Assembly: GCF_005049235.1 (NCBI RefSeq)
Contig: NZ_SUMD01000003.1
Span: 62,001-126,000, forward strand
Length of the DNA stretch: 64,000 bases
Source: Rhodococcus oryzae
Lineage (GTDB): Bacteria; Actinomycetota; Actinomycetes; Mycobacteriales; Mycobacteriaceae
Reading direction: 5' to 3'
Positions 1 to 64,000 of this stretch are shown piece by piece (position 1 is the stretch's first letter; each line of letters opens with the position of its first letter). The position numbers were made by a program, and so were the translations under genes. A model generated the notes under the pieces. It saw nothing but the letters and a program-made list of their open reading frames with translations. It was not told where the DNA came from and did no database searches.

Positions 1-560
1 ATTCCGTACTGGGCCAGGAAGCCCGCGCCGTCGCAGCCGCGGGCCTCCGGCGCGAGCAGCACCATGTCGTGCACATCCGGCGCGCCGCCGAGCACCTTGA
101 CGAAGTAGTTCGCGACGACGGAGCCCGCCGAGTGGGCGACGATATCGACCTGGGGTGCCCCGGTGGTGTCCTTGACCTTCTCGACGAACTGCGCCAGCTG
201 GCGGGCCGCGGCGGCCATGTCTCCCGCCCAACGTCGGCCGTCGACGACCCCGCCCTGGAACACCAGGGTGCAGGCGCCCTGTTGCCGCAGCGCCGAGACG
301 ACCACCTCCCACTGGGACGCCGTCTCCGAGGTGGTGCCGTCCGCTCCGGGCAGAACAAGCACGGGACGGGGCCTGGCGCTGCTGGGTCGGCAATCGATCG
401 CGGGCTCGACCACTGTTCCCGCCGGGGGAGCCGGAGCCGCCGAGCCGGTGTCGGGCGCTGCGGTGGCCGGCGACGCCGCTATCGCGAGCACCCCCGCGAG
501 CGCTAGGCCGAGGACCCCCAGCCGCGCCGACATCGATCGGGCACCATGCGTGATCGCCAT
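1..560 (-). CDS. Secreted lipase/esterase of the alpha/beta hydrolase fold (3' end outside window)
   Basis: The reading frame runs from an ATG at 560 down to the window edge, so about 186 N-terminal residues are present and the C-terminus is missing. Residues 10-35 form a signal peptide with an Ala-rich cleavage region. The mature part has the fold's beta-strand VLVLPGADG (67-75) and a nucleophile elbow AHSAGS with Ser144, in which the usual first Gly of GxSxG is Ala. This pattern suits the exported lipase class 2 / EstB group of actinobacteria, which hydrolyse acyl esters outside the cell. The catalytic Asp and His lie beyond the edge and cannot be checked, and the substrate cannot be read. 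Confidence 0.75.
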   Translation of the reverse strand, partial: MAITHGARSMSARLGVLGLALAGVLAIAASPATAAPDTGSAAPAPPAGTVVEPAIDCRPSSARPRPVLVLPGADGTTSETASQWEVVVSALRQQGACTLVFQGGVVDGRRWAGDMAAAARQLAQFVEKVKDTTGAPQVDIVAHSAGSVVANYFVKVLGGAPDVHDMVLLAPEARGCDGAGFLAQYG

Positions 561-783
561 CTGTGAACCCCCCTGTGAGCCGAGCCGACCGGCGAAACCC
601 GATCGTGATCAAGGCCTTCGATCACATGGCAACAGACCCCGCGATCGCCGTCAAGGCGAACCGCCGGTGCCGGGCGGGCTCATTCGCCGGCCCGATGTCG
701 CCCGGGTGCCGCCGCCGCTCCGATCCCGATCGAGCACCCGATACGCTCGAGCGACACGTCAACCGTCACCGAAAGAGGTAGAG

Positions 784-1488
784 ATGCGGCTCGAGCATGC
801 GGTGTTCCTCGGCGCGACCGGAGCCACCGTGCTCGGCGCGGTCATCGGGAACGAACGGCTGCAGCAGATCGCCAAGCCGCTGATCGCGCCGTCCCTCGCG
901 GTCCGGGTCCTGCGCAAGCGCTCCGACACCGACGCCGCCGACACCGCGCTGCTCGTCGGCGGTCTCGCCGCCGCGACCGTCGGCGACGTCTTCATGATCG
1001 ACCCGGACAACGATGCCCGGCTGGTGCGCGGGGCGTCGTCATTCGCCGTCATGCAGGCCAGCTACACGACGCTGTTGCTGCGCCGCGGGGCACGCCCCAC
1101 CCTGCCCGCCGCGGTCCCGCGGAAGCTGGGCTGGCTCGGTGCGGCCGGGCTGCTGCGGGCCAGGGCTCGCACGGTCTCCACCCCGCTCACCGCCTACGGT
1201 GCGGCGCTGGCCACGACGTCCACGCTCTCGGCCGACCCGGCACTCGCCCCCGGTGCCACCACGACCGCGGGTATGGCGCTGCCGAACGCGGACCGGCGGA
1301 GCTGGCTCGGGCTCGGCGGGCTGCTGTTCACCGGCTCGGATGGCCTGATCGTGGTGCGGCGACTGTTCGTGCGCTCGGAGTCGGGCCGCCGGGCCGCGGA
1401 GGGCGTGGTGCTGGCGAGCTACGCGGCCGCGCAGTTCCTCCTGGTCGAGGGCATGCTCGCGCTCGGGCGGAAGAACCGCACCAACTAG
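784..1488 (+). CDS. Lysoplasmalogenase-like membrane protein (YhhN family)
   Basis: A 234-residue polytopic membrane protein. The ATG at 784 is preceded by a GAAAGAGG ribosome-binding site. Hydrophobic segments are spread along the whole chain, including LLVGGLAAATVGDVFM and the C-terminal VLASYAAAQFLLVEGMLAL. The pattern GDVFMI and a late GSDGLIVV match the acidic motifs of the YhhN/TMEM86 family, whose characterised members hydrolyse the vinyl-ether bond of lysoplasmalogens. Many bacterial members have no tested activity, so the substrate is inferred from the family only. It stands alone: the lipase upstream is divergent and the next gene is convergent. Confidence 0.7.
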   Translation: MRLEHAVFLGATGATVLGAVIGNERLQQIAKPLIAPSLAVRVLRKRSDTDAADTALLVGGLAAATVGDVFMIDPDNDARLVRGASSFAVMQASYTTLLLRRGARPTLPAAVPRKLGWLGAAGLLRARARTVSTPLTAYGAALATTSTLSADPALAPGATTTAGMALPNADRRSWLGLGGLLFTGSDGLIVVRRLFVRSESGRRAAEGVVLASYAAAQFLLVEGMLALGRKNRTN

Positions 1489-1517
1489 GGCCAAGGGCCG
1501 CCGAACCACCGGACCGA

Positions 1518-1964
1518 TCAGGGGCAGAGCACGATCCGGTCCCGATTGTGGGGGTCGACCCGGATGGGCACCGTCCTGCCTGGCACGAATCGCTCGCGCA
1601 TCGACGCGGGCACCTCGTAGACCACCCGGCCCGAATACGACTCTTCGCCCGGGACGGTGAGTGCGAGCCGCAGCTCGGTGAGTTGTCCGTGATCGGCGGT
1701 CTCGGCGAGCCGCTGCGTGCTCTCGATCTTGGCCCAGCCCTCCAGCCCCCGCCGCTCCAGCTTCCGGTCCGCCCTGGTCGGCCGGTCGGCCCACATCATC
1801 CCCAGCCCGAGCGCCGATCCGTACGCGGCCAGCAGCCCGCCGATCTGGTACGGCACGGTGCCCGGCGGCGTGTGCTGGACGAGCCAGCCCAGCCAGATCG
1901 CCATGACGATCAGGTAGCCGACGGTGATGGTCAGCACCGTGCGAACGATGCGCTCGTGAAACAT
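1518..1964 (-). CDS. Small membrane protein with a soluble C-terminal domain, unknown function
   Basis: 148 residues from an ATG at 1964 preceded by GGAGGATCC. An in-frame ATG 10 codons upstream has no ribosome-binding site. Two hydrophobic segments come first (TVLTITVGYLIVMAIWLGWLV and IGGLLAAYGSALGLGMMW). A predicted beta-rich domain follows (WAKIESTQRL, LALTVPGEESYSGRVVYEVPASMRERFVPGRTVPIRVDPHNRDRIVL). The phrase 'PG..VPVRVDP..' is typical of DUF3592-like actinobacterial proteins with an OB-like domain. No catalytic residues are apparent. It ends against lysoplasmalogenase and starts divergently from the short-chain dehydrogenase. Confidence 0.65.
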   Translation of the reverse strand: MFHERIVRTVLTITVGYLIVMAIWLGWLVQHTPPGTVPYQIGGLLAAYGSALGLGMMWADRPTRADRKLERRGLEGWAKIESTQRLAETADHGQLTELRLALTVPGEESYSGRVVYEVPASMRERFVPGRTVPIRVDPHNRDRIVLCP

Positions 1965-2011
1965 CGGATCCTCCACTCCCCAGGGTAGGCGCACCGCCTA
2001 CCCTGGCCGAC

Positions 2012-2800
2012 ATGGCGAAGCAGACAGTGGTCATCACCGGTGCGGCGGCCGGGATCGGCAGGGCGACCGCATTGGAGTTCGCGAGGGCCGGATATCTCGT
2101 CGGTGCCTTCGACATCGACGAGACCGGTCTCGCGGCCCTCGCGCGGGAGATCCGCGCGGGCGGCGGCGAGGTCTCGACCGGGCTGCTGGACGTCACCGAC
2201 CCCGAGCAGTGGGATGCGCGGCTCGCCGAGTTCGCGGAGGTGGCCTCGCACCGCCTCGACATCCTGGTGAACAACGCTGGGGTGCTCTCCTCGGGCCGGT
2301 TCGAGGAGATGTCGCCCGCCGAGCATCGGCGGATGGTCGACATCAACGTCGGCGGCGTCGTGCTCGGCAGCCGGGCCGCCTTCCCCTACCTGCAGGCGAC
2401 GCCCGGTTCGCAGCTGGTCAACCTGTGTTCGGCCTCGGCGATCTACGGCCAGCCCGAGCTCGCGACCTACAGCGCCACCAAGTTCGCCATCCGCGGCCTC
2501 ACCGAGGCGCTGGAACTGGAGTGGCGGCGGCACCGCATTCGGGTGCTCGCCGTCTGGCCGCTGTTCGTGAACACCGCGATGACCGGGAACCTGGACATGC
2601 GCACCGCAGACTCCCTCGGCATCAAGCTGACCGCGATCGACGTCGCGAAGGTCGTCGTCAAGGCGACCAGGCGCTCGCACCGGATGCTGGCGAAGGTGCA
2701 CTACCCGGTGGGTCGACAGGCGGGCGCGATGATGATGGCGTCGCGGTTCTCCCCGGCCTGGCTGACCAGGGAGATCAACCGGCGGATCAGCCACAGCTAG
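2012..2800 (+). CDS. Short-chain dehydrogenase/reductase (SDR family)
   Basis: 262 residues with a classical SDR layout: cofactor-binding TGAAAGIGRA near residue 10, NNAGVL near 88, Ser in the CSASAIYG segment and the catalytic pair YSATK. Asp in FDID after beta-strand 2 suggests NAD(H) rather than NADP(H) preference. The C-terminal stretch (KVHYPVGRQAGAMMMASRFSPAWLTREI) resembles membrane-associated mycobacterial SDRs thought to act on lipids, but the substrate is unknown. It is transcribed divergently from the small membrane protein at 1964. Confidence 0.85.
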   Translation: MAKQTVVITGAAAGIGRATALEFARAGYLVGAFDIDETGLAALAREIRAGGGEVSTGLLDVTDPEQWDARLAEFAEVASHRLDILVNNAGVLSSGRFEEMSPAEHRRMVDINVGGVVLGSRAAFPYLQATPGSQLVNLCSASAIYGQPELATYSATKFAIRGLTEALELEWRRHRIRVLAVWPLFVNTAMTGNLDMRTADSLGIKLTAIDVAKVVVKATRRSHRMLAKVHYPVGRQAGAMMMASRFSPAWLTREINRRISHS

Positions 2801-2904
2801 CGGGTCGCACGCCCCGGGACCCCGGCACCCGATCCCTTGCCCGCGGCGGCCTCGGACCATCGGCCACTAGAGTTCTGTGGCGACTGTCGAGGAAGGGTGT
2901 GCGT

Positions 2905-3507
2905 GTGCGTTCAGGTCGGGTTGTAGCAGCAGTATTCGGTGTCGCGGCGGTGTTCGGAGCGGCCGCCTGCGGCGCCTCCGAGGCCGGTCAGGCACCGCCG
3001 ACCAGTCTCGCGGTGCCCACGACCACGGCCTCCGCGCCGACCACCACCCTCGCGCCGACGACCACCACCACCGTGCCTCCCACGACGACGACCACCACCG
3101 CCACCAGCGCACCGCCCTCGACCACCGCGGTCGAGTACGCGCGCAACGAGGCGGTCTACTTCAGCTCGCCGACGGGTGGCTTCGAGTGCGGCATCATCTC
3201 GCTGCCCACCCGGACCGAGGCCGGCTGCCAGGGGGCCACCACCCCGATCCCGGCCAGGCCGGAGAACTGCATGGTGAACTGGGGTAACGGAATAAGGGTG
3301 ACGGGCAACGGCCCGGGGGAGTTCCTGTGCTCCGGCGGTCCCGTCTACACCTCCGGCGTCTCCGCGGCGGACTCCGTGCTCCCGGTCGGGGACAAGGTGA
3401 GCTCGTTCGGGTTCACCTGCAAATCCGAGGCGAAGGGCGTGACCTGCGTCAAGGAGGACACCGGGCACGGGTTCCGAATCGCGACCGACTCCAACGACAC
3501 GTTCTGA
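2905..3507 (+). CDS. Putative lipoprotein with Thr/Pro-rich linker
   Basis: 200 residues if the GTG at 2905 is used. GTG 2899 is the alternative, but the GAGGAAGG site at 2889-2896 is better spaced for 2905. A short signal peptide ends in a lipobox-like FGAAAC, so the mature protein is probably lipid-anchored. A roughly 45-residue Thr/Pro tract (TTTTTVPPTTTTTT) works as a wall-spanning linker. The C-terminal domain has six cysteines (ECGI, GCQG, NCMV, LCSG, TCKS, TCVK) that could form disulfides outside the membrane. This architecture is common in mycolata and I do not recognise a function. The SpoU gene follows 17 bp downstream and may be co-transcribed. Confidence 0.7.
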   Translation: MRSGRVVAAVFGVAAVFGAAACGASEAGQAPPTSLAVPTTTASAPTTTLAPTTTTTVPPTTTTTTATSAPPSTTAVEYARNEAVYFSSPTGGFECGIISLPTRTEAGCQGATTPIPARPENCMVNWGNGIRVTGNGPGEFLCSGGPVYTSGVSAADSVLPVGDKVSSFGFTCKSEAKGVTCVKEDTGHGFRIATDSNDTF

Positions 3508-3524
3508 CAGATGCGGACACGGCG

Positions 3525-4187
3525 ATGACCGACGACGAATCCGGCCCGACCGAGTGGGGAGAGCATCCCAACGGGGTGGGGCCATGGGACACCGAGCGGG
3601 ACGGCCCGCTGCCGACCGATCCCCGATACGACCCGGAGCTGCTCGCGCTCGGTGACCGGCGCAATGTGGTGGACGCGTACCGGTACTGGACCCGCGAGGC
3701 GATCGTCGCGGACATCGACAGCAGGCGGCATCCGTTCCACGTCGCGATCGAGAACTTCGGCCACGACTCGAACATCGGCACCGTGGTCCGCACGGCCAAC
3801 GCCTTCGCCGCGGCCTCGGTGCACATCGTCGGCAGGCGTCGCTGGAATCGCCGGGGGGCCATGGTGACCGACCGGTACCAGCACATCGTCCACCACCCCG
3901 ACGTGGAGACGCTGTTCGAGTACGCGGCCCGCAGCGACCTGGCCGTGGTGGCGGTGGACAACACGCCGGGCTCGGTGCCACTGGAGACCGCGAGCCTGCC
4001 GCGCGAGTGCATCCTGCTGTTCGGACAGGAGGGCCCCGGCGTCACCGACCACGCGAAACGGTCGGCGGAGATGACCGTCTCGATCGCCCAGTTCGGATCC
4101 ACCCGGAGCATCAACGCGGGGGTCGCCGCGGGTATCGCGATGCACGCGTGGATTCGCCAGCACGCCGACCTGGGGCGTGCCTGGTAG
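3525..4187 (+). CDS. RNA 2'-O-methyltransferase, TrmH/SpoU family
   Basis: 220 residues. The three SpoU motifs are present: motif 1 HDSNIGTVVRTANAF with its conserved Asn/Arg, motif 2 ILLFGQEGPGV, and motif 3 STRSINAGVAAGIAMHAW. These build the trefoil-knot AdoMet site that methylates ribose 2'-OH of tRNA or rRNA. An N-terminal extension of about 50 residues before HPFHVAIENF is acidic and probably disordered. The ATG at 3525 lies 17 bp after the lipoprotein stop. M. tuberculosis has a comparable gene, Rv0380c, by memory. Which RNA and which nucleotide are modified cannot be told. Confidence 0.85.
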   Translation: MTDDESGPTEWGEHPNGVGPWDTERDGPLPTDPRYDPELLALGDRRNVVDAYRYWTREAIVADIDSRRHPFHVAIENFGHDSNIGTVVRTANAFAAASVHIVGRRRWNRRGAMVTDRYQHIVHHPDVETLFEYAARSDLAVVAVDNTPGSVPLETASLPRECILLFGQEGPGVTDHAKRSAEMTVSIAQFGSTRSINAGVAAGIAMHAWIRQHADLGRAW

Positions 4188-4221
4188 CGATTCGTCACAT
4201 ATATAGGCAAGATCGTTTGTT

Positions 4222-5343
4222 ATGCAGCATCAGTGGGCCGAGCGCGCCGACGCCGCCGAGGAAGCGATGGTCTCCCGGCACGTGCGCCGGTTGTGGGCTC
4301 TGCCCGGCACCGCCCTCGGCGTGGTGGCCTGGCCGCCGGTGCGTCGCGAACGGCTCTTCTTCAGCTGGCACTACTGGTGGCAGGCGCACCTCCTCGACTG
4401 CGTCGTGGATGCGGCGCTGCGCGATCCGACCCCCAAGCGTCGCCGTCGCATCACGAAAATTGCTCGGGCGCATCGCGTCCGAAATATCGGCGGATGGACG
4501 AACAACTATTACGACGACATGGCCTGGCTCGGGATCGCACTCGAGCGTGCGCAGCGACTGCATCACCTCGACTATCGGAACGCCATCCAGGACCTGGAAA
4601 CCCAGCTCTTCGATGCGTGGGCCCCTGACCAGGGCGGCGGCATCCCGTGGTGCAAGAGGTCCAACTTCTACAACACCCCGGCGAACGGTCCCGCGGCGAT
4701 CATGCTGGCCCGGACCGGACGGCTCTGGCGGGCGCAGGCCATCGCGGACTGGATGGACGAGAAACTCCGGGACCCGTTCACGGGCCTGATGTTCGACGGC
4801 ATCCGGACCGACGACGCGGAGTCCCCTGGGGAGCTCGACCGCGAGATCTACAGCTACTGCCAGGGCGTGGCGCTGGGCACCGAGGTCGAGCTCGCGGTGC
4901 GGCTCGGGGCGCCCCGGCACCGGCACCGGGTGCACGCGCTGGTCGAGGCCATCGACAAGCGGCTCACCGAGGACGGCCTGATCGTCGGCGGCGGGGGAGG
5001 GGACGGCGGCCTGTTCAACGGGATCCTCGCGCGCTACCTGGCGCTGGTCGCCGCCGAGCTGCCCGGCGATCGCGCGGCCGATGTGCGAGCCCGCCGGACC
5101 GCGGCGCAGATCGTGCTGGACTCCGCCGAGGTCGCATGGGAGAACCGACTCCAGGTCGAGGGACTGCCGCTCTTCGGGCGTGACTGGACGGCTCCGGCTC
5201 ACCTGCCCGGTCTCGGCGACGGGATCGCCACCTTCACCGGCGGCACCGTACGGTCGTCCGACATCGCCGAGCGGGATTTCTCGGTGCAGCTCGGCGGATG
5301 GATGCTGATGGAGGCCGCGTACGTGGCATCGGGCGCGATCTAG
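4222..5343 (+). CDS. Glycoside hydrolase family 76 protein (alpha-1,6-mannanase-like)
   Basis: 373 residues without a signal peptide. The family-defining adjacent acidic pair is in NNYYDDMAWLG (Asp98-Asp99). Other GH76-type segments are WTNNYYDD, GGIPWCKRSNFYNTPANGPAAIMLARTG and YSYCQGVALG. GH76 enzymes cleave alpha-1,6-mannosyl backbones. In mycolata such backbones occur in lipomannan, phosphatidylinositol mannosides and lipoarabinomannan, so a role in turnover of these is plausible but inferred. By memory the M. tuberculosis counterpart is Rv0365c, next to DedA and fba as in this window. An AT-rich stretch at 4196-4221 just upstream probably holds the promoter. Confidence 0.85.
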   Translation: MQHQWAERADAAEEAMVSRHVRRLWALPGTALGVVAWPPVRRERLFFSWHYWWQAHLLDCVVDAALRDPTPKRRRRITKIARAHRVRNIGGWTNNYYDDMAWLGIALERAQRLHHLDYRNAIQDLETQLFDAWAPDQGGGIPWCKRSNFYNTPANGPAAIMLARTGRLWRAQAIADWMDEKLRDPFTGLMFDGIRTDDAESPGELDREIYSYCQGVALGTEVELAVRLGAPRHRHRVHALVEAIDKRLTEDGLIVGGGGGDGGLFNGILARYLALVAAELPGDRAADVRARRTAAQIVLDSAEVAWENRLQVEGLPLFGRDWTAPAHLPGLGDGIATFTGGTVRSSDIAERDFSVQLGGWMLMEAAYVASGAI

Positions 5344-5353
5344 GTCCCCGTCG

Positions 5354-7177
5354 TCAGCCCCCGGCCTTGATCACGCTGGTGACGGCGTCGATGAGCGCGA
5401 GGTGGGTGAAGGCCTGCGGGAAGTTACCCAGATGCCTTCCGCTGGAGGACTCGATCTCCTCGGCGTAGAGGTGCAGGGGGCTGGCGAAGGAGAGCAGCTT
5501 CTCGCACAGCATCCGGGCCCGGTCGACCTCGCCGATCATCGCGAGGGCGGACACCAGCCAGAACGAGCAGATCGTGAACGTGCCCTCCTCCCCCGAGAGG
5601 CCATCGTCCGTCTCCTCCGTCCGGTAGCGCAGTACGAGCCCGTCGGTGGTCAATTCGTCGGCGATCGCCAGCACCGTGGCGCGGACCCGATCATCTTCCG
5701 GGGGAAGGAAACCCATGATCGGGATCAGCAGGGCGGAGGCGTCGAGGGCGGTGGTGTCGTAGTGCTGCACGAACACCCCCCGGGCGTCGACCCCGTTGGC
5801 GCAGACGTCGGCATGGATCTCGTCGGCCGCCTGCCGCCATCTCTCCGCGAGCTCGCCCGCCCCGCGATCGGCGGCCATGGATGCGCCGCGGTCGGCCGCC
5901 ACCCAGCACATGACCTTCGATGCGGTGAAGTGCCTGGGTTCGCCTCTGACCTCCCAGATGCCCCGGTCGGGCTTGCGGTAGACGTCGATCGCGCTGTCGA
6001 CCAGCTGGGTGACCAGGGCCCATGCGGGAGGGCCGAGCTGACTGGCGTGCCTGACGTGGGTGGCGACCGACTCGATCAGCATCCCCCACATGTCGTGCTG
6101 GCGCTGGTTCCAGGCGCCGTTGCCGATCCGGACCGGGCTGGCGCCGTCATAGCCGGTCAGGTGGTCGAGGGTGTGCTCGGTCAGGTCCCGTTCGCCACCG
6201 AGTCCGTACATGATCTGCATCGGGCCGCTCGCCGCCGCGTCGATCAGGAACGCGAAGTACTCGAAGGCCACCCAGTCGTAGCCGAGTTCGAACAGGGCGT
6301 GCAGCATGAAGGCCGAGTCCCGCACCCACGTGTACCGGTAGTCCCAGTTTCGTTCGCCGCCAGGGGTTTCCGGAAGCGATGTGGTCGCAGCCGCCATCAG
6401 GGCGCCGGAGGGGGCGTACGTCAGGCCCTTGAGTGTGAGGGCGCTGCGCTCGAGGTACGGACGCCACCGATGGTCGGGGAAGTCGCCCTTCCTGATCCAG
6501 TCGCGCCACGCCCGGTCGGTGTTGTCGAGCAGCCCGGTGGCGTCTTCGACGTTGGTGACGGAAAGTCCGTTCCAGGAGAGCGCGACGAAAGCGGTGTCCC
6601 CTGCGGACAACTCGGTCCTGGTGCCCGCCCGCGCCGAGCCAAAGGTGAGCCGGAGGTTGCTCGTCAGCGTCAGCGTGAGTTCGCCTGCGGAGCAGGTCGC
6701 GCTCTCGTAGCCCTCGCCCGAGTAGGTCCACGTGCCGGTCGACCTGCCGTACTCGAAGAGCGGCATGCAATTGACGGTGATCTCGACGCTGCCCTCGATG
6801 CATTCCGCGGTGCGCAGCAACATGTCCTGAGCGACATGGTCCGCCGGTGGCCGCCGGTACTCGTCCGACCGGGTGGTGCCATTCCATGGGCCCATCACCA
6901 GAGCGTCGCGCACCACCAGGGTTCCCGTGGGCAGGCACCAGGTCGTCTCGAGGACCATCGATCCCGGTAGGTAGCGACGCTGCGAGGGCGTCAGGACGTG
7001 CGACGGGCCGAATCGGAAGGACCCCGCGGACCGGTCGAGGAGCGCGCCGAACACGCTGGGGGAGTCGGGTCGTGGGATGCACAGCCATTCCACCGAGCCG
7101 TCGGGGGCAACCAGGGCCGACGTCTGGCAGTCGGACAGGAATGCGAAGTCGGCGATCGGAGGGAACTCGGACATCAT
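5354..7177 (-). CDS. Glycoside hydrolase family 15 protein (trehalase/glucoamylase type)
   Basis: 607 residues from paired ATG codons at 7177/7174 behind GAAGGG. The N-terminal beta-domain begins PPIADFAFLSDCQTSALVAPDGSVEWLCIPRPDSPSVFGALLD, the hallmark start of actinobacterial GH15 proteins. The (alpha/alpha)6 barrel contains NWDYRYTWVRDSAFMLHAL, with the catalytic-acid region near RDS, and ends with EEIESSSGRHLGNFPQAFTHLALI. Mycobacterial GH15 homologues include a trehalase, so trehalose hydrolysis is the leading guess. Alpha-1,4 or 1,6 glucan hydrolysis is the alternative. No signal peptide is seen. It converges on the GH76 gene with only 10 bp between stops. Confidence 0.88.
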   Translation of the reverse strand: MMSEFPPIADFAFLSDCQTSALVAPDGSVEWLCIPRPDSPSVFGALLDRSAGSFRFGPSHVLTPSQRRYLPGSMVLETTWCLPTGTLVVRDALVMGPWNGTTRSDEYRRPPADHVAQDMLLRTAECIEGSVEITVNCMPLFEYGRSTGTWTYSGEGYESATCSAGELTLTLTSNLRLTFGSARAGTRTELSAGDTAFVALSWNGLSVTNVEDATGLLDNTDRAWRDWIRKGDFPDHRWRPYLERSALTLKGLTYAPSGALMAAATTSLPETPGGERNWDYRYTWVRDSAFMLHALFELGYDWVAFEYFAFLIDAAASGPMQIMYGLGGERDLTEHTLDHLTGYDGASPVRIGNGAWNQRQHDMWGMLIESVATHVRHASQLGPPAWALVTQLVDSAIDVYRKPDRGIWEVRGEPRHFTASKVMCWVAADRGASMAADRGAGELAERWRQAADEIHADVCANGVDARGVFVQHYDTTALDASALLIPIMGFLPPEDDRVRATVLAIADELTTDGLVLRYRTEETDDGLSGEEGTFTICSFWLVSALAMIGEVDRARMLCEKLLSFASPLHLYAEEIESSSGRHLGNFPQAFTHLALIDAVTSVIKAGG

Positions 7178-7301
7178 CGCCGCCCTTCGTCTGGTCCTGC
7201 GGGGTGCCTGTGCCCTGTGAAGGTACGCCGGGGCCCGGCGACTGTGCGTGATTTGTACCCCCATCGGGATGCCACTCGTGCACGGGTGGTGATGCCGCAA
7301 A

Positions 7302-7316
7302 TGGGAACCATTATCA
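7302..7316 (+). promoter_or_regulatory. Candidate Zur operator before the CobW gene
   Basis: TGGGAACCATTATCA ends 7 bp before the ATG at 7324 and resembles the actinobacterial Zur box TGAAAATGATTTTCA, with outer TG..CA and the AA..TT core kept. It sits where a bound repressor would block transcription or initiation. Zur control of CobW-family zinc chaperones is well known. The match is partial and was made by eye. Confidence 0.45.
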
Positions 7317-7323
7317 TTAAGGG

Positions 7324-8469
7324 ATGACTTCAGCCCCGACAAAGAAACTGCCCGTCACGGTCCTGTCCGGATTCCTCGGCGCGGGCAAGACCACCCTCCT
7401 CAACCATGTGCTCGCCAATCGTGACGGGCGCCGCGTCGCGGTGATCGTCAACGACATGAGCGAGATCAACATCGACGCCGCCCTGGTCGCCGGCCAGGGT
7501 CACCTCGACCGAACCGAGGAGAAGCTGGTCGAGCTGACCAACGGCTGCATCTGCTGCACACTGCGCGAGGACCTCATCGAGGCAGTCGGGGCGCTGGCTC
7601 GCGACGGTCGGTTCGACCAGCTGATCATCGAGTCGACCGGCATCTCCGAGCCGATGCCGGTCGCCGCGACCTTCGATTGGGAGTTCGAGGACGGGTTCAG
7701 CCTCGGTCAGGTCGCGCAGCTCGACACGATGGTCACCGTCGTCGACGCGTCGACCTTCCTCGGTGAGCTCACCCGTGGTCAGCGCCTCGCCGACCGCGGC
7801 GAGGTCGCCGGGGACGGCGACGAACGCACCATCTCCGACCTGCTCGTCGACCAGGTCGAGTTCGCCGATGTCCTGCTGCTCACCAAGACCGACCTCGTCA
7901 GCGAAAAGGGCGCCGGGACGGTGGAGGCAACACTGCGCAGGCTGAACCCGTCCGCGCGACTGCTGCGCACGGTGGCAGGCGTCGTCGACCTCGACGAGGT
8001 CCTCGAGACCGGCCTCTACGACCCCGAGCTCGCCGCTCGGGCCCCCGGCTGGGACGACGAGCTCGCCGGTGGGCACACCCCGGAGACCGAGGAGTACGGC
8101 ATCCGCAGCGTCACCTACCGGGCCGACCGGCCGTTCCACCCCGCGCGCCTGGAGGTCGCGCTCGCCGAGCTGAAGGGGCTGCTGCGTAGCAAGGGGTTCT
8201 GCTGGATCGCCAGCAGGCCCGAGGTCGCGGCGATCTGGTCGCAGGCGGGACCGAACCTGACGATCGAGCCCGCGCAGCTGTGGTCGAGCGCCGAGGTGCC
8301 ACCGGGGCAGGAGCTCGTGTTCATCGGTGTCCGTTTGGACGTGCACGCGCCGAAGCGGATCCTCGACACCGCCCTGCTGACCGACGGTGAGCTGGCCGCG
8401 GGCCCGAGGGCGTGGGTCGGCTACCAGGATCCGTTGCCCGCGTGGGAACTCGACGATCACGAGCACTGA
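7324..8469 (+). CDS. CobW/COG0523-family GTP-binding metal chaperone
   Basis: 381 residues. The N-terminal G domain has a Walker [11 protein letters not shown] (Lys22), [10 protein letters not shown] as a switch region, the family metal site [11 protein letters not shown] (Cys75, Cys77, Cys78) and a guanine-specificity TKTD. The C-terminal CobW domain includes [15 protein letters not shown] and [22 protein letters not shown]0523 proteins use GTP hydrolysis to deliver Zn, Co or Fe to client enzymes. The Zur-like site directly upstream points to zinc allocation under starvation rather than cobalamin synthesis, and no cobalamin genes are nearby. The gene is divergent from the GH15 gene. Confidence 0.9.
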
Positions 8470-8477
8470 GCCCCGGC

Positions 8478-9197
8478 TCACGCCCCCGCGGCGCCGCCGC
8501 TGAGGCTGAGCGCGGGCGTGTACCGCCTCATGCCGACACCGGTCACGCCGGGAAAGCTCTGCACCCGGTACCACTCGGGCGTCGCCGAGCCGATGCCCTC
8601 GCCCCCGGCGAGGGCATCGCTGTGCGCCTGCGCGCTCTCCCACTCGGCGTAGTTGAGCACCCGGGTCCCGTCGACGCTGACGTGGAAGTGTCCGGAGATC
8701 CCGCCCGGGGCCGGGGCCGGGTCGCTCTCCAGCGCCTCGAAGACGCCGTCCACCCAGGCGCGCTGCCGCGCCGGGTCGGGGCCGTCGAACCCGATGTCGA
8801 TGACGATGATCGCGCCCGGTACCCGCCCCGCGTCCCCGGCGGAGCCGCTGCTCCGATACAGCTCGTACGTGTGCAGCCAGAGTCGCTCGATGTCGGGCAC
8901 CGCGGCGTCGATCTCCGCGACAGTGTCGCTCCGCCCTCCCGACAGCCAGAACCGGTAGCTCTCCTCGTCGGCCCACTGCGAGTAGTGGAACAGCGTCCGG
9001 CCGTCGTTGCCGGTGTAGACGCTGTAGGAGAGCAGGTTCTCGTCGGGCCAGTCGCGCTTCTCCCAGGCCGCGGCGATCGCCGCTACGGCGGCCCGCTGTC
9101 GCTCGGGCGTGCCGACGTCCCAGGTGCTGGCCTTGACGATGCCGACACCGGATTGGGTGATCCTCGGCAGCGAATGGGGATTCCTGACGACGCTCAT
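8478..9197 (-). CDS. Antibiotic biosynthesis monooxygenase (ABM) domain protein
   Basis: 239 residues that read as two dimeric alpha/beta-barrel (ABM-like) halves. The first runs from GVGIVKASTWDVGTPERQRAAVAAIAAAW to TLFHYSQWADEESYRFWL. The second runs from GAIIVIDIGFDGPDPARQRAWVDGVFEALES to TRVLNYAEWESAQAHSDAL. ABM proteins include cofactor-free monooxygenases acting on quinones and polyketides. The gene has a SoxR-type promoter (9246-9276), and in Streptomyces ABM-type monooxygenases are known SoxR targets. A role against redox-cycling compounds is therefore inferred. The ATG at 9197 follows a GAGATC-like site. Confidence 0.75.
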   Translation of the reverse strand: MSVVRNPHSLPRITQSGVGIVKASTWDVGTPERQRAAVAAIAAAWEKRDWPDENLLSYSVYTGNDGRTLFHYSQWADEESYRFWLSGGRSDTVAEIDAAVPDIERLWLHTYELYRSSGSAGDAGRVPGAIIVIDIGFDGPDPARQRAWVDGVFEALESDPAPAPGGISGHFHVSVDGTRVLNYAEWESAQAHSDALAGGEGIGSATPEWYRVQSFPGVTGVGMRRYTPALSLSGGAAGA

Positions 9198-9245
9198 GGT
9201 TGATCTCCGGTCTCTCAGGGCGCTGGGGCCTGTGTCCTGAGAGCC

Positions 9246-9276
9246 ATCCTCAAACCTGAAGTTCGATTGAGGTCAA
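9246..9276 (-). promoter_or_regulatory. SoxR/MerR-type promoter for the ABM monooxygenase gene
   Basis: On the minus strand TTGACC (9276-9271) and GAGGAT (9251-9246) are separated by exactly 19 bp, the over-long spacer of MerR-family promoters. The spacer region carries an imperfect dyad at 9254-9273 whose outer bases ACCTCAA...TTCAGGT match known SoxR boxes (ACCTCAA...TTGAGGT). No soxR gene lies in the window. Confidence 0.6.
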
Positions 9277-9289
9277 GCGGCGGGTGCGG

Positions 9290-9940
9290 TCAATCGACCG
9301 TGTAGTCGACGGGCGGCTTCGCCATCTCCTGCCGGTAGTGCCGGATGCCGAGCACCGTGCCGACGATCAGGCACACCACCATGACCGCGAGCACGGCAGG
9401 CATCAGCCACGGGACGCGCTGGAGGAACTCGCCCGCGTAGAAGCCGATCAGCAGCAGCACCGGGGCCCACGCGAGCGCCCCCAGGCTGCTGGCCACCGTG
9501 TACATGCGGTGGTTCATCCCCGCCGCGCCCGCGACCAGCGGGCACAGGGTCCGGACGAACGGAATCCAGCGCGCCACCAGAACCGACAGGAAGCCGTGCC
9601 GGTCCAACAGGACGTTGACCTTGTGCAGGTTCTCGGCCGTCACGTAGCGGCCCCCGCGGCGCGCCACCAGGTGGTGCCCGGTGCGCAGGCCGATCCGGTA
9701 GCCGACCTGGTTGCCCGCGATGGCGGCGACGGCGGCACCCGCGGACAGCGCCCACACGTGGGCCGAACCCGAGGAGTGGCCTGCCAGCACGATGCCCGCC
9801 GTGATCAGCAGGGAGTCACCGGGCAGGAACAGGCCGATGATGACGGCGCACTCGAGGAAGACGAAGGTGAGAACGATCAGCCACACCACCGCCGGACCGG
9901 CGGTTTCAAGTGGCGCAAAACTGCCGGCGGCGAGCGTCAT
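9290..9940 (-). CDS. DedA family membrane protein (downstream copy)
   Basis: 216 residues. The DedA signature is clear: FLECAVIIGLFLPGDSLLITAGIVLAG near the N-terminus, a G-[ND]-x-[VI]-G-Y-R-I-G-like GNQVGYRIGLRTG, and the arginine/proline motif FVRTLCPLVAGAAGMNHRMY. A C-terminal transmembrane segment follows (AVMVVCLIVGTVLGI). DedA proteins are inner-membrane transporters linked to recycling of polyprenyl-phosphate or phospholipid carriers and to membrane-potential homeostasis. It starts 4 bp after the stop of the other DedA gene, so the two form an operon. Confidence 0.88.
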   Translation of the reverse strand: MTLAAGSFAPLETAGPAVVWLIVLTFVFLECAVIIGLFLPGDSLLITAGIVLAGHSSGSAHVWALSAGAAVAAIAGNQVGYRIGLRTGHHLVARRGGRYVTAENLHKVNVLLDRHGFLSVLVARWIPFVRTLCPLVAGAAGMNHRMYTVASSLGALAWAPVLLLIGFYAGEFLQRVPWLMPAVLAVMVVCLIVGTVLGIRHYRQEMAKPPVDYTVD

Positions 9941-9944
9941 CGAC

Positions 9945-10667
9945 CTACGGCGTCGGGTCGTCTTGGGCCACGGGGGCCTCGGGCGCTGTCACCGCGACCG
10001 GTTCGCGGCGCGAGGCCATGACCTTCTTGGCCACCGCGGCTATGCCCGGCAGGATCGAGATGAAGACGATGAGCAGGAAGATGGCCTCGACGTGGTCGCG
10101 GATGAAGGCGACATTGCCGAGGAAGTAGCCCAGGATCGTGACGCCGCCGCCCCACAGGATGCCGCCGACGATGTCGTAGCCGAGGAAGGTGCGGTAGTTC
10201 ATCTTCGAGACGCCCGCGATCACCGGGGTGAACGTGCGCACGATCGGCACGAAGCGGGCCAGGATGATGGTCTTCGGCCCGTGCTTCTCGAAGAACGCGT
10301 GCGACTCGGTCACGTACTCCTTCTTGAAGAAGCGCGAGTCCTCCTTCTTGAACAGCGAGGGGCCGATCTTGCGGCCGATCCAGTACGCGGTCTGGTCGCC
10401 CAGGATCGCCACGACAGGCACCGCGATCATCAGAACCCAGATGTTGACCGGCGGGTTCGGCTGCGCGGCGAGCAGACCACCGGTGAAGAGCAGTGAATCG
10501 CCAGGCAGAAGCGGGAACAGCAGGCCCGTCTCGATGAACACGATGGCGAGGATCGCCGGTAGCACCAAGTTCTTGAGCCACGACTCCGTCAGCAGATACA
10601 TCGGGTCCATCCACTGGGGCATCAGGGCTAGGTTGGTCACGGACTCCGAGGCTGCCTGCACAATCAC
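9945..10667 (-). CDS. DedA family membrane protein (upstream copy)
   Basis: 240 residues with the full DedA pattern: ETGLLFPLLPGDSLLFTGGLLAA, ILGDQTAYWIGRKIGPSLF and RFVPIVRTFTPVIAGVSKMNYRTFLGYDIVGGILW. The GTG at 10667 is the longest start. Internal ATG codons (MPQWMDPMYLL) are possible and I see no strong ribosome-binding site for any of them. By memory the M. tuberculosis counterpart beside fba is Rv0364. The gene is divergent from fbaA. Why two tandem DedA genes are kept is unclear. They differ mostly in the loop after the first motif, so distinct substrates are possible. Confidence 0.88.
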   Translation of the reverse strand: MIVQAASESVTNLALMPQWMDPMYLLTESWLKNLVLPAILAIVFIETGLLFPLLPGDSLLFTGGLLAAQPNPPVNIWVLMIAVPVVAILGDQTAYWIGRKIGPSLFKKEDSRFFKKEYVTESHAFFEKHGPKTIILARFVPIVRTFTPVIAGVSKMNYRTFLGYDIVGGILWGGGVTILGYFLGNVAFIRDHVEAIFLLIVFISILPGIAAVAKKVMASRREPVAVTAPEAPVAQDDPTP

Positions 10668-10898
10668 GCGGCCCAGAGTACCGGCGATCGGCGCGGGCTC
10701 GCCCGCCCGCGCCCCGCAGCCGGTCGGCGAGCGCGGTTACCGCACGCGGCGCCGGCGGTAATCGTGAGGTCGCCGGTGGGCGGCGACGGTCAGGAGTCGT
10801 CGGGCACGCGCGGCGACGTTTGCAATACTGCATGTACCCCCGGCGCCCCTGACATCAAGGGATGCGCCCCCTCGACTCTTTAAATGGAGGTCAGTTCC

Positions 10899-11936
10899 GT
10901 GCCGATCGCAACTCCCGAGGTCTACGCCGAGATGCTCGGTCGGGCCAAGGAGCACTCCTTTGCCTTCCCCGCCATCAACTGCACCTCTTCCGAGACCATC
11001 AACGCCGCCATCAAGGGCTTCGCGGACGCGGGCAGTGACGGCATCATCCAGTTCTCGACCGGCGGCGCGGAGTTCGGTTCCGGCCTCGGCGTCAAGGACA
11101 TGGTCACCGGCGCCGTTGCGCTGGCCGAGTTCGCGCACGTCATCGCCGCGAAGTACGACGTGACCATCGCGCTGCACACCGACCACTGCCCCAAGGACAA
11201 GCTCGACGGCTTCGTGCGCCCGCTGCTCGCGATCTCGCAGGAGCGCGTCAACGCGGGCCAGAACCCGCTGTTCCAGTCGCACATGTGGGACGGCTCGGCC
11301 ATCCCGATCGACGAGAACCTGGAGATCGCCAAGGAGCTGCTCAAGCTCTCGGCGGCCGCGAGGATCATCCTCGAGGTGGAGATCGGCGTCGTCGGCGGCG
11401 AAGAGGACGGCGTCGAGGCCGAGATCAACGACAAGCTCTACACCTCCAGCGAGGACTTCGAGAAGACCGTCGACGCGCTCGGCGTCGGCGAGAACGGCAA
11501 GTACCTGCTGGCCGCCACCTTCGGCAACGTGCACGGCGTCTACAAGCCGGGCAACGTCAAGCTGAAGCCCGCCGTGCTCGAGGAGGGTCAGAAGGTCGCG
11601 GCCGCGAAGCTCGGCCTGGCCGCGGGCACGCAGCCGTTCGACTTCGTCTTCCACGGCGGCTCGGGCTCGCTGAAGTCGGAGATCGAGGACTCGCTGAACT
11701 TCGGCGTCGTGAAGATGAACGTCGACACCGACACCCAGTACGCGTTCACCCGCCCGATCGCCGGACACCTGTTCGCCAACTACGACGGCGTACTCAAGAT
11801 CGACGGCGAGGTCGGCAACAAGAAGGTCTACGACCCGCGCAGCTACCTCAAGAAGGCCGAGGCCGGCATGACCGCTCGCGTCATCGAGGCCTGCAACGAC
11901 CTCAAGTCCGCCGGGCGCTCCGTCTCCGGCAGCTAG
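10899..11936 (+). CDS. fbaA: Class II fructose-1,6-bisphosphate aldolase
   Basis: 345 residues from the GTG at 10899 (TGGAGG at 10885-10890). Starting MPIATPEVYAEML gives the same N-terminus as the mycobacterial enzyme, and the in-frame ATG at 10884 overlaps the ribosome-binding site. It is a zinc-dependent aldolase that splits fructose-1,6-bisphosphate into dihydroxyacetone phosphate and glyceraldehyde-3-phosphate in glycolysis, and works in reverse in gluconeogenesis. Asp95 and His96 lie in HTDHCPKDKL. The other zinc-ligand and phosphate regions EIEIGVVGGEEDG, NVHGVYKPG, FHGGSGS and MNVDTDTQYAF are intact. A perfect terminator hairpin follows. Confidence 0.98.
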   Translation: MPIATPEVYAEMLGRAKEHSFAFPAINCTSSETINAAIKGFADAGSDGIIQFSTGGAEFGSGLGVKDMVTGAVALAEFAHVIAAKYDVTIALHTDHCPKDKLDGFVRPLLAISQERVNAGQNPLFQSHMWDGSAIPIDENLEIAKELLKLSAAARIILEVEIGVVGGEEDGVEAEINDKLYTSSEDFEKTVDALGVGENGKYLLAATFGNVHGVYKPGNVKLKPAVLEEGQKVAAAKLGLAAGTQPFDFVFHGGSGSLKSEIEDSLNFGVVKMNVDTDTQYAFTRPIAGHLFANYDGVLKIDGEVGNKKVYDPRSYLKKAEAGMTARVIEACNDLKSAGRSVSGS

Positions 11937-11945
11937 TTCGCTCGC

Positions 11946-12004
11946 ACGAAAGTGCAGCTACCGGCTCGGCCTCTCGGCCGATGCCCCGGTAGCTGCACTT
12001 TCGT
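11946..12004. terminator. Bidirectional intrinsic terminator between fbaA and the convergent membrane-protein gene
   Basis: A perfect 19-bp inverted repeat (11946-11964 and 11986-12004) has a 21-nt loop containing a second small CGGCC/GGCCG hairpin. The A-rich left end and TTTCGT right end give a short U-run in either direction. It fills nearly all of the space between two convergent stop codons. Confidence 0.85.
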
Positions 12005-12019
12005 CGTTTCCGGGCTAGG

Positions 12020-13576
12020 TCAGCAGACCTTCCACGCGTCGCCGTCGCGCTGCAGGTTGAACGAGCGCGCCGAGCTCTCGTTCGGGGCCGCGCCGGTGTG
12101 GACGGTGGCCTGGGCGATCGCGGTGTCGTCGGTGATGGAGACCGTGTCGATGCTCTCGACGACGGGGATCGACCGCTGGTCGACCGCCACCCGGTACACG
12201 TCGGCGAACTCGGCATCGGGGATCTGGGCGTAGTACGACGCCAGGTCGCCGCAGGAGATCGTCCGCAGGGTCGCGAGATCTCCGCCCTCGATCGCGTCGA
12301 CGAAGGTGTTGATCGCGGTCTTGACCTGGTCCTCCGCCGAGTTGCTGCTGACCGTCGAGGTGAGCAGGTAGGCCCCACCCGCCGCGGCGGCCAGCACGAC
12401 GCCGACGGTGACGACGATCGGCCATCGCTTCTTGCCGCTCGACGCGGGCTCAGGGGCGGGGATCTTCGCGGGCCCCGCGACCGGAGGTGCCGGGCGCGGC
12501 GGCGCGGCGACGGGAGAGGCGCCCGCGGGCGGCCGGACCGCCGGTGCGGGCCGGCCGGGACCGACCTTGGTGGGTGCGGCCTTGGGGCGCGAGACCTGGG
12601 TCGGGGGCACCACGGCGTTGGGCCGCGCGGGCGGCGGTGTGACCCTCGGGAGGGCGACGGTGGCGTCGTCGGGGGTGGCAGGCGGCGGCGTGGCCCTCGG
12701 GAGGGCGACGGTGGCGTCGTCGGGGGTCCCGGCGGCGGCCGCGGGTGCGGACTGCGGGGCGTTGGTGGGCGCGGGCGGGGCGCCTGCGGGCACGACCTTT
12801 CGCGGTGCGGCCGTCGGAGCCTGCGGCTTCCACGCCGCGCCCGACCTCTCCACCGGGACGGTGACCGCGGCGAATCCGTCCTCATCGGTGTCGGTGTCGG
12901 TGACCGTCGGCTCGGGCTCGGCCGGTGCGTGGACGTCTTCGGCCTGGGCCGCGGCGTCCGCCTCGGGCTCGGGCTCCACCTTGGACTCGGCCTCCGCCTC
13001 GGGCTCGGGCTCGGCCTCCGCCTCGGGCTCGGCCTCCGCCTCCGCCTCCGCCTCGGGCTCGGCCTCCGCCTCGGCCTCTGCGTCCGTCGCGGCCTCAGCC
13101 TCGGCCTCTGCGCCGGGCTCGGGCTGGGCCTCCGTCTCGGCCTCCGCCTTGGACTCGAGGTCCGTCTCGGCCTCGGCCTCTGGCTCTGTTCCGGGTTCGG
13201 ACTTCGCTTCGGTCACGGTCTCGACCGGCGCGGGGTCCTCGTCCTTCTCGGTGTGTTCCGCCGATTCCGGTGCGACCTCGTCCGTCGCGTCGGTGTCCGG
13301 CGTGTCGTCGGCCGCATGCCCGTCCGCCTCCGCCTCCGCCTTGCCAGCGCCAGCGGCATCGCCGGCGACGTCGGGTTCGGTGTCCGGGGTCTCGGCCTCG
13401 GGGGTCTCCGGTGCCTCGGCGTCCGTCGTCTCCGGCGTTGTCACCGAGGCGTTTCCGGTGTCCTGTGCGTCCGCGCCGGTCGCTGCCCGGTCGCTGCCGG
13501 GTTCCGCGCTCTGGGCGGCAGAGTCCTTGGGTTCCGGGTTCTTGGGGTCCGACACGTCCGCCCTCTCGTTCGCCAT
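12020..13576 (-). CDS. Membrane-anchored protein with long acidic repeat region (Rv0361-like position)
   Basis: 518 residues from the ATG at 13576. Residues 1 to about 270 are extremely rich in Glu, Ala, Pro, Thr and Asp, with runs such as EAEAEAEPEAEAEAE. A Pro/Ala-rich stretch, one transmembrane helix (WPIVVTVGVVLAAAAGGAYLLTS) and a C-terminal extracytoplasmic domain of about 110 residues follow (DQVKTAINTFVDAIEGGDLATLRTISCGDLASYY...). That last part resembles the NTF2-like DUF4878-type domain of mycobacterial wall proteins. The acidic part is therefore cytoplasmic and probably disordered. Its place between fbaA and DUF3151 matches Rv0361. Function is unknown. Confidence 0.75.
   Translation of the reverse strand: MANERADVSDPKNPEPKDSAAQSAEPGSDRAATGADAQDTGNASVTTPETTDAEAPETPEAETPDTEPDVAGDAAGAGKAEAEADGHAADDTPDTDATDEVAPESAEHTEKDEDPAPVETVTEAKSEPGTEPEAEAETDLESKAEAETEAQPEPGAEAEAEAATDAEAEAEAEPEAEAEAEAEPEAEAEPEPEAEAESKVEPEPEADAAAQAEDVHAPAEPEPTVTDTDTDEDGFAAVTVPVERSGAAWKPQAPTAAPRKVVPAGAPPAPTNAPQSAPAAAAGTPDDATVALPRATPPPATPDDATVALPRVTPPPARPNAVVPPTQVSRPKAAPTKVGPGRPAPAVRPPAGASPVAAPPRPAPPVAGPAKIPAPEPASSGKKRWPIVVTVGVVLAAAAGGAYLLTSTVSSNSAEDQVKTAINTFVDAIEGGDLATLRTISCGDLASYYAQIPDAEFADVYRVAVDQRSIPVVESIDTVSITDDTAIAQATVHTGAAPNESSARSFNLQRDGDAWKVC
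12630..12727. repeat. 51-bp-period tandem duplication inside the acidic-repeat protein gene
   Basis: Two 47-bp copies (12630-12676 and 12681-12727) differ at two positions and encode DDATVALPR(A/V)TPPP twice. This indicates recent slippage or unequal exchange within the Pro-rich linker. The reading frame is kept because the period is a multiple of three. Confidence 0.8.
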
Positions 13577-13636
13577 TCCTGTTCGTGACTGTGGGCAGCC
13601 TATCGAGCGACCGGTGGTCGGGGCACAATGGTCGGC

Positions 13637-14053
13637 ATGACCTCTTTCGGTGACCTGCTCGGCCCCCAGCCCACCCTGCTGCCAGGAGACGACGACGCGG
13701 AGTCCGAACTCCTGAACAAGGCGGACCCCAAGCAGGTTGCGGCCGACCATCCGACGGCGTCCATCGCGTGGGCCTACCTGGCCGAGGCCGCACTGGCCGA
13801 CGACCAGACGATCACCGCCTACGCGTACGCGCGCACCGGCTACCACCGCGGGCTCGACCAGCTGCGACGCAACGGCTGGAAGGGTTTCGGTCCGGTGCCG
13901 TACAGCCACGAGCCGAACCGCGGGTTCCTGCGCTGCGTCGCGGTACTGGCCAAGGCCGCCAACGCGATCGGCGAATCCGACGAGCACGCCCGCTGCCTGG
14001 ACCTGCTCGAGGACTGCGACCCCAGGGCCGCCGAAGCACTTGGCCTCGGCTAG
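13637..14053 (+). CDS. DUF3151 domain protein
   Basis: 138 residues. The sequence from TSFGDLLGPQPTLLPGDDDAESELL through YAYARTGYHRGLDQLRRNGWKGFGPVPYSHEPNRGFLRCVAVLA is nearly identical in pattern to the conserved actinobacterial DUF3151 protein (Rv0360c in M. tuberculosis, by memory). The ATG at 13637 is chosen because homologues begin MT.FGDLLG; an ATG three codons earlier is possible. It is soluble and helical with tetratricopeptide-like spacing of aromatic and Ala residues. Its function is unknown in any organism I know of. It is divergent from the acidic-repeat membrane protein and overlaps the next gene. Confidence 0.85.
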   Translation: MTSFGDLLGPQPTLLPGDDDAESELLNKADPKQVAADHPTASIAWAYLAEAALADDQTITAYAYARTGYHRGLDQLRRNGWKGFGPVPYSHEPNRGFLRCVAVLAKAANAIGESDEHARCLDLLEDCDPRAAEALGLG

Positions 14054-15185
14054 CCCTCAATTCTTCACCGCCGACCGGGGCCGCGCTCGACTGAGGGCCT
14101 CGGTCAAACGCCTGCGCGGATCGGCGTTTCCCGTCCTGCAGTGCGCGCTCGCCGCCGGACTCGCCTGGTGGATCGCCAATGACCTGATCCACCACCCGAA
14201 TCCGTTCTTCGCGCCGATCGCGGCCGTCGTCTCGCTGGGCCTGTCCCTCGGGGCGCGGCTGCGGCGGTCGGTGGAGCTGCTCGCGGGCGTCACCGTCGGC
14301 ATCGGGATCGGTGACCTGCTGATCTCCCAGATCGGCACCGGCGCCTGGCAGATCGTGCTCGTGGTGATGCTGGCCATGTCGACGGCGATCTTCCTCGACG
14401 GCGGGCCGATCATCTCGATGCAGGCCGGCACCTCCGCGGTGCTGGTCGCGACGCTCATCCCGCCCGAACGTGGCGGCGGGCCCGACCGGATGATCGACGC
14501 CCTCATCGGTGGCCTGGTCGGGATCCTCGTCGTGGCATTCGTGCCGACCCATCCGGTGCTGCGGGCGCGGCAGCATGCCGCCGCGATCCTCGGCACCGCG
14601 GGGGAGGTGCTGCAGCTGGTGGCGGACGGGCTGGTCGAGAACGACCCCGAACCGATCGTCAAGGCGCTGCAGAAGGCCCGCGACACCCAGTCGGCGATCG
14701 ACGGGCTCCGGTCCAACCTGATCGGTGGCCGGGAGATCAGCCGGGTGTCGCCGCTGTACTGGAACTCGCGCGAACGTCTCGCGCGGCTGAGCGCCACCGC
14801 CGATCCGATCGACAACGCGATGCGCAACATCCGGGTGCTCGCGCGGCGGTCGCTGACGCTGGTCCGCGACGACGAAATCCTCGATCCGCGGTTGGTCGAC
14901 GAGGTGGAGAAGCTCGCGCAGGCGCTGGAGGTGCTGCGCCGGATGATGCTGGCCGATCCCGGCGAAAAGCCCGACCAGGCCGACGCGGCCCGGGTGCTGC
15001 GCTCGGTGGCGTCCGGGGCGAAGGCCGAACTAGTGGAGAACGCGGGCGTGTCCGCGACCGTGGTGTTCGCGCAGATCCGCTCGCTGACGGTGGACCTGCT
15101 GCAGGTCGCGGGCCTGAAGCGGATTTCGGCCATCGCGACCTTGCCGCCGACGGTCGCGCACCCCTACTATCCGCCGGAGCAGTAG
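14040..15185 (+). CDS. FUSC/aromatic-acid-exporter-like membrane protein
   Basis: About 381 residues if the TTG at 14040, which overlaps the DUF3151 gene by 14 bp, is the start. No ATG or GTG exists near the obvious N-terminus, so the start is uncertain. The first half has about six closely spaced hydrophobic helices (FPVLQCALAAGLAWWIANDLI, FFAPIAAVVSLGLSLGARLRRSVELLAGVTVGIGIGDLLI, WQIVLVVMLAMSTAIFL, ALIGGLVGILVVAFVP). The second half is a soluble helical domain. This is the FUSC / ArAE layout of small-molecule efflux proteins. Substrate unknown. Confidence 0.7.
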   Translation: MASASPQFFTADRGRARLRASVKRLRGSAFPVLQCALAAGLAWWIANDLIHHPNPFFAPIAAVVSLGLSLGARLRRSVELLAGVTVGIGIGDLLISQIGTGAWQIVLVVMLAMSTAIFLDGGPIISMQAGTSAVLVATLIPPERGGGPDRMIDALIGGLVGILVVAFVPTHPVLRARQHAAAILGTAGEVLQLVADGLVENDPEPIVKALQKARDTQSAIDGLRSNLIGGREISRVSPLYWNSRERLARLSATADPIDNAMRNIRVLARRSLTLVRDDEILDPRLVDEVEKLAQALEVLRRMMLADPGEKPDQADAARVLRSVASGAKAELVENAGVSATVVFAQIRSLTVDLLQVAGLKRISAIATLPPTVAHPYYPPEQ

Positions 15186-15202
15186 CGGCGACGATGTAGC
15201 CA

Positions 15203-15226
15203 CATATGCGAATGTATGCATATGAT
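15203..15226 (+). promoter_or_regulatory. Palindromic operator overlapping the -10 of the CDF exporter gene
   Basis: A 7-bp perfect inverted repeat CATATGC (15203-15209) / GCATATG (15218-15224) overlaps a -10-like TATGAT (15221-15226), 29 bp before the ATG. This is the usual arrangement for metal-sensing ArsR/SmtB repressors of CDF exporters. No such regulator gene is adjacent, so the identity of the binder is inferred. Confidence 0.5.
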
Positions 15227-15254
15227 GTACGCGAACCGCACGAAGGGGAGCGTC

Positions 15255-16175
15255 ATGGGAGTTGGGCACGGGCACAGTCACGGGGGTGAGCCGACCGCCG
15301 CGGGGCCGTCGGCGGGCCGGATCCGCCGGATGGTCATCGCGTTGGTCATCCTGCTCGGGTTCCTCGCGCTCGAGGTCGCGGTCGGCCTGACCATCAACTC
15401 GCTCGCGCTCCTCGCGGACGCCGGGCACATGCTCACCGACGTCGTCGGCATGTCGATGGGCCTGGTGGCGTTGCTGCTCGCCAGGCAGGGGTCCAAGGCC
15501 GCCGCACGCACCTTCGGCTGGCATCGAGCCGAGGTGCTCACCGCGATGGCCAACGCGGTGCTGCTGCTGGCCGTCGCGGCGTGGGTGATGTACGAGGCGA
15601 TCGGACGGATCGGCGACGCCCCCGAGGTGCCCGGCCTGCCGCTGATGCTGACGGCCGCCGCCGGGCTCGCGGCCAATATCGTCGTGATGCTGATGCTGCG
15701 CGCCGACGCCAAGGGCTCCCTCGCGGTCCGCGGTGCCTACCTCGAGGTGCTCGCGGACGCCGTCGGCAGCGTCGGCGTCCTCATCGCCGGTGCGGTGGTG
15801 CTGGTGTTCAACTGGCCGTACGCCGACATCGTGGTGGGCGTGCTGATCTCGCTGTGGGTGGTGCCCCGTGCGATCAAGCTCGCGGGCGCCGCGCTGCGCA
15901 TCCTCACCCAGGCCTCGCCCGCGCACGTCGACGTCGACACCGTTGAGGCGGATCTGCGCGCCCTGCCCGGGGTTTCGGACGTGCACGACCTGCACGTGTG
16001 GACGCTGACCACCGGCATGGACGTCGCGACCGTGCACCTGACCACCGAGGCGGATTCGCGGCAGGTGCTCGGCGCGGCGAAGGTCGTGCTCGACGCGCAC
16101 GGGCTCGGCCACGCGACCGTTCAGGTCGAGTCGGGAGCCGAGGGCAGCCACTGCCAGGAGAACCTCACCTGGTGA
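15255..16175 (+). CDS. Cation diffusion facilitator (CDF) family divalent metal exporter
   Basis: 306 residues from the ATG at 15255 (GAAGGGGAG upstream). It has a His-rich N-terminus (GHGHSHGG) and six predicted helices. Metal-site pairs are ALLADAGHMLTDVVGM in helix II and YLEVLADAVGSVGVLIAGA in helix V. A cytoplasmic ferredoxin-like domain follows (VEADLRALPGVSDVHDLHVWTLTTGMDVATVHL). HxxxD in helices II and V is HAGHMLTD-like / LADAVGS. The second site starts with Leu-Ala-Asp rather than His, so metal choice (Zn, Co, Mn, Fe) cannot be fixed. The C-terminal SHCQEN could bind metal. Confidence 0.9.
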   Translation: MGVGHGHSHGGEPTAAGPSAGRIRRMVIALVILLGFLALEVAVGLTINSLALLADAGHMLTDVVGMSMGLVALLLARQGSKAAARTFGWHRAEVLTAMANAVLLLAVAAWVMYEAIGRIGDAPEVPGLPLMLTAAAGLAANIVVMLMLRADAKGSLAVRGAYLEVLADAVGSVGVLIAGAVVLVFNWPYADIVVGVLISLWVVPRAIKLAGAALRILTQASPAHVDVDTVEADLRALPGVSDVHDLHVWTLTTGMDVATVHLTTEADSRQVLGAAKVVLDAHGLGHATVQVESGAEGSHCQENLTW

Positions 16176-16182
16176 GGCCCGC

Positions 16183-17106
16183 TCAGCGGTAGCCGTCGGT
16201 GTTCGCGGGCAGGTCCTTGTCAGCCACCTCGACGAGATAGCGCCAGCAGTCCGGCCTCGAGCCGTCCACGTCGGTGAAGCCGTAGCGCTCGGCCAGCTGC
16301 CCGCTCGAGACCACGGTGCCGCTGAACTGCATGACATCCGGGTCGGCGGCCAGCGCGGCGACCGCCCGGCCGACGAAGGTCGGCGACTCGGAGATCGCGA
16401 AATGCGGTTCCCGGTCGAGCGCGTCGCGCCAGTTGTCCTCGGCCACGCCGAAGATCTCCAGCATCGTCTCCGACCGAAGCCAGCCAGGGGTGACGGCGAC
16501 CGCCGTCGAGTCCAGCGGGGCCAGTTCGTGGGCCTGCGCGGTGGTCATCCGCTGCACCGCGGCCTTGACCAGGTCGTAGTAGAAGCCAACCTGGTGCCGG
16601 TAGGCGACGTTGTATTCCGCTGTGCCGTCGGTCATCTCGACGACCAGGCCGCCGGGTCGGCGGATCAGCAGGGGCAACGCGACATGGCTCGTGATCGCGT
16701 GGGTGTCGATGCCCATCCGCAGCATGCGCAGTCCGCCCTCCAGGTCGTGCTCCCAGAGCTTGGTGCCGAACTGCGCGTACCTGTCCCCGCCGAAGATGTC
16801 GTTCACCAGGATGTCGAGCCGCCCGTGCTCGGTGTCGATGCGGGCGACCAGGGCGCGCACCTGGTCCGGGTCGAGGTGGTCGACCCGCAGCGCGATGCCG
16901 GCACCGCCGGTGGCCGCGATGAGATCGCCTGTCTCCTCGATGGTCTCGGGCCGGTCGATCTCCGACCGGCCGGTCTCGCGGCTGCTGCGTCCGGTCGCGT
17001 AGACGGTCGCTCCGGCGCGGGCCAGCTCGACCGCGATGGCTCGGCCCGCGCCGCGGGTGGCACCCGCGACCAGCGCCACCTTCCCGGTCAGGTCCGGCGC
17101 GCTCAC
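16183..17106 (-). CDS. SDR family oxidoreductase, second gene of PPOX-SDR pair
   Basis: 307 residues. GTG at 17106 overlaps the stop of the preceding PPOX-like gene as GTGA, so translation is coupled. The dinucleotide fold TGKVALVAGATRGAGRAIAVELA is followed by ATGRSSRE, whose Arg favours NADP(H). NNAG is replaced by VNDIFGG. The catalytic pair is YDLVK near residue 200. A long insertion GGDRYAQFGTKLWEHDLEGGLRMLRMGIDTHAITSH is typical of the 'SDR family oxidoreductase' group near WYL regulators in actinobacteria. Substrate unknown. Confidence 0.85.
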   Translation of the reverse strand: MSAPDLTGKVALVAGATRGAGRAIAVELARAGATVYATGRSSRETGRSEIDRPETIEETGDLIAATGGAGIALRVDHLDPDQVRALVARIDTEHGRLDILVNDIFGGDRYAQFGTKLWEHDLEGGLRMLRMGIDTHAITSHVALPLLIRRPGGLVVEMTDGTAEYNVAYRHQVGFYYDLVKAAVQRMTTAQAHELAPLDSTAVAVTPGWLRSETMLEIFGVAEDNWRDALDREPHFAISESPTFVGRAVAALAADPDVMQFSGTVVSSGQLAERYGFTDVDGSRPDCWRYLVEVADKDLPANTDGYR

Positions 17107-17567
17107 CGGCTGCGCCTCGTGACGCCCGCGCCGGGCCGCCACAGGTCGACGTGCAGCCGGTCCTCCGAGACCGTCGTCAGGACCGCCTCCTCGACGCCGA
17201 GCTCGAAGATCTGCGCCTCGTCGCCGGGGTTCTGGTCGTAGCTCTCGAGAATGGCCCTCTTCTCGTCTCCGAACAGCTCGCGGGCCCGGCCGGAGATCTT
17301 CGCGTCGCCGCCCTCCATGGTGTGGTGGCCCGGATTGGTGTGCAGCGAGTAGCGCGGGTCGCGGTGCAGATCCCGCACCTTCATCGCGCCAGGCATCGAC
17401 CCGAGGACCAGCAGTCCGCGGAAGATCTCCACCTCGGTGCCGCTGACCCGCGGGGATCCGTCGGCCCGCAGCGTCGCGAGGACGTGATGCTTGTGTGCGC
17501 GCAGCCGCGCGGCGATGGGTTCGGACAAGGCCGGTGCTTCGTCGGAGAACTGCTGCCAGGTTGTCAT
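17103..17567 (-). CDS. PPOX/FMN-binding split-barrel family protein
   Basis: 154 residues. It has the pyridoxamine-5'-phosphate-oxidase-like split barrel: HKHHVLATLRADGSPRVSGTEVEIFRGLLVLGSMPGAMKVRDLHRDPRYSLHTNP. Actinobacterial members bind FMN or F420 and reduce or sense small molecules. No residue in the fragment decides between the cofactors. It is first in an operon with the SDR (4-bp overlap) and divergent from the WYL regulator. The shared intergenic palindrome at 17592-17608 suggests that regulator controls it. Confidence 0.8.
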   Translation of the reverse strand: MTTWQQFSDEAPALSEPIAARLRAHKHHVLATLRADGSPRVSGTEVEIFRGLLVLGSMPGAMKVRDLHRDPRYSLHTNPGHHTMEGGDAKISGRARELFGDEKRAILESYDQNPGDEAQIFELGVEEAVLTTVSEDRLHVDLWRPGAGVTRRSR

Positions 17568-17591
17568 GCGGACCAGTGTGCGCCCGAATCC

Positions 17592-17608
17592 CTGACATCT
17601 TCTGTCAG
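17592..17608. promoter_or_regulatory. Palindromic operator between the PPOX-SDR operon and the WYL regulator
   Basis: CTGACA (17592-17597) and TGTCAG (17603-17608) form a perfect 6-bp inverted repeat with a 5-bp spacer in the 63-bp divergent gap. TGACA...TGTCA dyads are a common recognition pattern for YafY/WYL regulators. A -10-like TAGGCT (17619-17624) stands six bases before the regulator's GTG, suggesting a leaderless transcript. Confidence 0.6.
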
Positions 17609-17630
17609 TGATTCCGGATAGGCTTCGCCG

Positions 17631-18587
17631 GTGCGCTCCAGTCGGTTGCTCGACCTCATGCTGCGGTTGCAGGGCGGCCCGGGTAGCACCGCCGAGCGGC
17701 TGGCCGAGCAGCTGGAGGTGTCCGTGCGCACCGTGTACCGCGACGTCGCGGCGCTGCAGGCCGCGGGCGTCCCGCTGTGGACGGAGAGCGGGCCTGGCGG
17801 CGGCATCCGGCTCCTCGACGGCTGGCAGTCCAAGCTCAGCGGGATGACCGGTGTCGAGACCTCCGCGCTCATGCTGCTCGGCGTCCCCGGGCTGGCGGCG
17901 GACCTGGGTCTGGGGGAGCAGACGGCCGCCGCGGAGGCCAAACTCCTTGGTGCGATGCCGCTTCCGCTGCGTGCGGGTGCCGAGCTCTGGCGCAGCCGCC
18001 TGCACGTGGACGCCCCCGGTTGGTTCGGGCGGGCGGCGAACGCCCCACACCTGGCGACGGTGGCGCGGGCCGTGCTCGACGGCCGACGGCTGCGGATCGG
18101 CTATCGCCGGGGCGGCCGGGAGGTGACCCGCACCCTCGACCCCTTCGGGCTGGTGGCGAAGGCAGGCGTCTGGTACCTCGTCGCCGGGCACCGCGGCGCG
18201 ACGCTGTCCTTCCGGGTCTCGCGGATCGGTGCCGCGGCGGTCCTCGACGAGGACGCCCGGCGGCCGGACGACTTCGACCTGGCGGCTTGGTGGGCGCGGT
18301 CGACCGCCGAGTTCGACCGGTCTCTGCTGCGGTACCCGTGCCGGGTGCGGCTCGCACCCGCGGCGTGGCGGTCGCTGCCCGTGGTGATCGGGCCGGAGGC
18401 CGCGCGGGTGAACCCGGGCCCCGCGGACGCGGAGGGTTGGGTCGAGGCGGGACTACTGCTCGAGTCGGAAGAGGTTGCGGTGCATCAGCTGACGGCGCTC
18501 GGCGCGGGCGTGGAGGTGCTGGAGCCGGCCTCGTTGCGCGCGGGACTGCGCGCGATCGGTGCGGAGATGGCCCGTCGGAACGGCTGA
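17631..18587 (+). CDS. WYL-domain transcriptional regulator (YafY/DeoR-type HTH)
   Basis: 318 residues from the GTG at 17631. The N-terminal helix-turn-helix is SRLLDLMLRLQGGPGSTAERLAEQLEVSVRTVYRDVAALQAAGVPL. The central WYL domain has LRIGYRRGGREVTRTLDPFGLVAKAGVWYLVAGHRG and SFRVSRIGAAAVL. A C-terminal WCX-like extension follows. WYL domains sense small ligands or nucleic-acid fragments. Divergent pairing with the PPOX-SDR operon and the operator between them make local control likely. It converges with the DUF389 gene, with 4 bp between stops. Confidence 0.9.
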   Translation: MRSSRLLDLMLRLQGGPGSTAERLAEQLEVSVRTVYRDVAALQAAGVPLWTESGPGGGIRLLDGWQSKLSGMTGVETSALMLLGVPGLAADLGLGEQTAAAEAKLLGAMPLPLRAGAELWRSRLHVDAPGWFGRAANAPHLATVARAVLDGRRLRIGYRRGGREVTRTLDPFGLVAKAGVWYLVAGHRGATLSFRVSRIGAAAVLDEDARRPDDFDLAAWWARSTAEFDRSLLRYPCRVRLAPAAWRSLPVVIGPEAARVNPGPADAEGWVEAGLLLESEEVAVHQLTALGAGVEVLEPASLRAGLRAIGAEMARRNG

Positions 18588-18591
18588 GCTC

Positions 18592-19554
18592 TCAGAGCAT
18601 CCGACGGACCCGGTCGAGCGCGCGGGCCCGGCGCACCGACACCCGTGTCCACAGCGCCTGTTGAATCGTCAGCGTCGCCCAGCCGGCCATCGCCATGCCG
18701 GACAGGTTCAGCAGCAGCTGCAGGCTGCTGCCCCAGATCTCGTGACCGGCGCCGAATGCCAGGGCCAGTCCCACGTTTCCCGCCGCGGGCACCGTCGTCA
18801 CGGAGATGAACACCCCGGCCAGCCCGGCCGACTTCGCCGAGGTCAGCGACAGCACGCCCGCGGCCGCCGCGATCACCGCCACGATGAACGACCACTTGTC
18901 CGGGCTGTAGATGAACGCGGTGTCGGGGCGCGGCCCGGTGACGTCGTCGATCGTTATCCAGCCCAGCCCCCTGCCGACCACCGCGAGGATCGCGGTGACC
19001 GCGATCGCGACCACGAACCCGACGACGAGGGTGCGGACCGCGAGCGCGAGCAGCACCCACCTGCGCCGTACCAGCGCGACCCCGAGCGCGGCGATCGCCC
19101 CGAACTCCGGCCCCAGCACCATCGCCCCGATCACCAGGATCTGTGAGTCGGTGATGATCGCGATCGCCGCCAGCAGGGTCGCCAGGGACATGAAGCTCAG
19201 GTAGGTCCAGTTGAGCTCGGTCTCCTCGTAGGAGCGCTGCGCGACCTCCGCCCACACCACGGAGTCCGCGCTGCTGCCCGGGGTGCGCAGTTCGGCGTCG
19301 AATCCGCTGCGGGAGAGCCACGCGTTGACCGGTTCGATCTCGATGCTGCCGCGGTGGTGCAACCCGGTGGCCCGCAACTCGTCGATCACGTCGTTGGCCG
19401 CCTCCCTGGCGATGTCGGCGTACACCACGTCGCCCTCCGGACGCAGCGAGGCGCCGCGCATCACCGCGAGGCCGCTGACGGCCGGTTCCGCGTCGAGGAT
19501 CCGGAGGGCCTCGTCGGTAAGGTCGCTCGGCGCCAGGATCCGCAAATGGAGCAT
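18592..19554 (-). CDS. DUF389 family membrane protein
   Basis: 320 residues. The N-terminal soluble part (MLHLRILAPSDLTDEALRILDAEPAVSGLAVMRGASLRPEGDVVYADIAREAANDVIDELRATGL) is an ACT-like domain typical of DUF389. Six to eight hydrophobic helices follow, with the family's charge pattern DSQILVIGAMVLGPEFGAIAALGVALVRRR and SVTTVPAAGNVGLALAFG. DUF389 proteins occur across bacteria and their transport or sensing role is not established. The ATG at 19554 begins the conserved MLHLR; I see no strong ribosome-binding site. It is divergent from the aminotransferase. Confidence 0.85.
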   Translation of the reverse strand: MLHLRILAPSDLTDEALRILDAEPAVSGLAVMRGASLRPEGDVVYADIAREAANDVIDELRATGLHHRGSIEIEPVNAWLSRSGFDAELRTPGSSADSVVWAEVAQRSYEETELNWTYLSFMSLATLLAAIAIITDSQILVIGAMVLGPEFGAIAALGVALVRRRWVLLALAVRTLVVGFVVAIAVTAILAVVGRGLGWITIDDVTGPRPDTAFIYSPDKWSFIVAVIAAAAGVLSLTSAKSAGLAGVFISVTTVPAAGNVGLALAFGAGHEIWGSSLQLLLNLSGMAMAGWATLTIQQALWTRVSVRRARALDRVRRML

Positions 19555-19651
19555 CCCGACAGTGTGCCGGGAGTCGGGCGGAAGTCGCGGGAGGCGGCAG
19601 GCACGAAATTCGGTTTCCGGGGCGCCGACCTGGTCGATAGCATGGCGTGCC

Positions 19652-20563
19652 ATGGCTACCCCACATCCCCGCGTGTACTTCGGTGACCGGATCGTCGACG
19701 TCGCGGAGGCGACGCTCGGCGTCGCCACCTCGGCCGTGCTGTACGGGCTGAGCGTGTACACGGTGTTCCCGGTTCAGGTCGACGGGTCCCGGCGCAGCGC
19801 CTTCCGGCTGCGTGACCACTTCCAGCGGATGGTCGAGTCCTGCAAGATCATCGGGATGGATCGGTTCGCCGACGAGTGGGACTACGACCGATTCGTCTCG
19901 GTGGCAACCGAACTCGTCGCCGCGAACGCGCCGACCGAGGACGTGTTCGTCCGGGCCACGGTGCACGTCGACGAGTCGATCGCCGGCACCCGGGTGCGCG
20001 GCTGCCACACCACCGTCAGCATGTTCGTCTACGACGCGGTGCCGATCGTCCCGCAGGACGGCATGCGGCTCAAGACCAGCACCTGGCGCCGGATCCCGGA
20101 CGACGCCATCCCGTCCCGCGCCAAGGTCAACGGGGCGTACGTGAACTCGGTGCTGGCCAAGCAGGACGCCATCGACGCCGGCTACGACGACGCGATCTTC
20201 CTCGACGGGAACGGCCACGTCTGCGAGCTCAGCGCCGCCAACATCTTCCTGGTCCGCGGCGGCACCCTGATCACGCCGGACGTGTCCTGCGACATCCTCG
20301 ACGGCATCAACCGCCGGACCCTGCTCACCCTCGCGGCCGAGGACGGCATCCCCGTCGTCGAGCGCACCGTCGACCTCACCGAGCTGTACATCGCGGACGA
20401 GGTGTTCGCCACCGGCACCTCCGCGGGCGTGGCCCCTGTGTTCGAGGTGGACGGCCGGGTGGTCGGCGACGGCACCGCGGGACCGATCGGTCAGGCCCTG
20501 CGCAAGCGGCACGCGGCGGCCCTGCGCACCGACGAGTTGCACGGCTGGATCACCGAGCTCTAG
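19652..20563 (+). CDS. PLP-dependent aminotransferase class IV (branched-chain/D-amino-acid type)
   Basis: 303 residues. Fold type IV features: the lysine in SRAKVNGAYVNSVLAKQDA, the phosphate-binding TGTSAGVAPV, and NIFLVRGGTLITPDVSCDILDGINRRTLLTLA. The ILxGI(T/N)R-type motif suits branched-chain amino-acid aminotransferase relatives such as IlvE, but D-alanine and aminodeoxychorismate enzymes share the fold. It is not next to other amino-acid genes, so the substrate stays open. The stop codon lies 2 bp before the 68-bp palindromic repeat. Confidence 0.88.
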   Translation: MATPHPRVYFGDRIVDVAEATLGVATSAVLYGLSVYTVFPVQVDGSRRSAFRLRDHFQRMVESCKIIGMDRFADEWDYDRFVSVATELVAANAPTEDVFVRATVHVDESIAGTRVRGCHTTVSMFVYDAVPIVPQDGMRLKTSTWRRIPDDAIPSRAKVNGAYVNSVLAKQDAIDAGYDDAIFLDGNGHVCELSAANIFLVRGGTLITPDVSCDILDGINRRTLLTLAAEDGIPVVERTVDLTELYIADEVFATGTSAGVAPVFEVDGRVVGDGTAGPIGQALRKRHAAALRTDELHGWITEL

Positions 20564-20565
20564 AC

Positions 20566-20633
20566 GCCTGCGGCGCCCGTGCGCGGTTGACGAGTGTGTG
20601 GACTCGTCAACCGCGCACGGGCGGCGGAGCCGC
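20566..20633. repeat. 68-bp interspersed palindromic repeat, copy 1
   Basis: Two perfect 22-bp arms (20574-20595 and 20602-20623) flank a 6-bp loop. Outside are GCCTGCGG on the left and GCGGAGCCGC on the right. The unit begins 2 bp after the aminotransferase stop and ends immediately next to the methyltransferase stop. A second copy with the same flanks lies at 29600-29667. It may also work as a bidirectional terminator. Confidence 0.85.
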
Positions 20634-21455
20634 TCACTTCTTGACGGCGGTGAGCAGCAGGTACTCCCACTCCATGGTGCCGTCGCCGCGGTCGAAGCGT
20701 CGGCCCAGCTCGGCCAGCTCGCGGTCTAGGGCCTCGACGCGCTCGGGTTCGTCGGCGATCGCCCGGTACACCGCGATCGTCGGGCCGTAGCAGGTCTTGA
20801 AGAAGTCGCGGAACTGCTCGGCGGTGTCGAAGCAGTCGACGGTCAGCCGCTCGCGGCGCGCCACGACCTCGGTCACGCGGTCGCCGAGGAGGGCGCGCAC
20901 GTGCTCCTCGTTGCCCCACAGCGGCGGCGGCTGCGCGCCGGCCGGCGGCGGGGGAGCGTAGGGCTTCATGGTCGCGAACATCTGGCCGATGAAGCCCTCG
21001 GGCGTCCAGTTGATCAGGCCGAGCGTACCGCCCTGGCGCAGGACGCGGACGAGCTCGTCGGCGCTCGGCTGGTGATGGGGCGCGAACATCACGCCGACGC
21101 ACGAGATCACGGCGTCGAACTCGTCGTTCGTGAACGGCAGCGCCTCCGCGTCGGCCTCGCGCCAGTCCAGCGTCAGGCCAAGCGACTCGGCTTGCCGACG
21201 GCCCGACTCGAGCAGCTCGGGGGTCAGGTCCGAGGCAACGACGGCGGCGCCGATGCGAGCGGCGGGGATCGAGGCGTTGCCGGAGCCTGCCGCGACGTCG
21301 AGGACGCGATCGCCCGCCTTGATGCCGCAGGCCTCGACCAGGCGCGGGCCGAGGGCCGCGATGACGTCGGCGGCGACCGACGGGTAATCGCCCAGCGCCC
21401 ACATGGCCCGGTGCTTGGCCTTGATGTCGGGGGCGGCGGTGGTGTGTGTGCTCAT
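20634..21455 (-). CDS. Class I SAM-dependent methyltransferase
   Basis: 273 residues. The AdoMet-binding motif I is VLDVAAGSGNASIPAARIG, with acidic residue ASDLTPELLESG after strand 2, DAEALPFTNDEFDAVISCVGVMFAPH (motif II region) and RVLRQGGTLGLINWTPEGFIGQMF. This is the ubiquinone/menaquinone or small-molecule methyltransferase group (Methyltransf_11/25). The acceptor is unknown. It is divergent from an HxlR regulator gene, suggesting a locally regulated detoxification or tailoring enzyme. The ATG at 21455 follows GGAGGA. Confidence 0.85.
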   Translation of the reverse strand: MSTHTTAAPDIKAKHRAMWALGDYPSVAADVIAALGPRLVEACGIKAGDRVLDVAAGSGNASIPAARIGAAVVASDLTPELLESGRRQAESLGLTLDWREADAEALPFTNDEFDAVISCVGVMFAPHHQPSADELVRVLRQGGTLGLINWTPEGFIGQMFATMKPYAPPPPAGAQPPPLWGNEEHVRALLGDRVTEVVARRERLTVDCFDTAEQFRDFFKTCYGPTIAVYRAIADEPERVEALDRELAELGRRFDRGDGTMEWEYLLLTAVKK

Positions 21456-21524
21456 GGAAGTCCTCCTCGGTTGTTGTGGTGATTCCAGCGTCGGCCCATC
21501 GCGGCGCGAGCTCTAGTCCCAGAT

Positions 21525-21544
21525 GTGAACCACCCGCGGTTCAC
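21525..21544. promoter_or_regulatory. Inverted repeat between the methyltransferase and HxlR genes
   Basis: GTGAACC (21525-21531) and GGTTCAC (21538-21544) form a perfect 7-bp dyad with a 6-bp spacer in the divergent gap. A second palindrome, CTGGCGCCAG, lies at 21553-21562. Either may be the site for the HxlR protein encoded at 21611. Confidence 0.45.
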
Positions 21545-21610
21545 GATCTGTACTGGCGCCAGGGCCGGGCCAGGCGTGTACTGGTCAGGAGGCAAACCGA
21601 GGAGGAAGCC

Positions 21611-22285
21611 GTGTCGGAATACGGCCAGTTCTGCCCGGTGGCGAAGGCCATGGAGCTGCTCGACGAGCGCTGGACCATGCTCGTGGTTCGTGAGCTGCTG
21701 GCAGGCAGCACCCACTTCAACGACCTGCGGCGGGGCAATCCGAAGATGTCGCCCGCGCTGTTGTCCAAGCGGCTGCGGACCCTGGAGCGGGCAGGCGTGG
21801 TCCGCCGGACCGTCGAGGACGGCCGGAGCAGTTACACCCTCACCGCCTGCGGCGAGGAGCTCGGCGGTGTGGTCGAGGCGCTCGGGGCGTGGGGCGTGCG
21901 CTGGATCGGCGAGCTCGGCGAGGAGGACCTGGACCCGCACCTGCTGATGTGGGACATGCGCCGGACGGTGCCGATCGACCAGTGGCCGCGCGGTCGCACC
22001 GTGGTGGCCTTCGAGTTCGACGACGTCGCCGCCCGCGCCGGCCGGTGGTGGCTCTGCGTGACGGGCGACGAGGCCGACGTCTGCGACTACGACCCGGGCT
22101 TCGGGGTGACCGCCACCGTCGCCACCGGCCTGCGCACCCTCATCGAGGTCTGGCGCGGCGATCGGTCCTGGGAGCAGGCGCTGACGTCGGGGCGGGTCAC
22201 CATCTCCGGGCCGAGCTCGGTGGCGAGGGAGGTGCCCGCGTGGCTGGGGCAGATGAACCTGGCCGCGACCGTCCGGCCGGGGTGA
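21611..22285 (+). CDS. HxlR/ArsR-like winged-helix regulator with C-terminal SCP2-like domain
   Basis: 224 residues from the GTG at 21611, behind a strong GGAGGAAG site. The N-terminal winged helix is CPVAKAMELLDERWTMLVVRELLAGSTHFNDLRRGNPKMSPALLSKRLRTLERAGVVRR. The C-terminal 110 residues (RGRTVVAFEFDDVAARAGRWWLCVTGDEADVCDYDPGFGVTATVATGLRTLIEVWRGDRSWEQAL) resemble a sterol-carrier/alkyl-sulfatase-type lipid-binding domain. It could thus sense a hydrophobic ligand. It is divergent from the class I methyltransferase. Confidence 0.85.
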   Translation: MSEYGQFCPVAKAMELLDERWTMLVVRELLAGSTHFNDLRRGNPKMSPALLSKRLRTLERAGVVRRTVEDGRSSYTLTACGEELGGVVEALGAWGVRWIGELGEEDLDPHLLMWDMRRTVPIDQWPRGRTVVAFEFDDVAARAGRWWLCVTGDEADVCDYDPGFGVTATVATGLRTLIEVWRGDRSWEQALTSGRVTISGPSSVAREVPAWLGQMNLAATVRPG

Positions 22286-22295
22286 GGTGCGAGAT

Positions 22296-22323
22296 TTGCG
22301 TAATAGAGACTTGTCTCTATTAT
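22296..22323 (+). promoter_or_regulatory. TetR-type operator and promoter
   Basis: A perfect palindrome with 10-bp arms and a 2-bp centre spans 22301-22322 and fills the space between a -35-like TTGCGT (22296-22301) and a -10-like TATTAT (22318-22323). Six bases later comes the ATG at 22330, so the transcript may be leaderless. Placement between -35 and -10 is classic for an autorepressing TetR protein. Confidence 0.75.
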
Positions 22324-22329
22324 CAGTTC

Positions 22330-22947
22330 ATGGGGCGCCCGCCGAAGTACTCGAACGACCAGATTCTGGATGCCGCATCCACGGTGCTCTCGCACGGTGG
22401 ACCGGCAGCGGCGACGGCGGTCGCGATCGCGGCGGAGCTCGGTGCCCCTTCGGGGTCGATCTACCATCGCTTTCCCTCGCGGGATCTCATCCTCGCCACC
22501 CTGTGGGTCCGCACGATCCGCCGGTTTCAGGCCGGCTACCTGGAGGCCCTCGGCGACCCTGACCTGGAAACGGCCTGTGCGGGCGCCGTGCAGCACGTCC
22601 TTCGCTGGTCAGCGGACCACCCGGACGACGCTCGCATCCTGCTGATGTACAACCGGGATGATCTCATCGCGGCCTGGCCCGACGAGCTGGGCGAGGACCT
22701 CGCGACGCTGAACGACGGCGTCGAGGCCGCCGTCGGCCTGCATGTCATGGCGAGGTTCGGCGCGATCACCCCCGAAACGGTGGGCAGGGCGCGCCTTGCC
22801 CTCATCGATGTGCCGTATACCGCCGTGCGTCACAGCATCATCACCGGAGTTCCGATCGACGACTGGCTTGTGGACGCGGCGCTCGCTGCGAGCGCCGCCA
22901 TCCTGAACAGCCGCGTTGCCGGAACGAACACGAGAGGGCAGTCATGA
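22330..22947 (+). CDS. TetR family transcriptional regulator
   Basis: 205 residues. The N-terminal HTH is RPPKYSNDQILDAASTVLSHGGPAAATAVAIAAELGAPSGSIYHRFPSRDLILATLW, the TetR pattern GAPSGSIYHRFPSR. The C-terminal helical part binds an unknown ligand. The palindrome at 22301-22322 almost certainly is its own operator. The downstream SRPBCC gene overlaps it as ATGA and is therefore co-transcribed and presumably part of what is regulated. Confidence 0.92.
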   Translation: MGRPPKYSNDQILDAASTVLSHGGPAAATAVAIAAELGAPSGSIYHRFPSRDLILATLWVRTIRRFQAGYLEALGDPDLETACAGAVQHVLRWSADHPDDARILLMYNRDDLIAAWPDELGEDLATLNDGVEAAVGLHVMARFGAITPETVGRARLALIDVPYTAVRHSIITGVPIDDWLVDAALAASAAILNSRVAGTNTRGQS

Positions 22948-23438
22948 CGCGAGTCACCGATGTTCACGTCCGCAAGTTCGCGGGGGATGCCGGCACCATC
23001 GGCAGGCAGTTGGAGACGCTCGCGAGCGCGCAGGAGGACTTCTGGGTGACCGATCTCGCTCCCCCCATGATCCTCGATCGGGGACTGCAGCCGGGCTCGT
23101 GCGGCGGGCACGGCAGCGTCCGCTACAGCGTGCTCGAGCACTCGCCGGGAGCGAGCGTGGTCTTCGGGTTCGACCCGGCGATCGGGCTCGTCGGTACCCA
23201 TCGTTTCGCCGTCGCGCAGGACGGCGATCAGGTGAGCGTGCGCCACGAGCTGGATGCCGAGGCTTCAGGTTCCATGCGGCTGCTCTGGAAGCAGCTCGTG
23301 CTGCCGTTGCACAGCGGCGTCATCGAGGACATCTTCGATCATCTCGAGCGCACTTCCACTGGTACCGCTCGTCGGCAGCAGCCAACGAGTGCACCCATGA
23401 GGTGGCTGGGGCGTCGAATGGCGGCCGCGGGCATCTAG
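22944..23438 (+). CDS. SRPBCC-like protein coupled to the TetR regulator
   Basis: 164 residues overlapping the TetR gene by 4 bp. The pattern of beta-strands (GSVRYSVLEHSPGASVVFGFDPAIGLVGTHRFAVAQDGDQVSVRHELDAEASGSMRLLWKQLVLPLHSGVIEDIFDHLER) and a long C-terminal helix fits the START/SRPBCC hydrophobic-pocket fold. These proteins bind or cyclise hydrophobic small molecules. It may bind the same ligand that releases the TetR repressor; that is inference from gene coupling. The last 20 residues are basic and probably unstructured. Confidence 0.7.
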   Translation: MTRVTDVHVRKFAGDAGTIGRQLETLASAQEDFWVTDLAPPMILDRGLQPGSCGGHGSVRYSVLEHSPGASVVFGFDPAIGLVGTHRFAVAQDGDQVSVRHELDAEASGSMRLLWKQLVLPLHSGVIEDIFDHLERTSTGTARRQQPTSAPMRWLGRRMAAAGI

Positions 23439-23491
23439 TCAGGAATCTGCAGGCGGAGAGCACGCGTCGGCAACACTGTCCAATCAATGGT

Positions 23492-23537
23492 CCAAGTGTC
23501 CAATCGGATGGACACTTGGCCGCGGGCGTGCCATGCT
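23492..23537 (+). promoter_or_regulatory. Palindrome overlapping the -35 of the unknown HTH gene
   Basis: Perfect 11-bp arms (23492-23502 and 23509-23519) with a 6-bp spacer. The right arm overlaps a -35-like TGGACA (23509-23514), 17 bp before a -10-like CATGCT (23532-23537). The GTG start at 23544 follows after six bases, suggesting a leaderless transcript. A TGTCCAATC direct repeat also occurs at 23477-23485 and 23498-23506. Confidence 0.65.
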
Positions 23538-23543
23538 GCGGCG

Positions 23544-24350
23544 GTGCAAGATCATCATTCGTTCCGGGTGGGCGTCTCCGCCGAGGCCGCCCGGCTCGCT
23601 CGGGAACGGGCGGAGATCGCCGATGCGACGTACCGGAGTGTGATCGCCGAGGCGATCGCCGTCATGCGTGCGGAGGGATTGAGCGACCGCAGGATCGCGG
23701 CGGAACTGGACGTCAGCAAATCGTCGATCCGGGCGATGGCGATCGGTCCCGAGGTCGACGACGAATCCGCGGCCGGTCAGATCGAGGTACTCAGGTTCGG
23801 GGTGTGGGTCGATGTCGCGGGCATGTCCGGGCAGCACTTCATCATCGAGGACGACCAGCTCGTCAGCCACGAACGGATGGCCCGCCACGGCATCGACGTC
23901 GAACTCCTCCGCTCGGCCGGTCTCGCCGACACCGCCGCTCGGGAGTATCTGCAGGTGACAACCGGCGCGCGGATCCTTGTGTACTCACAGGAACGCTGGA
24001 AGGGCAGGCCCGACGAGACGACCGAGGACGGTTGGGATCGGCGAGGCCGCTACCTCATCGAACGCTGCCCGGGGCTGGCGGACGGGCGATGCGCGGGCAG
24101 CCACACGCCGCTCCCGCTCGGTGAGATCGGGCTCAGGGATGGCGATGACCTCTTCGGAAACGGCTGGCCCGGTCGGCGCCCGACCGCACATCAGGTGTGG
24201 AAGCTGCTCACCGCGGCAATCGAAGAGACCTACGAGATCTTTGATCCCTCCTATCCGGAACTCGAGCGTCGGCGACGGCCGGGAACGACACCGCGTTACC
24301 AGGCGCGGCCCGGAAACGGTGTGCCCGTGACCGATTCCCGTCGACGCTGA
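23544..24350 (+). CDS. Unknown protein with N-terminal resolvase-like helix-turn-helix
   Basis: 268 residues from the GTG at 23544. An upstream ATG at 23487 would place the promoter palindrome inside the gene. Residues 25-60 (ATYRSVIAEAIAVMRAEGLSDRRIAAELDVSKSSIRAMAIG) read as a helix-turn-helix of the resolvase/sigma-4 style. The rest is unfamiliar: a middle region (QIEVLRFGVWVDVAGMSGQHFIIEDDQLVSHERMARHGIDVELLR) and a C-terminal region with Trp/Pro motifs (DDLFGNGWPGRRPTAHQVWKLLTAAIEETYEIFDPSYPEL). I do not recognise a family. Autoregulation through the palindrome is likely. It precedes acpM by 57 bp. Confidence 0.65.
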   Translation: MQDHHSFRVGVSAEAARLARERAEIADATYRSVIAEAIAVMRAEGLSDRRIAAELDVSKSSIRAMAIGPEVDDESAAGQIEVLRFGVWVDVAGMSGQHFIIEDDQLVSHERMARHGIDVELLRSAGLADTAAREYLQVTTGARILVYSQERWKGRPDETTEDGWDRRGRYLIERCPGLADGRCAGSHTPLPLGEIGLRDGDDLFGNGWPGRRPTAHQVWKLLTAAIEETYEIFDPSYPELERRRRPGTTPRYQARPGNGVPVTDSRRR

Positions 24351-24407
24351 TCCACCCGAAATCAACCGCTCGATCGAAGCGGTCCACGTGAGAAAGGGAG
24401 CCAGCAA

Positions 24408-24713
24408 GTGGCAACACAGGAAGAACTCGTTTCGGGAATCGCCGAGATCATCGAGGAGGTCACCGGAATCGAGCCATCCGAGGTGACGATCGAGAAGTCC
24501 TTTGTCGATGATCTCGACATCGACTCGCTCTCCATGGTGGAGATCGCGGTCCAGACCGAGGACAAGTACGGCGTGAAGATCCCCGACGAGGATCTTGCCG
24601 GCCTGCGGACCGTCGGCGATGCGGTCGACTACATCCAGAAGCTGGCGGCCCAGGATTCGGAAGCCGCGGAAGCGATCCGGGCGAAGATCGAATCCGAGAC
24701 CGACCGCCCCTGA
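24408..24713 (+). CDS. acpM: Meromycolate-type acyl carrier protein, stand-alone
   Basis: 101 residues, close to mycobacterial AcpM throughout (GIAEIIEEVTGIEPSEVTIEKSFVDDLDIDSLSMVEIAVQTEDKYGVKIPDEDLAGLRTVGDAVDYIQKL). Ser40 in DSLSMVE is the phosphopantetheine site. It carries the growing acyl chain for FAS-II and meromycolate synthesis. Mycobacterial AcpM is about 115 residues and sits in the fabD-acpM-kasA-kasB operon. Here the C-terminal tail is shorter and no fab/kas gene is adjacent, so this could be a second AcpM paralogue or a relocated gene. A strong terminator follows directly. Confidence 0.9.
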   Translation: MATQEELVSGIAEIIEEVTGIEPSEVTIEKSFVDDLDIDSLSMVEIAVQTEDKYGVKIPDEDLAGLRTVGDAVDYIQKLAAQDSEAAEAIRAKIESETDRP

Positions 24714-24721
24714 TCGGCGAC

Positions 24722-24764
24722 GCGGGAGGTATCTGCCCCGGAAACCGGGGCAGATACTTCCCGC
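24722..24764. terminator. Intrinsic terminator after acpM
   Basis: A 20-bp stem (24722-24741 with 24745-24764) has one G-U type mismatch and an AAA loop. It lies 9 bp after the acpM stop and 11 bp before the convergent hydrolase stop, so it can serve both strands. Confidence 0.8.
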
Positions 24765-24774
24765 CGGTGTGTGC

Positions 24775-25701
24775 TCAGATGATCTCGGCCCGGCGCTCCG
24801 TGGCCGCGGGCCACGGGTTCACCCCGCGGTGCAGCCACTCGGCGGTGCCACGCCAGAATCCGTCCCGGTGCCGGTCGTGGAACAGCCCGAAGTGGCCGAT
24901 CTCCTCGTGGCCCAACAGTTTCGGGTCCAGTTCCACCCGGGAACGGTCGCTGCCGCGGTAGTAGCCGAGGGTACGGTCGAGCGCGGCGGGGGTGCCGAAC
25001 TCGTCGTCGCTGGTGGCCACCGCCAGGATCGGTGCCCGCACGGCCGCGAACCGGCGCCGCACCTCGGACCGCTCGCCGCGCGGATAGCTGGATTCCATCG
25101 CGGCCCGGCGGAAGGCCCACTCGTGGGCCACGCCCGCGGGCAGATCCTCGAGCCAGCCGAGCCGGCGGCCGGGGAAGTACCCGTACGCGGCGGTGAGCAC
25201 CGGCATCGCCAGGTGCCACTTCGCGAGCAGGCCCACCCGGCTCCGGCGCGCGTAGTCGCGCCAGTACGCATACTGGGCGCCTACGGTGAGCATCCGGTCC
25301 ACGTGCACCGCAGCGGCCGCGAACCCGGGCAGGAACCCGCCGATGCTGTGCCCGACCACGGCCAGCGGCCGGTCCGGTTCCTGCGTCCGCGCGAACTCGA
25401 CCGCCGCGTCGAAGTCCTGCTCGCCCCATGCTCGCCATGGGATAGCGGCGCCGCGCAGCGTGCCGGGCGGTCGGGACTCGCCGATGCCGCGGTAGTCGTA
25501 GGTGAGCACCGGCGAGCCGAGCTCGGCCAGGAACCGCGCGTACCGGTGGTAGTAGCGGGCCAGCACCCCGGTGGCGCAGTTGACGATCACCATCGGCGCG
25601 TCCGTGCCCGCGACGGTCGGTTCGAACAGGTTTCCGCCCAGCACGACGCCGTCCCGACACCCGAAGGTGACGGGACGGGTCGTGACCTCGGTTGATGTCA
25701 C
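24775..25701 (-). CDS. Alpha/beta hydrolase, last gene of MFS-thioesterase-thiolase operon
   Basis: 308 residues. GTG at 25701 overlaps the thiolase stop as GTGA. The fold elements are VIVNCATGVLARYYHRYARFLAELGSPVLTYDYRGIGES, nucleophile elbow VVGHSIGGFL, and a late EEIGHFGLFHDRHRDGFW containing the probable catalytic His. It belongs to the serine aminopeptidase/lysophospholipase-like hydrolases (COG4757 style, with the 'cap' YWRDYARRSRVGLLAKWHLAMPVLTAAYGYFPGRRLGW). In an operon with acyl-CoA genes it may hydrolyse an ester or thioester substrate. Confidence 0.85.
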   Translation of the reverse strand: MTSTEVTTRPVTFGCRDGVVLGGNLFEPTVAGTDAPMVIVNCATGVLARYYHRYARFLAELGSPVLTYDYRGIGESRPPGTLRGAAIPWRAWGEQDFDAAVEFARTQEPDRPLAVVGHSIGGFLPGFAAAAVHVDRMLTVGAQYAYWRDYARRSRVGLLAKWHLAMPVLTAAYGYFPGRRLGWLEDLPAGVAHEWAFRRAAMESSYPRGERSEVRRRFAAVRAPILAVATSDDEFGTPAALDRTLGYYRGSDRSRVELDPKLLGHEEIGHFGLFHDRHRDGFWRGTAEWLHRGVNPWPAATERRAEII

Positions 25702-26867
25702 GCCAGCCGCTCGATCACCGTCGCATTCGCCATGCCGCCAGCCTCGCACATGGTCTGCAGGCCGTAGCGGGCGCCACGTTGTTCCAGCGCACCGACGAGG
25801 GTGGTGAGCAGCCGCGCCCCGCTGGCGCCGAGCGGGTGGCCGAGGGCGAGCGCGCCGCCGTGCACGTTGACCCGATCGAGGTCGGCGCCGGTCTCCTTCG
25901 CCCAGGCCAGCACCACCGAGGCGAAGGCCTCGTTCACCTCGAACAGGTCGATGTCCGCCAGCGTGAGTCCGGCCCGCCGCAGCACCTTCTCGGTGGCCGG
26001 GATGATCGCGGTGAGCATGAACAGCGGGTCGTCGCCTGCGACCGCGAAGCTGTGCAGCGCCAGCGGGGTGAGCCCGAGCCGGGCCGCGGTCTCGCCGGTG
26101 GTGATGAGCACCGCGGCGCTGCCGTCGCTGAGCGGGCTCGAGTTGCCCGCCGTGACTCCCCAGTCGATCTGCGGGAACCGCGTCGCCATCGCCTCGTCCG
26201 CGAACGCCGGACGCAGCGCTGCCATCGACTCCGGCGTGCCGCCGGGCCGGATGGCCTCGTCGGTGCCGAGTTCGGGCAGCGTGGCGAGCTCCTTGGCGAA
26301 GGCGCCGCCGACGGTGGCGCGGTGCGCCTTCGCGTGGCTGTGCAGCGCGAACTCGTCCATCTCGGCGCGCCCGATGCCCCACCGTGCGGCGATCAGTTCG
26401 GCGCTGATGCCCTGGGGCACAAGCCCGTCCGGGTAGCGCTCGGCGAACCGGGTGCCACGCCGATCGACGCCCGCGCCGATATTCGACCCCATGGGGATGC
26501 GGCTCATCGACTCCACGCCGCAGGCGATCACCACGTCGTAGGCGCCGGAGATGACGCCCTGCGCGGCGAAGTGCACGGCCTGCTGGCTGCTGCCGCACTG
26601 CCGGTCGATCGTGGTGCCGGGCACCGTTTCGGGGAAACCCGCGGCCAGCAGTGCGGTGCGGGTGATGTTGGCGGCCTGCTGGTCGACCTGGGTGACGCAG
26701 CCGCCGATCACGTCGTCGACGAGCGCCGGGTCGATCCCGGTGCGGTCGACGAGCGCGGTCAGGCTGTGCGCGAGCAGGTCCACCGGGTGGATCCCGTGCA
26801 GGGCGCCGCCCGGCTTGCCCTTGCCGATCGGGGTGCGGACGGCGGCGGCGATGACGGCGTCTCTCAT
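25698..26867 (-). CDS. Thiolase (acetyl-CoA acyltransferase)
   Basis: 389 residues with all thiolase catalytic motifs: Cys91 in DRQCGSSQQAVHFAA, NEAFASV, the His in HGGALALGHPLGASGARLL and the second Cys in CEAGGMANA. It performs thiolytic cleavage or Claisen condensation of acyl-CoAs, in beta-oxidation or biosynthesis. The operon also holds a thioesterase-like protein, a drug/metabolite exporter and a hydrolase. A short catabolic or biosynthetic route for a small acyl compound, with export, is plausible. The ATG at 26867 is 2 bp from the upstream stop, and AAGGAG lies just before it. Confidence 0.93.
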   Translation of the reverse strand: MRDAVIAAAVRTPIGKGKPGGALHGIHPVDLLAHSLTALVDRTGIDPALVDDVIGGCVTQVDQQAANITRTALLAAGFPETVPGTTIDRQCGSSQQAVHFAAQGVISGAYDVVIACGVESMSRIPMGSNIGAGVDRRGTRFAERYPDGLVPQGISAELIAARWGIGRAEMDEFALHSHAKAHRATVGGAFAKELATLPELGTDEAIRPGGTPESMAALRPAFADEAMATRFPQIDWGVTAGNSSPLSDGSAAVLITTGETAARLGLTPLALHSFAVAGDDPLFMLTAIIPATEKVLRRAGLTLADIDLFEVNEAFASVVLAWAKETGADLDRVNVHGGALALGHPLGASGARLLTTLVGALEQRGARYGLQTMCEAGGMANATVIERLA

Positions 26868-26869
26868 GA

Positions 26870-27628
26870 CTACTCCTTGGTGGTGGTGCCGCCGAGGATT
26901 CGGCGGAGCTGGCGGGCCTGTCCGGCGAGTTCTCCTGTCGCGGTGTGTAGTTCGGCCTCGTCTACGCACAGGTCGTCGGTCGCCCACGCGGTGCGGTGCC
27001 GCAGCCGGTACCAGCGCGACGGGGGCGTTCCTGGCGGGAAGTGGGCGCTGAACTCGATGGTCGGGATCGGGACGGGCGCGGTGCGGGTGGCGTACAGGCC
27101 GGGCGGCAGGGCGTCGAGCAGCACCGCCGCGCTCTCCTGTGGGGTGAGGTCGATGTCGGCGGTCAGGCGGATCCAGACGTCGAACTCCGGTGTTTCGCCG
27201 CCCGCGAACGGCCGCGCCGAGTTGATCGGCCGGATGTCGAGGTATTGCGAGAACGGCACGAAGTCGACCGGGATCTCCAGCGGGGGAAGGGTTTCCGGGT
27301 CCACGTCGGGCAGGGACACCGGTCCGGGTGGCCAGGTCACCGTGGTGCCGGGAGACCGGGCGAGTCGGACGACCGCTGTCGCGGCGTCGCCGAGGCGCGT
27401 CCGGACGCCCGCCGAGCGTCCGCCCCTGACCACCTCCGCGTCGACGGTGAACGGTCCCGCGGCGACCGGGGCGTAAAGATGGGCGGTGACCGCGACGGGG
27501 GTGGCGTCGAGGGTGCGGGCGGCGCCGCGGAGTAGCGCGGCGACGACCAGGCCGCCGTGGATGCCGCCGAACCCCCGCCACGAGTCGTCGAAGGTCGTCG
27601 GGAACGCGGTGGTCGTGGTGGTGGTCAT
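26870..27628 (-). CDS. Thioesterase-family (double hot-dog) protein
   Basis: 252 residues. It reads as two fused hot-dog halves. The first contains the helix GGIHGGLVVAALLRGAARTLDATPVAVTAHLYAPVAAGPFTVDAEVVRGGRSAGVRTRL. The second contains PEFDVWIRLTADIDLTPQESAAVLLDALPPGLYATRTAPVPIPTIEFSAHFPPG and WYRLRHRTAWATDDLCVDEAELHTATGELAGQARQLRRIL. This matches the TesB-like acyl-CoA thioesterase group common in mycolata. It releases fatty acid from acyl-CoA if active. ATG at 27628 overlaps the MFS stop (ATGA). Confidence 0.8.
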   Translation of the reverse strand: MTTTTTTAFPTTFDDSWRGFGGIHGGLVVAALLRGAARTLDATPVAVTAHLYAPVAAGPFTVDAEVVRGGRSAGVRTRLGDAATAVVRLARSPGTTVTWPPGPVSLPDVDPETLPPLEIPVDFVPFSQYLDIRPINSARPFAGGETPEFDVWIRLTADIDLTPQESAAVLLDALPPGLYATRTAPVPIPTIEFSAHFPPGTPPSRWYRLRHRTAWATDDLCVDEAELHTATGELAGQARQLRRILGGTTTKE

Positions 27629-29064
27629 CGCAGTGCCTCTGCGGGCTCGGTGGTGGGGGCGGAGCGCTCCGGGGGCGAGGTGCGGGCTGTGATGCCGAGC
27701 GCGGCGGCGGCCGCGAGCACCGAGACCACCCCGACGGACCACCAAGAATGCATGAAAGCCGTTCGAGTGGAATCGAATCCGATGGGGGTGCCCAGGATGG
27801 CGACGAGGGCGCTGATGCCGATGACGGCGCCGATCTGCCGGTGCATGGAGACCACGGCGCTGCCGGTGGCCGCGCGATCCTGCGGCAGGCCCGCGGTGGC
27901 GGTGGCAAGGATGGTCGGCATTGCCAGGCCGACCCCGACGCCCGCGATCAGCCAGCCGGGCAGGATCTGCGTCGCGTAGGCCGGTTCCGGCCCGACGGAC
28001 GCCGCGATGAGCACCGCGCCGCCGCCCCAGAGCAGGCAGCCGAGGGCGGCGATCCGGCCCGCGTCGACCCGGGATGCGAGCCGCTGCGCGACGATCGCGA
28101 ACACCGGCACCATCAGCGGGCCCGGTGCGATCGCCATGCCGGTGCGCGTCGCCGAGTAGTCCCAGACCGTCTGCATCCAGAGGATGTTCGCCAGCAGCGC
28201 GGCGGCGAACCCGGCGTTGAAGAGCAGCATCGCGGCGTTGGACCACGCGAAGGTGCGCACCCGGAGCATCGCCGGGTCGAGGATCGGGGCGCTGCCGCGA
28301 CCGTTGCGGATCCAGAACCCGGCACCCGACACGAGGGCGACCGCGAACGCGCCGAGTACCCCAGCGCTGGACCAGCCCCAGGCGGGCCCCTCGACCAGCG
28401 CGAGAGCGAGCGCCCCGACTGCCGTGGTGAGCAGGGCGGCGGCGAGGACGTCGGGATGGTCGGCGTCGCGGTCGCGGGATTCGGGGATCGAGCGGGCCGC
28501 AAGCACCAGGAACGCGATCCCGATCGGGACGTTGATCAGGAACACCCAGCGCCAGGATGCGGCGACCAGGATGCCGCCGATCACCGGGCCTGCGGCGGCG
28601 GCGAGGGCGCCTGCGGTGGCCCAGATGCGGACCGACGCGGAGCGGCGCTCGGCGGGCAGGACGGTGAGGATCAGGGCGAGGCTGGCCGGGGTGAGCAGCG
28701 CGGCACCGATGGCCTGTGCGGCGCGGAAACCGATGAGCGACCACAGGTTCGGGGCCAGCGCGCAGGCCGCGCTCGCCGCGACGAACAGCCCCAGCCCGAG
28801 CAGGAAGCCGCGCTTGCGGCCCACCTTGTCCGCCCAGCGTCCGAGCGGGATCAGCAGCGCGGCGTAGAGAATCGCGTAGCCGTTGAGGATCCAGCTCAGG
28901 TCCGCGAGGGAGTGGCCCGAGAAGTCGGCGCCGATCTCGTCGAACGCCACGTTGACGACGAACAGGTCGAGGCCTGCCAGGAAGCTCGCGCCGCAGAGTG
29001 CGAGGAGGACCGGGCCCGGGCGGACCGGTCGCGATAGCTGACTATGGAGTTCCATAGTCAGCAC
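27625..29064 (-). CDS. MFS transporter, DHA2/EmrB-type 14-helix drug exporter
   Basis: 479 residues from a GTG at 29064. An ATG at 29055 lies inside the operator palindrome and is an equally good start. Motifs: LDLFVVNVAFDEIGADF (motif D1), GRWADKVGRKRGFLLGLGLFV (motif A), LTPASLALILTVLPAERR and motif C-like GPVIGGILVAASWRWVFLINVPIG. Such proteins export drugs or endogenous metabolites using proton motive force. It heads a four-gene operon whose members overlap by 4 bp or are 2 bp apart, divergent from an HxlR regulator. Induction by an exported compound is likely. Confidence 0.92.
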   Translation of the reverse strand: MLTMELHSQLSRPVRPGPVLLALCGASFLAGLDLFVVNVAFDEIGADFSGHSLADLSWILNGYAILYAALLIPLGRWADKVGRKRGFLLGLGLFVAASAACALAPNLWSLIGFRAAQAIGAALLTPASLALILTVLPAERRSASVRIWATAGALAAAAGPVIGGILVAASWRWVFLINVPIGIAFLVLAARSIPESRDRDADHPDVLAAALLTTAVGALALALVEGPAWGWSSAGVLGAFAVALVSGAGFWIRNGRGSAPILDPAMLRVRTFAWSNAAMLLFNAGFAAALLANILWMQTVWDYSATRTGMAIAPGPLMVPVFAIVAQRLASRVDAGRIAALGCLLWGGGAVLIAASVGPEPAYATQILPGWLIAGVGVGLAMPTILATATAGLPQDRAATGSAVVSMHRQIGAVIGISALVAILGTPIGFDSTRTAFMHSWWSVGVVSVLAAAAALGITARTSPPERSAPTTEPAEALR

Positions 29065-29083
29065 GCTACGAGCTGACTATGGA
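29037..29083. promoter_or_regulatory. HxlR operator: 26-bp palindrome plus a third half-site
   Basis: Twelve-base arms GCTGACTATGGA (29037-29048) and its complement (29051-29062) flank a 2-bp centre. The identical 12-mer recurs at 29072-29083. The palindrome covers the MFS start codon region, and the extra half-site lies toward the HxlR gene, so one protein could repress both directions. Confidence 0.75.
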
Positions 29084-29103
29084 TTACACAAGCCAGGGGT
29101 ACG

Positions 29104-29616
29104 ATGGGGCACATGGGAGCGATTCACCTGGAGGGTGTGCTGGCCGACAGGGACGCCTGGCGGGCCACGCGGTGCTCGATAGGCAAGGCGATGGAGGTCA
29201 TCGGCACCCGGTCGGCGGTGCTCATCATGCGAGAGGCCTACTACGGCACAACGCGATTCGACGACTTCGCGGCCCGCGTCGGGATCACCGAGGCGGTCGC
29301 GTCGGCGCGGCTGCGCGAGCTCGCCGAGGCCGGGCTGCTCGAGCGCAGCCCCTACCGCGAGCCGGGGCAGCGCACTCGGCACGAGTACCTGCTCACCGAG
29401 ATGGGGCGCGATCTGCTGCCCGCTGTACTGGCGCTGATGCAGTGGGGCGACAAGTACCTGCAGGACGGCAGGGGTGCGCCGCTGGACCTGGTCGAGAACG
29501 ACACCGGCGAGCCGGTGCGGGTGGAGGTGCGCGGCGAGTCGGGACGCGCGATGCCGCTCGAGGGGCTGCGGGTCCGCCCGGGCGAGCAATACCGAGAGCG
29601 CCTGCGGCGCCCGTGA
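29104..29616 (+). CDS. HxlR family transcriptional regulator
   Basis: 170 residues (ATG 29104; ATG 29113 is possible). The winged helix is WRATRCSIGKAMEVIGTRSAVLIMREAYYGTTRFDDFAARVGITEAVASARLRELAEAGLLERSPYREPGQRTRHEYLLTEMGRDLLPAVLALMQWGDKYL. The Cys in RCSIGKAMEVIG is at the position that senses electrophiles or disulfide stress in some HxlR proteins. The last residues (RLRRP and the stop) are encoded by the 68-bp palindromic repeat, so the repeat has supplied its current C-terminus. The operator is shared with the MFS operon. Confidence 0.9.
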   Translation: MGHMGAIHLEGVLADRDAWRATRCSIGKAMEVIGTRSAVLIMREAYYGTTRFDDFAARVGITEAVASARLRELAEAGLLERSPYREPGQRTRHEYLLTEMGRDLLPAVLALMQWGDKYLQDGRGAPLDLVENDTGEPVRVEVRGESGRAMPLEGLRVRPGEQYRERLRRP

Positions 29617-29667
29617 GCGCCTGACGAGTCCCTGCACTCGTCAAGCGCGCACGGGCGGCGGAGCCGC
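29600..29667. repeat. 68-bp interspersed palindromic repeat, copy 2
   Basis: Arms 29608-29629 and 29636-29657 (22 bp, two mismatches) with a 6-bp loop. The same outer flanks as copy 1 at 20566-20633 are present: GCCTGCGG and GCGGAGCCGC. The left arm runs into the HxlR gene and contains its stop codon. The right flank ends directly at the site-2 protease stop. Loop sequences differ while flanks are conserved. Confidence 0.85.
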
Positions 29668-30447
29668 CTACAGCCAGAAGCGCATCAGGTAGTTGCCTGC
29701 CTGCGCCCAGGCCTCCGGCACCCCGGACAGGCCGAACAGCCCGTAGATGGCGTCGAAGAACACCCGGTTGACCGACGGCACGAACAGGAACGCCACCAGG
29801 AACAGGATGCCGAGGCCCTTGTACTGGTCAAGGGCGCGGCGGGTCTGCGGGGACAGTGACGGCTCCAGCGCCCCGTATCCGTCCAGCCCCGGGATCGGGA
29901 GCAGGTTCAACACCGTCGCCATCACCTGCAGAAACGCCAGGAAGCTCAGGCCGTACCAGAAGACCTTGTGTTCGCTGCCGAGGCCGAAAACCCGGATGAA
30001 GAGAAGCAGCACCACCGCCGCGGCGGCGTTGACCGCCGGACCGGCCAGTGAGATCTGCCGCTGCACCCGGGCAGGCAGGCCCGCGGTGCGCAGATAGACG
30101 GCACCGCCCGGCAGCCCGATGCCGCCGAGCGCGATGAACAGCACCGGCAGCCCGATCGAGAGCAGCGGGTGGCTGTACTTGAGCGGGTTCAGCGTGAGGT
30201 ACCCGCGGGCCTCCACCTCGTCGTCGCCGTGCCGCCACGCGGTGTAGGCGTGGCCGAACTCGTGCAGGCACACCGTCACCACCCAACCCGCGATGACCAG
30301 CAGGAAGACGCCGAAGTGCGCGAGTGTCGAGCGGGGCGCGGCGTTCCAGGAGAGCACGCCGCCGAGCACGGCCAGCGCGAGCACGCCGTAGAAGACCGGG
30401 CTCGGGCGGATCGCGACCCTCCGAGTGGGGGCGCCGGGAAAGGTCAT
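29668..30447 (-). CDS. Site-2 protease-like M50 intramembrane metalloprotease
   Basis: 259 residues with about six membrane helices. Zinc-site motif HEFGH (His62, Glu63, His66) is in a helix (VVTVCLHEFGHAYTAWRHG), and the second motif LLPIPGLDGYGALEP supplies the Asp. Subfamily members (Rv0359 in M. tuberculosis, by memory) lack PDZ domains. They cleave transmembrane substrates such as anti-sigma factors, but this protein's substrate is unknown. The gene is probably the left end of the conserved Rv0357c-Rv0365c-like block, here interrupted by additional genes. Confidence 0.9.
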   Translation of the reverse strand: MTFPGAPTRRVAIRPSPVFYGVLALAVLGGVLSWNAAPRSTLAHFGVFLLVIAGWVVTVCLHEFGHAYTAWRHGDDEVEARGYLTLNPLKYSHPLLSIGLPVLFIALGGIGLPGGAVYLRTAGLPARVQRQISLAGPAVNAAAAVVLLLFIRVFGLGSEHKVFWYGLSFLAFLQVMATVLNLLPIPGLDGYGALEPSLSPQTRRALDQYKGLGILFLVAFLFVPSVNRVFFDAIYGLFGLSGVPEAWAQAGNYLMRFWL

Positions 30448-30501
30448 GCGCCCAGTATCACCCGCATTCGCGTCGCGGCCGGCGAGGTGCGGCCGGATTC
30501 C

Positions 30502-30526
30502 TTCCGCTCGAGGCCCCCGAGCGGAA
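30502..30526. promoter_or_regulatory. Inverted repeat upstream of the GlnH-like lipoprotein
   Basis: TTCCGCTCG (30502-30510) and CGAGCGGAA (30518-30526) form perfect 9-bp arms with a 7-bp spacer. They lie in the 123-bp gap between the divergent site-2 protease and GlnH-like genes, 45 bp before the latter's ATG. It could be an operator or an RNA hairpin in the leader. Confidence 0.4.
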
Positions 30527-30570
30527 AGATGGCGGGTACGAACGTCGACCATTGCCCAGCTGGGGGTGTG

Positions 30571-31581
30571 ATGTCGGGACGAGGAACGGGACACTCGCCG
30601 CACCTCGTCGCCCTGGTGCTCGCTGTGGGTGTGATGCTGGCGGCAACGGGCTGCTCTTTCGGTTCCCCCGACGGGCCGTCGATGACAACCCCCACCTTCG
30701 GCCCGCCGCTGCCGGGGGGCGCGCAGGTCCTCGAACCGGTCAGCGGCGAGCCCTCCAGCGCGCCTGCGCCGACGAGCTGCGACGCCACCGCCAGCCTGCG
30801 GCCCGGCCCGCCGACGACGCCGGGGGCGATGCCGCCGGGCGGCCCGCTGGCCCGCATCGTCGAACGCGGCAGGCTGATCGTCGCGGTCGACCAGTCCACG
30901 AATCTGTTCAGCTTCCGCGATCCCGATTCGGGTCAGATTGCCGGCTTCGACGTCGATGTCGCGCGTGAGATCGCCCGCGACATCTTCGGGGACCCGTCGA
31001 AGGTCGAGTTCCAGATCCGCGACACCGTCGATCGCGAGCCCGCGCTGCAGGACGGTTCGGTGGACCTCATCGTGAACGCCATGACGATCACCTGTGACCG
31101 CGCGGAGCGGATCGCCTTCTCGACCGTCTACCTGAACGCCGCGCAACGGATCCTGGTGACCGAGGGGTCGGGAATCGGCGGCGTCGCGGACCTCGCGGGT
31201 AAGCGGGTGTGCACCGTCCCCAACACCACCTCACTGGCCAACCTGCGGCGGATCCAGCCCGCCGCCACCGTCCTCGCCACCGAAACCTGGGCGGATTGTC
31301 TTGTCGCACTGCAACAACGGCAGGTGGACGCGGCCACCGCGGACGACACCCAGCTGGCCGGTCTCGCGGCACAGGACCCGTACCTCGAGATCGTCGGGGG
31401 CAGCCTGGAACCCGAGCCGTACGGCGTCGGGATCAACATCGCGGACGAGGAGCTGGTCCGCTTCGTCAACGGGACGCTCGAGCGGATGCGTTCGGACGGG
31501 ACCTGGACGAAGCTGTACGACCAATGGCTGTCCGTGCTCGGGCCCGCACCAGCGCCGCCCGAACCGCACTACCGCGACTAG
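30571..31581 (+). CDS. glnH: GlnH-like glutamate/aspartate-binding lipoprotein
   Basis: 336 residues. A signal peptide with the lipobox-like ATGC gives a lipid-anchored mature protein. A Pro/Ser-rich linker follows, then the periplasmic-binding type 2 domain (GRLIVAVDQSTNLFSFRDPDSGQIAGFDVDVAREIARDIFG, ELQDGSVDLIVNAMTITCDRAERIAFSTVYL, LAGKRVCTVPNTTSLANL). Extra cysteines (CDATAS, TCDR, VCTV, DCLV) probably form disulfides. In mycobacteria GlnH delivers the signal to GlnX and PknG, which regulate nitrogen and carbon flow; neither glnX nor pknG is adjacent here. Its stop overlaps the convergent gene's stop (CTAG). Confidence 0.8.
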   Translation: MSGRGTGHSPHLVALVLAVGVMLAATGCSFGSPDGPSMTTPTFGPPLPGGAQVLEPVSGEPSSAPAPTSCDATASLRPGPPTTPGAMPPGGPLARIVERGRLIVAVDQSTNLFSFRDPDSGQIAGFDVDVAREIARDIFGDPSKVEFQIRDTVDREPALQDGSVDLIVNAMTITCDRAERIAFSTVYLNAAQRILVTEGSGIGGVADLAGKRVCTVPNTTSLANLRRIQPAATVLATETWADCLVALQQRQVDAATADDTQLAGLAAQDPYLEIVGGSLEPEPYGVGINIADEELVRFVNGTLERMRSDGTWTKLYDQWLSVLGPAPAPPEPHYRD

Positions 31582-32258
31582 CGGACGAGCAACCAGTCCT
31601 GCGGATGCCGATAGAAGCTGCACCGCTTCAGCGAGCGCGGCGTCGTGACGCCGTCTCGGGTGACGACCGCGGCCGTCGAGCCCGTCTGTACGGCGCGCGC
31701 GCTTGTCCACCTCGGGCCGAGGAATCCCCAGCCGCGGCCGACGGTGGCCCGGACGCCAGGAGCCTCCAGGGTCGGTGCGACCCGCACCGACCGGACGGTC
31801 CCGGAGAACAGTCGGGTCGAGTCCGCGTAGGTCTCGCCGACGAGCTCGCCGCCCTCCGGTCCGGTGATGGAGGCGAGCCCGACCAGCGCGGTGCCCGAGT
31901 CGTCCCGGACCAGTGGCAGCGGCGCGGCCCGCCCCAGCACGGCCAGGTCGGCGGCGGGCGAGCCGGTCGGGAGCCGGTACAGCCGGGTGGCCGCGGTTCT
32001 CGTCGCGGCGACATAGGCCAGCTCGACGGACAGCCGCTCGCTCCGCATCAGCCGGGTCAGCGCCGCGGCCAGTGCGGCGTCCTCGCCGACGACGATCAGT
32101 CGGGGCACGGACGTGGTGCGCTCGCCCAGCTCGTCCAGCCGGGGGAGCAGCTCGTCGAAGTCCGGCTTGGTGGGGACGGCGGGCGCGGTGACCGTGGCGA
32201 GCTCAGCCAGCCGGGGTGGAATGGGCGCGTCACCGCAGGCGAGCACGAGACAGGTCAA
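31578..32258 (-). CDS. Conserved actinobacterial protein, unknown function
   Basis: 226 residues from a TTG at 32258. GGGAG seven bases upstream and no better codon support this start. The N-terminus LTCLVLACGDAPIPPRLAELATV and a middle RLIVVGEDAALAAALTRLMRSERLSVELAYV look like an alpha/beta sugar-kinase-like fold, with VVGEDAALAAALTRLMR similar to the Gly-rich part of diacylglycerol-kinase/NAD-kinase relatives. The C-terminus (KRCSFYRHPQDWLLVR) resembles the end of lipid kinases' beta-domain. I could not confirm a kinase motif. By synteny with site-2 protease and purA it may correspond to Rv0358, which is uncharacterised. Confidence 0.55.
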   Translation of the reverse strand: MTCLVLACGDAPIPPRLAELATVTAPAVPTKPDFDELLPRLDELGERTTSVPRLIVVGEDAALAAALTRLMRSERLSVELAYVAATRTAATRLYRLPTGSPAADLAVLGRAAPLPLVRDDSGTALVGLASITGPEGGELVGETYADSTRLFSGTVRSVRVAPTLEAPGVRATVGRGWGFLGPRWTSARAVQTGSTAAVVTRDGVTTPRSLKRCSFYRHPQDWLLVR

Positions 32259-32366
32259 GGTTCTGCTCCCGGTTCGGGTCGGCGGTCGACCGGAGGTCAC
32301 ATTCGTACAACCAGACGATACGAAGGTGTCATTCGGTCGACCAAACCGGGCACGCGGACATAACGA

Positions 32367-32409
32367 GTACCCCACTACTCGTGTCATCGGGGCATCACGG
32401 CAATAACGT
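32367..32409 (+). promoter_or_regulatory. GTA-N4-ACTAC box promoter, copy 1
   Basis: The 12-mer GTACCCCACTAC (32367-32378) is followed after exactly 25 bp by TAACGT (32404-32409), a -10-like hexamer, 33 bp before the ATG at 32443. The box overlaps a 7-bp dyad ACGAGTA/TACTCGT (32363-32382). Same architecture as copies at 35635, 41284 and 46319. Confidence 0.55.
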
Positions 32410-32442
32410 CGAAGTCAGCCGACCAACCGACCGGAGATCCCC

Positions 32443-32982
32443 ATGCAGATCACGATGCCGACGACCCGCGACCACCCCGACACCCTTGCCCGAACCATCC
32501 GGTTCTGCAGGTCAGGCCTCGTCGCCGCGGCGGCCGAGCTGCGCGGTGAGGGCGATGCCGGACGCGCCGCGGATCTGGAGGCCGCCCGGCACCTGCTCGA
32601 CCTCGGGATCGGGCAGATGTGCACGCCGTCCGGACTGAACTCCCGGCGCTTCCAGGTCCAGCCGCTCGGCCTGCGGATCGGCAAGGCCAGGACCGACCGG
32701 CTCGTCGCGCGGGCCGACACCCTGCGGTTCACGGTGGACCTCCCGCCGGGTTCCGGCCCGGAATCGTGGGACGAGACGCTCACCGTGACCTGGTTCAACA
32801 TGGCCACCCTCGAGGGCGGAACGCACCCGCTCGATCACTTCACGGCCGAGAACCCACCGGAGCCGGCAGGCCGCTCGGCGCTGGTGCGGACCGGGGTCGG
32901 GGTGATCGTCGCCGCTATCGACGGCGCGGATGACGACGGGGGCCCTTCGCATCGGCCCGGGTTCGTTCTCATTGCGGAGTAA
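32443..32982 (+). CDS. Unknown protein of the putative LAL regulon
   Basis: 179 residues from the ATG at 32443 (CCGGAGATCC upstream). The first half is helical (HPDTLARTIRFCRSGLVAAAAELRGEGDAGRAADLEAARHLLDLGIGQM). The second half is beta-rich (RFQVQPLGLRIGKARTDRLVARADTLRFTVDLPPGSGPESWDETLTVTWFNMATLEGGTHPLDHF). No signal peptide, membrane helix or catalytic motif is visible and I do not recognise a family. It ends 55 bp before the LAL regulator and is preceded by box copy 1, so it is probably co-regulated with the downstream operon. Confidence 0.6.
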   Translation: MQITMPTTRDHPDTLARTIRFCRSGLVAAAAELRGEGDAGRAADLEAARHLLDLGIGQMCTPSGLNSRRFQVQPLGLRIGKARTDRLVARADTLRFTVDLPPGSGPESWDETLTVTWFNMATLEGGTHPLDHFTAENPPEPAGRSALVRTGVGVIVAAIDGADDDGGPSHRPGFVLIAE

Positions 32983-33025
32983 CAGCACTCTCATCGCTGA
33001 GTAACGGCATTACAGCGCCAGAGCT

Positions 33026-33031
33026 TAGAAT
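33026..33031 (+). promoter_or_regulatory. -10 element of the LAL regulator gene (leaderless)
   Basis: TAGAAT stands exactly six bases before the ATG at 33038, so the first transcribed base is probably the A of the start codon. No ribosome-binding site is present. Two imperfect GAGTAAC...-type repeats lie upstream at 32977-33013 but do not fit the 25-bp spacing rule of the four regulon boxes. Confidence 0.6.
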
Positions 33032-33037
33032 TTCGCA

Positions 33038-35638
33038 ATGGTCTTCGCGTGGCCCACGGTGAATCGGGACGACGAGCTCCGCACCGTGGTGTCCACGTTG
33101 CGCAGTCGGCGGGGTCCGTGGGGTGCCGTGCTGACCGGGGACGCAGGGGTCGGCAAGACCACTCTTGCCAGGGCGGCCGTCGGGGCCTTCGCTGGTGAAC
33201 GCCGTTGGGCCGCGGGCACGGAGTCGGCGCGCGCGGTTCCGCTGGGGGCGTTTGCCCACCTCGTCGGCGTGTCGAGCCCGATGGACGCGGCCTCGGTGTT
33301 GCGCGCGGCCCGTGAGCATCTCGTCGCCGACAGCGCCGACATCGTGATCGGTGTCGACGACGCACACCTGCTCGACCGGCTGTCCGCCACGTTCGTGCAT
33401 CAGCTCGCCGTCAACCGGATCGCACCCCTCGTGGTCACCGTCCGGACGGGGGAGCCGGTGCCGGACGCGATCACCGCCCTGTGGAAGGACAACCTGCTCA
33501 CCCGGGTGGAGCTGCCCCCGTTCACGCGGGCGGAGGCGGTCTCGCTGGTCGAGACGGTGCTCGGCGGGCCCCTCGAGGAGTCGAGCGCCAACCGGATCTT
33601 CGTGATGTCGGAGGGCAATCCGCTGTTCCTGCGGCACGTCGTGGAGGGCGCGCTGGAGGCAGGCACGCTGCGGGAGGTCGCCGGGGTGTGGCAGCTCCGC
33701 GGCGAGACCGTGATCAACCCACACCTGAGCACGCTGATCGAGTCGCGGATCGATCACCTGGACCCCGAGCTGCGGCACGTGCTGGAACTGCTCGCGTTTC
33801 AGGAGCCCCTCTCGCTCGAGGTGCTCTCGAAGCTCAGCGCCCCCGAGACGGTCGAGGCGGCGGAGAACGCGGGCCTGGTGCGGGTGCGCCGCCGCGACGA
33901 CTCCGGGCTGACGGTGAAGCTCGCGCACCCGCTGTACGGCGAGGTGGTGCGCGCAGGCACCGGCATCCTCGCCGCGCGCCGGCTGCGCGGCGAGATGGCG
34001 CGTCAGATCGCGGATCATCCGCCTGCACACGTGAGCGACCGGATCCGGTTGGCCGCCCTCGCGCTGGACAGCGACTCGCCCCCGGAGGCCGAGCTGCTGA
34101 TCTCCGCGGCCCGGGACGCGCTCACGCTCGGCGAACTGGTCCTCGGCGAGCGGCTCGCCCGCGGGGCGATGGCGATGGGCGCCGGGTTCGCGGCGGCCCT
34201 TCCACTGGCCCACTCGCTCGCCTGGCAGGGCCGTGGCACCGAGGCCGAGGCCGTGCTCGGCCCGATCGACACCAGCTCGCTGGGCGAGTTCGACCTGCTG
34301 CTGTGGTGCCTGCCCCGCTCGGCGAACCTGTTCTGGATGCTCGGTAGGCCAGACGAGGCCGCATCGGTGATGGCCTCGGTGCGCGCCAGGCTCACCCATC
34401 CGGCGGCGGTGAACCTGCTGGATGCGCTCGAGGCGATGTTCGCCGTGTACGCCGCGCAACCCGCGGCGGCGACGGCGAGCATCTACGAGGTGATCGACTC
34501 GCCCGTCGCGCTGCCGCTCGCGAAGGCCTGGGCGGGCGCGAGCGGGGCCCTGGCCACCGCATACCTCGGCCGGTTCGACGAGGTCCCCTCGTTCGCCGAG
34601 CGCGGGCTGGCGGCGGCGGCGGAGTCCGAGACCGGGTTGCTGCGCTTCACCATCGGGCTCGGCCAGGTGTACACGCAGACGATGTCGGGCGAGCTGACCG
34701 CGGCGGAGGAGCTCGCGCGGCACTACGTCGACTTCGCCGAGATGCAGCAGCCGGGCCGCTCGCTCGGTGGCGTGCTGCTGGGCCGGGTGCTCTTCGTCAA
34801 GGGCGCATTGGCCGCGGCGGAGACCGAATTCCGCCAGGCGGCAGCGGTTCTCGAGGGCACCGGCTATTCGTGGGCCTTCCTGTCCGCGGCATTCCTGTGC
34901 CAGTCCCTCGCCGCGCTCGGCCGGGCCGCGGATGCCCGCGAGGAGTTGGTGCGCGCCGAGCGCCTGTTCGGCGCGAACACCGAGGTGTTCCGGTCCGACC
35001 TGGAGCTGACCAGGGCGTGGGTCGCGGCAAGCGAGTCGGACACCAGGCGCGCGATCGCCCATGCCCGGGCGGGCGCCGACGCCGCGGCCGGGTCGGAACT
35101 GCTCGCGCAGGAGGCGGTATGCCTGTACCTGGCCACCCGGTTCGGGGACGCCACCACCGCGCCGCGCCTTGCGGAGCTCGCGGAACGGGTCCCCAGCGCC
35201 CTGATCAGGGCCGCCGCCGCCCACGCGAGGGCGTTGGCGGACGGCGACGGGGCGGCGCTGGACACCATCGCAGGGAAGGTGGAGGAGGCGGGCGCCCTGC
35301 TCTCGGCCGCGGACGCGGCTGCGCAGGCGGCGGCGGCGCACGCGAGCGCAGGGAACCGCCGCGCCGAACTCGCCTCGACCGCCAACGCCAAGCGGCTCGC
35401 CGATCTGTGCGGGGCCACGACGCCCGCACTCGCGGTGGTCGCCAAGCCGCTGCCGCTGACCGAGCGGGAGCGGGAGGTCGCGTCGATGGTGGCGCTCGGC
35501 CTGTCCAACAAGGAGATCGCGGATCGCCTCGTGGTCTCCGTCCGCACGGTCGAGGGTCACATCTACCGTTCGTGTACCAAGCTGAACGTGGCGGACCGGG
35601 CCGCGCTGGCGGACGCGGTCCGGGTGGGAAGCAGGTAG
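33038..35638 (+). CDS. Large ATP-binding LuxR-family (LAL) transcriptional regulator
   Basis: 866 residues. The N-terminal NTPase domain has Walker A LTGDAGVGKTTLARA (Lys40) and Walker B DIVIGVDDAHLLD. A long helical, TPR-like middle section (about residues 300-780) follows. The C-terminal LuxR HTH is LTEREREVASMVALGLSNKEIADRLVVSVRTVEGHIYRSCTKLNVADRAALADAV. LAL proteins are ATP- and inducer-dependent activators (MalT type). It lies between two transcription units carrying the GTA-N4-ACTAC box, and the five-gene operon begins 80 bp after its stop. It is therefore the leading candidate to bind the box. Confidence 0.92.
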   Translation: MVFAWPTVNRDDELRTVVSTLRSRRGPWGAVLTGDAGVGKTTLARAAVGAFAGERRWAAGTESARAVPLGAFAHLVGVSSPMDAASVLRAAREHLVADSADIVIGVDDAHLLDRLSATFVHQLAVNRIAPLVVTVRTGEPVPDAITALWKDNLLTRVELPPFTRAEAVSLVETVLGGPLEESSANRIFVMSEGNPLFLRHVVEGALEAGTLREVAGVWQLRGETVINPHLSTLIESRIDHLDPELRHVLELLAFQEPLSLEVLSKLSAPETVEAAENAGLVRVRRRDDSGLTVKLAHPLYGEVVRAGTGILAARRLRGEMARQIADHPPAHVSDRIRLAALALDSDSPPEAELLISAARDALTLGELVLGERLARGAMAMGAGFAAALPLAHSLAWQGRGTEAEAVLGPIDTSSLGEFDLLLWCLPRSANLFWMLGRPDEAASVMASVRARLTHPAAVNLLDALEAMFAVYAAQPAAATASIYEVIDSPVALPLAKAWAGASGALATAYLGRFDEVPSFAERGLAAAAESETGLLRFTIGLGQVYTQTMSGELTAAEELARHYVDFAEMQQPGRSLGGVLLGRVLFVKGALAAAETEFRQAAAVLEGTGYSWAFLSAAFLCQSLAALGRAADAREELVRAERLFGANTEVFRSDLELTRAWVAASESDTRRAIAHARAGADAAAGSELLAQEAVCLYLATRFGDATTAPRLAELAERVPSALIRAAAAHARALADGDGAALDTIAGKVEEAGALLSAADAAAQAAAAHASAGNRRAELASTANAKRLADLCGATTPALAVVAKPLPLTEREREVASMVALGLSNKEIADRLVVSVRTVEGHIYRSCTKLNVADRAALADAVRVGSR

Positions 35639-35677
35639 CCCACTACGCGCGCCGTTCCCTGGCGTAGGCGACACAAT
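35635..35677 (+). promoter_or_regulatory. GTA-N4-ACTAC box promoter, copy 2 (five-gene operon)
   Basis: GTAGCCCACTAC (35635-35646) overlaps the LAL stop codon. After exactly 25 bp comes CACAAT (35672-35677), a -10-like hexamer, 41 bp before the ATG at 35719. It drives the hydrolase-GMC oxidoreductase operon. Confidence 0.6.
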
Positions 35678-35718
35678 GGAAGGGACAACAACCGCCCCTT
35701 CCGATGAACGGAGCCGCG

Positions 35719-36843
35719 ATGCGGCGATCCCAGCGCAGAAGGCTCGATCCTGCGCGTCTCGACGGTGCCGCCTTCGCGACGCCCGCCCCCGGGCAGTCCG
35801 TCTCGCGACAGGCCCGGTTCGAGACCGTCCCCTTCCACACCACGGAGGAGGAGCCGCGCGAGCTCAACCTCAAGCACCTGCTGCCGGGGTCGACCGCCCC
35901 TGGCGAGGGGCCGGTGCTGTTGATCGGCGGCACCAGCGTCCGCGCCGACATCTTCTCTCCGCCGACGGAGGACACGCTGCCGGAGTTCCTCGCCCGCGCC
36001 GGCTACGACGTCTGGATCCTCAACTGGCGGGCCAGCATCGACTTCGCCCCCAGCGAGTACCACCTCGACGACGCGGCGGTGTACGACCACCCCGCCGCGG
36101 TGCGGACGGTGCTGGAGCGGACCGGAGCCGAGACCCTCAAGGCGGTGGTGCACTGCCAGGGCTCGACGAGCTTCATGATGTCCATCGTCTCCGGCCTGCT
36201 GCCGGAAGTGACCACGGTGGTGAGCAATTCGGTGGCACTGCACCCGCAACTGACCTCCCTGTCGTTCCTGAAGCTGCCACTCGCCGTCGCCACCTTCGGC
36301 AAGGTGATGCCCTACTTCAATCCGCAGTGGGGTCTGCACGCGCCCGGGTTCTGGCCCAAGGTGTTCGACTGGGCGGTGCGGGCGACGCATCACGAATGCA
36401 ACAACGCGGTGTGCAAGCACAGCAGCTTCACCTACGGCAGCGCCTTCCCGACGCTGTGGTCGCACGAGAACCTGGACGAGGCGACCCACGAGTGGATCAA
36501 GGGCGAGTTCGGGTTCGTCCCGGTCACCTTCTTCGCGCAGATGGCCGAGTGCGCCGCCGCAGGCCATCTGGTGACGATGGGCAACTACCCGGATGTGCTG
36601 CCGAGCGACCTGTTCGCGCAGGATCCGCAGACCGACGCCCGGTTCGCCTTCATGACCGGCGACCAGAACAACACCTTCCTGCCCTCGGGAATGGCGAAGA
36701 CCTTCGACTACTTCGAGCGGATCGCGCCGGGGCGCCACGTGTTCCAGCAGATGCACGGGTACGGGCACCTCGACGTGTTCCTCGGCAGGCACGCCGCGCG
36801 GGACGTCTTCCCCTTCATCCTCGACGAACTGAACAGGGGCTGA
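35719..36843 (+). CDS. Alpha/beta hydrolase related to the hydrolase part of GMC-oxidoreductase fusions
   Basis: 374 residues from the ATG at 35719 (GGAGCC five bases upstream); ATG 35704 lacks a ribosome-binding site. Strands VLLIGGTSVRADIFSPPTEDTLPEFLARAGYDVWILNWRAS lead to an elbow VVHCQGSTSFMMS. As in PhaC-type enzymes the likely nucleophile is Cys146 (HCQG), with Ser149 as alternative. The acid region is FMTGDQNNTFLP and the final His is MHGYGHLDVFLGRHA. The same kind of domain, with HC.GS, occurs in large bacterial proteins fused to GMC oxidoreductases (from memory). First gene of the five-gene operon. Confidence 0.85.
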   Translation: MRRSQRRRLDPARLDGAAFATPAPGQSVSRQARFETVPFHTTEEEPRELNLKHLLPGSTAPGEGPVLLIGGTSVRADIFSPPTEDTLPEFLARAGYDVWILNWRASIDFAPSEYHLDDAAVYDHPAAVRTVLERTGAETLKAVVHCQGSTSFMMSIVSGLLPEVTTVVSNSVALHPQLTSLSFLKLPLAVATFGKVMPYFNPQWGLHAPGFWPKVFDWAVRATHHECNNAVCKHSSFTYGSAFPTLWSHENLDEATHEWIKGEFGFVPVTFFAQMAECAAAGHLVTMGNYPDVLPSDLFAQDPQTDARFAFMTGDQNNTFLPSGMAKTFDYFERIAPGRHVFQQMHGYGHLDVFLGRHAARDVFPFILDELNRG

Positions 36844-36845
36844 CG

Positions 36846-37208
36846 ATGCCGCGTTCGCTGCTGTGGAGCCACCTGCTGCTGTTGCTCTGCGCCTCGCTGC
36901 TCATGGGCGCCGGACTGGCCGCCGAACTCTCCGACGAGGCCACCGGTCCGCGGCCGCTGCCCGACGGCTGGTTCCTCGCGCTCTGGCTGATCGCGTTGCT
37001 GACCGGTTTGCTGATGATGGGCACCGAATGGCTCAGCGGCCTCGGCTGGCCGTCGCGGGTCGCGGTGGTAGCCGGGGTGGCCGCGACGGCCATCGCGTAC
37101 AAGACCGACTCGCTCAGCTCCGTCGCGGTCGTCCTGTGGTTCGTCCAGTGGGCGGCGGTGGCGTACTGGTTCTACCGGCTCGCCTTCGACGCCAGGGCGG
37201 ACCGGTGA
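36846..37208 (+). CDS. Small four-helix membrane protein
   Basis: 120 residues, starting 2 bp after the hydrolase stop. Four hydrophobic segments: HLLLLLCASLLMGAGLAAEL, WFLALWLIALLTGLLMMGTEWL, VAVVAGVAATAIAYKT and VAVVLWFVQWAAVAYWFYRLAF. There is no signal peptide cleavage site and no catalytic motif. It could anchor or assemble the operon's oxidoreductase and phosphoesterase at the membrane, which is inference from coupling only. Its stop overlaps the next start (GTGA). Confidence 0.7.
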   Translation: MPRSLLWSHLLLLLCASLLMGAGLAAELSDEATGPRPLPDGWFLALWLIALLTGLLMMGTEWLSGLGWPSRVAVVAGVAATAIAYKTDSLSSVAVVLWFVQWAAVAYWFYRLAFDARADR

Positions 37209-37819
37209 GCGGGCCGTCCGGGCGGTCCGTCGCCGGGATCCGCTTCGGGGAGACGATGACCGGGCAGATCACGCTCGGTGAGACCGACCCGAGGTCGGGG
37301 TATCGCAATCCGGGCGCATTCGGTGTCGTGGTGCGCGGGACCATCCACATCGAGGACCTGGGCGCGTTCCTCGACGACCCGCGCCACGAGGCGCGGCTGT
37401 CCGGCGAGGTCGACATCCCGTCGCTAGGTGGCCGATTCGAGTCCGACTCGGGGCGCTTCGGTCTGTTCACTCCGACGGAGCAGGCCCGGATGACCCACAT
37501 GGTCTACGAGTTCGGTGTGGACATGGGCGGGGTCGGGCACTGGTTCCGGGGCCACAAGGAGATCCGGGTCGCGGGTCCGTGGCGGCTGTGGCCCGCCACC
37601 ACCACGCTGTTGGTGACCCTGCACGAGGGGGACCGCGAGGGCCCGGTGGTGGCGGCGGGCATGCTGCGGTTGCGCATGACGGCCTTCACGGCGCTGCTCG
37701 GCTCGCTGACGGTGACCGGTGGCGTGTCGATGCGGCGCAGGTGGGCGGCCTCGGGGCGGTTCGCCGCGTTCTTCGCAGGCGGACTGATCTCCACCTACCT
37801 GCTGCGGCGGCGGGCATGA
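37205..37819 (+). CDS. 'FGETD' accessory protein: stand-alone version of a domain found in GMC fusions
   Basis: 204 residues from the GTG at 37205. The N-terminal FGETMTGQITLGETDPRSGYRNPGAFGVVVRGTIHIEDLGAFLDDPRHEARLSGEVDIPSLGGRFESDSGRFGLFTPTEQARMTHMVYEFGVDMGGVGHWFRGHKEIRVAGPWRLWPATTTLLVTLHEGD closely follows a segment that, from memory, lies between the GMC oxidoreductase and hydrolase parts of roughly 1100-residue fusion proteins. The C-terminus ends with a hydrophobic segment (FAAFFAGGLISTYLLRRRA) that could tether it. The fold appears beta-rich and lipocalin-like. Coupled on both sides by 4-bp overlaps. Confidence 0.65.
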   Translation: MSGPSGRSVAGIRFGETMTGQITLGETDPRSGYRNPGAFGVVVRGTIHIEDLGAFLDDPRHEARLSGEVDIPSLGGRFESDSGRFGLFTPTEQARMTHMVYEFGVDMGGVGHWFRGHKEIRVAGPWRLWPATTTLLVTLHEGDREGPVVAAGMLRLRMTAFTALLGSLTVTGGVSMRRRWAASGRFAAFFAGGLISTYLLRRRA

Positions 37820-39702
37820 CCCTGCCGTATCGGAGGGACGCCGGGCGGCTCACGATCAGCCCGCAGCGCAAGGTGGGCTGGTTCGAGGCCCGGCAACTCG
37901 TCGCCCTCGGCGCACGGGCCGTCGCCGCGTCCGTGATCGGTTCGATGAGCGGGCGTCGCGAGATCATGGCCGCGCTCGAGGCCGAACCGGCGTTCTGCGC
38001 GGATTGCTCGGGCGCGGAAGAGATCTGGCTGGACTACATGGCGGACACCGGCGACGGTTGGAATGCCACCGCCTCCGTCACCTGGCTGCTCGGCCGGGAC
38101 GGACTGGTCGTCGCGGAACCGGGCGAGCCGGTACCGCAGCGGGTGCCGCACGACTGTCGGACCGAGGGTCTGCCGACCGCGGGTCCCGGGCAGACGGTGC
38201 TGCCCGCGGGCGAGGTGCTGTTGCTGGGCGGCGACCAGGTCTACCCCGCGGGATCGAGTCAGGAGTACCAGCACCGGCTGGTCGACCCGATGCGCAGCGC
38301 CCGGATCGCGCATCCGCGGGGGCGCAGGCTCTTCGTCATCCCCGGGAACCACGACTGGTACGACGGCCTGACCAGCTTCATCCGGCAGTTCTGTCAATCA
38401 CCCGACGGCAGAACCTGGTTCGGCGCCTGGGAGGCACAGCAGCGACGCAGCTACTACGCGCTGCGGCTGCCGCACCGGTGGTGGGTCTGGGGTGTGGACA
38501 CCGCCCTGGAGGACGACCTGGACCCGCCGCAGTACGACTACTTCCGGGCCCGCGCGCAGCAACTGGAGCCCGGCGACCGGGTGATCCTCTGCGTACCGAA
38601 CCCGACCTGGATAGAGGACGCCGCGGCCGGAACCCCCGGCGGCCGAGTGGATTCCGCGACCGCCACGAAGCTCGACATCATCATGGACCTGGCCCGCAGA
38701 CCCGACCGCGACATCGAGGTGCCGCTGGTCCTCAGCGGCGACCACCACCACTACGTGCGCCACCACGGCACCGTAGGGGAGCAGGAACGCCACTACATCG
38801 TGTGCGGCGGGGGCGGCGCCTTCACCCAGGGCACGATCGACACCCCGATGGACGTGTCGATGTCGGACGGGCCCTCCTACGTCGGCTCGGCCCGATTGCA
38901 GGCGGCCTTCCCGACAGAGCGACAGTCCGTTCGGCTGCGACGCGGGGTGCTGGGCTTCCCGGCCTCGAACGTCTTCTTCACCGCCGTGCTCACAGTGCTG
39001 TCCGGGTTCGCTGCGATGCTGCTGGGAGCGGGCGGCGGCAACGAGGGGATCCTGGGTGGCGTTCTCGGCACGCTGCAGGGGTTCGGACCGGCCGCGGTGT
39101 GCCTCGCCATCGTCGCCGCGTTCGTGGCGTTCGCGGTCAGCGGTCGCGCACCCGGGATGCGTCCAGCCGCGGCGGGTGCGGTCGGCGTGGTGCACGCGCT
39201 GCTCCTGCTGACGGGCGGGTTCCTGCTCGTGTGGGCGGTGCTGCAGGCCGGCCGCGCCTGGTGGCTCAGCGTCCCGATCTCGTTGGCGGCGCTCTACCTG
39301 TACTGCGGCATGCTCTTCGGTCTGTACCTGTTCCTGAGCCACAAGTTGCTTGGCATGCACAACCTGGAGGTCTATTCCGCGCAGGGCCTCGAGGGCTACA
39401 AGTCCTTCCTCCGGATTCACATCTCCGCGCAGGGGCTGCATGTCTATCCGATCGGCCTGCGCGCACCGTCGACCAGCTGGGTGGCGGCGCCAGGCGTGGA
39501 GTCCCGCGACGACCCGGCACCTCGGGGTCGGTTCCGCCGGACCGGATCGGTGAGCCTCGACCTACCGGACGGCTGTCAGCGGGTCATCGACCCCGTCGAA
39601 CCGCTGCGCCCGCACCTGATCGAGGCGCCGTTCCTGATCCCCAACGGCGCCGTGTCGGATTCCGCGCCGCCCACCGTGCGGGCGCCGGGCGGTTCGCCGT
39701 GA
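37816..39702 (+). CDS. Membrane-bound calcineurin-like metallophosphoesterase
   Basis: 628 residues. N-terminal catalytic half: WLDYMADTGDGWNATASVTWLL (first metal Asp), LLLGGDQVYP, FVIPGNHDWYDG, VPLVLSGDHHHYVRHHG and HYIVCGGGGAF, which together are the metallophosphoesterase metal-ligand set in order. The C-terminal half has about five membrane helices (VFFTAVLTVLSGFAAMLLG, AAVCLAIVAAFVAFAVSG, AAGAVGVVHALLLLTGGFLLVWAVL, LAALYLYCGMLFGLYLFL) and a soluble tail. Substrate unknown; a phosphorylated or pyrophosphorylated lipid at the membrane is plausible given the operon. 4-bp overlaps join it to both neighbours. Confidence 0.85.
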   Translation: MTLPYRRDAGRLTISPQRKVGWFEARQLVALGARAVAASVIGSMSGRREIMAALEAEPAFCADCSGAEEIWLDYMADTGDGWNATASVTWLLGRDGLVVAEPGEPVPQRVPHDCRTEGLPTAGPGQTVLPAGEVLLLGGDQVYPAGSSQEYQHRLVDPMRSARIAHPRGRRLFVIPGNHDWYDGLTSFIRQFCQSPDGRTWFGAWEAQQRRSYYALRLPHRWWVWGVDTALEDDLDPPQYDYFRARAQQLEPGDRVILCVPNPTWIEDAAAGTPGGRVDSATATKLDIIMDLARRPDRDIEVPLVLSGDHHHYVRHHGTVGEQERHYIVCGGGGAFTQGTIDTPMDVSMSDGPSYVGSARLQAAFPTERQSVRLRRGVLGFPASNVFFTAVLTVLSGFAAMLLGAGGGNEGILGGVLGTLQGFGPAAVCLAIVAAFVAFAVSGRAPGMRPAAAGAVGVVHALLLLTGGFLLVWAVLQAGRAWWLSVPISLAALYLYCGMLFGLYLFLSHKLLGMHNLEVYSAQGLEGYKSFLRIHISAQGLHVYPIGLRAPSTSWVAAPGVESRDDPAPRGRFRRTGSVSLDLPDGCQRVIDPVEPLRPHLIEAPFLIPNGAVSDSAPPTVRAPGGSP

Positions 39703-41264
39703 GGTACGACGTGGTGGTCGTGGGCAGCGGGTTCGGCGGTGCGGTCGCCGCGTGCCGGCTCGCCGCGGCGGGGCGCAGCGTGCTGGTGCTCGAACGGGGC
39801 AGGCGATGGGAACCGGAGGACTATCCGCGCAGGCCCGGCGACGCGTGGCTGTTCGATCCCCGTGCCCCGCATCGGCGCAACGGCTGGCTGGAGCTGCGGT
39901 TCCTGGATCAGATGGTCGTCGCGCAGGGCGCGGGGGTCGGCGGGGGATCGTTGATCTACGCGAACGTGTGCATCGACGCCCGGCCGGAGGCGTTCGACTC
40001 CGGTTGGCCGTCCGCGATCACGGCGCGGGAGATGGCGCCCTACTATCGCGACGTCGCCGAGATGCTGACCCCGATGGAGATCCCCGCGGGTCAGCACACT
40101 GCTCGGCTCGAGCTGATGCGGCGGGCCGCGGACGCCATCGGGGAGCCCGAGCGTTTTCAGAAGGTGCCCTTGGCGATCCGGTTCGACCCGGGTTTCACGC
40201 ACGCGCCCGCGGAGACACCCGAGTACGAGAGGTCGGTCGCGGCGCCCAACGCCCAGGGCCGCGAGCAGGGCACCTGCGTGCACTGCGGCAGCTGCGACGT
40301 CGGGTGTCCCACGCGGGCGAAGAACACCCTGGACCTGAACTACCTCGCGGCGGCGGAGGACTCCGGTGCCGTCATCGCGCCGCTGTCCCTTGCGCGGTAC
40401 CTCTCGCGGGAGGACGGGGGCTGGCGGGTGCATTTCGATCACCTGGACGGCGGTCGCCGCAGGCCCGACTCGGTGACGGCACGCCGGGTGATCCTCGCCG
40501 CCGGGTCGCTCGGGTCGACGGAACTGTTGCTGCGCTCGCGAGACGAGCACCAGACGCTGGGGGACCTGCCGCGTGCCCTCGGCCGCGGATGGAGCTCGAA
40601 CGGAGACTTCCTGACTCCCGCCGGGTACGGCCGCATGTCGGTGGCACCGACCTCCGGTCCCACGATCACCTCGGCTATCGACTTCCTCGACGGTTCGCGC
40701 GGCGGGCGGTACTTCGTGGAGGACGGCGGGATCCCGAACCTGCTGCGGAACTGTTTCGAGCAGCGGCTGCGCGACGGGGTCGGCTCGCCGTTGCGTCGTC
40801 GCATGTGGCTACGCCTGTCGCGGGCAGGCGCGTTCGACTCGGTGATGCCGTGGTTCGGTCAGTCGGTCGACGCGGCGGACGGCTCCGTCTACCTCGGTCG
40901 CGGCCGGGTGCGGCCGTGGCGCCGGGTGGTGAAGCTGGACTGGAATCCGCACCGCTCCGAGACGGTGATCGGGGCCATGGCCGAGATGCACGGGCTGCTG
41001 ACGGAGGCGACCGGGGGCAAGCCCAACCCGTTGCTCACCTGGAAGAGGTTCCGGGCCCTGGTGACGCCGCACCCGCTGGGCGGATGCAACATGGCGGCCT
41101 CGCCCGCGGCCGGTGTCGTCGATCACGCGTGCCGGGTGTTCGGGCAGGACGGGCTCTACGTCATGGACGGCGCGGTGATACCGCGGGCGATCGGGAGGAA
41201 CCCGTCGAAGACCATCGCCGCGGTCGCGGAACGCGCGGTCGCCCTGCTGCTCGCGGAGGACTGA
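39699..41264 (+). CDS. GMC-type flavin oxidoreductase (cholesterol-oxidase-like)
   Basis: 521 residues from the GTG at 39699, overlapping the phosphoesterase stop. FAD-binding GSGFGG (9-14), ERGRRW, then QGAGVGGGSLIYANV, the segment that positions FAD in cholesterol-oxidase-like GMC enzymes. A cysteine cluster CVHCGSCDVGC (Cys193, 196, 199, 203) could hold an iron-sulfur centre and is shared by this subgroup. The C-terminal catalytic His lies in VTPHPLGGCNMA, and DGLYVMDGAVIPRAIGRNPSKTIAAVAERA closes the fold. It oxidises an alcohol or sterol-like substrate. Last gene of the operon. Confidence 0.88.
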   Translation: MRYDVVVVGSGFGGAVAACRLAAAGRSVLVLERGRRWEPEDYPRRPGDAWLFDPRAPHRRNGWLELRFLDQMVVAQGAGVGGGSLIYANVCIDARPEAFDSGWPSAITAREMAPYYRDVAEMLTPMEIPAGQHTARLELMRRAADAIGEPERFQKVPLAIRFDPGFTHAPAETPEYERSVAAPNAQGREQGTCVHCGSCDVGCPTRAKNTLDLNYLAAAEDSGAVIAPLSLARYLSREDGGWRVHFDHLDGGRRRPDSVTARRVILAAGSLGSTELLLRSRDEHQTLGDLPRALGRGWSSNGDFLTPAGYGRMSVAPTSGPTITSAIDFLDGSRGGRYFVEDGGIPNLLRNCFEQRLRDGVGSPLRRRMWLRLSRAGAFDSVMPWFGQSVDAADGSVYLGRGRVRPWRRVVKLDWNPHRSETVIGAMAEMHGLLTEATGGKPNPLLTWKRFRALVTPHPLGGCNMAASPAAGVVDHACRVFGQDGLYVMDGAVIPRAIGRNPSKTIAAVAERAVALLLAED

Positions 41265-41283
41265 TCGGAGGTCGAACGGGCGG

Positions 41284-41326
41284 GTAGTGGACTACTGGTG
41301 CCGATGTCGGTGGGCAGTGTCACGAT
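41284..41326 (+). promoter_or_regulatory. GTA-N4-ACTAC box promoter, copy 3
   Basis: GTAGTGGACTAC (41284-41295) lies 20 bp after the GMC oxidoreductase stop. After exactly 25 bp comes CACGAT (41321-41326), a -10-like hexamer, 52 bp before the ATG at 41379. The box is a near-palindrome (GTAGT/ACTAC). Confidence 0.6.
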
Positions 41327-41378
41327 GGAGTCAGCGCGAACGATAGACATGTGGGACGGATGAACCGAGGTGACTCCG

Positions 41379-41684
41379 ATGACATGCATGACCGTCAGGG
41401 TGGTCAACACGACCAACGAGGAACTGCTGCTCGACGACGGGCCGCCGAGCCCTGTGCAGCCGCCGCCCCCGCGGCGGATCGGTCCGCACGCGACCGGCGA
41501 GTTCCGGACGGACACGGACCTGTGTTATCTGCTCGGCGGTGATCCGGACCGGGCGATCTTCGTGCAGCTCAACGGTGCCGTCTGGGCGCCGCCCACCTCT
41601 TCGATCCGGGCCGCGGCCGGCCCTTCCGCGCTCGAGGTCGAGGTCAGCCCCGCACCGTGGGTGCACGCGCCGCACGTCGCATGA
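41379..41684 (+). CDS. Small unknown protein of the putative LAL regulon
   Basis: 101 residues from the ATG at 41379 (CGAGG eight bases upstream); GTG 41370 and ATG 41388 are alternatives. The sequence MTVRVVNTTNEELLLDDGPPSPVQPPPPRRIGPHATGEFRTDTDLCYLLGGDPDRAIFVQLNGAVW reads as a short beta-sandwich like small aegerolysin- or hemolysin-type cytosolic proteins (VNTT...L.L.......G.....P...I.P...G.F....). That resemblance is weak. No signal peptide. It has its own box promoter (copy 3), so it is regulated separately from the operon before it. Confidence 0.6.
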   Translation: MTCMTVRVVNTTNEELLLDDGPPSPVQPPPPRRIGPHATGEFRTDTDLCYLLGGDPDRAIFVQLNGAVWAPPTSSIRAAAGPSALEVEVSPAPWVHAPHVA

Positions 41685-41702
41685 CCGGCCGCGCCTCCGG
41701 GC

Positions 41703-44540
<2,838 letters not shown>

Positions 44541-44551
44541 GACCCACGGCC

Positions 44552-44587
44552 CGGGCGCATCAGCCGACGAACAGGCCGATGCGCCCG
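44552..44587. terminator. Hairpin between purA and the convergent tyrosinase-like gene
   Basis: A perfect 10-bp stem (44552-44561 with 44578-44587) has a 16-nt loop. It starts 11 bp after the purA stop and overlaps the last codons and stop of the convergent gene. Likely purA terminator; no long U-run. Confidence 0.55.
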
Positions 44588-46239
44588 ATCCGTAGCGGCA
44601 GAGTGGTTTTCGTGGGAAGGCCGGACTCCACGGCGCCCGAGTGTGCCCTCGTGGTGGGCCGCACCGGCTGAACCGTCACCGTCAACGCCGCCGGGTCCCA
44701 CCGGTAGGCGGACGCGAGCGCCTGCACCAGTGCGGTGATGTCGAAGGTGAAGCCCAGCCGCCCGTCGGCGTCCACGCCGAACAGCGAGAAGGTCCCGGCG
44801 AGGTGATGCTCGGGCTTACCGTCGACCTCGGCGTCGGGCAGGTTCATGTAGACGTGGTATACGCACCCCGGGTTCCGTTGTGCCGCAAGGCCGTCGACCG
44901 TCAGCAGCACCGCGCCGAAGCCGGCCGCGGCGGCGGTGTCCGGCGCGTGCTCGACCACCGGGAGGCTGCTCGGGAAGACCTCGAGCCCGACGGTGGTTCG
45001 TCCGGTCAGCTCGGTCGGTCCGGGAGTCGACGCGACCAGCGTGGGATTCGGCGCGACCGGGACCACCCGCTGCGGCCGGACGGGGAGCTGGGCCTGGTCG
45101 TCGTAGCTGTATCCGAGTCGATCGACGTGATCGAGCACGTCGCGGACCGGGCAGTCGACGGGGCGGCCGTCGGTGTCGAAGAACCGGAACTCGGCGTCGA
45201 GCCAGTCCCCATCGGTCGGATTCGCGTGGCGCTCGAGCCACTGCACCCACAGCCGGTCGAGATTCGCGTGGTGCAGCCAGAAGATCGGGTCGCGGGGCGC
45301 GGAGTCGGCGTTGCTCATCAGTGCACCGAGCTCCCCGCCCGGATCGCCGCCGATGGCCGCATGCACCGCGCCGTGCGGGATGTTCTCCAGCTGCCCGGAG
45401 AACCCGGTGCGCATGGCGCCGGAGAACGACGGCTGCCACATGGCGGTGAACGAGGACGTGATGGTGGGGCTCAACGGATCCCCCGCCATGAGGTCGGCAT
45501 TGCGCAGCGGGGCCGCGAGCGCCAGCGGATTGGGTGAGCCGTCCGGGAGGGCGAGCCCCGTATCGCGGAACGGGTAGGGGAGCGTGCTCTGCGGCTCCGG
45601 GTTGCCGTAGTTCCAGTAGGGCAGCGCGAAATCGGCCGGCCCGCCGTTGTCGATGACGGCCGCCCGCAGGATCTGCTCGAAGAAGTACAGGTACATCCGG
45701 TGCCACGGGAGGAAGAAACGGTTGCCGTCGTGGCTGTCGCGCGCATCGGCGAAGGTGGCGCGGTAGGCGCGGTACAGGTTCGCCTGGAACTCCCAGCTGG
45801 TGGGGTCGTCGGCCGGCCGTGCCTGCATGGTGCGCACCGCCTGCGCGTAGGCGAGCAGGGTCTGGTCCCAACCACGCCCGGTGCTGAGCCGCCACACGTT
45901 GCGCCGGACCCGTTCCGTCGACCGGGCCGGCGGGTTCTCGGCGGTGGCCTGCACCTGGTCCAGCCCGAGGACCGCCCGCGGCCCGAGTTCACCGGTCGCC
46001 GCCGCGGCGGGGGTCCCCAACTCGCTGATCTGGAACCGGCGCACCGCCGCCTCGGTCTCGTTGCCGTAGGCCTTGTCGATGCCGTGCACCGGCAGGCTGT
46101 TCGGGTCCCAGGACAGCAGGGCGGTCTGGACCTTCCCCACCGCGTCGCCTGCGTCGTTCCTGGTCCGCGACATGGTGTCGAGGCCCGCGGCGATGGCGGC
46201 GAGCACGCCGTCCCCCTGGAACAGTGCGGAAACGATCAT
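44560..46239 (-). CDS. Tyrosinase-family protein with N-terminal peptidoglycan-binding-like domain and degenerate CuA site
   Basis: 559 residues, no signal peptide. Residues 32-95 (AVGKVQTALLSWDPNSLPVHGIDKAYGNETEAAVRRFQISELGTPAAAATGELGPRAVLGL) read as a PGBD-like three-helix domain. The tyrosinase core follows: SWEFQANLYRAYRATFADARDSHDGNRFFLPWHRMYLYFFEQIL, then CuB ligands His289/His293 (IPHGAVHAAIGG) and His323/His324 (DPIFWLHHANLDRLW). In the usual motif the first CuA His is in QANIHG; here it is Tyr, and the second is shifted to His170 with Asp171 at the normal place. Only His180 is canonical. A C-terminal beta-domain (about 390-559) follows. Box copy 4 lies upstream. Confidence 0.85.
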   Translation of the reverse strand: MIVSALFQGDGVLAAIAAGLDTMSRTRNDAGDAVGKVQTALLSWDPNSLPVHGIDKAYGNETEAAVRRFQISELGTPAAAATGELGPRAVLGLDQVQATAENPPARSTERVRRNVWRLSTGRGWDQTLLAYAQAVRTMQARPADDPTSWEFQANLYRAYRATFADARDSHDGNRFFLPWHRMYLYFFEQILRAAVIDNGGPADFALPYWNYGNPEPQSTLPYPFRDTGLALPDGSPNPLALAAPLRNADLMAGDPLSPTITSSFTAMWQPSFSGAMRTGFSGQLENIPHGAVHAAIGGDPGGELGALMSNADSAPRDPIFWLHHANLDRLWVQWLERHANPTDGDWLDAEFRFFDTDGRPVDCPVRDVLDHVDRLGYSYDDQAQLPVRPQRVVPVAPNPTLVASTPGPTELTGRTTVGLEVFPSSLPVVEHAPDTAAAAGFGAVLLTVDGLAAQRNPGCVYHVYMNLPDAEVDGKPEHHLAGTFSLFGVDADGRLGFTFDITALVQALASAYRWDPAALTVTVQPVRPTTRAHSGAVESGLPTKTTLPLRIGRIGLFVG

Positions 46240-46287
46240 TGAGCGGGCCCCCCGGACGGTTCGGACATCGAAACTGTTTCGATCCTG

Positions 46288-46330
46288 ATTCTTCGGTGGA
46301 TAGTCCTCACAGTCGCGGGTAGTGCACTAC
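46288..46330 (-). promoter_or_regulatory. GTA-N4-ACTAC box promoter, copy 4 (tyrosinase-like gene)
   Basis: GTAGTGCACTAC (46319-46330) is a perfect 12-bp palindrome, extending to 14 bp. On the minus strand, after exactly 25 bp, comes AAGAAT (46293-46288), a -10-like hexamer, 48 bp before the ATG at 46239. It faces the divergent LysM lipoprotein gene, whose own -10-like TAGGGT (46375-46380) is not at the 25-bp distance. Confidence 0.6.
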
Positions 46331-46386
46331 CTGTTCCGCGGGCCATCCTGTCCGAGTACCCGTCCGCAGTGGCTTAGGGTCGCGGG

Positions 46387-47043
46387 ATGAATCGAATCGG
46401 CTGGTTGGGTGCCCTCGGGGTGGCGATGGCACTGGTGGCGGGCTGTTCCTCTGGCAGTGCGGAATCCGGCGTCGCGGAGTCGCCCGCGGCGGTGCCGACC
46501 TCGGTGGAGTCGACTTCGCTGCCCGAAACACCGATCGCCACGACCGCGCCGCTGACCAGCCCGCCGCCCGGGACTGATCCCGGCCGCCCGCCCGGTACCA
46601 AGACTTATGTCGTGGAGCCGGGCGGCGGCCTGTCGGATGTGGCATTGCGGTTCGGCGGCGATGTCGGGGAGATCCTGCGGCTCAACGGTTTCCCGAGCGT
46701 GGACACGGTGATCTATCCGGGTCAGGTGCTGATCGTGCCGGACAAGCCGGGCGTTGGTCCGGACTTCCCGGGTGCGGGCGGCACCCCGCCTCCGCCGCCC
46801 CCCGTCGAGGACGTCACATGCGGGCAGTTCGCCATCGGCTCGACCCCGTTCAACCTCGTCGCGGTGAGCACCCCCGCGGGCCGGGTGGGCTGCGGTGAGG
46901 CGTTCACCGTCATGGAGGAGTTCATCGCGACGCCGGGCGCGCCCGGGCAGGCCGCGAACATCAGGGGATGGGACTGCCACCCGCGCGAGAACAACTTCCC
47001 CGAGTGCACCAGGGACGGCCTGATGATGTTCGGCGCGCCGTAG
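46387..47043 (+). CDS. LysM-domain lipoprotein
   Basis: 218 residues. Signal peptide with lipobox VAGC. A Ser/Thr/Pro-rich linker (residues 25-70) is followed by a LysM domain (KTYVVEPGGGLSDVALRFGGDVGEILRLNGFPSVDTVIYPGQVLIVPD). A C-terminal domain with paired cysteines follows (TCGQFAIGSTPFNLVAVSTPAGRVGCGEAFTVMEEFI...GWDCHPRENNFPECTRDG). LysM binds N-acetylglucosamine in peptidoglycan, so the protein links membrane and wall. A -10-like TAGGGT six bases before the ATG suggests a leaderless transcript. Divergent from the tyrosinase-like gene. Confidence 0.85.
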   Translation: MNRIGWLGALGVAMALVAGCSSGSAESGVAESPAAVPTSVESTSLPETPIATTAPLTSPPPGTDPGRPPGTKTYVVEPGGGLSDVALRFGGDVGEILRLNGFPSVDTVIYPGQVLIVPDKPGVGPDFPGAGGTPPPPPPVEDVTCGQFAIGSTPFNLVAVSTPAGRVGCGEAFTVMEEFIATPGAPGQAANIRGWDCHPRENNFPECTRDGLMMFGAP

Positions 47044-47073
47044 GCGGTGACGCGTCGGGGATCGGGGCCCCGA

Positions 47074-47652
47074 TCAGAACAGCGTCGGCTCGTCGAAACC
47101 CGGGGCGCGCTCGATCGTCAGCAGCGCGCGCTTGGTGACCGCGCCGCCTGGCGCGGAGAAGCCGCCGGTCTTCCCGCCCGCGGCGAGCACCCGGTGGCAG
47201 GGGACCAGGATGGGAATCGGGTTGCGCCCCAACGCCTGACCGACGGCCTGGGCGGCATCGGGGCTGCCGATCCGGGCGGCGACCTCCCCGTAGGTGAGCG
47301 TCGCCCCCGGCTCGATCGCTCTGGTCACCGCGTAGACCCGGCTGTCGAAGTCCGGCACCGAGCGCAGGTCGAGCTGCACGTCGGTGAGGGGATCGGGTTC
47401 ACCCGCCAGCAGTGAGAGGACCCCGTCGATCGCGCGTCGGGCGGCGGGGCTCGTGTCCGGATCCCCCTCGGTGGCGTCGGGGAAGAGCCGCGCGTTCCGC
47501 TCGCGGGTCAGCTCGTCCGAGCCCTCGGGCAACTGGAAGCCCACGACCCCCTGCTCGCCCCACACCACCGCGCACCGGCCGACCGGGGTGTCGAAGAGGG
47601 CGAATTCGAGTGAGGGCACGGGTTCAGTATGAGTCAGGGCGCCGACATCCAT
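47074..47652 (-). CDS. ogt: Methylated-DNA-[protein]-cysteine S-methyltransferase
   Basis: 192 residues if the ATG at 47652 is used. A leaderless GTG at 47601-47603 (PSLEFALFDTPVG) is possible. The suicide-repair active site is PCHRV with VPCHRVLAAGGKTGGFSAPGG. The HTH before it is TYGEVAARIGSPDAAQAVGQALGRNPIPI. The protein moves the O6-methyl group of guanine to its Cys and is used once. There is no AdaA/AdaB-type domain. The 34-bp palindrome at 47658-47691 directly upstream suggests specific transcriptional control. Confidence 0.9.
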   Translation of the reverse strand: MDVGALTHTEPVPSLEFALFDTPVGRCAVVWGEQGVVGFQLPEGSDELTRERNARLFPDATEGDPDTSPAARRAIDGVLSLLAGEPDPLTDVQLDLRSVPDFDSRVYAVTRAIEPGATLTYGEVAARIGSPDAAQAVGQALGRNPIPILVPCHRVLAAGGKTGGFSAPGGAVTKRALLTIERAPGFDEPTLF

Positions 47653-47657
47653 CCCGG

Positions 47658-47691
47658 ATACCAGTCCAGTTGGGGCCAACTGGACCTGTAT
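47658..47691. promoter_or_regulatory. 34-bp palindrome upstream of ogt, candidate MocR site
   Basis: Sixteen-base arms (47658-47673 and 47676-47691) with two mismatches and a GG centre. The inner 10 bp on each side, GTCCAGTTGG and its complement, pair perfectly. The half-element CCAACTGG recurs at 47951-47958, upstream of the MocR gene, so the same regulator may bind both places. Confidence 0.6.
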
Positions 47692-47701
47692 CGGCGCATC
47701 G

Positions 47702-47935
47702 TCAGTGGTGGGGCGCACCCTTGCCTGCCGGGACGGTCTCGTGGCGGGACTGCACGGCCTGCAGGTCGCGGTGGGCGCGCTCCGAGTCGCGCCCCTCGGG
47801 CAGCAGCCCGGCCAGCGGTGCGGCGGGACGGAACTGGTCGAGGTGGAAGATTCGCGCGCCGTTCGACCGGCGGGCCGCGACGAACAGGCCCGCGGAGCCG
47901 AGGACCAGGACGGTGAGGATCAGTGCTGCGAACAT
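47702..47935 (-). CDS. Small single-helix membrane protein
   Basis: 77 residues: one N-terminal transmembrane helix (FAALILTVLVLGSAGLFVAA) followed by a basic hinge RRSNGARIFH. A polar cytoplasmic tail with a charged helical segment comes last (LLPEGRDSERAHRDLQAVQSRHETVPAGKGAPHH). It is divergent from the MocR gene with 61 bp between starts, and ends 10 bp before the large palindrome. I do not recognise a family; the coding case rests on the clean membrane-plus-tail pattern. Confidence 0.55.
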   Translation of the reverse strand: MFAALILTVLVLGSAGLFVAARRSNGARIFHLDQFRPAAPLAGLLPEGRDSERAHRDLQAVQSRHETVPAGKGAPHH

Positions 47936-47996
47936 GTCCCCATCGTGCGCCCAACTGGTATTGCAATAAACATCCACTTTGCGAATACTGGACTGC

Positions 47997-49502
47997 ATGG
48001 CAATCAGGGTGCTCGGAGCGACCACGTTGGCGCGCGATCTCGGGAAGTGGCAGGACGCCGAGTCCGGGGGCAGGCGACGCGCCGCCCGGCCCGCGTACCG
48101 CGCGCTGGCGGACAACGTGCGGATGTTGGTGGCCGACGGCCGGATCCCGCTGGGGGTGGCGCTGCCCAGCGAGCGCGACCTCGCGGGCGTGCTCGAGCTG
48201 AGCAGGACCACCATCACATCCGCGTACGCGGTGCTCCGCGACGAGGGATACCTCATCAGCAGGCAGGGGTCGCGAAGCACGGTCGCCCTTCCCGAGTCAG
48301 GAGCCGCCGGTAAACTGCTGCGCGGCACCATGTTCGGCGGGTCCGCCCTCGGTGGCGCGAGCACGGACCCCGCCATCGACCTGACGTGTGCCTCGATGTC
48401 CGCGCCGGTCGAGCCGATGCGGAGGGCATACGCGGAGGGTCTCGACGCATTGCCCGCGTACCTCGGCGGGCACGGCATCGAACCGGTCGGGCTGCCGGTG
48501 TTGCGCCAGGCGATCGCCGAACGGTATTGCAGGCGCGGCCTGCCGACCGTCCCCGAGCAGATCATGGTCACCGCGGGCGCGCAACACGCGTTGGTCCTGG
48601 TGCTGGGCCTGCTCGCCGCACCGGGTGAGCGCGTGCTCATCGACCACCCGACCTATACGAACGCGATCGAGGCGATCAAGAGGATGGGCGCCCGGCCGGT
48701 ACCGGTCGCGGTCCGGCAGGAGACCAGGGGCTGGGACCTGGACGGAATCCGCAGCACCGCACGGCAGACCGCGGCCAAGCTCGCGTACCTGGTGCCGGAC
48801 TTCCACAACCCGACGGGCTTCTGCCTCGACGACGAGGGCCGCGCCGAACTGGCCGCGATCGCCAGGGACACCCGGATGACGCTCATCATCGACGAGACCA
48901 TGGCCGACCTCGGGCTCGATGCGCCCACTCCGACGCCGGTCGCCGCCTTCTCGCGCGGCGCGGGACGGGCGGACATCGTCACCATCGGCTCTACCTCCAA
49001 GGCCTTCTGGTCCGGGCTGCGGATCGGCTGGATCAGGGCGGAGGCCCCGCTGATCAGTGCGCTCGCCGCGTCGCGGTCCGCCCTCGACCTGGGCACCGCG
49101 GTGGTCGAGCAGCTGGCCGCCGTGTCGATGTTCGAGGTCGAGGTCGAGGACGAGGTGCTGCCGGAGCGTCGCAAGCAGCTCCGCAGGCAGCGCGCGGCGT
49201 TGCTCGATGCGGTCGCGACCGAGCTGCCGGACTGGCGGTGCACCCCTGGCAGCGGCGGCATGGCGCTGTGGATGCAGCTGCCGGCGCCGATGTCGACCGC
49301 GCTCGCCGCCACCTCGCCCTACCACGGCGTGCTGCTCGCGGCCGGCCCACGGTTCGGGCTCGAGGGTGCGTTCGAGCGGTACATCCGGCTGCCCTACGCC
49401 CGCGGCGAAGACGAGCTCAGGGCCGCGGTCACCGGTATCGCCGCCGCCTACCGCGCGCTCGCCGGGGGCGTGGAGGTGGAACGTCCGGCCCTGGTGATCT
49501 GA
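47997..49502 (+). CDS. MocR/GntR-type regulator with aminotransferase fold
   Basis: 501 residues from the ATG at 47997. The N-terminal GntR winged helix is YRALADNVRMLVADGRIPLGVALPSERDLAGVLELSRTTITSAYAVLRDEGYLISRQGSRSTV. The C-terminal fold-type-I PLP domain has VLIDHPTYTNAIEAIKRMG, YLVPDFHNPTGFCLDDEGRAELA, IIDETMADLG and the PLP lysine in TIGSTSKAFWSGLRIGW. MocR proteins sense PLP or amino-acid adducts. A -10-like AATACT (47986-47991) precedes the ATG with no ribosome-binding site. Targets probably include the divergent small membrane protein, itself, and perhaps ogt. Confidence 0.92.
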   Translation: MAIRVLGATTLARDLGKWQDAESGGRRRAARPAYRALADNVRMLVADGRIPLGVALPSERDLAGVLELSRTTITSAYAVLRDEGYLISRQGSRSTVALPESGAAGKLLRGTMFGGSALGGASTDPAIDLTCASMSAPVEPMRRAYAEGLDALPAYLGGHGIEPVGLPVLRQAIAERYCRRGLPTVPEQIMVTAGAQHALVLVLGLLAAPGERVLIDHPTYTNAIEAIKRMGARPVPVAVRQETRGWDLDGIRSTARQTAAKLAYLVPDFHNPTGFCLDDEGRAELAAIARDTRMTLIIDETMADLGLDAPTPTPVAAFSRGAGRADIVTIGSTSKAFWSGLRIGWIRAEAPLISALAASRSALDLGTAVVEQLAAVSMFEVEVEDEVLPERRKQLRRQRAALLDAVATELPDWRCTPGSGGMALWMQLPAPMSTALAATSPYHGVLLAAGPRFGLEGAFERYIRLPYARGEDELRAAVTGIAAAYRALAGGVEVERPALVI

Positions 49503-49540
49503 GGTCGACGGATCTAGCGTTGACCTCAACGGAGGCTCCC

Positions 49541-50419
49541 GTGCGCCGAGATCACGTTGGATCACAGGATCGCGTCATTCGTCTGCGCGACGGCCGTCTG
49601 TTGGGTTTTGCGGACTTCGGTGACCCGGCCGGATTCGTCGTCGTGAACGCGCACGGCGGGCTGGCGGGACGGCTCGACGTTGCGGCCGCGTCGCCCGTCG
49701 CCCGCGACGCCGGGATCCGGTTGGTCTCGCCAGACCGTCCCGGCATCGGGCTCTCCGATCCGCTGCCGGGCCGGACGCCGCTGGACTGGGCACGTGACGT
49801 CGAGGAGCTGGCGGATCACCTCGAGGTCGACCGGATGTCGGCGATGGGGTGGTCGATGGGCGGACAGTATGCCGCCGCCCTCGGGTTCGCGTCGCCCCCG
49901 CGGCTGAACAGGGTGGCGATCGTCGCGGGGGCGCTGCCGCTGACCGAGGACGGCGTGTTCGACCGGTTGCCCACGATGGATCGCGTGTTCACCCGGCTGT
50001 CCCAGCGCGCCGCGCCGGTGGCGCGGGTCGTGTTCCAGGCGATGGGTGTGACGGCCCGGTCCGCGCCGACGGTGTTCACCAGGGTCTCGGCCAGGGGACT
50101 CGGCAGGGCGGACGCCGAGGTGGTCCTGAGCGAGCCTGCCTCGAACTTCGCGGCCATGACGGGTGAGGCGCTGCGCGGCGGGCGGGGGATGGTGGAGGAC
50201 TACCGAGCCTGGATGCGGCCGTGGGGATTCCGTCCCGAGGACCTCGCGGTGCCGGTCGACGTCTGGTACGGCGACGACGACGAACTCGTCCCGAGCGCAT
50301 GGCCGAGGGAGCTGGCCCGGCGGATACCCGGCGCGCGGCTGCGGACGCGTCCGGGCGGCCACTTCATGGCGCATCGGTACTACCGGGAGATCTTCGAATC
50401 ACTCTCGGCGCCCGTGTGA
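49541..50419 (+). CDS. Alpha/beta hydrolase
   Basis: 292 residues from the GTG at 49541 with GGAGG five bases upstream. The triad is visible: Ser in GWSMGGQYAAALG, Asp in VDVWYGDDDELVP, His in RPGGHFMAH. The oxyanion-side strand is VVVNAHGGLAGRLD, with HG as usual. It belongs to the broad epoxide-hydrolase/proline-iminopeptidase-like group (DRPGIGLSDPLPGRTPLDWARDVEELADHLEVD). Substrate unknown. It follows the MocR gene by 38 bp and may be co-transcribed. It converges with the racemase gene. Confidence 0.88.
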   Translation: MRRDHVGSQDRVIRLRDGRLLGFADFGDPAGFVVVNAHGGLAGRLDVAAASPVARDAGIRLVSPDRPGIGLSDPLPGRTPLDWARDVEELADHLEVDRMSAMGWSMGGQYAAALGFASPPRLNRVAIVAGALPLTEDGVFDRLPTMDRVFTRLSQRAAPVARVVFQAMGVTARSAPTVFTRVSARGLGRADAEVVLSEPASNFAAMTGEALRGGRGMVEDYRAWMRPWGFRPEDLAVPVDVWYGDDDELVPSAWPRELARRIPGARLRTRPGGHFMAHRYYREIFESLSAPV

Positions 50420-50502
50420 TCCGGCTCCGGTGCCGAAAAGGGCGGGCGGGGTTCCCGACAGGGTGACCCAGCCCGCCCTCGTGGCGTGCGAATCGCGACC
50501 CG

Positions 50503-51600
50503 CTACGTCCAGACGTCGGCCGCGTCGACGGCCGCGCTCGGCGGCGGGGTCGGGAGGCCGGTCTCGGTCCGCGAGAACCGCGGCGCCGGGCGGTGCTGGG
50601 TGACCTTGTCGATCTCGACGAGCGAACCGCGGGCCGCGATGTGCGCGTTGTCGGGGGCCTCGGCGAAGGTCAGGACCGGGGTGGTGCAGGCGTCGGTGCC
50701 CTCGAAGATCGCGGTCCACTCGTCGCGGGTCTTGGACAGGAAGCGCTCGGTGAACACCTTGCGCAGCTCCGGCCACGCGTTCGCCTCGTTCTGGCCGGGC
50801 AGTTCGGTGGGATCGAGCTCCAATCCCTGGAGTAGCACCGCGTAGAACTGCGGCTCGATCGCGCCGACGGCCATGTACTTGCCGTCCGCGGTCTCGTAGG
50901 TGTCGTAGTAGGGGGCGCCGGTGTCGAGCATGTTCACGCCGCGCTCGTCCGACCACACGCCCTGGCCGCGGAAGCTCCAGATCATGTGCGAGAGCGCAAG
51001 GGTGCCGTCGACCATCGCGGCGTCCACGACCTGACCCTTGCCGGAGTTCTGTCGCTCGACGAGGGCGGCGAGGATGCCGAACACCAGGAACATCGAGCCG
51101 CCGCCGAAGTCTCCGACCATGTTCAGTGGCGGAACCGGGCGCTCGCCCTGGCGGCCGATGGCGTGCAGCACGCCGGTCAGGGAGATGTAGTTGATGTCGT
51201 GGCCGGCGGACTGCGCGAGCGGTCCCTCCTGGCCCCAGCCGGTCATCCGGCCGTAGACCAGGCGCGGATTGCGCTCGAGGACCACGTCGGGCCCGAGCCC
51301 CATCCGCTCGGTGACACCGGGCCGGAAGCCCTCGATCAGCACGTCGGCGCGCTCGAGCAGGCCGAGCACCTTCTCGATGTCGGCCGGGTCCTTGAGGTTG
51401 GCCTCGACGATCCGGCGGCCGCGCTGGGTCTGGTCGTGACGCTTGTCGGGGCCGGGGATCATCCCGGCGCGCTGCACCCGGACGACATCGGCGCCGAGGT
51501 CGGCGAGCAGCAGCGCGGCGTGCGGTCCCGGCCCGATTCCTGCCAGTTCGACCACGCGGACGCCCGCGAGCGGGCCTTTCCTTACGTCTTCTGCGGACAC
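50503..51600 (-). CDS. mcr: CoA-transferase family III protein, alpha-methylacyl-CoA racemase type
   Basis: 365 residues from the GTG at 51600. [36 protein letters not shown] and the catalytic pair region [34 protein letters not shown], with His and the following Asp, match AMACR/Mcr rather than formyl-CoA transferase. The enzyme interconverts 2R and 2S methylacyl-CoAs, needed for degradation of branched acids, sterol side chains and phytanic acid. [33 protein letters not shown] is also typical. Transcribed alone. Confidence 0.9.
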
Positions 51601-51753
51601 GGATTCTCCTCGTTCTGGGCACGGTATGGCGTGAATTAACAGACGTTAACCCGTGGCCGCGGGGGTGTGTGCCGCGGGTCACGGATCTCTTCCAGAGGGA
51701 CCCGTCGAGGCGGGGGTCTTGCCTGTTCGCGACCGGCCGAGCAGAGTGAGGCC

Positions 51754-52134
51754 ATGGCCTTCCCCGGTCGACTCGTGGCGTTCGCGCCCAGCACGGACCT
51801 CGACGTCTCGGCGATGTTCTACGTGGACACGCTGGGGCTCACCCTCACCGAACGGACCCCGTTTGCGCTGGTGGTCGACGGTGGGAACGGGGTCGAACTC
51901 CGGATCACCCTGGTCCAGTCGAAGGCGGACACCGGGTACACGGTGCTCGGCTGGCAGATGGACGACCTGGACGCGGCGGTCGAGGAACTGCGGTCCAAGG
52001 GGGTGGAGTTCAGCCGGTACCCGGGCCTGGATCAGGATGGGTACGACGCCTGGACTGGCCCCGACGGCACCCGGATCGCGTGGTTCCGGGACCCGCACGC
52101 GAACGTGCTGTCGCTACACCAGGTCCCGGCGTAG
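51754..52134 (+). CDS. VOC (glyoxalase/bleomycin-resistance) family protein
   Basis: 126 residues. Two beta-alpha-beta-beta-beta modules: RLVAFAPSTDLDVSAMFYVDTLGLTLTERTPFALVVDGGNGVELRITL and GYTVLGWQMDDLDAAVEELRSKGVEFSRYPGLDQDGYDAWTGPDGTRIAWFRDPHANVLSLHQ. The metal-ligand positions, usually His/Glu, are not all filled: the first His is a Phe/Ala region. It may therefore be a binding rather than catalytic member. Monocistronic; convergent with the membrane protein at 52138. Confidence 0.82.
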   Translation: MAFPGRLVAFAPSTDLDVSAMFYVDTLGLTLTERTPFALVVDGGNGVELRITLVQSKADTGYTVLGWQMDDLDAAVEELRSKGVEFSRYPGLDQDGYDAWTGPDGTRIAWFRDPHANVLSLHQVPA

Positions 52135-52137
52135 CGG

Positions 52138-52566
52138 TCAGCCGAGCAGCTGCCCGCCGACGAACCCGGCCAGCAGCACCGCGAAACCGCCCATCTCGCC
52201 GATGATGAGCGCGATCATCGCCAGGCGCAGCCCCAGGTCCGGATGCTCGAACTGGTTGGTGGTGTCCCGCTTGGCGCCGTGCACGACATAGCTCGCGATC
52301 GCGGCGACGAAGAAGAAGACCGTCACCGCCGCGGCCGCCAGGTTCACCCAGGTCGGCCAGGCGCTGAGCTCGACGAACACCGCGATCAGCAGGGTCGCAA
52401 AGGAATACAGCAGTGCCGCCCGGTGGGCGATGTCCACGTACGGGTGCGCGAGGTGGTTCTCCGACAGGGCCATCTGCCGGTACTTCCACACGCCGAGGCC
52501 GAGCGCGAGCAGGAAGATCAGCCCGGCGGCGAGCAGGGTCAGCGTGGTGTCGATCCCCAGTTCCAT
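52138..52566 (-). CDS. Four-helix integral membrane protein, unknown
   Basis: 142 residues. Helices: LTLLAAGLIFLLALGLGVWKY, AALLYSFATLLIAVFVEL, VNLAAAAVTVFFFVAAIASYVV and LRLAMIALIIGEMGGFAVLLAGFVGGQL. A conserved-looking loop YRQMALSENHLAHPYVDIAHRAALL links the first two. It appears to belong to a conserved mycolata family of small membrane proteins, but I cannot name it. Divergent from the DUF456 gene with 56 bp between starts. Confidence 0.7.
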   Translation of the reverse strand: MELGIDTTLTLLAAGLIFLLALGLGVWKYRQMALSENHLAHPYVDIAHRAALLYSFATLLIAVFVELSAWPTWVNLAAAAVTVFFFVAAIASYVVHGAKRDTTNQFEHPDLGLRLAMIALIIGEMGGFAVLLAGFVGGQLLG

Positions 52567-52622
52567 CCGGCCATTGTGGCGTGCGCGCCTGCGCCGGGCC
52601 GCGGTCTGGCACAGTGTCGCCC

Positions 52623-53105
52623 GTGAGCGTCGGTGTAGAGGTCCTGATCGGGTTGGCGATCGTGGTGGGACTGGTGGGGGTCGTGCTGCCGATCCTGCCC
52701 GGTGCACTGCTGATCCTGGGGGCCATCGCGGTCTGGGCGATCCTCGAGGGCACCGGGACCGGCTGGTCGGTGTTCGCCGCGGCGGCCGTGCTGCTGGTCG
52801 TGTCGGGTGTGGTCAAGTACACCTGGCCTGGCCGCCGGATGCGCGACGCGGGTGTGCCCAAGCGGTCGCTGGTCGCGGGCGCGCTGCTGGGCATCGTCGG
52901 GTTCTTCGTGATCCCGGTCGTCGGCCTGCTGATCGGGTTCCTGCTCGGCACCTACCTGGCGGAGGTGCACCGCCACCGCACCCACTCGGACGCCTGGCGC
53001 TCGACCGTGCACGCGACGAAGGCCGTCGGGCTGTCGATCCTGGTGGAACTGCTCGGCGCGCTGCTGGCGGCCGGGATCTGGCTGGCCGCAGCGATCTTCG
53101 CGTAG
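52623..53105 (+). CDS. DUF456 family membrane protein
   Basis: 160 residues from the GTG at 52623. DUF456 signature: glycine-rich hairpin LIGLAIVVGLVGVVLPILPGALLILGAIAVWAI near the N-terminus, then AGVPKRSLVAGALLGIVGFFVIPVVGLLIGFLLGTYLAEVHRH and a C-terminal VHATKAVGLSILVELLGALLAAGIWLAAAIFA. The repeated G-x-x-x-G/PGxxLI hairpins are re-entrant-loop-like. Function is unknown in general. Confidence 0.88.
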   Translation: MSVGVEVLIGLAIVVGLVGVVLPILPGALLILGAIAVWAILEGTGTGWSVFAAAAVLLVVSGVVKYTWPGRRMRDAGVPKRSLVAGALLGIVGFFVIPVVGLLIGFLLGTYLAEVHRHRTHSDAWRSTVHATKAVGLSILVELLGALLAAGIWLAAAIFA

Positions 53106-53231
53106 GGGAACCGGGAGGGCTTCAACTCGCGTTCACCCACCGAGCACTGACAGCGGCCGCGGTGTCGGGTACAACTGTCTGGACGCTAGGTCTCATGGCG
53201 TCGACAATCCCGCAACCGCTAAGGAGCACCC

Positions 53232-53330
53232 ATGTCCTCGTCTGATCTGTCCGACCTGTTCGGCGCGCTGTCCACCGTCTTCGGCATCCTCGACGGCTCG
53301 TCCGCCCCGACGGGTGGATCGTCGAAGTAG
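53232..53330 (+). CDS. 32-residue small protein
   Basis: ATG 53232 is preceded by AAGGAG at ideal spacing (53220-53225). The peptide is MSSSDLSDLFGALSTVFGILDG followed by a Ser/Gly/Pro/Lys tail. Residues 5-21 would form an amphipathic helix with Leu, Phe and Ile on one face. A strong terminator follows 33 bp later, so it has its own transcription unit: promoter space, ribosome-binding site, ORF, terminator. The look is similar to short corynebacterial/mycolata outer-membrane pore peptides, but no homology can be claimed from so few residues. Confidence 0.6.
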   Translation: MSSSDLSDLFGALSTVFGILDGSSAPTGGSSK

Positions 53331-53363
53331 GCATGCTCCACCCCGCCTCCCCGTGGGGCGAAC

Positions 53364-53401
53364 GGGCCTCTGCTGCCACCTAGAAGTGGCGGCAGAGGCC
53401 C
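53364..53401. terminator. Strong bidirectional hairpin after the small ORF
   Basis: Sixteen-base stem (53364-53379 with 53386-53401), one mismatch, 6-nt loop. It lies between the small ORF and the convergent amidohydrolase gene, and 'GATCCGTTTGT' gives a short U-rich tail on the plus strand. Confidence 0.8.
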
Positions 53402-53419
53402 GATCCGTTTGTCGCCCGG

Positions 53420-54157
53420 TCAGGTGAGCCGGTACCAGGCGCGGGCGTTGCCGCCGAGGACCGCCTCGAGGTCGTCGCCCACCGCGTCCGCGACGATGTC
53501 GAGGTCCGCGGCCTCGAAGGCCCGCCTGGCCCTGGTCCCGGGCAGGTCGGTGCCGAACATCAACGACTCGGGGTTCACGGCGTGGATGCGCCGCAACGCG
53601 TCGCCGACGTCGTCGATGGTGGCCCGGCCGAAGCCGGTGGCCTTCACCTTGACGCCGCGGTCGACCAGGTTGAGCAGGTAGGGCAGGCCCCTGGTGGACA
53701 TGCCGAGATGGTCGATGCTCACGGCGGGCAGCTTCTTGAACACCGGCTCCAGGGACAGCAGCAGCGCCGCGTCCACATAGAACTCCGCGTGCCAGCCCAC
53801 CAGGTCCCACGCCCGCTGCGCCTGCGTGGCCAGCAGTTTGAGGTCGGTGGCGCTGCGGCGCAGATTGAAACGCAGGGCCCGGACGCCTGCCTTGTCGAGC
53901 GCGACGATGTCCTCGTCGGTGGCGTCCTCGGCGAGCTGGGTCACGCCCACCCAGCCGGGGCCGAGCTCTTGCAGCGCGGCGACCAGGTAGGCCTGGTCGG
54001 TGCCCTGATACGACGCGGTCACCACCGCGCCGCCGTCCACGCCGAAGCCGTCGACCCGCTTGCGATAGTCGGCGATGGTGAACGGTTCCGGCAGGTAGCC
54101 GTCGTTCTCCACCAGCGGGAACCGGGGATCGATGATGTGTACGTGGGCGTCAAACAC
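53420..54157 (-). CDS. Amidohydrolase-related (amidohydrolase 2) protein
   Basis: About 245 residues from a GTG at 54157. Upstream starts would run into the fprA terminator hairpin. Metal-binding FDAHVHIIDPRF begins the TIM barrel, with LGMSTRGLPYLLNLVDRGVKVKATGFGR (His from IDHLG) and a late LMFGTDLPGTRARRAF (Asp). This is the ACMSD / 2-pyrone-4,6-dicarboxylate lactonase-like group of metal hydrolases or decarboxylases. Substrate unknown. It follows fprA on the same strand but is separated by a terminator. Confidence 0.82.
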   Translation of the reverse strand: MFDAHVHIIDPRFPLVENDGYLPEPFTIADYRKRVDGFGVDGGAVVTASYQGTDQAYLVAALQELGPGWVGVTQLAEDATDEDIVALDKAGVRALRFNLRRSATDLKLLATQAQRAWDLVGWHAEFYVDAALLLSLEPVFKKLPAVSIDHLGMSTRGLPYLLNLVDRGVKVKATGFGRATIDDVGDALRRIHAVNPESLMFGTDLPGTRARRAFEAADLDIVADAVGDDLEAVLGGNARAWYRLT

Positions 54158-54188
54158 TGTAAGAGCATGCCTTGTCGGTGACAAAAGT

Positions 54189-54223
54189 GTGGCGTCCGGC
54201 CCGCTCAGCGGGCCGAACGCCAC
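54189..54223 (-). terminator. fprA terminator
   Basis: Nested stem: GTGGCGT/ACGCCAC outside (54189-54195, 54217-54223) and GGCCCGC/GCGGGCC inside (54198-54204, 54208-54214), with a 3-nt loop. On the minus strand ACTTTTGT follows at once, providing the U-run. It lies 17 bp after the fprA stop. Confidence 0.8.
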
Positions 54224-54239
54224 CTCGATCTGAAGAAGC

Positions 54240-55604
54240 CTACTGCTGCGACGCGCGCAGCATGTCCTCGCGCTCGACGACCTTGATGCGCTCGCGGCCC
54301 TCGGGCTCGCCGAGGGAACGCTCGTGGGCGTCGAGGCGGTACCAGCCGTCCCAGGTGGTGAACGGGACCTGCTTGCCCTCGAGGAACGTCACGACCGCGT
54401 CCTCCTCTGGCTGCGCTGCGCCCTCGAAGCCGGGGGCGTCCTCGAGCAGGCAGGCGATGGTCTCGTTGGCGTCGCCCTTGGTGTGGCCGATCAGGCCGAC
54501 CGGGCCGCGCTTGATCCAGCCGGTGACGTAGGTGCCCGCGATGTGGTTGCCGTCCTCGCCGATGACCCGGCCCGCCTCGTTGGGGACGGTCCCGGCCTGG
54601 TCGTCGAACGGCAGCTTCGCGATGTTCTGCGACAGGTAGCCGACGGCGCGGTAGACAGCCTGGACGTCCCAGTCGTTGAACTTGCCGGTGCCGCGGACGT
54701 TGCCGGTGCCGTCCAGTTCGGTGCGCTCGGTGCGCAGGCCGACGACCTTGCCGTCCTCGCCGAGCACCTCGGTGGGCGACTCGAAGAAGTGCAGGAACAG
54801 CTTGTGCGGGCGGTTGCCCTGGTCGCGGATGGCCCAGTCCTGCAGGGTGTTGGCGACCATGTCGACCTGCTTCGAGCCGCGGCGCGCGGCCTCGGAGCCC
54901 TCGTCGTAGTCGATGTCCTCGGGGTCGACGATGACCTCGATGGTGGGCGAGTGGTCGAGCTCGCGCAGCTCCAGCGGCGTGAACTTGGCCTGCGCCGGGC
55001 CGCGTCGGCCGAAGACGTGGACCTCGACGGCCTTGTTGTTCTTCAGGCCCTCGTAGACGTTCGCGGGGATCTCGGTCGGCAGCAGCTCGTCGCCGGTCTT
55101 GGCGAGCACGCGCGCGATGTCGAGGGCGACATTGCCGACGCCGAGCACGGCGACCTTCTCGGCCTCCAGCGGCCAGGCGCGGGGGACATCGGGGTGGCCG
55201 TCGTACCAGGAGACGAAGTCGGCGGCGCCGTAGCTGCCGTCGAGCTCGATGCCCGGGATGTTGAGCGCCCGGTCGGCGTTGGCGCCGGTGGAGAAGATGA
55301 CCGCGTCATAGAAGGTGCGCAGGTCGTCGAGGGTGATGTCGGTGCCGTAGTCGATGTTGCCGAGCAGGCGGACCTGCGGCTTGTCGAGCACCTTGTGCAG
55401 GGCGGTGATGATGCCCTTGATTCGCGGGTGGTCGGGGGCGACGCCGTAGCGGATCAGGCCGAACGGTGCGGGCATCCGCTCGAACAGGTCGATCGACACG
55501 CCGCGTCCGGAGGCAGTATCGGACTTCATGAGGGCGTCAGCGGCGTAGATACCGGCAGGGCCGGCACCAACGATGGCCACGCGCAGAGGACGGGTCTGAG
55601 TCAT
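54240..55604 (-). CDS. fprA: NADPH-ferredoxin reductase (adrenodoxin-reductase-like)
   Basis: 454 residues. FAD-binding VAIVGAGPAGIYAADAL, then FERMPAPFGLIRYGVAPDHPRIKGI, the hallmark of the FprA/adrenodoxin-reductase family. NADP-binding VAVLGVGNVALDIARVL is followed by VFGRRGPAQAKFTPLELREL, and the C-terminal TGWIKRGPVGLIGHTKGDANETI completes the FAD site. The enzyme passes electrons from NADPH to ferredoxins for P450s and other acceptors. An iron-box-like site at 55756-55774 and a 35-bp tandem repeat lie upstream. Confidence 0.95.
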   Translation of the reverse strand: MTQTRPLRVAIVGAGPAGIYAADALMKSDTASGRGVSIDLFERMPAPFGLIRYGVAPDHPRIKGIITALHKVLDKPQVRLLGNIDYGTDITLDDLRTFYDAVIFSTGANADRALNIPGIELDGSYGAADFVSWYDGHPDVPRAWPLEAEKVAVLGVGNVALDIARVLAKTGDELLPTEIPANVYEGLKNNKAVEVHVFGRRGPAQAKFTPLELRELDHSPTIEVIVDPEDIDYDEGSEAARRGSKQVDMVANTLQDWAIRDQGNRPHKLFLHFFESPTEVLGEDGKVVGLRTERTELDGTGNVRGTGKFNDWDVQAVYRAVGYLSQNIAKLPFDDQAGTVPNEAGRVIGEDGNHIAGTYVTGWIKRGPVGLIGHTKGDANETIACLLEDAPGFEGAAQPEEDAVVTFLEGKQVPFTTWDGWYRLDAHERSLGEPEGRERIKVVEREDMLRASQQ

Positions 55605-55640
55605 CGGGAGCGAACTACCTTTTCGATGTGCGGACAGTCG

Positions 55641-55710
55641 GTCATTTTCGAGCGACCTGCAAGCAGTCGCTAGCGGTCATTTTCGAGCGACCTGCAAGCA
55701 GTCGCTAGCG
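55641..55710. repeat. Two perfect 35-bp tandem repeats upstream of fprA
   Basis: Units 55641-55675 and 55676-55710 are identical, and the next 10 bp resume a truncated third unit (TTTCGAGCGG). Each unit contains a dyad AGCGAC/GTCGCT with a 9-bp spacer and a CGCTAGCG palindrome at the junction. They lie 37 bp upstream of the fprA ATG, so they are in its leader or promoter. Confidence 0.85.
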
Positions 55711-55755
55711 GTTTCGAGCGGTGGTCAGGCCGTTCTCGGGCCCGCCGGTCGGCTT

Positions 55756-55774
55756 CCAGCTTAGGCTAAGCACA
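55756..55774 (-). promoter_or_regulatory. IdeR/DtxR-like iron box in the fprA upstream region
   Basis: The uninterrupted core TTAGGCTAA (55761-55769) matches the centre of the IdeR consensus, with 13 of 19 positions agreeing over the whole site. It lies about 150 bp upstream of fprA. Iron control of a ferredoxin reductase would be sensible, but the distance is long. Confidence 0.45.
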
Positions 55775-55985
55775 CTCCGACCGGTCGTCCGAGGCGGGAG
55801 CCCCGAACCGCAACTGTCAATCCTGCGCCCTCCGGCGCCCCACCGCTAGGCAGCCCCCGGTTGGGGGGTCACAACTGTTGCTTGTGTCCCTCACTACGGG
55901 ATCGGGCGGCGTGTGCGCAATCCTGCCGATCACGCTGAGTGAAACCATTGTCCGGATCCAGTGCTCGCGGCTAGAAATTGCGCTC

Positions 55986-56849
55986 GTGTCTGCAGTGATC
56001 GACGTCGACCCCGATGTCACAGCCCCGGTCGTCCCGACCGTCCCGGCCGCCCGCGCCGGTCGCCGGGACCGGGCGAGTCGATTCGGCCTGCCGGTGCTCT
56101 CGGTGCTGGTCTTCCTCGGGCTCTGGCAGCTCGCCGCGGCCAGCGGGATCTGGAACGAGATCTTCGTCCCCTACCCGCGCACCGTGTGGAACGCCGCCGT
56201 CGACGCCTCCACCACCCACGACGGGGTCCGCGGCTACCAGGGTTACCTGCTGGTGGAGCACCTGTACATGACGCTGCGCCGCGTCTTTGCGGGCGTCGTG
56301 ATCGGTGTCGCCGCGGGCGTCGCTCTGGGGCTGGCGATGGGCACCGTGGGATGGGTGCGGCACGTTCTCGAGCCGTGGCTGACGTTCCTGCGGGCGTTGC
56401 CGCCGCTGGCCTACTTCTTCCTGCTGGTGATCTGGCTGGGCATCGACGAGGCGCCCAAGATCGCGCTGCTGGCACTGGCGGCGCTGCCTCCTGCGGCCGT
56501 CGCGACCACGACGGCAGTGCTCGCGGCACCGGTCACGCTGATCGAAGCGGCGCGGGCGCTCGGTGCCGGCCGAGCCCAGGTGATCCGCGACGTCGTGGTG
56601 CCCGCGGCGTTGCCCGAGACCTTCACCGGTGTCCGGCTGGCGGTCGGGATCGCCTACTCCTCCGTGGTTGCGGCCGAACTCTTCAACGGCATCCCCGGTA
56701 TCGGCGGGATGGTCAAGGACGCCTCGAACTACAACAACACCCCCGTCGTGCTCGTTGGCATCTTCGCGATCGGGTTTTCCGGATTGGTCATCGACGCCCT
56801 GCTGCGCGCCGTCGAACGGCGCGCGGTCCCCTGGAGAGGAAAGATATGA
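55986..56849 (+). CDS. ABC transporter permease, sulfonate/taurine type
   Basis: 287 residues from the GTG at 55986, apparently leaderless (TAGAAA at 55972-55977). Six helices. The cytoplasmic EAA loop is EAARALGAGRAQVIRDVVVPAALPETFTGVRLAVG, and FLRALPPLAYFFLLVIWLGIDEAPKIALLALAALPP is typical of the SsuC/TauC/NitT permeases. With the following binding protein and ATPase, and with rhodanese and MetZ downstream, import of an organosulfur compound is the likely role. Its stop overlaps the next start (ATGA). Confidence 0.88.
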   Translation: MSAVIDVDPDVTAPVVPTVPAARAGRRDRASRFGLPVLSVLVFLGLWQLAAASGIWNEIFVPYPRTVWNAAVDASTTHDGVRGYQGYLLVEHLYMTLRRVFAGVVIGVAAGVALGLAMGTVGWVRHVLEPWLTFLRALPPLAYFFLLVIWLGIDEAPKIALLALAALPPAAVATTTAVLAAPVTLIEAARALGAGRAQVIRDVVVPAALPETFTGVRLAVGIAYSSVVAAELFNGIPGIGGMVKDASNYNNTPVVLVGIFAIGFSGLVIDALLRAVERRAVPWRGKI

Positions 56850-57892
56850 AGCACACCCGACGTCCCGTGCGGGCGCTGCTGACGGCCCTCGCGGCCGGAG
56901 CCCTCGCGCTGACCGCGGCCGCCTGCTCGGTCGATGCGGCGGGACAGGATGACAGCAAGCCCACCATTCGCGTTGCCTACCAGACCTTTCCGAGCGGCGA
57001 CCTGGTCGTCAAGAACCAGGGATGGCTGGAGGAGGCGCTGCCGGACTACAACGTGAAGTGGACCAAGTTCGACTCCGGCGCGGACGTGAACACCGCCTTC
57101 GTCGCCGGCGAACTCGACTTCGGTGCGCTCGGATCGAGCCCGGTGGCGCGGGGACTGTCGGCGCCGCTGAACATCCCGTATCAGGTGGCGTTCGTGCTGG
57201 ACGTGGCAGGCGACAACGAGGCACTGGTCGCGCGCAACGGCACCGGCATCGAGACCGTCGCGGACCTGCGCGGCAAGAAGGTCGGCACCGCATTCGCGTC
57301 CACCGCGCACTACAGCCTCCTGGCCGCGCTGAACCAGGCCGGGCTGTCCGCATCCGACGTGCAGCTGGTGGATCTGCAGCCGCAGGCCTCGCTCGCGGCG
57401 TGGCAGCGCGGCGACATCGACGCCGTCTACACCTGGCTGCCGACCCTCGACGAGCTGAGGAAGGACGGCAAGACGCTGATCACCAGCAGGGAGCTGGCCA
57501 CGGCGGGCAAGCCGACTCTCGACCTCGGCGTCGTGTCCGCCTCGTTCGCGGCCGAGCACCCGGAGGTCGTGGACGCCTGGCGCACCGCCCAGGCCCGCGC
57601 GCTGACCACCATCGCCGACGACCCAGCCACCGCGGCGAAGGCCGTGGCAGCGGAGATCGGCATCAGCGAGCAGGACGCGGCGGGCCAACTCCGTCAAGGC
57701 GTGTTCCTGCGGCCCGCGGCGTTGTCCTCGCCGGAATGGCTGGGCGCCGAGGGCGCGCCGGGCAACCTGGCGAACAACCTGCACAGCGCGGCGCAGTTCC
57801 TAGCCGAGCAGAAGCAGATCGCGAGTGCGCCCGACCTCGCGACCTTCCAGCGGGCGCTGTACGTGAAGGGCCTTCCCGGTGCCATCCAGTGA
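56846..57892 (+). CDS. ABC transporter substrate-binding lipoprotein, sulfonate/taurine type
   Basis: 348 residues. Signal peptide with lipobox TAAAC. The mature part has IRVAYQTFPSGDLVVKNQGWLEEALPDYNVKWTKFDSGADVNTAFVAGELDFGALGSSPVARGLS, the SsuA/TauA-like NMT1 binding fold. Further segments are DLRGKKVGTAFASTAHYSLLAALNQAGLSASDVQLVDLQP and WQRGDIDAVYTWLPTLDEL. The ligand cannot be told between taurine and alkanesulfonates. AGGAAAG precedes the ATG. Second gene of the sulfur operon; its end overlaps the ATPase start by 14 bp. Confidence 0.88.
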   Translation: MKHTRRPVRALLTALAAGALALTAAACSVDAAGQDDSKPTIRVAYQTFPSGDLVVKNQGWLEEALPDYNVKWTKFDSGADVNTAFVAGELDFGALGSSPVARGLSAPLNIPYQVAFVLDVAGDNEALVARNGTGIETVADLRGKKVGTAFASTAHYSLLAALNQAGLSASDVQLVDLQPQASLAAWQRGDIDAVYTWLPTLDELRKDGKTLITSRELATAGKPTLDLGVVSASFAAEHPEVVDAWRTAQARALTTIADDPATAAKAVAAEIGISEQDAAGQLRQGVFLRPAALSSPEWLGAEGAPGNLANNLHSAAQFLAEQKQIASAPDLATFQRALYVKGLPGAIQ

Positions 57893-58661
57893 CGAGCCGG
57901 CCATCCGGCTGCGAGAGGTCACCCACGTCTACGGCGCAGGGGCTGCGGCAGTCACCGCGGTCGGCCCGGTCTCGCTGGACGTCCCGGCGGGGGAGTTCCT
58001 GGTGCTCGTGGGGGCCTCGGGGTGCGGGAAGAGCACACTGCTGCGGCTGATCGCCGGCTTCGAGGCGGCAACGGCGGGTGCGGTCCGGGTCGCGGGGGCC
58101 GATCCCTCGCCCGGGGTGACCTCGAGCGTGGTGTTCCAGCAGCCGCGGTTGTTCCCGTGGAAGAGCGTCGGCGGCAACATCGACGTCGCGCTCAAGTACG
58201 CGCGGGTGCCGCGGCAGGACCGGGCGGCCCGCCGGGAGGAACTGCTGGCACGGGTCGGCCTGGACGGGATGGCGGACCGCCAGATCTGGGAGATCTCCGG
58301 CGGCCAGCAACAGCGGGTGGCGATCGCCCGTGCCCTCGCCGCGCCGACCCCACTACTGCTGCTCGACGAGCCGTTCGCCGCGCTGGACGCGCTGACCCGT
58401 GAACGGCTGCAGGAGGATCTGCGGGCGGTGAGCGCGGCCACGGCACGCACCAGCGTGTTCGTCACCCACAGTGCCGAGGAGGCCGTCTTCCTGGGTTCGC
58501 GGATCGTCGTGCTGACCCACAGGCCGGGCCGCATCGCGCTCGACCTGACGGTGGATCTGCCCCGCTCCGGGGTGTCCGCGGACGAGTTGAGGGGTTCCGC
58601 CGAGTACGCGGCGCTGCGGACCGAGGTGGGCCGCGCCGTCAAGCTGGCTGCCGCAGCGTGA
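57879..58661 (+). CDS. ABC transporter ATP-binding protein, sulfonate/taurine type
   Basis: 260 residues from the GTG at 57879. Walker A GASGCGKSTLLR, Q-loop VVFQQPRLFPWKSVGGNIDVAL, signature ISGGQQQRVAIARAL (Ile replaces the usual Leu), Walker B LLLLDEPFAALDALTRERLQ, H-loop FVTHSAEEAVFLGSRIVVLTHRPGRI. The motif WKSV/NID and 'THRPGRI' are characteristic of SsuB/TauB-type importers. Third gene of the operon. Confidence 0.92.
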   Translation: MPSSDEPAIRLREVTHVYGAGAAAVTAVGPVSLDVPAGEFLVLVGASGCGKSTLLRLIAGFEAATAGAVRVAGADPSPGVTSSVVFQQPRLFPWKSVGGNIDVALKYARVPRQDRAARREELLARVGLDGMADRQIWEISGGQQQRVAIARALAAPTPLLLLDEPFAALDALTRERLQEDLRAVSAATARTSVFVTHSAEEAVFLGSRIVVLTHRPGRIALDLTVDLPRSGVSADELRGSAEYAALRTEVGRAVKLAAAA

Positions 58662-58692
58662 ACGGATTCTCGGCCTGTGAAAAACTGATGCC

Positions 58693-59100
58693 ATGACCTA
58701 CGCAGGCGACATCACCCCGCAGCAGGCATGGGACCTGCTGCGCGAGCATCCCGAGGCGGTTCTCGTCGATGTTCGCACCGACGCGGAATGGCGGTTCGTG
58801 GGTGTTCCCGACACCACCGAACTGGGCAGGCAGCCGGTGCTCATCGAGTGGGTGAGCGTCACCGGGTCCAGGAACGACAACTTCGTGGACCAGCTCAAGG
58901 AGGCCGGGATCTCCGGCGGACCTGCGGTCTTCCTGTGCCGATCCGGCCAGCGCTCCATCGGTGCGGCCCAGGCCGCGACCGCAGCCGGCATCGAGCCGTC
59001 GTACAACGTCCTCGACGGCTTCGAGGGCGGCATCGACGCGGACGGCCACCGCGGGGCGGCCGGCTGGCGTGCGCTCGGACTCCCGTGGCGGCAGTCGTGA
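58693..59100 (+). CDS. Rhodanese-like sulfurtransferase linked to metZ
   Basis: 135 residues, a single rhodanese domain: VLVDVRTDAEWRFVGVPDTTELGRQPVLIEWVSVTG, the active-site loop FLCRSGQRS with Cys82, and NVLDGFEGGIDADGHRGAAGWRALGLPWRQ. By memory M. tuberculosis Rv0390, directly before metZ, is the equivalent. It would carry a persulfide and could donate sulfide for homocysteine synthesis. It starts 31 bp after the ATPase gene and overlaps metZ by 4 bp, joining uptake and assimilation in one transcript. Confidence 0.92.
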   Translation: MTYAGDITPQQAWDLLREHPEAVLVDVRTDAEWRFVGVPDTTELGRQPVLIEWVSVTGSRNDNFVDQLKEAGISGGPAVFLCRSGQRSIGAAQAATAAGIEPSYNVLDGFEGGIDADGHRGAAGWRALGLPWRQS

Positions 59101-60320
59101 GTGGCATCCCGCAGGGCGGGGCCTTCCACCGCGAGCTCCCGCCGGATGTCGGGCTCGGCACCCTCGGCGTGCGCGGCGGCATCATGCGTACCGGGTTCGA
59201 GGAGACCTCCGAGGCGTTGTTCCTCAACTCCGGCTTCGTCTACGAGTCGGCGGGCGCGGCCGAGCAGGCGTTCACCGGGGAGGTCGACCACTTCGTCTAC
59301 TCCCGGTACGGCAACCCGACCGTGAAGATGTTCGAGGAGCGACTGCGCCTGATCGAGGGCGCGGAGGCCTGCTTCGCCACCTCGAGCGGCATGTCCGCGG
59401 TGTTCACGGCGCTCGGCGCGCTGCTCGGCGCGGGCGACCGGCTGGTCGCGGCGCGCAGCCTGTTCGGCTCCTGCTTCGTGGTGTGCAACGAGATCCTGCC
59501 GCGCTGGGGCGTGGAGACGGTCTTCGTCGACGGTGAGGACCTCGAGCAGTGGGAGCAGGCGCTGTCGGTGCCGACCACCGCGGTGTTCTTCGAGACCCCG
59601 TCGAACCCGATGCAGTCGCTCGTCGACGTCCCGCGGGTCTCGGAGCTCGCGCACGCGGCAGGCGCAAAAGTGGTGCTGGACAACGTCTTCGCCACCCCAT
59701 TGCTGCAGCGCAGCCTCGATCTGGGCGCGGACATCGTGGTGTACTCCGGAACCAAGCACATCGACGGCCAGGGTCGGGTGCTCGGCGGCGCGATCCTCGG
59801 GCCCAAGGACTACATCGAGGGTCCGGTCCAGAACCTGATGCGGCACACCGGTCCCGCGCTGAGCCCGTTCAACGCGTGGACGCTGCTCAAGGGGCTCGAG
59901 ACGATGCCGGTGCGGGTGCGGCACTCGGTCGACTCGGCGCTCCAGATCGCCCGGTTCCTCGAGGGCCACAAGTCGGTGCGCTGGGTGAAGTACCCGTATC
60001 TGGAGTCGCATCCGCAGCACGATCTGGCCAAGCGGCAGATGAGCGGCGGCGGCACCGTCGTCACCTTCGAGCTCGACGCGCCGGACGGCGAGGCCAAGAA
60101 GCGGGCCTTCGAGGTGCTCGACGCGCTGCGGGTGATCGACATCTCGAACAACCTCGGTGACGCCAAGTCGCTGATCACCCACCCGGCCACCACCACACAC
60201 CGTGCGATGGGCCCGGAAGGCCGTGCGGCCGTGGGGCTCACCGACGGCGTGGTCCGGTTGTCCGTCGGGCTCGAGGACACGGCCGACCTGCTGTCGGACC
60301 TGGAACAGGCTCTGGGCTGA
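59097..60320 (+). CDS. metZ: O-succinylhomoserine sulfhydrylase
   Basis: 407 residues from the GTG at 59097 (GTGA overlap with rhodanese). A Cys/Met-metabolism PLP enzyme: SRYGNPTVKMFEERL, SSGMSAVFTALGALLGAGD, DNVFATPLLQRSLDLGADIVVYSGTKHIDGQGR with PLP lysine Lys220, and SLGDAKSLITHPATTTHR-like SNNLGDAKSLITHPATTTHRAM. It makes homocysteine directly from O-succinylhomoserine and sulfide, feeding methionine synthesis. Length and motifs match mycobacterial MetZ. Confidence 0.96.
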   Translation: MSGIPQGGAFHRELPPDVGLGTLGVRGGIMRTGFEETSEALFLNSGFVYESAGAAEQAFTGEVDHFVYSRYGNPTVKMFEERLRLIEGAEACFATSSGMSAVFTALGALLGAGDRLVAARSLFGSCFVVCNEILPRWGVETVFVDGEDLEQWEQALSVPTTAVFFETPSNPMQSLVDVPRVSELAHAAGAKVVLDNVFATPLLQRSLDLGADIVVYSGTKHIDGQGRVLGGAILGPKDYIEGPVQNLMRHTGPALSPFNAWTLLKGLETMPVRVRHSVDSALQIARFLEGHKSVRWVKYPYLESHPQHDLAKRQMSGGGTVVTFELDAPDGEAKKRAFEVLDALRVIDISNNLGDAKSLITHPATTTHRAMGPEGRAAVGLTDGVVRLSVGLEDTADLLSDLEQALG

Positions 60321-60330
60321 GCGGCGCCCG

Positions 60331-61116
60331 CTAGTCGTTGGGGAACACCGCCACTGCCCCGGCTGAGGACTCGATCCGGACCAGGTGCGGGCTGGTGGGG
60401 TCCTCGGCAACGGCGGTGGTCACCGCGGCTGCGTCGCGGACGGTCGTCTCCAGGTGGTAAGCGACACCACCGGGCAACCCGATCTCGATGTCGCCGATGG
60501 TGTTTCGCACATCGACGGAATCGGGTGGGGTATCCACGTCGATTCGAATGCTGCCGTAGGTGGTGCGGGCCGACAGTTCGGGTGCCGCAATCGCCCCGAT
60601 CTCGACTGCCCCCTCGGCGGTCTGCGCCCGGACGGGACCGTGGTGCCGCCGTATTGTGACGTCACCGGTGGTGGTGGTTGCCGTCACGGCACCGTGCAGG
60701 TCCGTCATCGTGATCGATCCGGCGACGCCCTCCGCCGTCACGTCGGCCCGTGACGGGACCGCTACGGTGACGTCGAGCGAGCATCTCCAGAACTGGCCCT
60801 CGGGGCACACGATGTCCACCGCGGCACCGGATTCGCCGACCGTGACCACCGGCGGACCACCGCGATAGGTGCCCGAGGCCGTCACGTACAGGCGGTCATC
60901 GGGGCTGGGTGAGATGGTGAGGTCGACCCCACCGACTGGTGCCCGGACCGTCAGTGTGCCGGAGGCATCGCCGGACGCGGTGTGGGAGAACTCGTGCTGG
61001 CTTGGCACCCCGAATGAGTACGCAAGGGTTGCGGACGCCGCGCCGCCTGCCCCGACCGCGACGGCGGTCGCGCAGGCGATCGCGGCGATCCGGCGGGAGG
61101 TCGCGAGCCTGTTCAT
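60331..61116 (-). CDS. DUF4097-type exported protein coupled to a two-component system
   Basis: 261 residues. An N-terminal signal anchor (IAAIACATAVAVGAGGAASATLAYSFG) is followed by a regular beta-repeat domain (RAPVGGVDLTISP, ADVTAEGVAGSITMTDLHGAVTATTTTGDVTIRRHHGPVRAQTAEGAVEIGAIAAPELSARTTYGSIRIDVD). This has the right-handed beta-helix style of DUF4097/adhesin-like proteins. LiaG-type homologues accompany envelope-stress sensors. Its ATG overlaps the response-regulator stop (ATGA), so it is the third gene of that operon and may report or modulate envelope stress. Confidence 0.8.
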   Translation of the reverse strand: MNRLATSRRIAAIACATAVAVGAGGAASATLAYSFGVPSQHEFSHTASGDASGTLTVRAPVGGVDLTISPSPDDRLYVTASGTYRGGPPVVTVGESGAAVDIVCPEGQFWRCSLDVTVAVPSRADVTAEGVAGSITMTDLHGAVTATTTTGDVTIRRHHGPVRAQTAEGAVEIGAIAAPELSARTTYGSIRIDVDTPPDSVDVRNTIGDIEIGLPGGVAYHLETTVRDAAAVTTAVAEDPTSPHLVRIESSAGAVAVFPND

Positions 61117-61766
61117 GTCGCTCCTAGGTAGCGCAGGACGGCCAGGACGCGCCGATGGTCGGCGGCGTCGTGGTGGAGGCCGAGCTTGCCGAAGATATTG
61201 CCGATGTGCTTTTCGACAGCGGCGTGCCCGATCACGAGCGTGGCGGCGATTCCGGCGTTCGACTGCCCCTGCGCCATCGCGGTGAGCACCTCGCGTTCGC
61301 GCGGGGTCAGTGTGTCGAGCGTGTCGTTACGCGGCGTGCGTGCCAGGAGTTGTTGAACCACATCGGGGTCGATCACGGTGCCGCCCGCCGCCACCCTCTC
61401 GACGGCGTCGATGAAGTCCGCCACGTCGGCAACCCGATCCTTCAGCAGATAGCCGACACCGTCGATGCGGTCACGGAGGAGCTCGGACGCATAGCGTTCC
61501 TCGACGTACTGCGAGAGCACCAGGACCCCGACCCGCGGCCACCGCTCGCGGATCACCAACGCCGCTCGCAGCCCCTCGTCGAGGAAAGTCGGCGGCATCC
61601 GCACGTCCACGACGCACACCTCCGGTGGCGCCTCGGCGTCGCCGACGGCGCGCAGCAGGGCCTCGGCGTCGCCGACGCTCGCGGTGATCGTCGCGCCGCT
61701 GTCGGCGAGGAGACGGCCGATGCCCTCGCGCAGCAACACCGAATCATCGGCCAGCATCACCCGCAT
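61113..61766 (-). CDS. NarL/FixJ-family response regulator
   Basis: 217 residues. Receiver domain: VMLADDSVLLREGIGRLLADSG, phospho-acceptor Asp54 in VCVVDVRMPP, VLVLSQYVEE and YLLKDRV with the conserved Lys. The C-terminal LuxR HTH is LTPREREVLTAMAQGQSNAGIAATLVIGHAAVEKHIGNIFGKLGL. It acts with the histidine kinase gene directly upstream, which overlaps it by 10 bp. The group is LiaR/VraR/DesR-like, often envelope stress. Confidence 0.93.
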   Translation of the reverse strand: MRVMLADDSVLLREGIGRLLADSGATITASVGDAEALLRAVGDAEAPPEVCVVDVRMPPTFLDEGLRAALVIRERWPRVGVLVLSQYVEERYASELLRDRIDGVGYLLKDRVADVADFIDAVERVAAGGTVIDPDVVQQLLARTPRNDTLDTLTPREREVLTAMAQGQSNAGIAATLVIGHAAVEKHIGNIFGKLGLHHDAADHRRVLAVLRYLGAT

Positions 61767-63043
61767 GGGACCTCCACGAGGAGTCGGGTCGGCCCACCGG
61801 CCGGACTCTCCACCCGCAGGGTGCCGTCCACCCCGCTGAGCCGGTCGGCCAGGCCCGCGAGTCCGCCGCTGGGCAGGATCTGCGCGCCGCCGTCGCCGTT
61901 GTCGTCGACGGTGACCCGGATCGCGGACCCGACACGTTTGACGGCGACGGTCGCGCGGGTGGCGTTGGCGTGTTTGCTCACGTTGGTCAGGGCCTCCGAG
62001 ACGAGAAAGTAGATGTTGGACTCGAGTGCGGCCGACGGTCTTCCCACTCCGGCCAGCTCCGCGGCGACGTCGATGTCGACGGGAACCGCACACAGCGTCG
62101 CCACCGAGGACAGCGCAGCATCGAGTCCCCTGTCGGTGAGGATCGGCGGATGCAGTCCACGAGTCAGTGCGCGGATCTCGCCGATGGCGTTCTTCGTTTC
62201 CCGGTGGGCGTCGTCGAGCAGCGTGCGAAGCGTCTCGTCCTCGGAAGCCGCCACGCGGGATCGCGCCTGCCCCAGGGAGATCGACACCGATACCAATCGC
62301 TGCTGTGCGCCGTCGTGCAGGTCGCGCTCGATGCGCCGTCGGTCTGCCTCAGCGGCATCGATCACCCTGGCGCGGGACTCGGTCAGCTGCGCCATGCGTT
62401 CCTGGGTGGTCGAGGCGCCCAACAGCATTCGGGTGCACCACCAATCGGCCCGAGCAAGGGAGGACACGAGCAGCGGGGTGAGCAGCATCAGCCATACCGC
62501 GCCGACAGCGCCGACAGCGCCGACGGCCAACATTGCCGGCAGTCCAACAAAGTGCTCTCGCAGCTCGGAATCCCGAGGGTCGGTGAGCAGCCATGCGACG
62601 GGAGCCAGCGTCAGGGTCAGGGGTGCGGTGAACAGGGCGGCGACCACGATCGGAAGCAGGACTCCCAGTGGGATTCGCAGGAACCAGTAGGCGAGCGAAC
62701 GCCACAGTGCCGGGTCGCGGGCTGTCGCGACGAACCGGGCCCGCCGGGTGGGACCGCCGGGACGTTCGGGCTCGGCGATTCGACCGCCGCCGAGGAATCG
62801 GACCGCGGCCCGTTGGGCCGCGTCGGCGCCCCGGACCGCCGGAATGGTGCAGGCGAACACGAGGACCCCGAGCAAGGCCATCGGCAGGGTGAGTGCGACG
62901 GCGGCGAGGAGGGTGATCAACAGCAGGCCGACGATTCCGGAGAGCACGGCGGACAACAGTGAGAGCACGGCCAGCCACCAGTCGACGCTGAGCCAGGCGC
63001 GCAGCGGGTTGCGGCGGATCGGCAACGAACCGGGTGCGGTCAC
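61757..63043 (-). CDS. HisKA_3-type sensor histidine kinase
   Basis: 428 residues from the GTG at 63043 (GAGAGG upstream). The N-terminal half is membrane embedded: helices WWLAVLSLLSAVLSGIVGLLLITLLAAVALTLPMALLGVLVF, LGVLLPIVVAALFTAPLTLTLAPVAWLL and AMLAVGAVGAVGAVWLMLLTPLLV. Phospho-acceptor His243 is in RRRIERDLHDGAQQRLVSVS. The ATPase part has EALTNVSKHANA and DDNGDGG, then LAGLADRLSGVDGTLRVESP. There is almost no extracytoplasmic loop, so it is an intramembrane sensor suited to membrane stress. Confidence 0.92.
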   Translation of the reverse strand: MTAPGSLPIRRNPLRAWLSVDWWLAVLSLLSAVLSGIVGLLLITLLAAVALTLPMALLGVLVFACTIPAVRGADAAQRAAVRFLGGGRIAEPERPGGPTRRARFVATARDPALWRSLAYWFLRIPLGVLLPIVVAALFTAPLTLTLAPVAWLLTDPRDSELREHFVGLPAMLAVGAVGAVGAVWLMLLTPLLVSSLARADWWCTRMLLGASTTQERMAQLTESRARVIDAAEADRRRIERDLHDGAQQRLVSVSISLGQARSRVAASEDETLRTLLDDAHRETKNAIGEIRALTRGLHPPILTDRGLDAALSSVATLCAVPVDIDVAAELAGVGRPSAALESNIYFLVSEALTNVSKHANATRATVAVKRVGSAIRVTVDDNGDGGAQILPSGGLAGLADRLSGVDGTLRVESPAGGPTRLLVEVPCG

Positions 63044-63206
63044 AGTGCTGCCTCTCGCGGTCGGTTCGATGCTTCGATCCCACCATAGGGCCGCGCACGA
63101 CCGGGGTCTGGCGGGCGGGCCCACGAGCCCTGGTAGGGAAATCCATACCAGGAGTTCGTGGGCGTTCCAGGCAGATTCGGGGGCGGCGCTCGGACAGGCT
63201 GGTTCC

Positions 63207-63845
63207 ATGGACATTCCCGACCTGCCGTCGATGGTGACCGGTCTCGGCCGCATGCTCGACGTGGACAACCTGACGTTGGCGCCCGCGCCGCTGCTGTTCG
63301 TGGTCGTGGCGGTGTTGTTGGTGGTCGAGTCGGGTTACCTGATCGGACTCGTGTTGCCTGGAAACAGCATCCCGCTGACCCTCGGAATGCTGGTGGCGAG
63401 TGGCGCTCTCCACACGGTCCACGCGGTGGTCGTGGTGGCGGTGTCGTCGTGCGCGGGCGCCCAGCTGGCTTTTGCTCGGGCGCGTCGGCACGGGACATGC
63501 GTCCTCCCCGAAGTACTCGGCCGCCCACTGCCTGACCGGGTCGCGGCCTGGCAGCGGTGGCTGCACGAGCAGTCGGATTCGAGACCGCGTTCGATCGCCG
63601 TTTGCGGTCACATGATCGGCGGCGTGCGGACGCTTGCGCCTCGCGTCCTGGCCGGAACACGTCTTCGCCGAAGCGATTTCACTATGGTGAGCGTTGCCGC
63701 AGCCACCCTGTGGGCGATCGCCCTTGTCTCGGTTGGCTCGATTGTCGGCGACAACGAGGTACTGCGGACCGCCTACGGTTTTGCGTGGATTCCAGTGGTG
63801 CTCGTCGCGGTGGGGAGCCGGCTTCGCGATAGGTCGCGGCTCTGA
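63207..63845 (+). CDS. DedA family membrane protein, divergent third copy
   Basis: 212 residues. LLVVESGYLIGLVLPGNSIPLTLGMLVASGALHTV corresponds to the E..xPGE/DSLL motif of DedA, with Asn-Ser in place of Asp/Glu-Ser. AVCGHMIGGVRTLAPRVLAGTRLRRSDFTMVSVAAATLWAI corresponds to the Arg/Pro motif. Both motifs are altered compared with the two DedA proteins at 9.3-10.7 kb, so its transport function may differ. A -10-like CAGGCT lies six bases before the ATG (possible leaderless start). Divergent from the sensor kinase. Confidence 0.75.
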   Translation: MDIPDLPSMVTGLGRMLDVDNLTLAPAPLLFVVVAVLLVVESGYLIGLVLPGNSIPLTLGMLVASGALHTVHAVVVVAVSSCAGAQLAFARARRHGTCVLPEVLGRPLPDRVAAWQRWLHEQSDSRPRSIAVCGHMIGGVRTLAPRVLAGTRLRRSDFTMVSVAAATLWAIALVSVGSIVGDNEVLRTAYGFAWIPVVLVAVGSRLRDRSRL

Positions 63846-63854
63846 GCCGCGGCG

Positions 63855-64000
63855 TCAGAAGGGGTTTGCCGTCCGCCCGACCAGGTCGGCCACCGACTCG
63901 ATGACCCGTGTCGGCCGGTACGGGAACATCTCGACCGACGCGCGGGTGGAGATGCCGGTGAGCACGAGGATGGTCTGCAGCCCGGCCTCGAGGCCGGAGA
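63855..64000 (-). CDS. HAD-IIA family phosphatase (NagD-like), C-terminal part only
   Basis: Only the last 47 codons are in the window; the 5' part lies beyond the right edge. The visible residues GLEAGLQTILVLTGISTRASVEMFPYRPTRVIESVADLVGR match the C-terminal end of NagD/HAD-IIA hydrolases, where a mobile G.xAG..T.LVLTG segment is followed by FP.RP..V..S.ADL. These enzymes dephosphorylate sugar or nucleoside phosphates. It converges on the DedA-like gene with 9 bp between stops. Confidence 0.75.
   Translation of the reverse strand, partial: SGLEAGLQTILVLTGISTRASVEMFPYRPTRVIESVADLVGRTANPF

Follow-up and report, generated by a model that had tools for sequence, protein, structure and literature searches.

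Does one regulator control the promoters that surround the gene of a large LuxR-type protein in Rhodococcus oryzae? The question arises from a 64,000-nucleotide stretch of its genome (the window; NZ_SUMD01000003.1, positions 62,001 to 126,000), in which an earlier note had described a 12-bp box at four promoters within 14 kb and had proposed the LAL regulator encoded among them as the natural binder.

Four box-containing promoters in the window

A search for GTASNNNACTAC returned exactly four matches in the window, where the earlier note had placed them, compared with 0.06 expected from 100 dinucleotide shuffles of the window. At all four, a -10-like NANNNT hexamer (TAACGT, CACAAT, CACGAT, and AAGAAT) could be read off exactly 25 bp downstream. 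The whole genome assembly (5.37 Mb in 31 contigs) contained 14 distinct GTASNNNACTAC places, including the four inside the 14 kb, and a backward-read control pattern was commoner genome-wide than GTASNNNACTAC, indicating that the pattern itself is not rare and that the rarity lies in its clustering.

The predicted operator 1 (GTACCCCACTAC with its flank; 32361..32378, + strand; 24.0 bits in the promoter model R1, described below) has the lowest symmetry among the four copies. Its -10-like TAACGT (32404..32409, +) places a putative start site near 32416, ahead of a gene for a 179-aa protein with no Pfam match (32443..32982, +), which ends 55 bp before the LAL gene (33038..35638, +; 866 aa; identified by Pfam and by relatives in other genomes). 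These two genes are probably co-transcribed. Relatives of the 179-aa protein are encoded upstream of the LAL at loci L047, L045, L117, and L118; the -10 of promoter 1 is kept at the same place in the first three, and its counterpart in L118 is TAGCGT at 26 bp.

The predicted operator 2 (GTAGCCCACTAC; 35629..35646, +; 28.0 bits) overlaps the LAL stop codon and is followed by CACAAT (35672..35677, +), with a likely start site near 35684. Downstream lies an operon encoding an alpha/beta hydrolase (35719..36843, +; Abhydrolase_1 1.3e-4, under the curated cut-off, with relatives found), a small membrane protein recognized from its translation (36846..37208, +; no Pfam match, relatives found), a protein of about 187 aa with no function assigned, seen in the relatives search (37256..37819, +), a metallophosphoesterase-like membrane protein (37816..39702, +; Metallophos E 9.5e-4, just under the cut-off), and a GMC oxidoreductase (39699..41264, +; GMC_oxred_C 7.6e-18, GMC_oxred_N 7.2e-12). 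The hydrolase gene has an alternative start at 35704. The predicted operator 3 (GTAGTGGACTAC; 41278..41295, +; 26.3 bits), with CACGAT at 41321..41326 (+) and a putative start site near 41333, precedes a gene for a 101-aa protein (41379..41684, +; 104 aa from GTG 41370) that has no Pfam match and has relatives in L047, L045, and L117. On the opposite strand, the predicted operator 4 (GTAGTGCACTAC; 46319..46336, -; 22.8 bits) and AAGAAT (46288..46293, -), with a start site expected near 46281, precede a gene for a tyrosinase-like protein whose N-terminus carries a peptidoglycan-binding-like domain (44560..46239, -; Tyrosinase 5.4e-31, PPO1_DWL 9.1e-13, PG_binding_1 6.7e-5). All four promoters of the earlier note were thus recovered, and the regulon looks larger and more dispersed than these 14 kb: judged from sequence, the genome may hold about ten promoters of this build, some six of them outside the window's four.

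The element is a long palindrome at a near-constant distance from the -10

In five genomes of the same genus that carry a clade LAL, 41 of 69 GTAGNNNNCTAC sites had NANNNT at offset 25, compared with a mean of 3.1 (sd 2.2, maximum 10, at offsets 26 and 44) for the other offsets from 0 to 79. Random copies without spacing preference, the outcome that the earlier note had set against its own proposal, were therefore not what we observed. Offset 25 or 26 accounted for 49 of the 69 sites; we take the 28 sites without a -10 at 25 bp to be mostly chance matches. Around LAL relatives in named Mycobacteriales, the -10 lay at 25 bp in 40 of 56 sites and at 25 or 26 bp in 54, and the offset table had further highs at 26 (19/56) and, unexplained, at 2 (16/56). 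Counted by locus, 44 of 79 named LAL loci had a site, and in every one of them (44/44) the -10 was 25 or 26 bp away; no analysed GTAGNNNNCTAC occurred in the stretch fetched for the remaining 35. Four other inverted-repeat control patterns (4, 49, 12, and 12 sites) showed no spacing peak.

Column frequencies of 84 oriented sites gave an extended element, AWTCGR-GTAG-YSSR-CTAC-TCGTG, which exceeds 12 bp and reads as a palindrome for about 18 bp. Its flanks are asymmetric beyond that span, so polymerase contacts may contribute to the conserved element. Hence the 12-bp box and the 25-bp spacing described before stand, with the amendments that the element is a longer palindrome of about 18 bp and that the spacing is 26 bp in a minority. 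As in class II promoters, the operator covers the -35 region at a set distance from the -10, these 84 sites contain no clear or consensus -35, and the -10 appears weak: the hexamer at offset 25 was SANNNT in 35 and TANNNT in one of the 69 genus sites, and SANNNT in 20 and TANNNT in 14 of the 56 others. Columns -89 to -7 (box = 1-12) all held at most 0.12 bits in the 84 sites and so gave no sign of a second, MalT-type box upstream, a measure that covers fixed-distance boxes in these columns only.

The LAL protein and known relatives

MalT is the prototype of the LAL (large ATP-binding LuxR family) regulators. The 866-aa window protein resembles this family in its C-terminal GerE/LuxR helix-turn-helix (HTH; GerE 1.9e-15 at residues 806-859), its AAA/STAND-like N-terminus (AAA_16 5.3e-5, below the Pfam cut-off), and its TPR_MalT-like middle (also below the cut-off). 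Two stretches conserved in the alignments A1 and A2, G-GVGKTT and GVDDAH, were read as Walker A and Walker B, respectively, and on this reading we counted the protein as having an N-terminal ATPase domain. It is the single full-length match of its kind in its own genome, the next best being HTH-only (E 7e-11), which agrees with its earlier designation as the natural candidate. The lux box, too, overlaps the -35 region of a class II promoter; unlike LuxR quorum-sensing activators, however, the window protein has an ATPase/TPR-like sensor, and Pfam detected no autoinducer-binding domain in it.

As described in two reports, MalT sites are short boxes in direct repeat (PMC6099782, PMC9628970), in contrast to the window element, whose conserved part is a single long inverted repeat with near-constant spacing to the -10. 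Rhodococcus jostii TMP1 has a 788-aa LAL activator, TpdR, which acts on the promoter that precedes a catabolic operon and for which its authors suggested the 15-nt direct repeat TnnAAnnGCGGAnTC as the site (PMC6099782); it is likewise a Rhodococcus LAL, but this sequence differs from the window box. SCO6993 of Streptomyces coelicolor is a 606-aa LAL with palindromic binding sites that also binds its own promoter and is reported to repress antibiotic regulators, with no consensus that its authors could predict (PMC9628970); the sites printed there are unlike GTAG-N4-CTAC. The same source gives the lux box as a 20-bp inverted repeat (PMC9628970).

The promoters are conserved and co-occur with the LAL

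At orthologous promoters in the genome G005, 30 of 32 core letters were kept compared with 46 of 100 spacer letters; boxes, spacing, and -10 were retained despite the diverged spacers (the L118 row of this comparison is off by one base). Boxes stand before LAL genes at L119, L126, L139, and L144, and in the window a box precedes the gene ahead of the LAL. A relaxed box match was absent from three LAL loci of the genus: L048 with L049 (50% identical, R. spelaei), L056, and L057. Because an earlier proximity test had taken in four G005 sites chosen for their nearness to a LAL, we partly discounted it and repeated it with G005 left out: a clade LAL lay 5 kb or less from 11 of 61 plain-pattern sites, compared with 0.36 expected.

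The promoter model R1, whose training sites were partly chosen near LALs and for a -10 at 25 bp, was applied to 248 genomes. It matched in 31 of the 40 genomes with a LAL at E<=1e-103 and in two of the 208 others (G204 and G240; Fisher 5e-29), counts that are not independent because the genomes are related by descent. All 20 genomes with a LAL at E<=1e-150 had a match, and nine of the 40 LAL-bearing genomes had none. Within the family, matches occurred in 29 of 34 genomes with a close LAL compared with two of 16 others (P 1e-6). In 25 LAL-bearing genomes besides G000, a match lay outside the training flanks, at over 20 kb from any listed LAL. Conversely, G004, the sole examined genus member that lacks a full-length LAL of this clade (its best match, E 1e-10, covers the HTH only), had the -10 spacing in 0 of 8 GTAGNNNNCTAC sites and one R1 match below E 0.01.

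Which protein reads the element

Given the established element, spacing, conservation, clustering, and co-occurrence with the LAL, we consider it probable that the four boxes are operators of the LAL encoded at 33038-35638, acting by class II activation, and that in related genera, too, LALs of its clade work through promoters of this build. These comparisons favour the earlier proposal of a shared class II-type activator site to which the LAL binds. A dimer of the C-terminal GerE/LuxR domain would bind the palindrome, centred near -43.5 relative to the transcription start, and the bound LAL would activate rather than repress, touching RNA polymerase and making up for the missing -35 and the weak -10. 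Promoter 1 would then drive the 179-aa gene and the LAL itself, giving positive autoregulation. The hydrolase/metallophosphoesterase/GMC oxidoreductase operon would be driven from promoter 2, the gene for the 101-aa protein from promoter 3, and the tyrosinase gene from promoter 4.

The regulon could instead be real but read by another DNA-binding protein that is co-inherited with the LAL, the LAL being merely a frequent target. A LAL gene downstream of a box would look alike on both readings, the 35 named LAL loci without a site fit this alternative, and so does the finding that only 19 of 82 R1 matches outside the window's own genome had a listed LAL within 20 kb, a count that we partly discounted in view of the R1 training. 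Nevertheless, across 248 genomes the LAL clade predicts whether the promoters are present, plain-pattern sites cluster with its genes, and G004 carries other LuxR-type HTH proteins but not these promoters; moreover, the size and position of the palindrome suit a LuxR-type dimer. We therefore regard another binder as unlikely. The nearly constant distance would also be expected if the box were the -35 region of an alternative (ECF-type) sigma promoter, but the box is a long palindrome, sigma regions 2 and 4 could not span the 25-26 bp from its end to the -10, and the housekeeping sigma factor is the one that uses a -10 of the form NANNNT; on spacing, palindromy, and the controls, we rejected this very improbable reading. 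Selection by eye of four chance matches has a negligible probability. In its favour, the core pattern is short, and the spacing is missing from 28 of its 69 genus-wide matches. It is contradicted by the spacing peak, which appeared in both data sets but not in the control patterns, by the low chance expectation in the window, by orthologous conservation, and by the co-occurrence.

Candidate targets and implications

Candidate targets of the LAL include the hydrolase-GMC operon, the tyrosinase, a TIR-nSTAND-WD40 protein, a SLATT protein, and a trypsin-nuclease. Pfam matches in 77 hand-picked target proteins comprised five An_peroxidase, five Tle1-like, four TIR_2, two nSTAND1, and two SLATT_1 domains; these families were absent among the best 25 of 105 matches in a control set of 74 proteins near box matches without the -10 spacing. 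PADLOC matched 38 families in the target proteins and 13 in the controls, including a TIR protein and a mad3 match (4e-32). Several target matches are mutually related (the SLATT pair shares 80% identity, and the TIR proteins are probably two orthologous pairs), so the enrichment of immunity domains is modest. By their domains, some targets appear to resemble anti-phage defence proteins.

Tentatively, and with considerable doubt, the LAL may be an NLR-like (STAND) activator that responds to attack or to damage of the envelope by inducing intracellular immune effectors and surface-acting enzymes, an innate immune response at the level of transcription common to Rhodococcus, Nocardia, Gordonia, and Mycobacterium relatives. 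The effectors would be the TIR-nSTAND-WD40, SIR2-like-TIR, SLATT, and trypsin-nuclease proteins and a cyclase; the surface-acting enzymes would be haem peroxidases, the tyrosinase, phospholipase-like and LCAT-like proteins, and wall hydrolases.

The earlier note knew of no regulon of this kind, and the open-access literature searched likewise yielded no description of the regulon and no paper with the six box strings. Since the promoters recur mostly in genomes with this LAL family, they point to an apparently undescribed gene network, with several immunity-like and surface-acting enzymes among its members. The promoter signature would provide a readable DNA code for large, poorly understood regulators, with which related genomes could be scanned for candidate target lists, and would join orphan LALs and secreted enzymes of no assigned function in Mycobacteriales into a testable network. 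Given the immunity domains in several targets, it may also offer a route to an inducible defence programme.

A spaced promoter element in the window

The box pattern GTASNNNACTAC occurred in the window at 32367, 35635, 41284, and 46319 and nowhere else, against 0.06 occurrences expected from shuffled sequences, and a read-off of the sequence placed a -10 hexamer (NANNNT) 25 bp past each of the four boxes, directed toward a gene, just as the earlier note had described. The genes that it assigned to these promoters likewise agreed with the Pfam and translation results: a 179-aa protein with no Pfam match; an operon encoding an alpha/beta hydrolase, a small membrane protein, an unknown protein, a metallophosphoesterase-like protein, and a GMC oxidoreductase; a small protein; and a tyrosinase carrying a peptidoglycan-binding-like domain. 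The LuxR-family regulator LAL (866 aa; 33038–35638) matched GerE at 1.9e-15. The whole genome (5.37 Mb) contained 14 distinct box-pattern places, four of them within these 14 kb.

Spacing preference among relatives

By tallies, GTAGNNNNCTAC was listed at 86 places in six genomes of the genus, and flanks were read for 77. The many copies did show the spacing preference implied by the earlier note: in the five genomes with a clade LAL (a relative of the window's regulator), NANNNT lay at exactly 25 bp in 41 of 69 sites counted in either orientation, against a mean of 3.1 (SD 2.2) and a maximum of 10 (at offsets 26 and 44) at other offsets. The sixth genome, G004, had this spacing at 0 of 8 sites, and its best LAL match covered the HTH only (E 1e-10). 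A named-genome scan for LAL relatives yielded 79 loci from Rhodococcus, Gordonia, Nocardia, Mycobacterium/Mycolicibacterium, Williamsia, Tsukamurella, Aldersonia, Antrihabitans, and others. Here, the 25-bp hexamer was found at 40/56 sites and the 26-bp one at 19/56, the average at offsets other than 25 being 2.8. When either spacing was accepted, 49 of 69 genus sites and 54 of 56 named-locus sites qualified; the 56 sites came from 44 loci out of the 79, and every one of those 44 had a -10 at one of these two distances. NANNNT was also frequent 2 bp past the box at these loci (L117–L195; 16/56 sites). Four control inverted-repeat patterns (4, 49, 12, and 12 sites in L045–L058 and L117–L195) gave no spacing peak.

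Column frequencies of 84 oriented sites, in which eight core letters and two -10 letters are invariant by construction and the flanks are free, gave the consensus AWTCGR-GTAG-YSSR-CTAC-TCGTGHC, followed by an uninformative spacer and NANNNT. The element is symmetric over about 9 bp on each side of its centre, with an extra TG in the right flank where a -35 region would fall; TTGACA was not present in that region. Upstream of the box, columns -89 to -7 (box numbered 1–12) each carried at most 0.12 bits. If the -10 is taken as -12 to -7, the palindrome centre would lie at -43.5.

Box, spacing, and -10 were retained at all four promoters in the related genomes G001 and G005. G005 has a LAL 79% identical to that of the window; two core letters of box 1 differ there, and overall 30 of 32 core letters were kept, against 46 of 100 spacer letters. 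In Antrihabitans (L117 and L118), the box and then the 179-aa gene again precede LAL, with the -10 of L118 at 26 bp as read by eye. The G001 LAL orthologue (L047; C30:6031–8627) matched in two pieces that overlap and lie in different frames (query 1–210 and 205–866), indicating that the gene is split in that assembly, although its boxes are intact. In two Aldersonia genomes (L119 and L126), after the matched LAL, a box and its -10 separate two tandem LAL genes.

Co-occurrence with LAL

The earlier note named LAL as the candidate binder. A single full-length member of the LAL clade is encoded in the window's genome. R1, a sequence-only model of the extended element built from 72 sites, some of them near LALs, found ten places below E 0.03 in this genome: the four window promoters, C1:654703, C12:250096, C23:132320, C12:132832, C12:583290, and, weakest, C1:287240 (E 0.027). 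Across 248 genomes of the order (R1 cut-off E ≤ 3e-4), 31 of the 40 carrying a LAL at E ≤ 1e-103 gave an R1 match, versus 2 of 208 others; within the family the figures were 29/34 versus 2/16. Because the genomes are related to one another, P values overstate independence. All 20 genomes with a LAL at E ≤ 1e-150 had matches; among the 61 whose best LAL fell between 1e-60 and 1e-103, only G204 did. Plain-pattern sites lay within 5 kb of clade LALs in 11 of 61 cases against 0.36 expected, and in 10 of 47 against 0.33 with the window's genome excluded. Although R1 was trained partly on sites near LALs, 25 of the LAL-bearing genomes other than the window's own had an R1 match more than 20 kb from listed LALs. 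Nine LAL-bearing genomes with no R1 match, 35 of the 79 named loci with no analysed site, and three genus LAL loci (L048+L049, L056, and L057) with not even a relaxed box match weigh against a strict pairing of LAL and element; a LAL might regulate promoters at other places.

Genes behind the element

Predicted targets elsewhere in the window's genome include a 1447-aa TIR–nSTAND1–WD40 protein (L112/L297), a SLATT/DUF4231 protein (L110), a Trypsin_2–Endonuclease_NS protein (L113), and a protein without a Pfam match (L114). The first lies directly behind the element (L297:1722–6062, minus strand), its layout resembling that of animal and plant NLR immune receptors; at L298:478–2562, a trypsin-like protease and a DNA/RNA non-specific endonuclease form a single protein behind the element. 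The dnaA–dnaN interval is the usual site of the replication origin, and it holds a strong copy, GTAGTGCACTAC (L111:1831–1883, minus strand; G000:C12:132832–132880; R1 30.6 bits), with a near-identical counterpart in G001 (L069).

First downstream genes in relatives encode, among others, animal-type haem peroxidases, Tle1-like hydrolases, LCAT-like proteins, a nucleotide cyclase, wall hydrolases, LAL itself, and a TIR protein whose SIR2-like part falls below threshold. Predicted targets in genus members also include a luciferase-like monooxygenase at L286 and, at L294, an FAD-dependent oxidoreductase that L291 and L292 resemble by their N-termini. The inferred start site lay a median of 41 bp from the chosen start codon (82 cases), target genes having been picked by a simple coding-score script with some surely wrong, such as the L141 group. 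Immunity-type domains were commoner in targets than in the control set, not decisively.

Relation to described regulators

TpdR is a LAL activator of Rhodococcus whose proposed site is a direct repeat, different from the box (PMC6099782). SCO6993 is reported to bind palindromes that share no consensus (PMC9628970). An account of antiviral systems pairs trypsin-like proteases with MBL-type nucleases (PMC12799240), whereas the Endonuclease_NS fusion belongs by Pfam to another nuclease family. In the available part of a conflict-systems survey, MalT and LuxR each appear a single time, among the references (PMC7159879). Six box strings were absent from the papers of the open-access library searched, and no such regulon came up in the other searches of it.

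The promoter class is real and conserved, and the boxes are, judging from sequence, most likely the operators for LAL activators of one clade. The regulon appears to be new, and its kind is already known.
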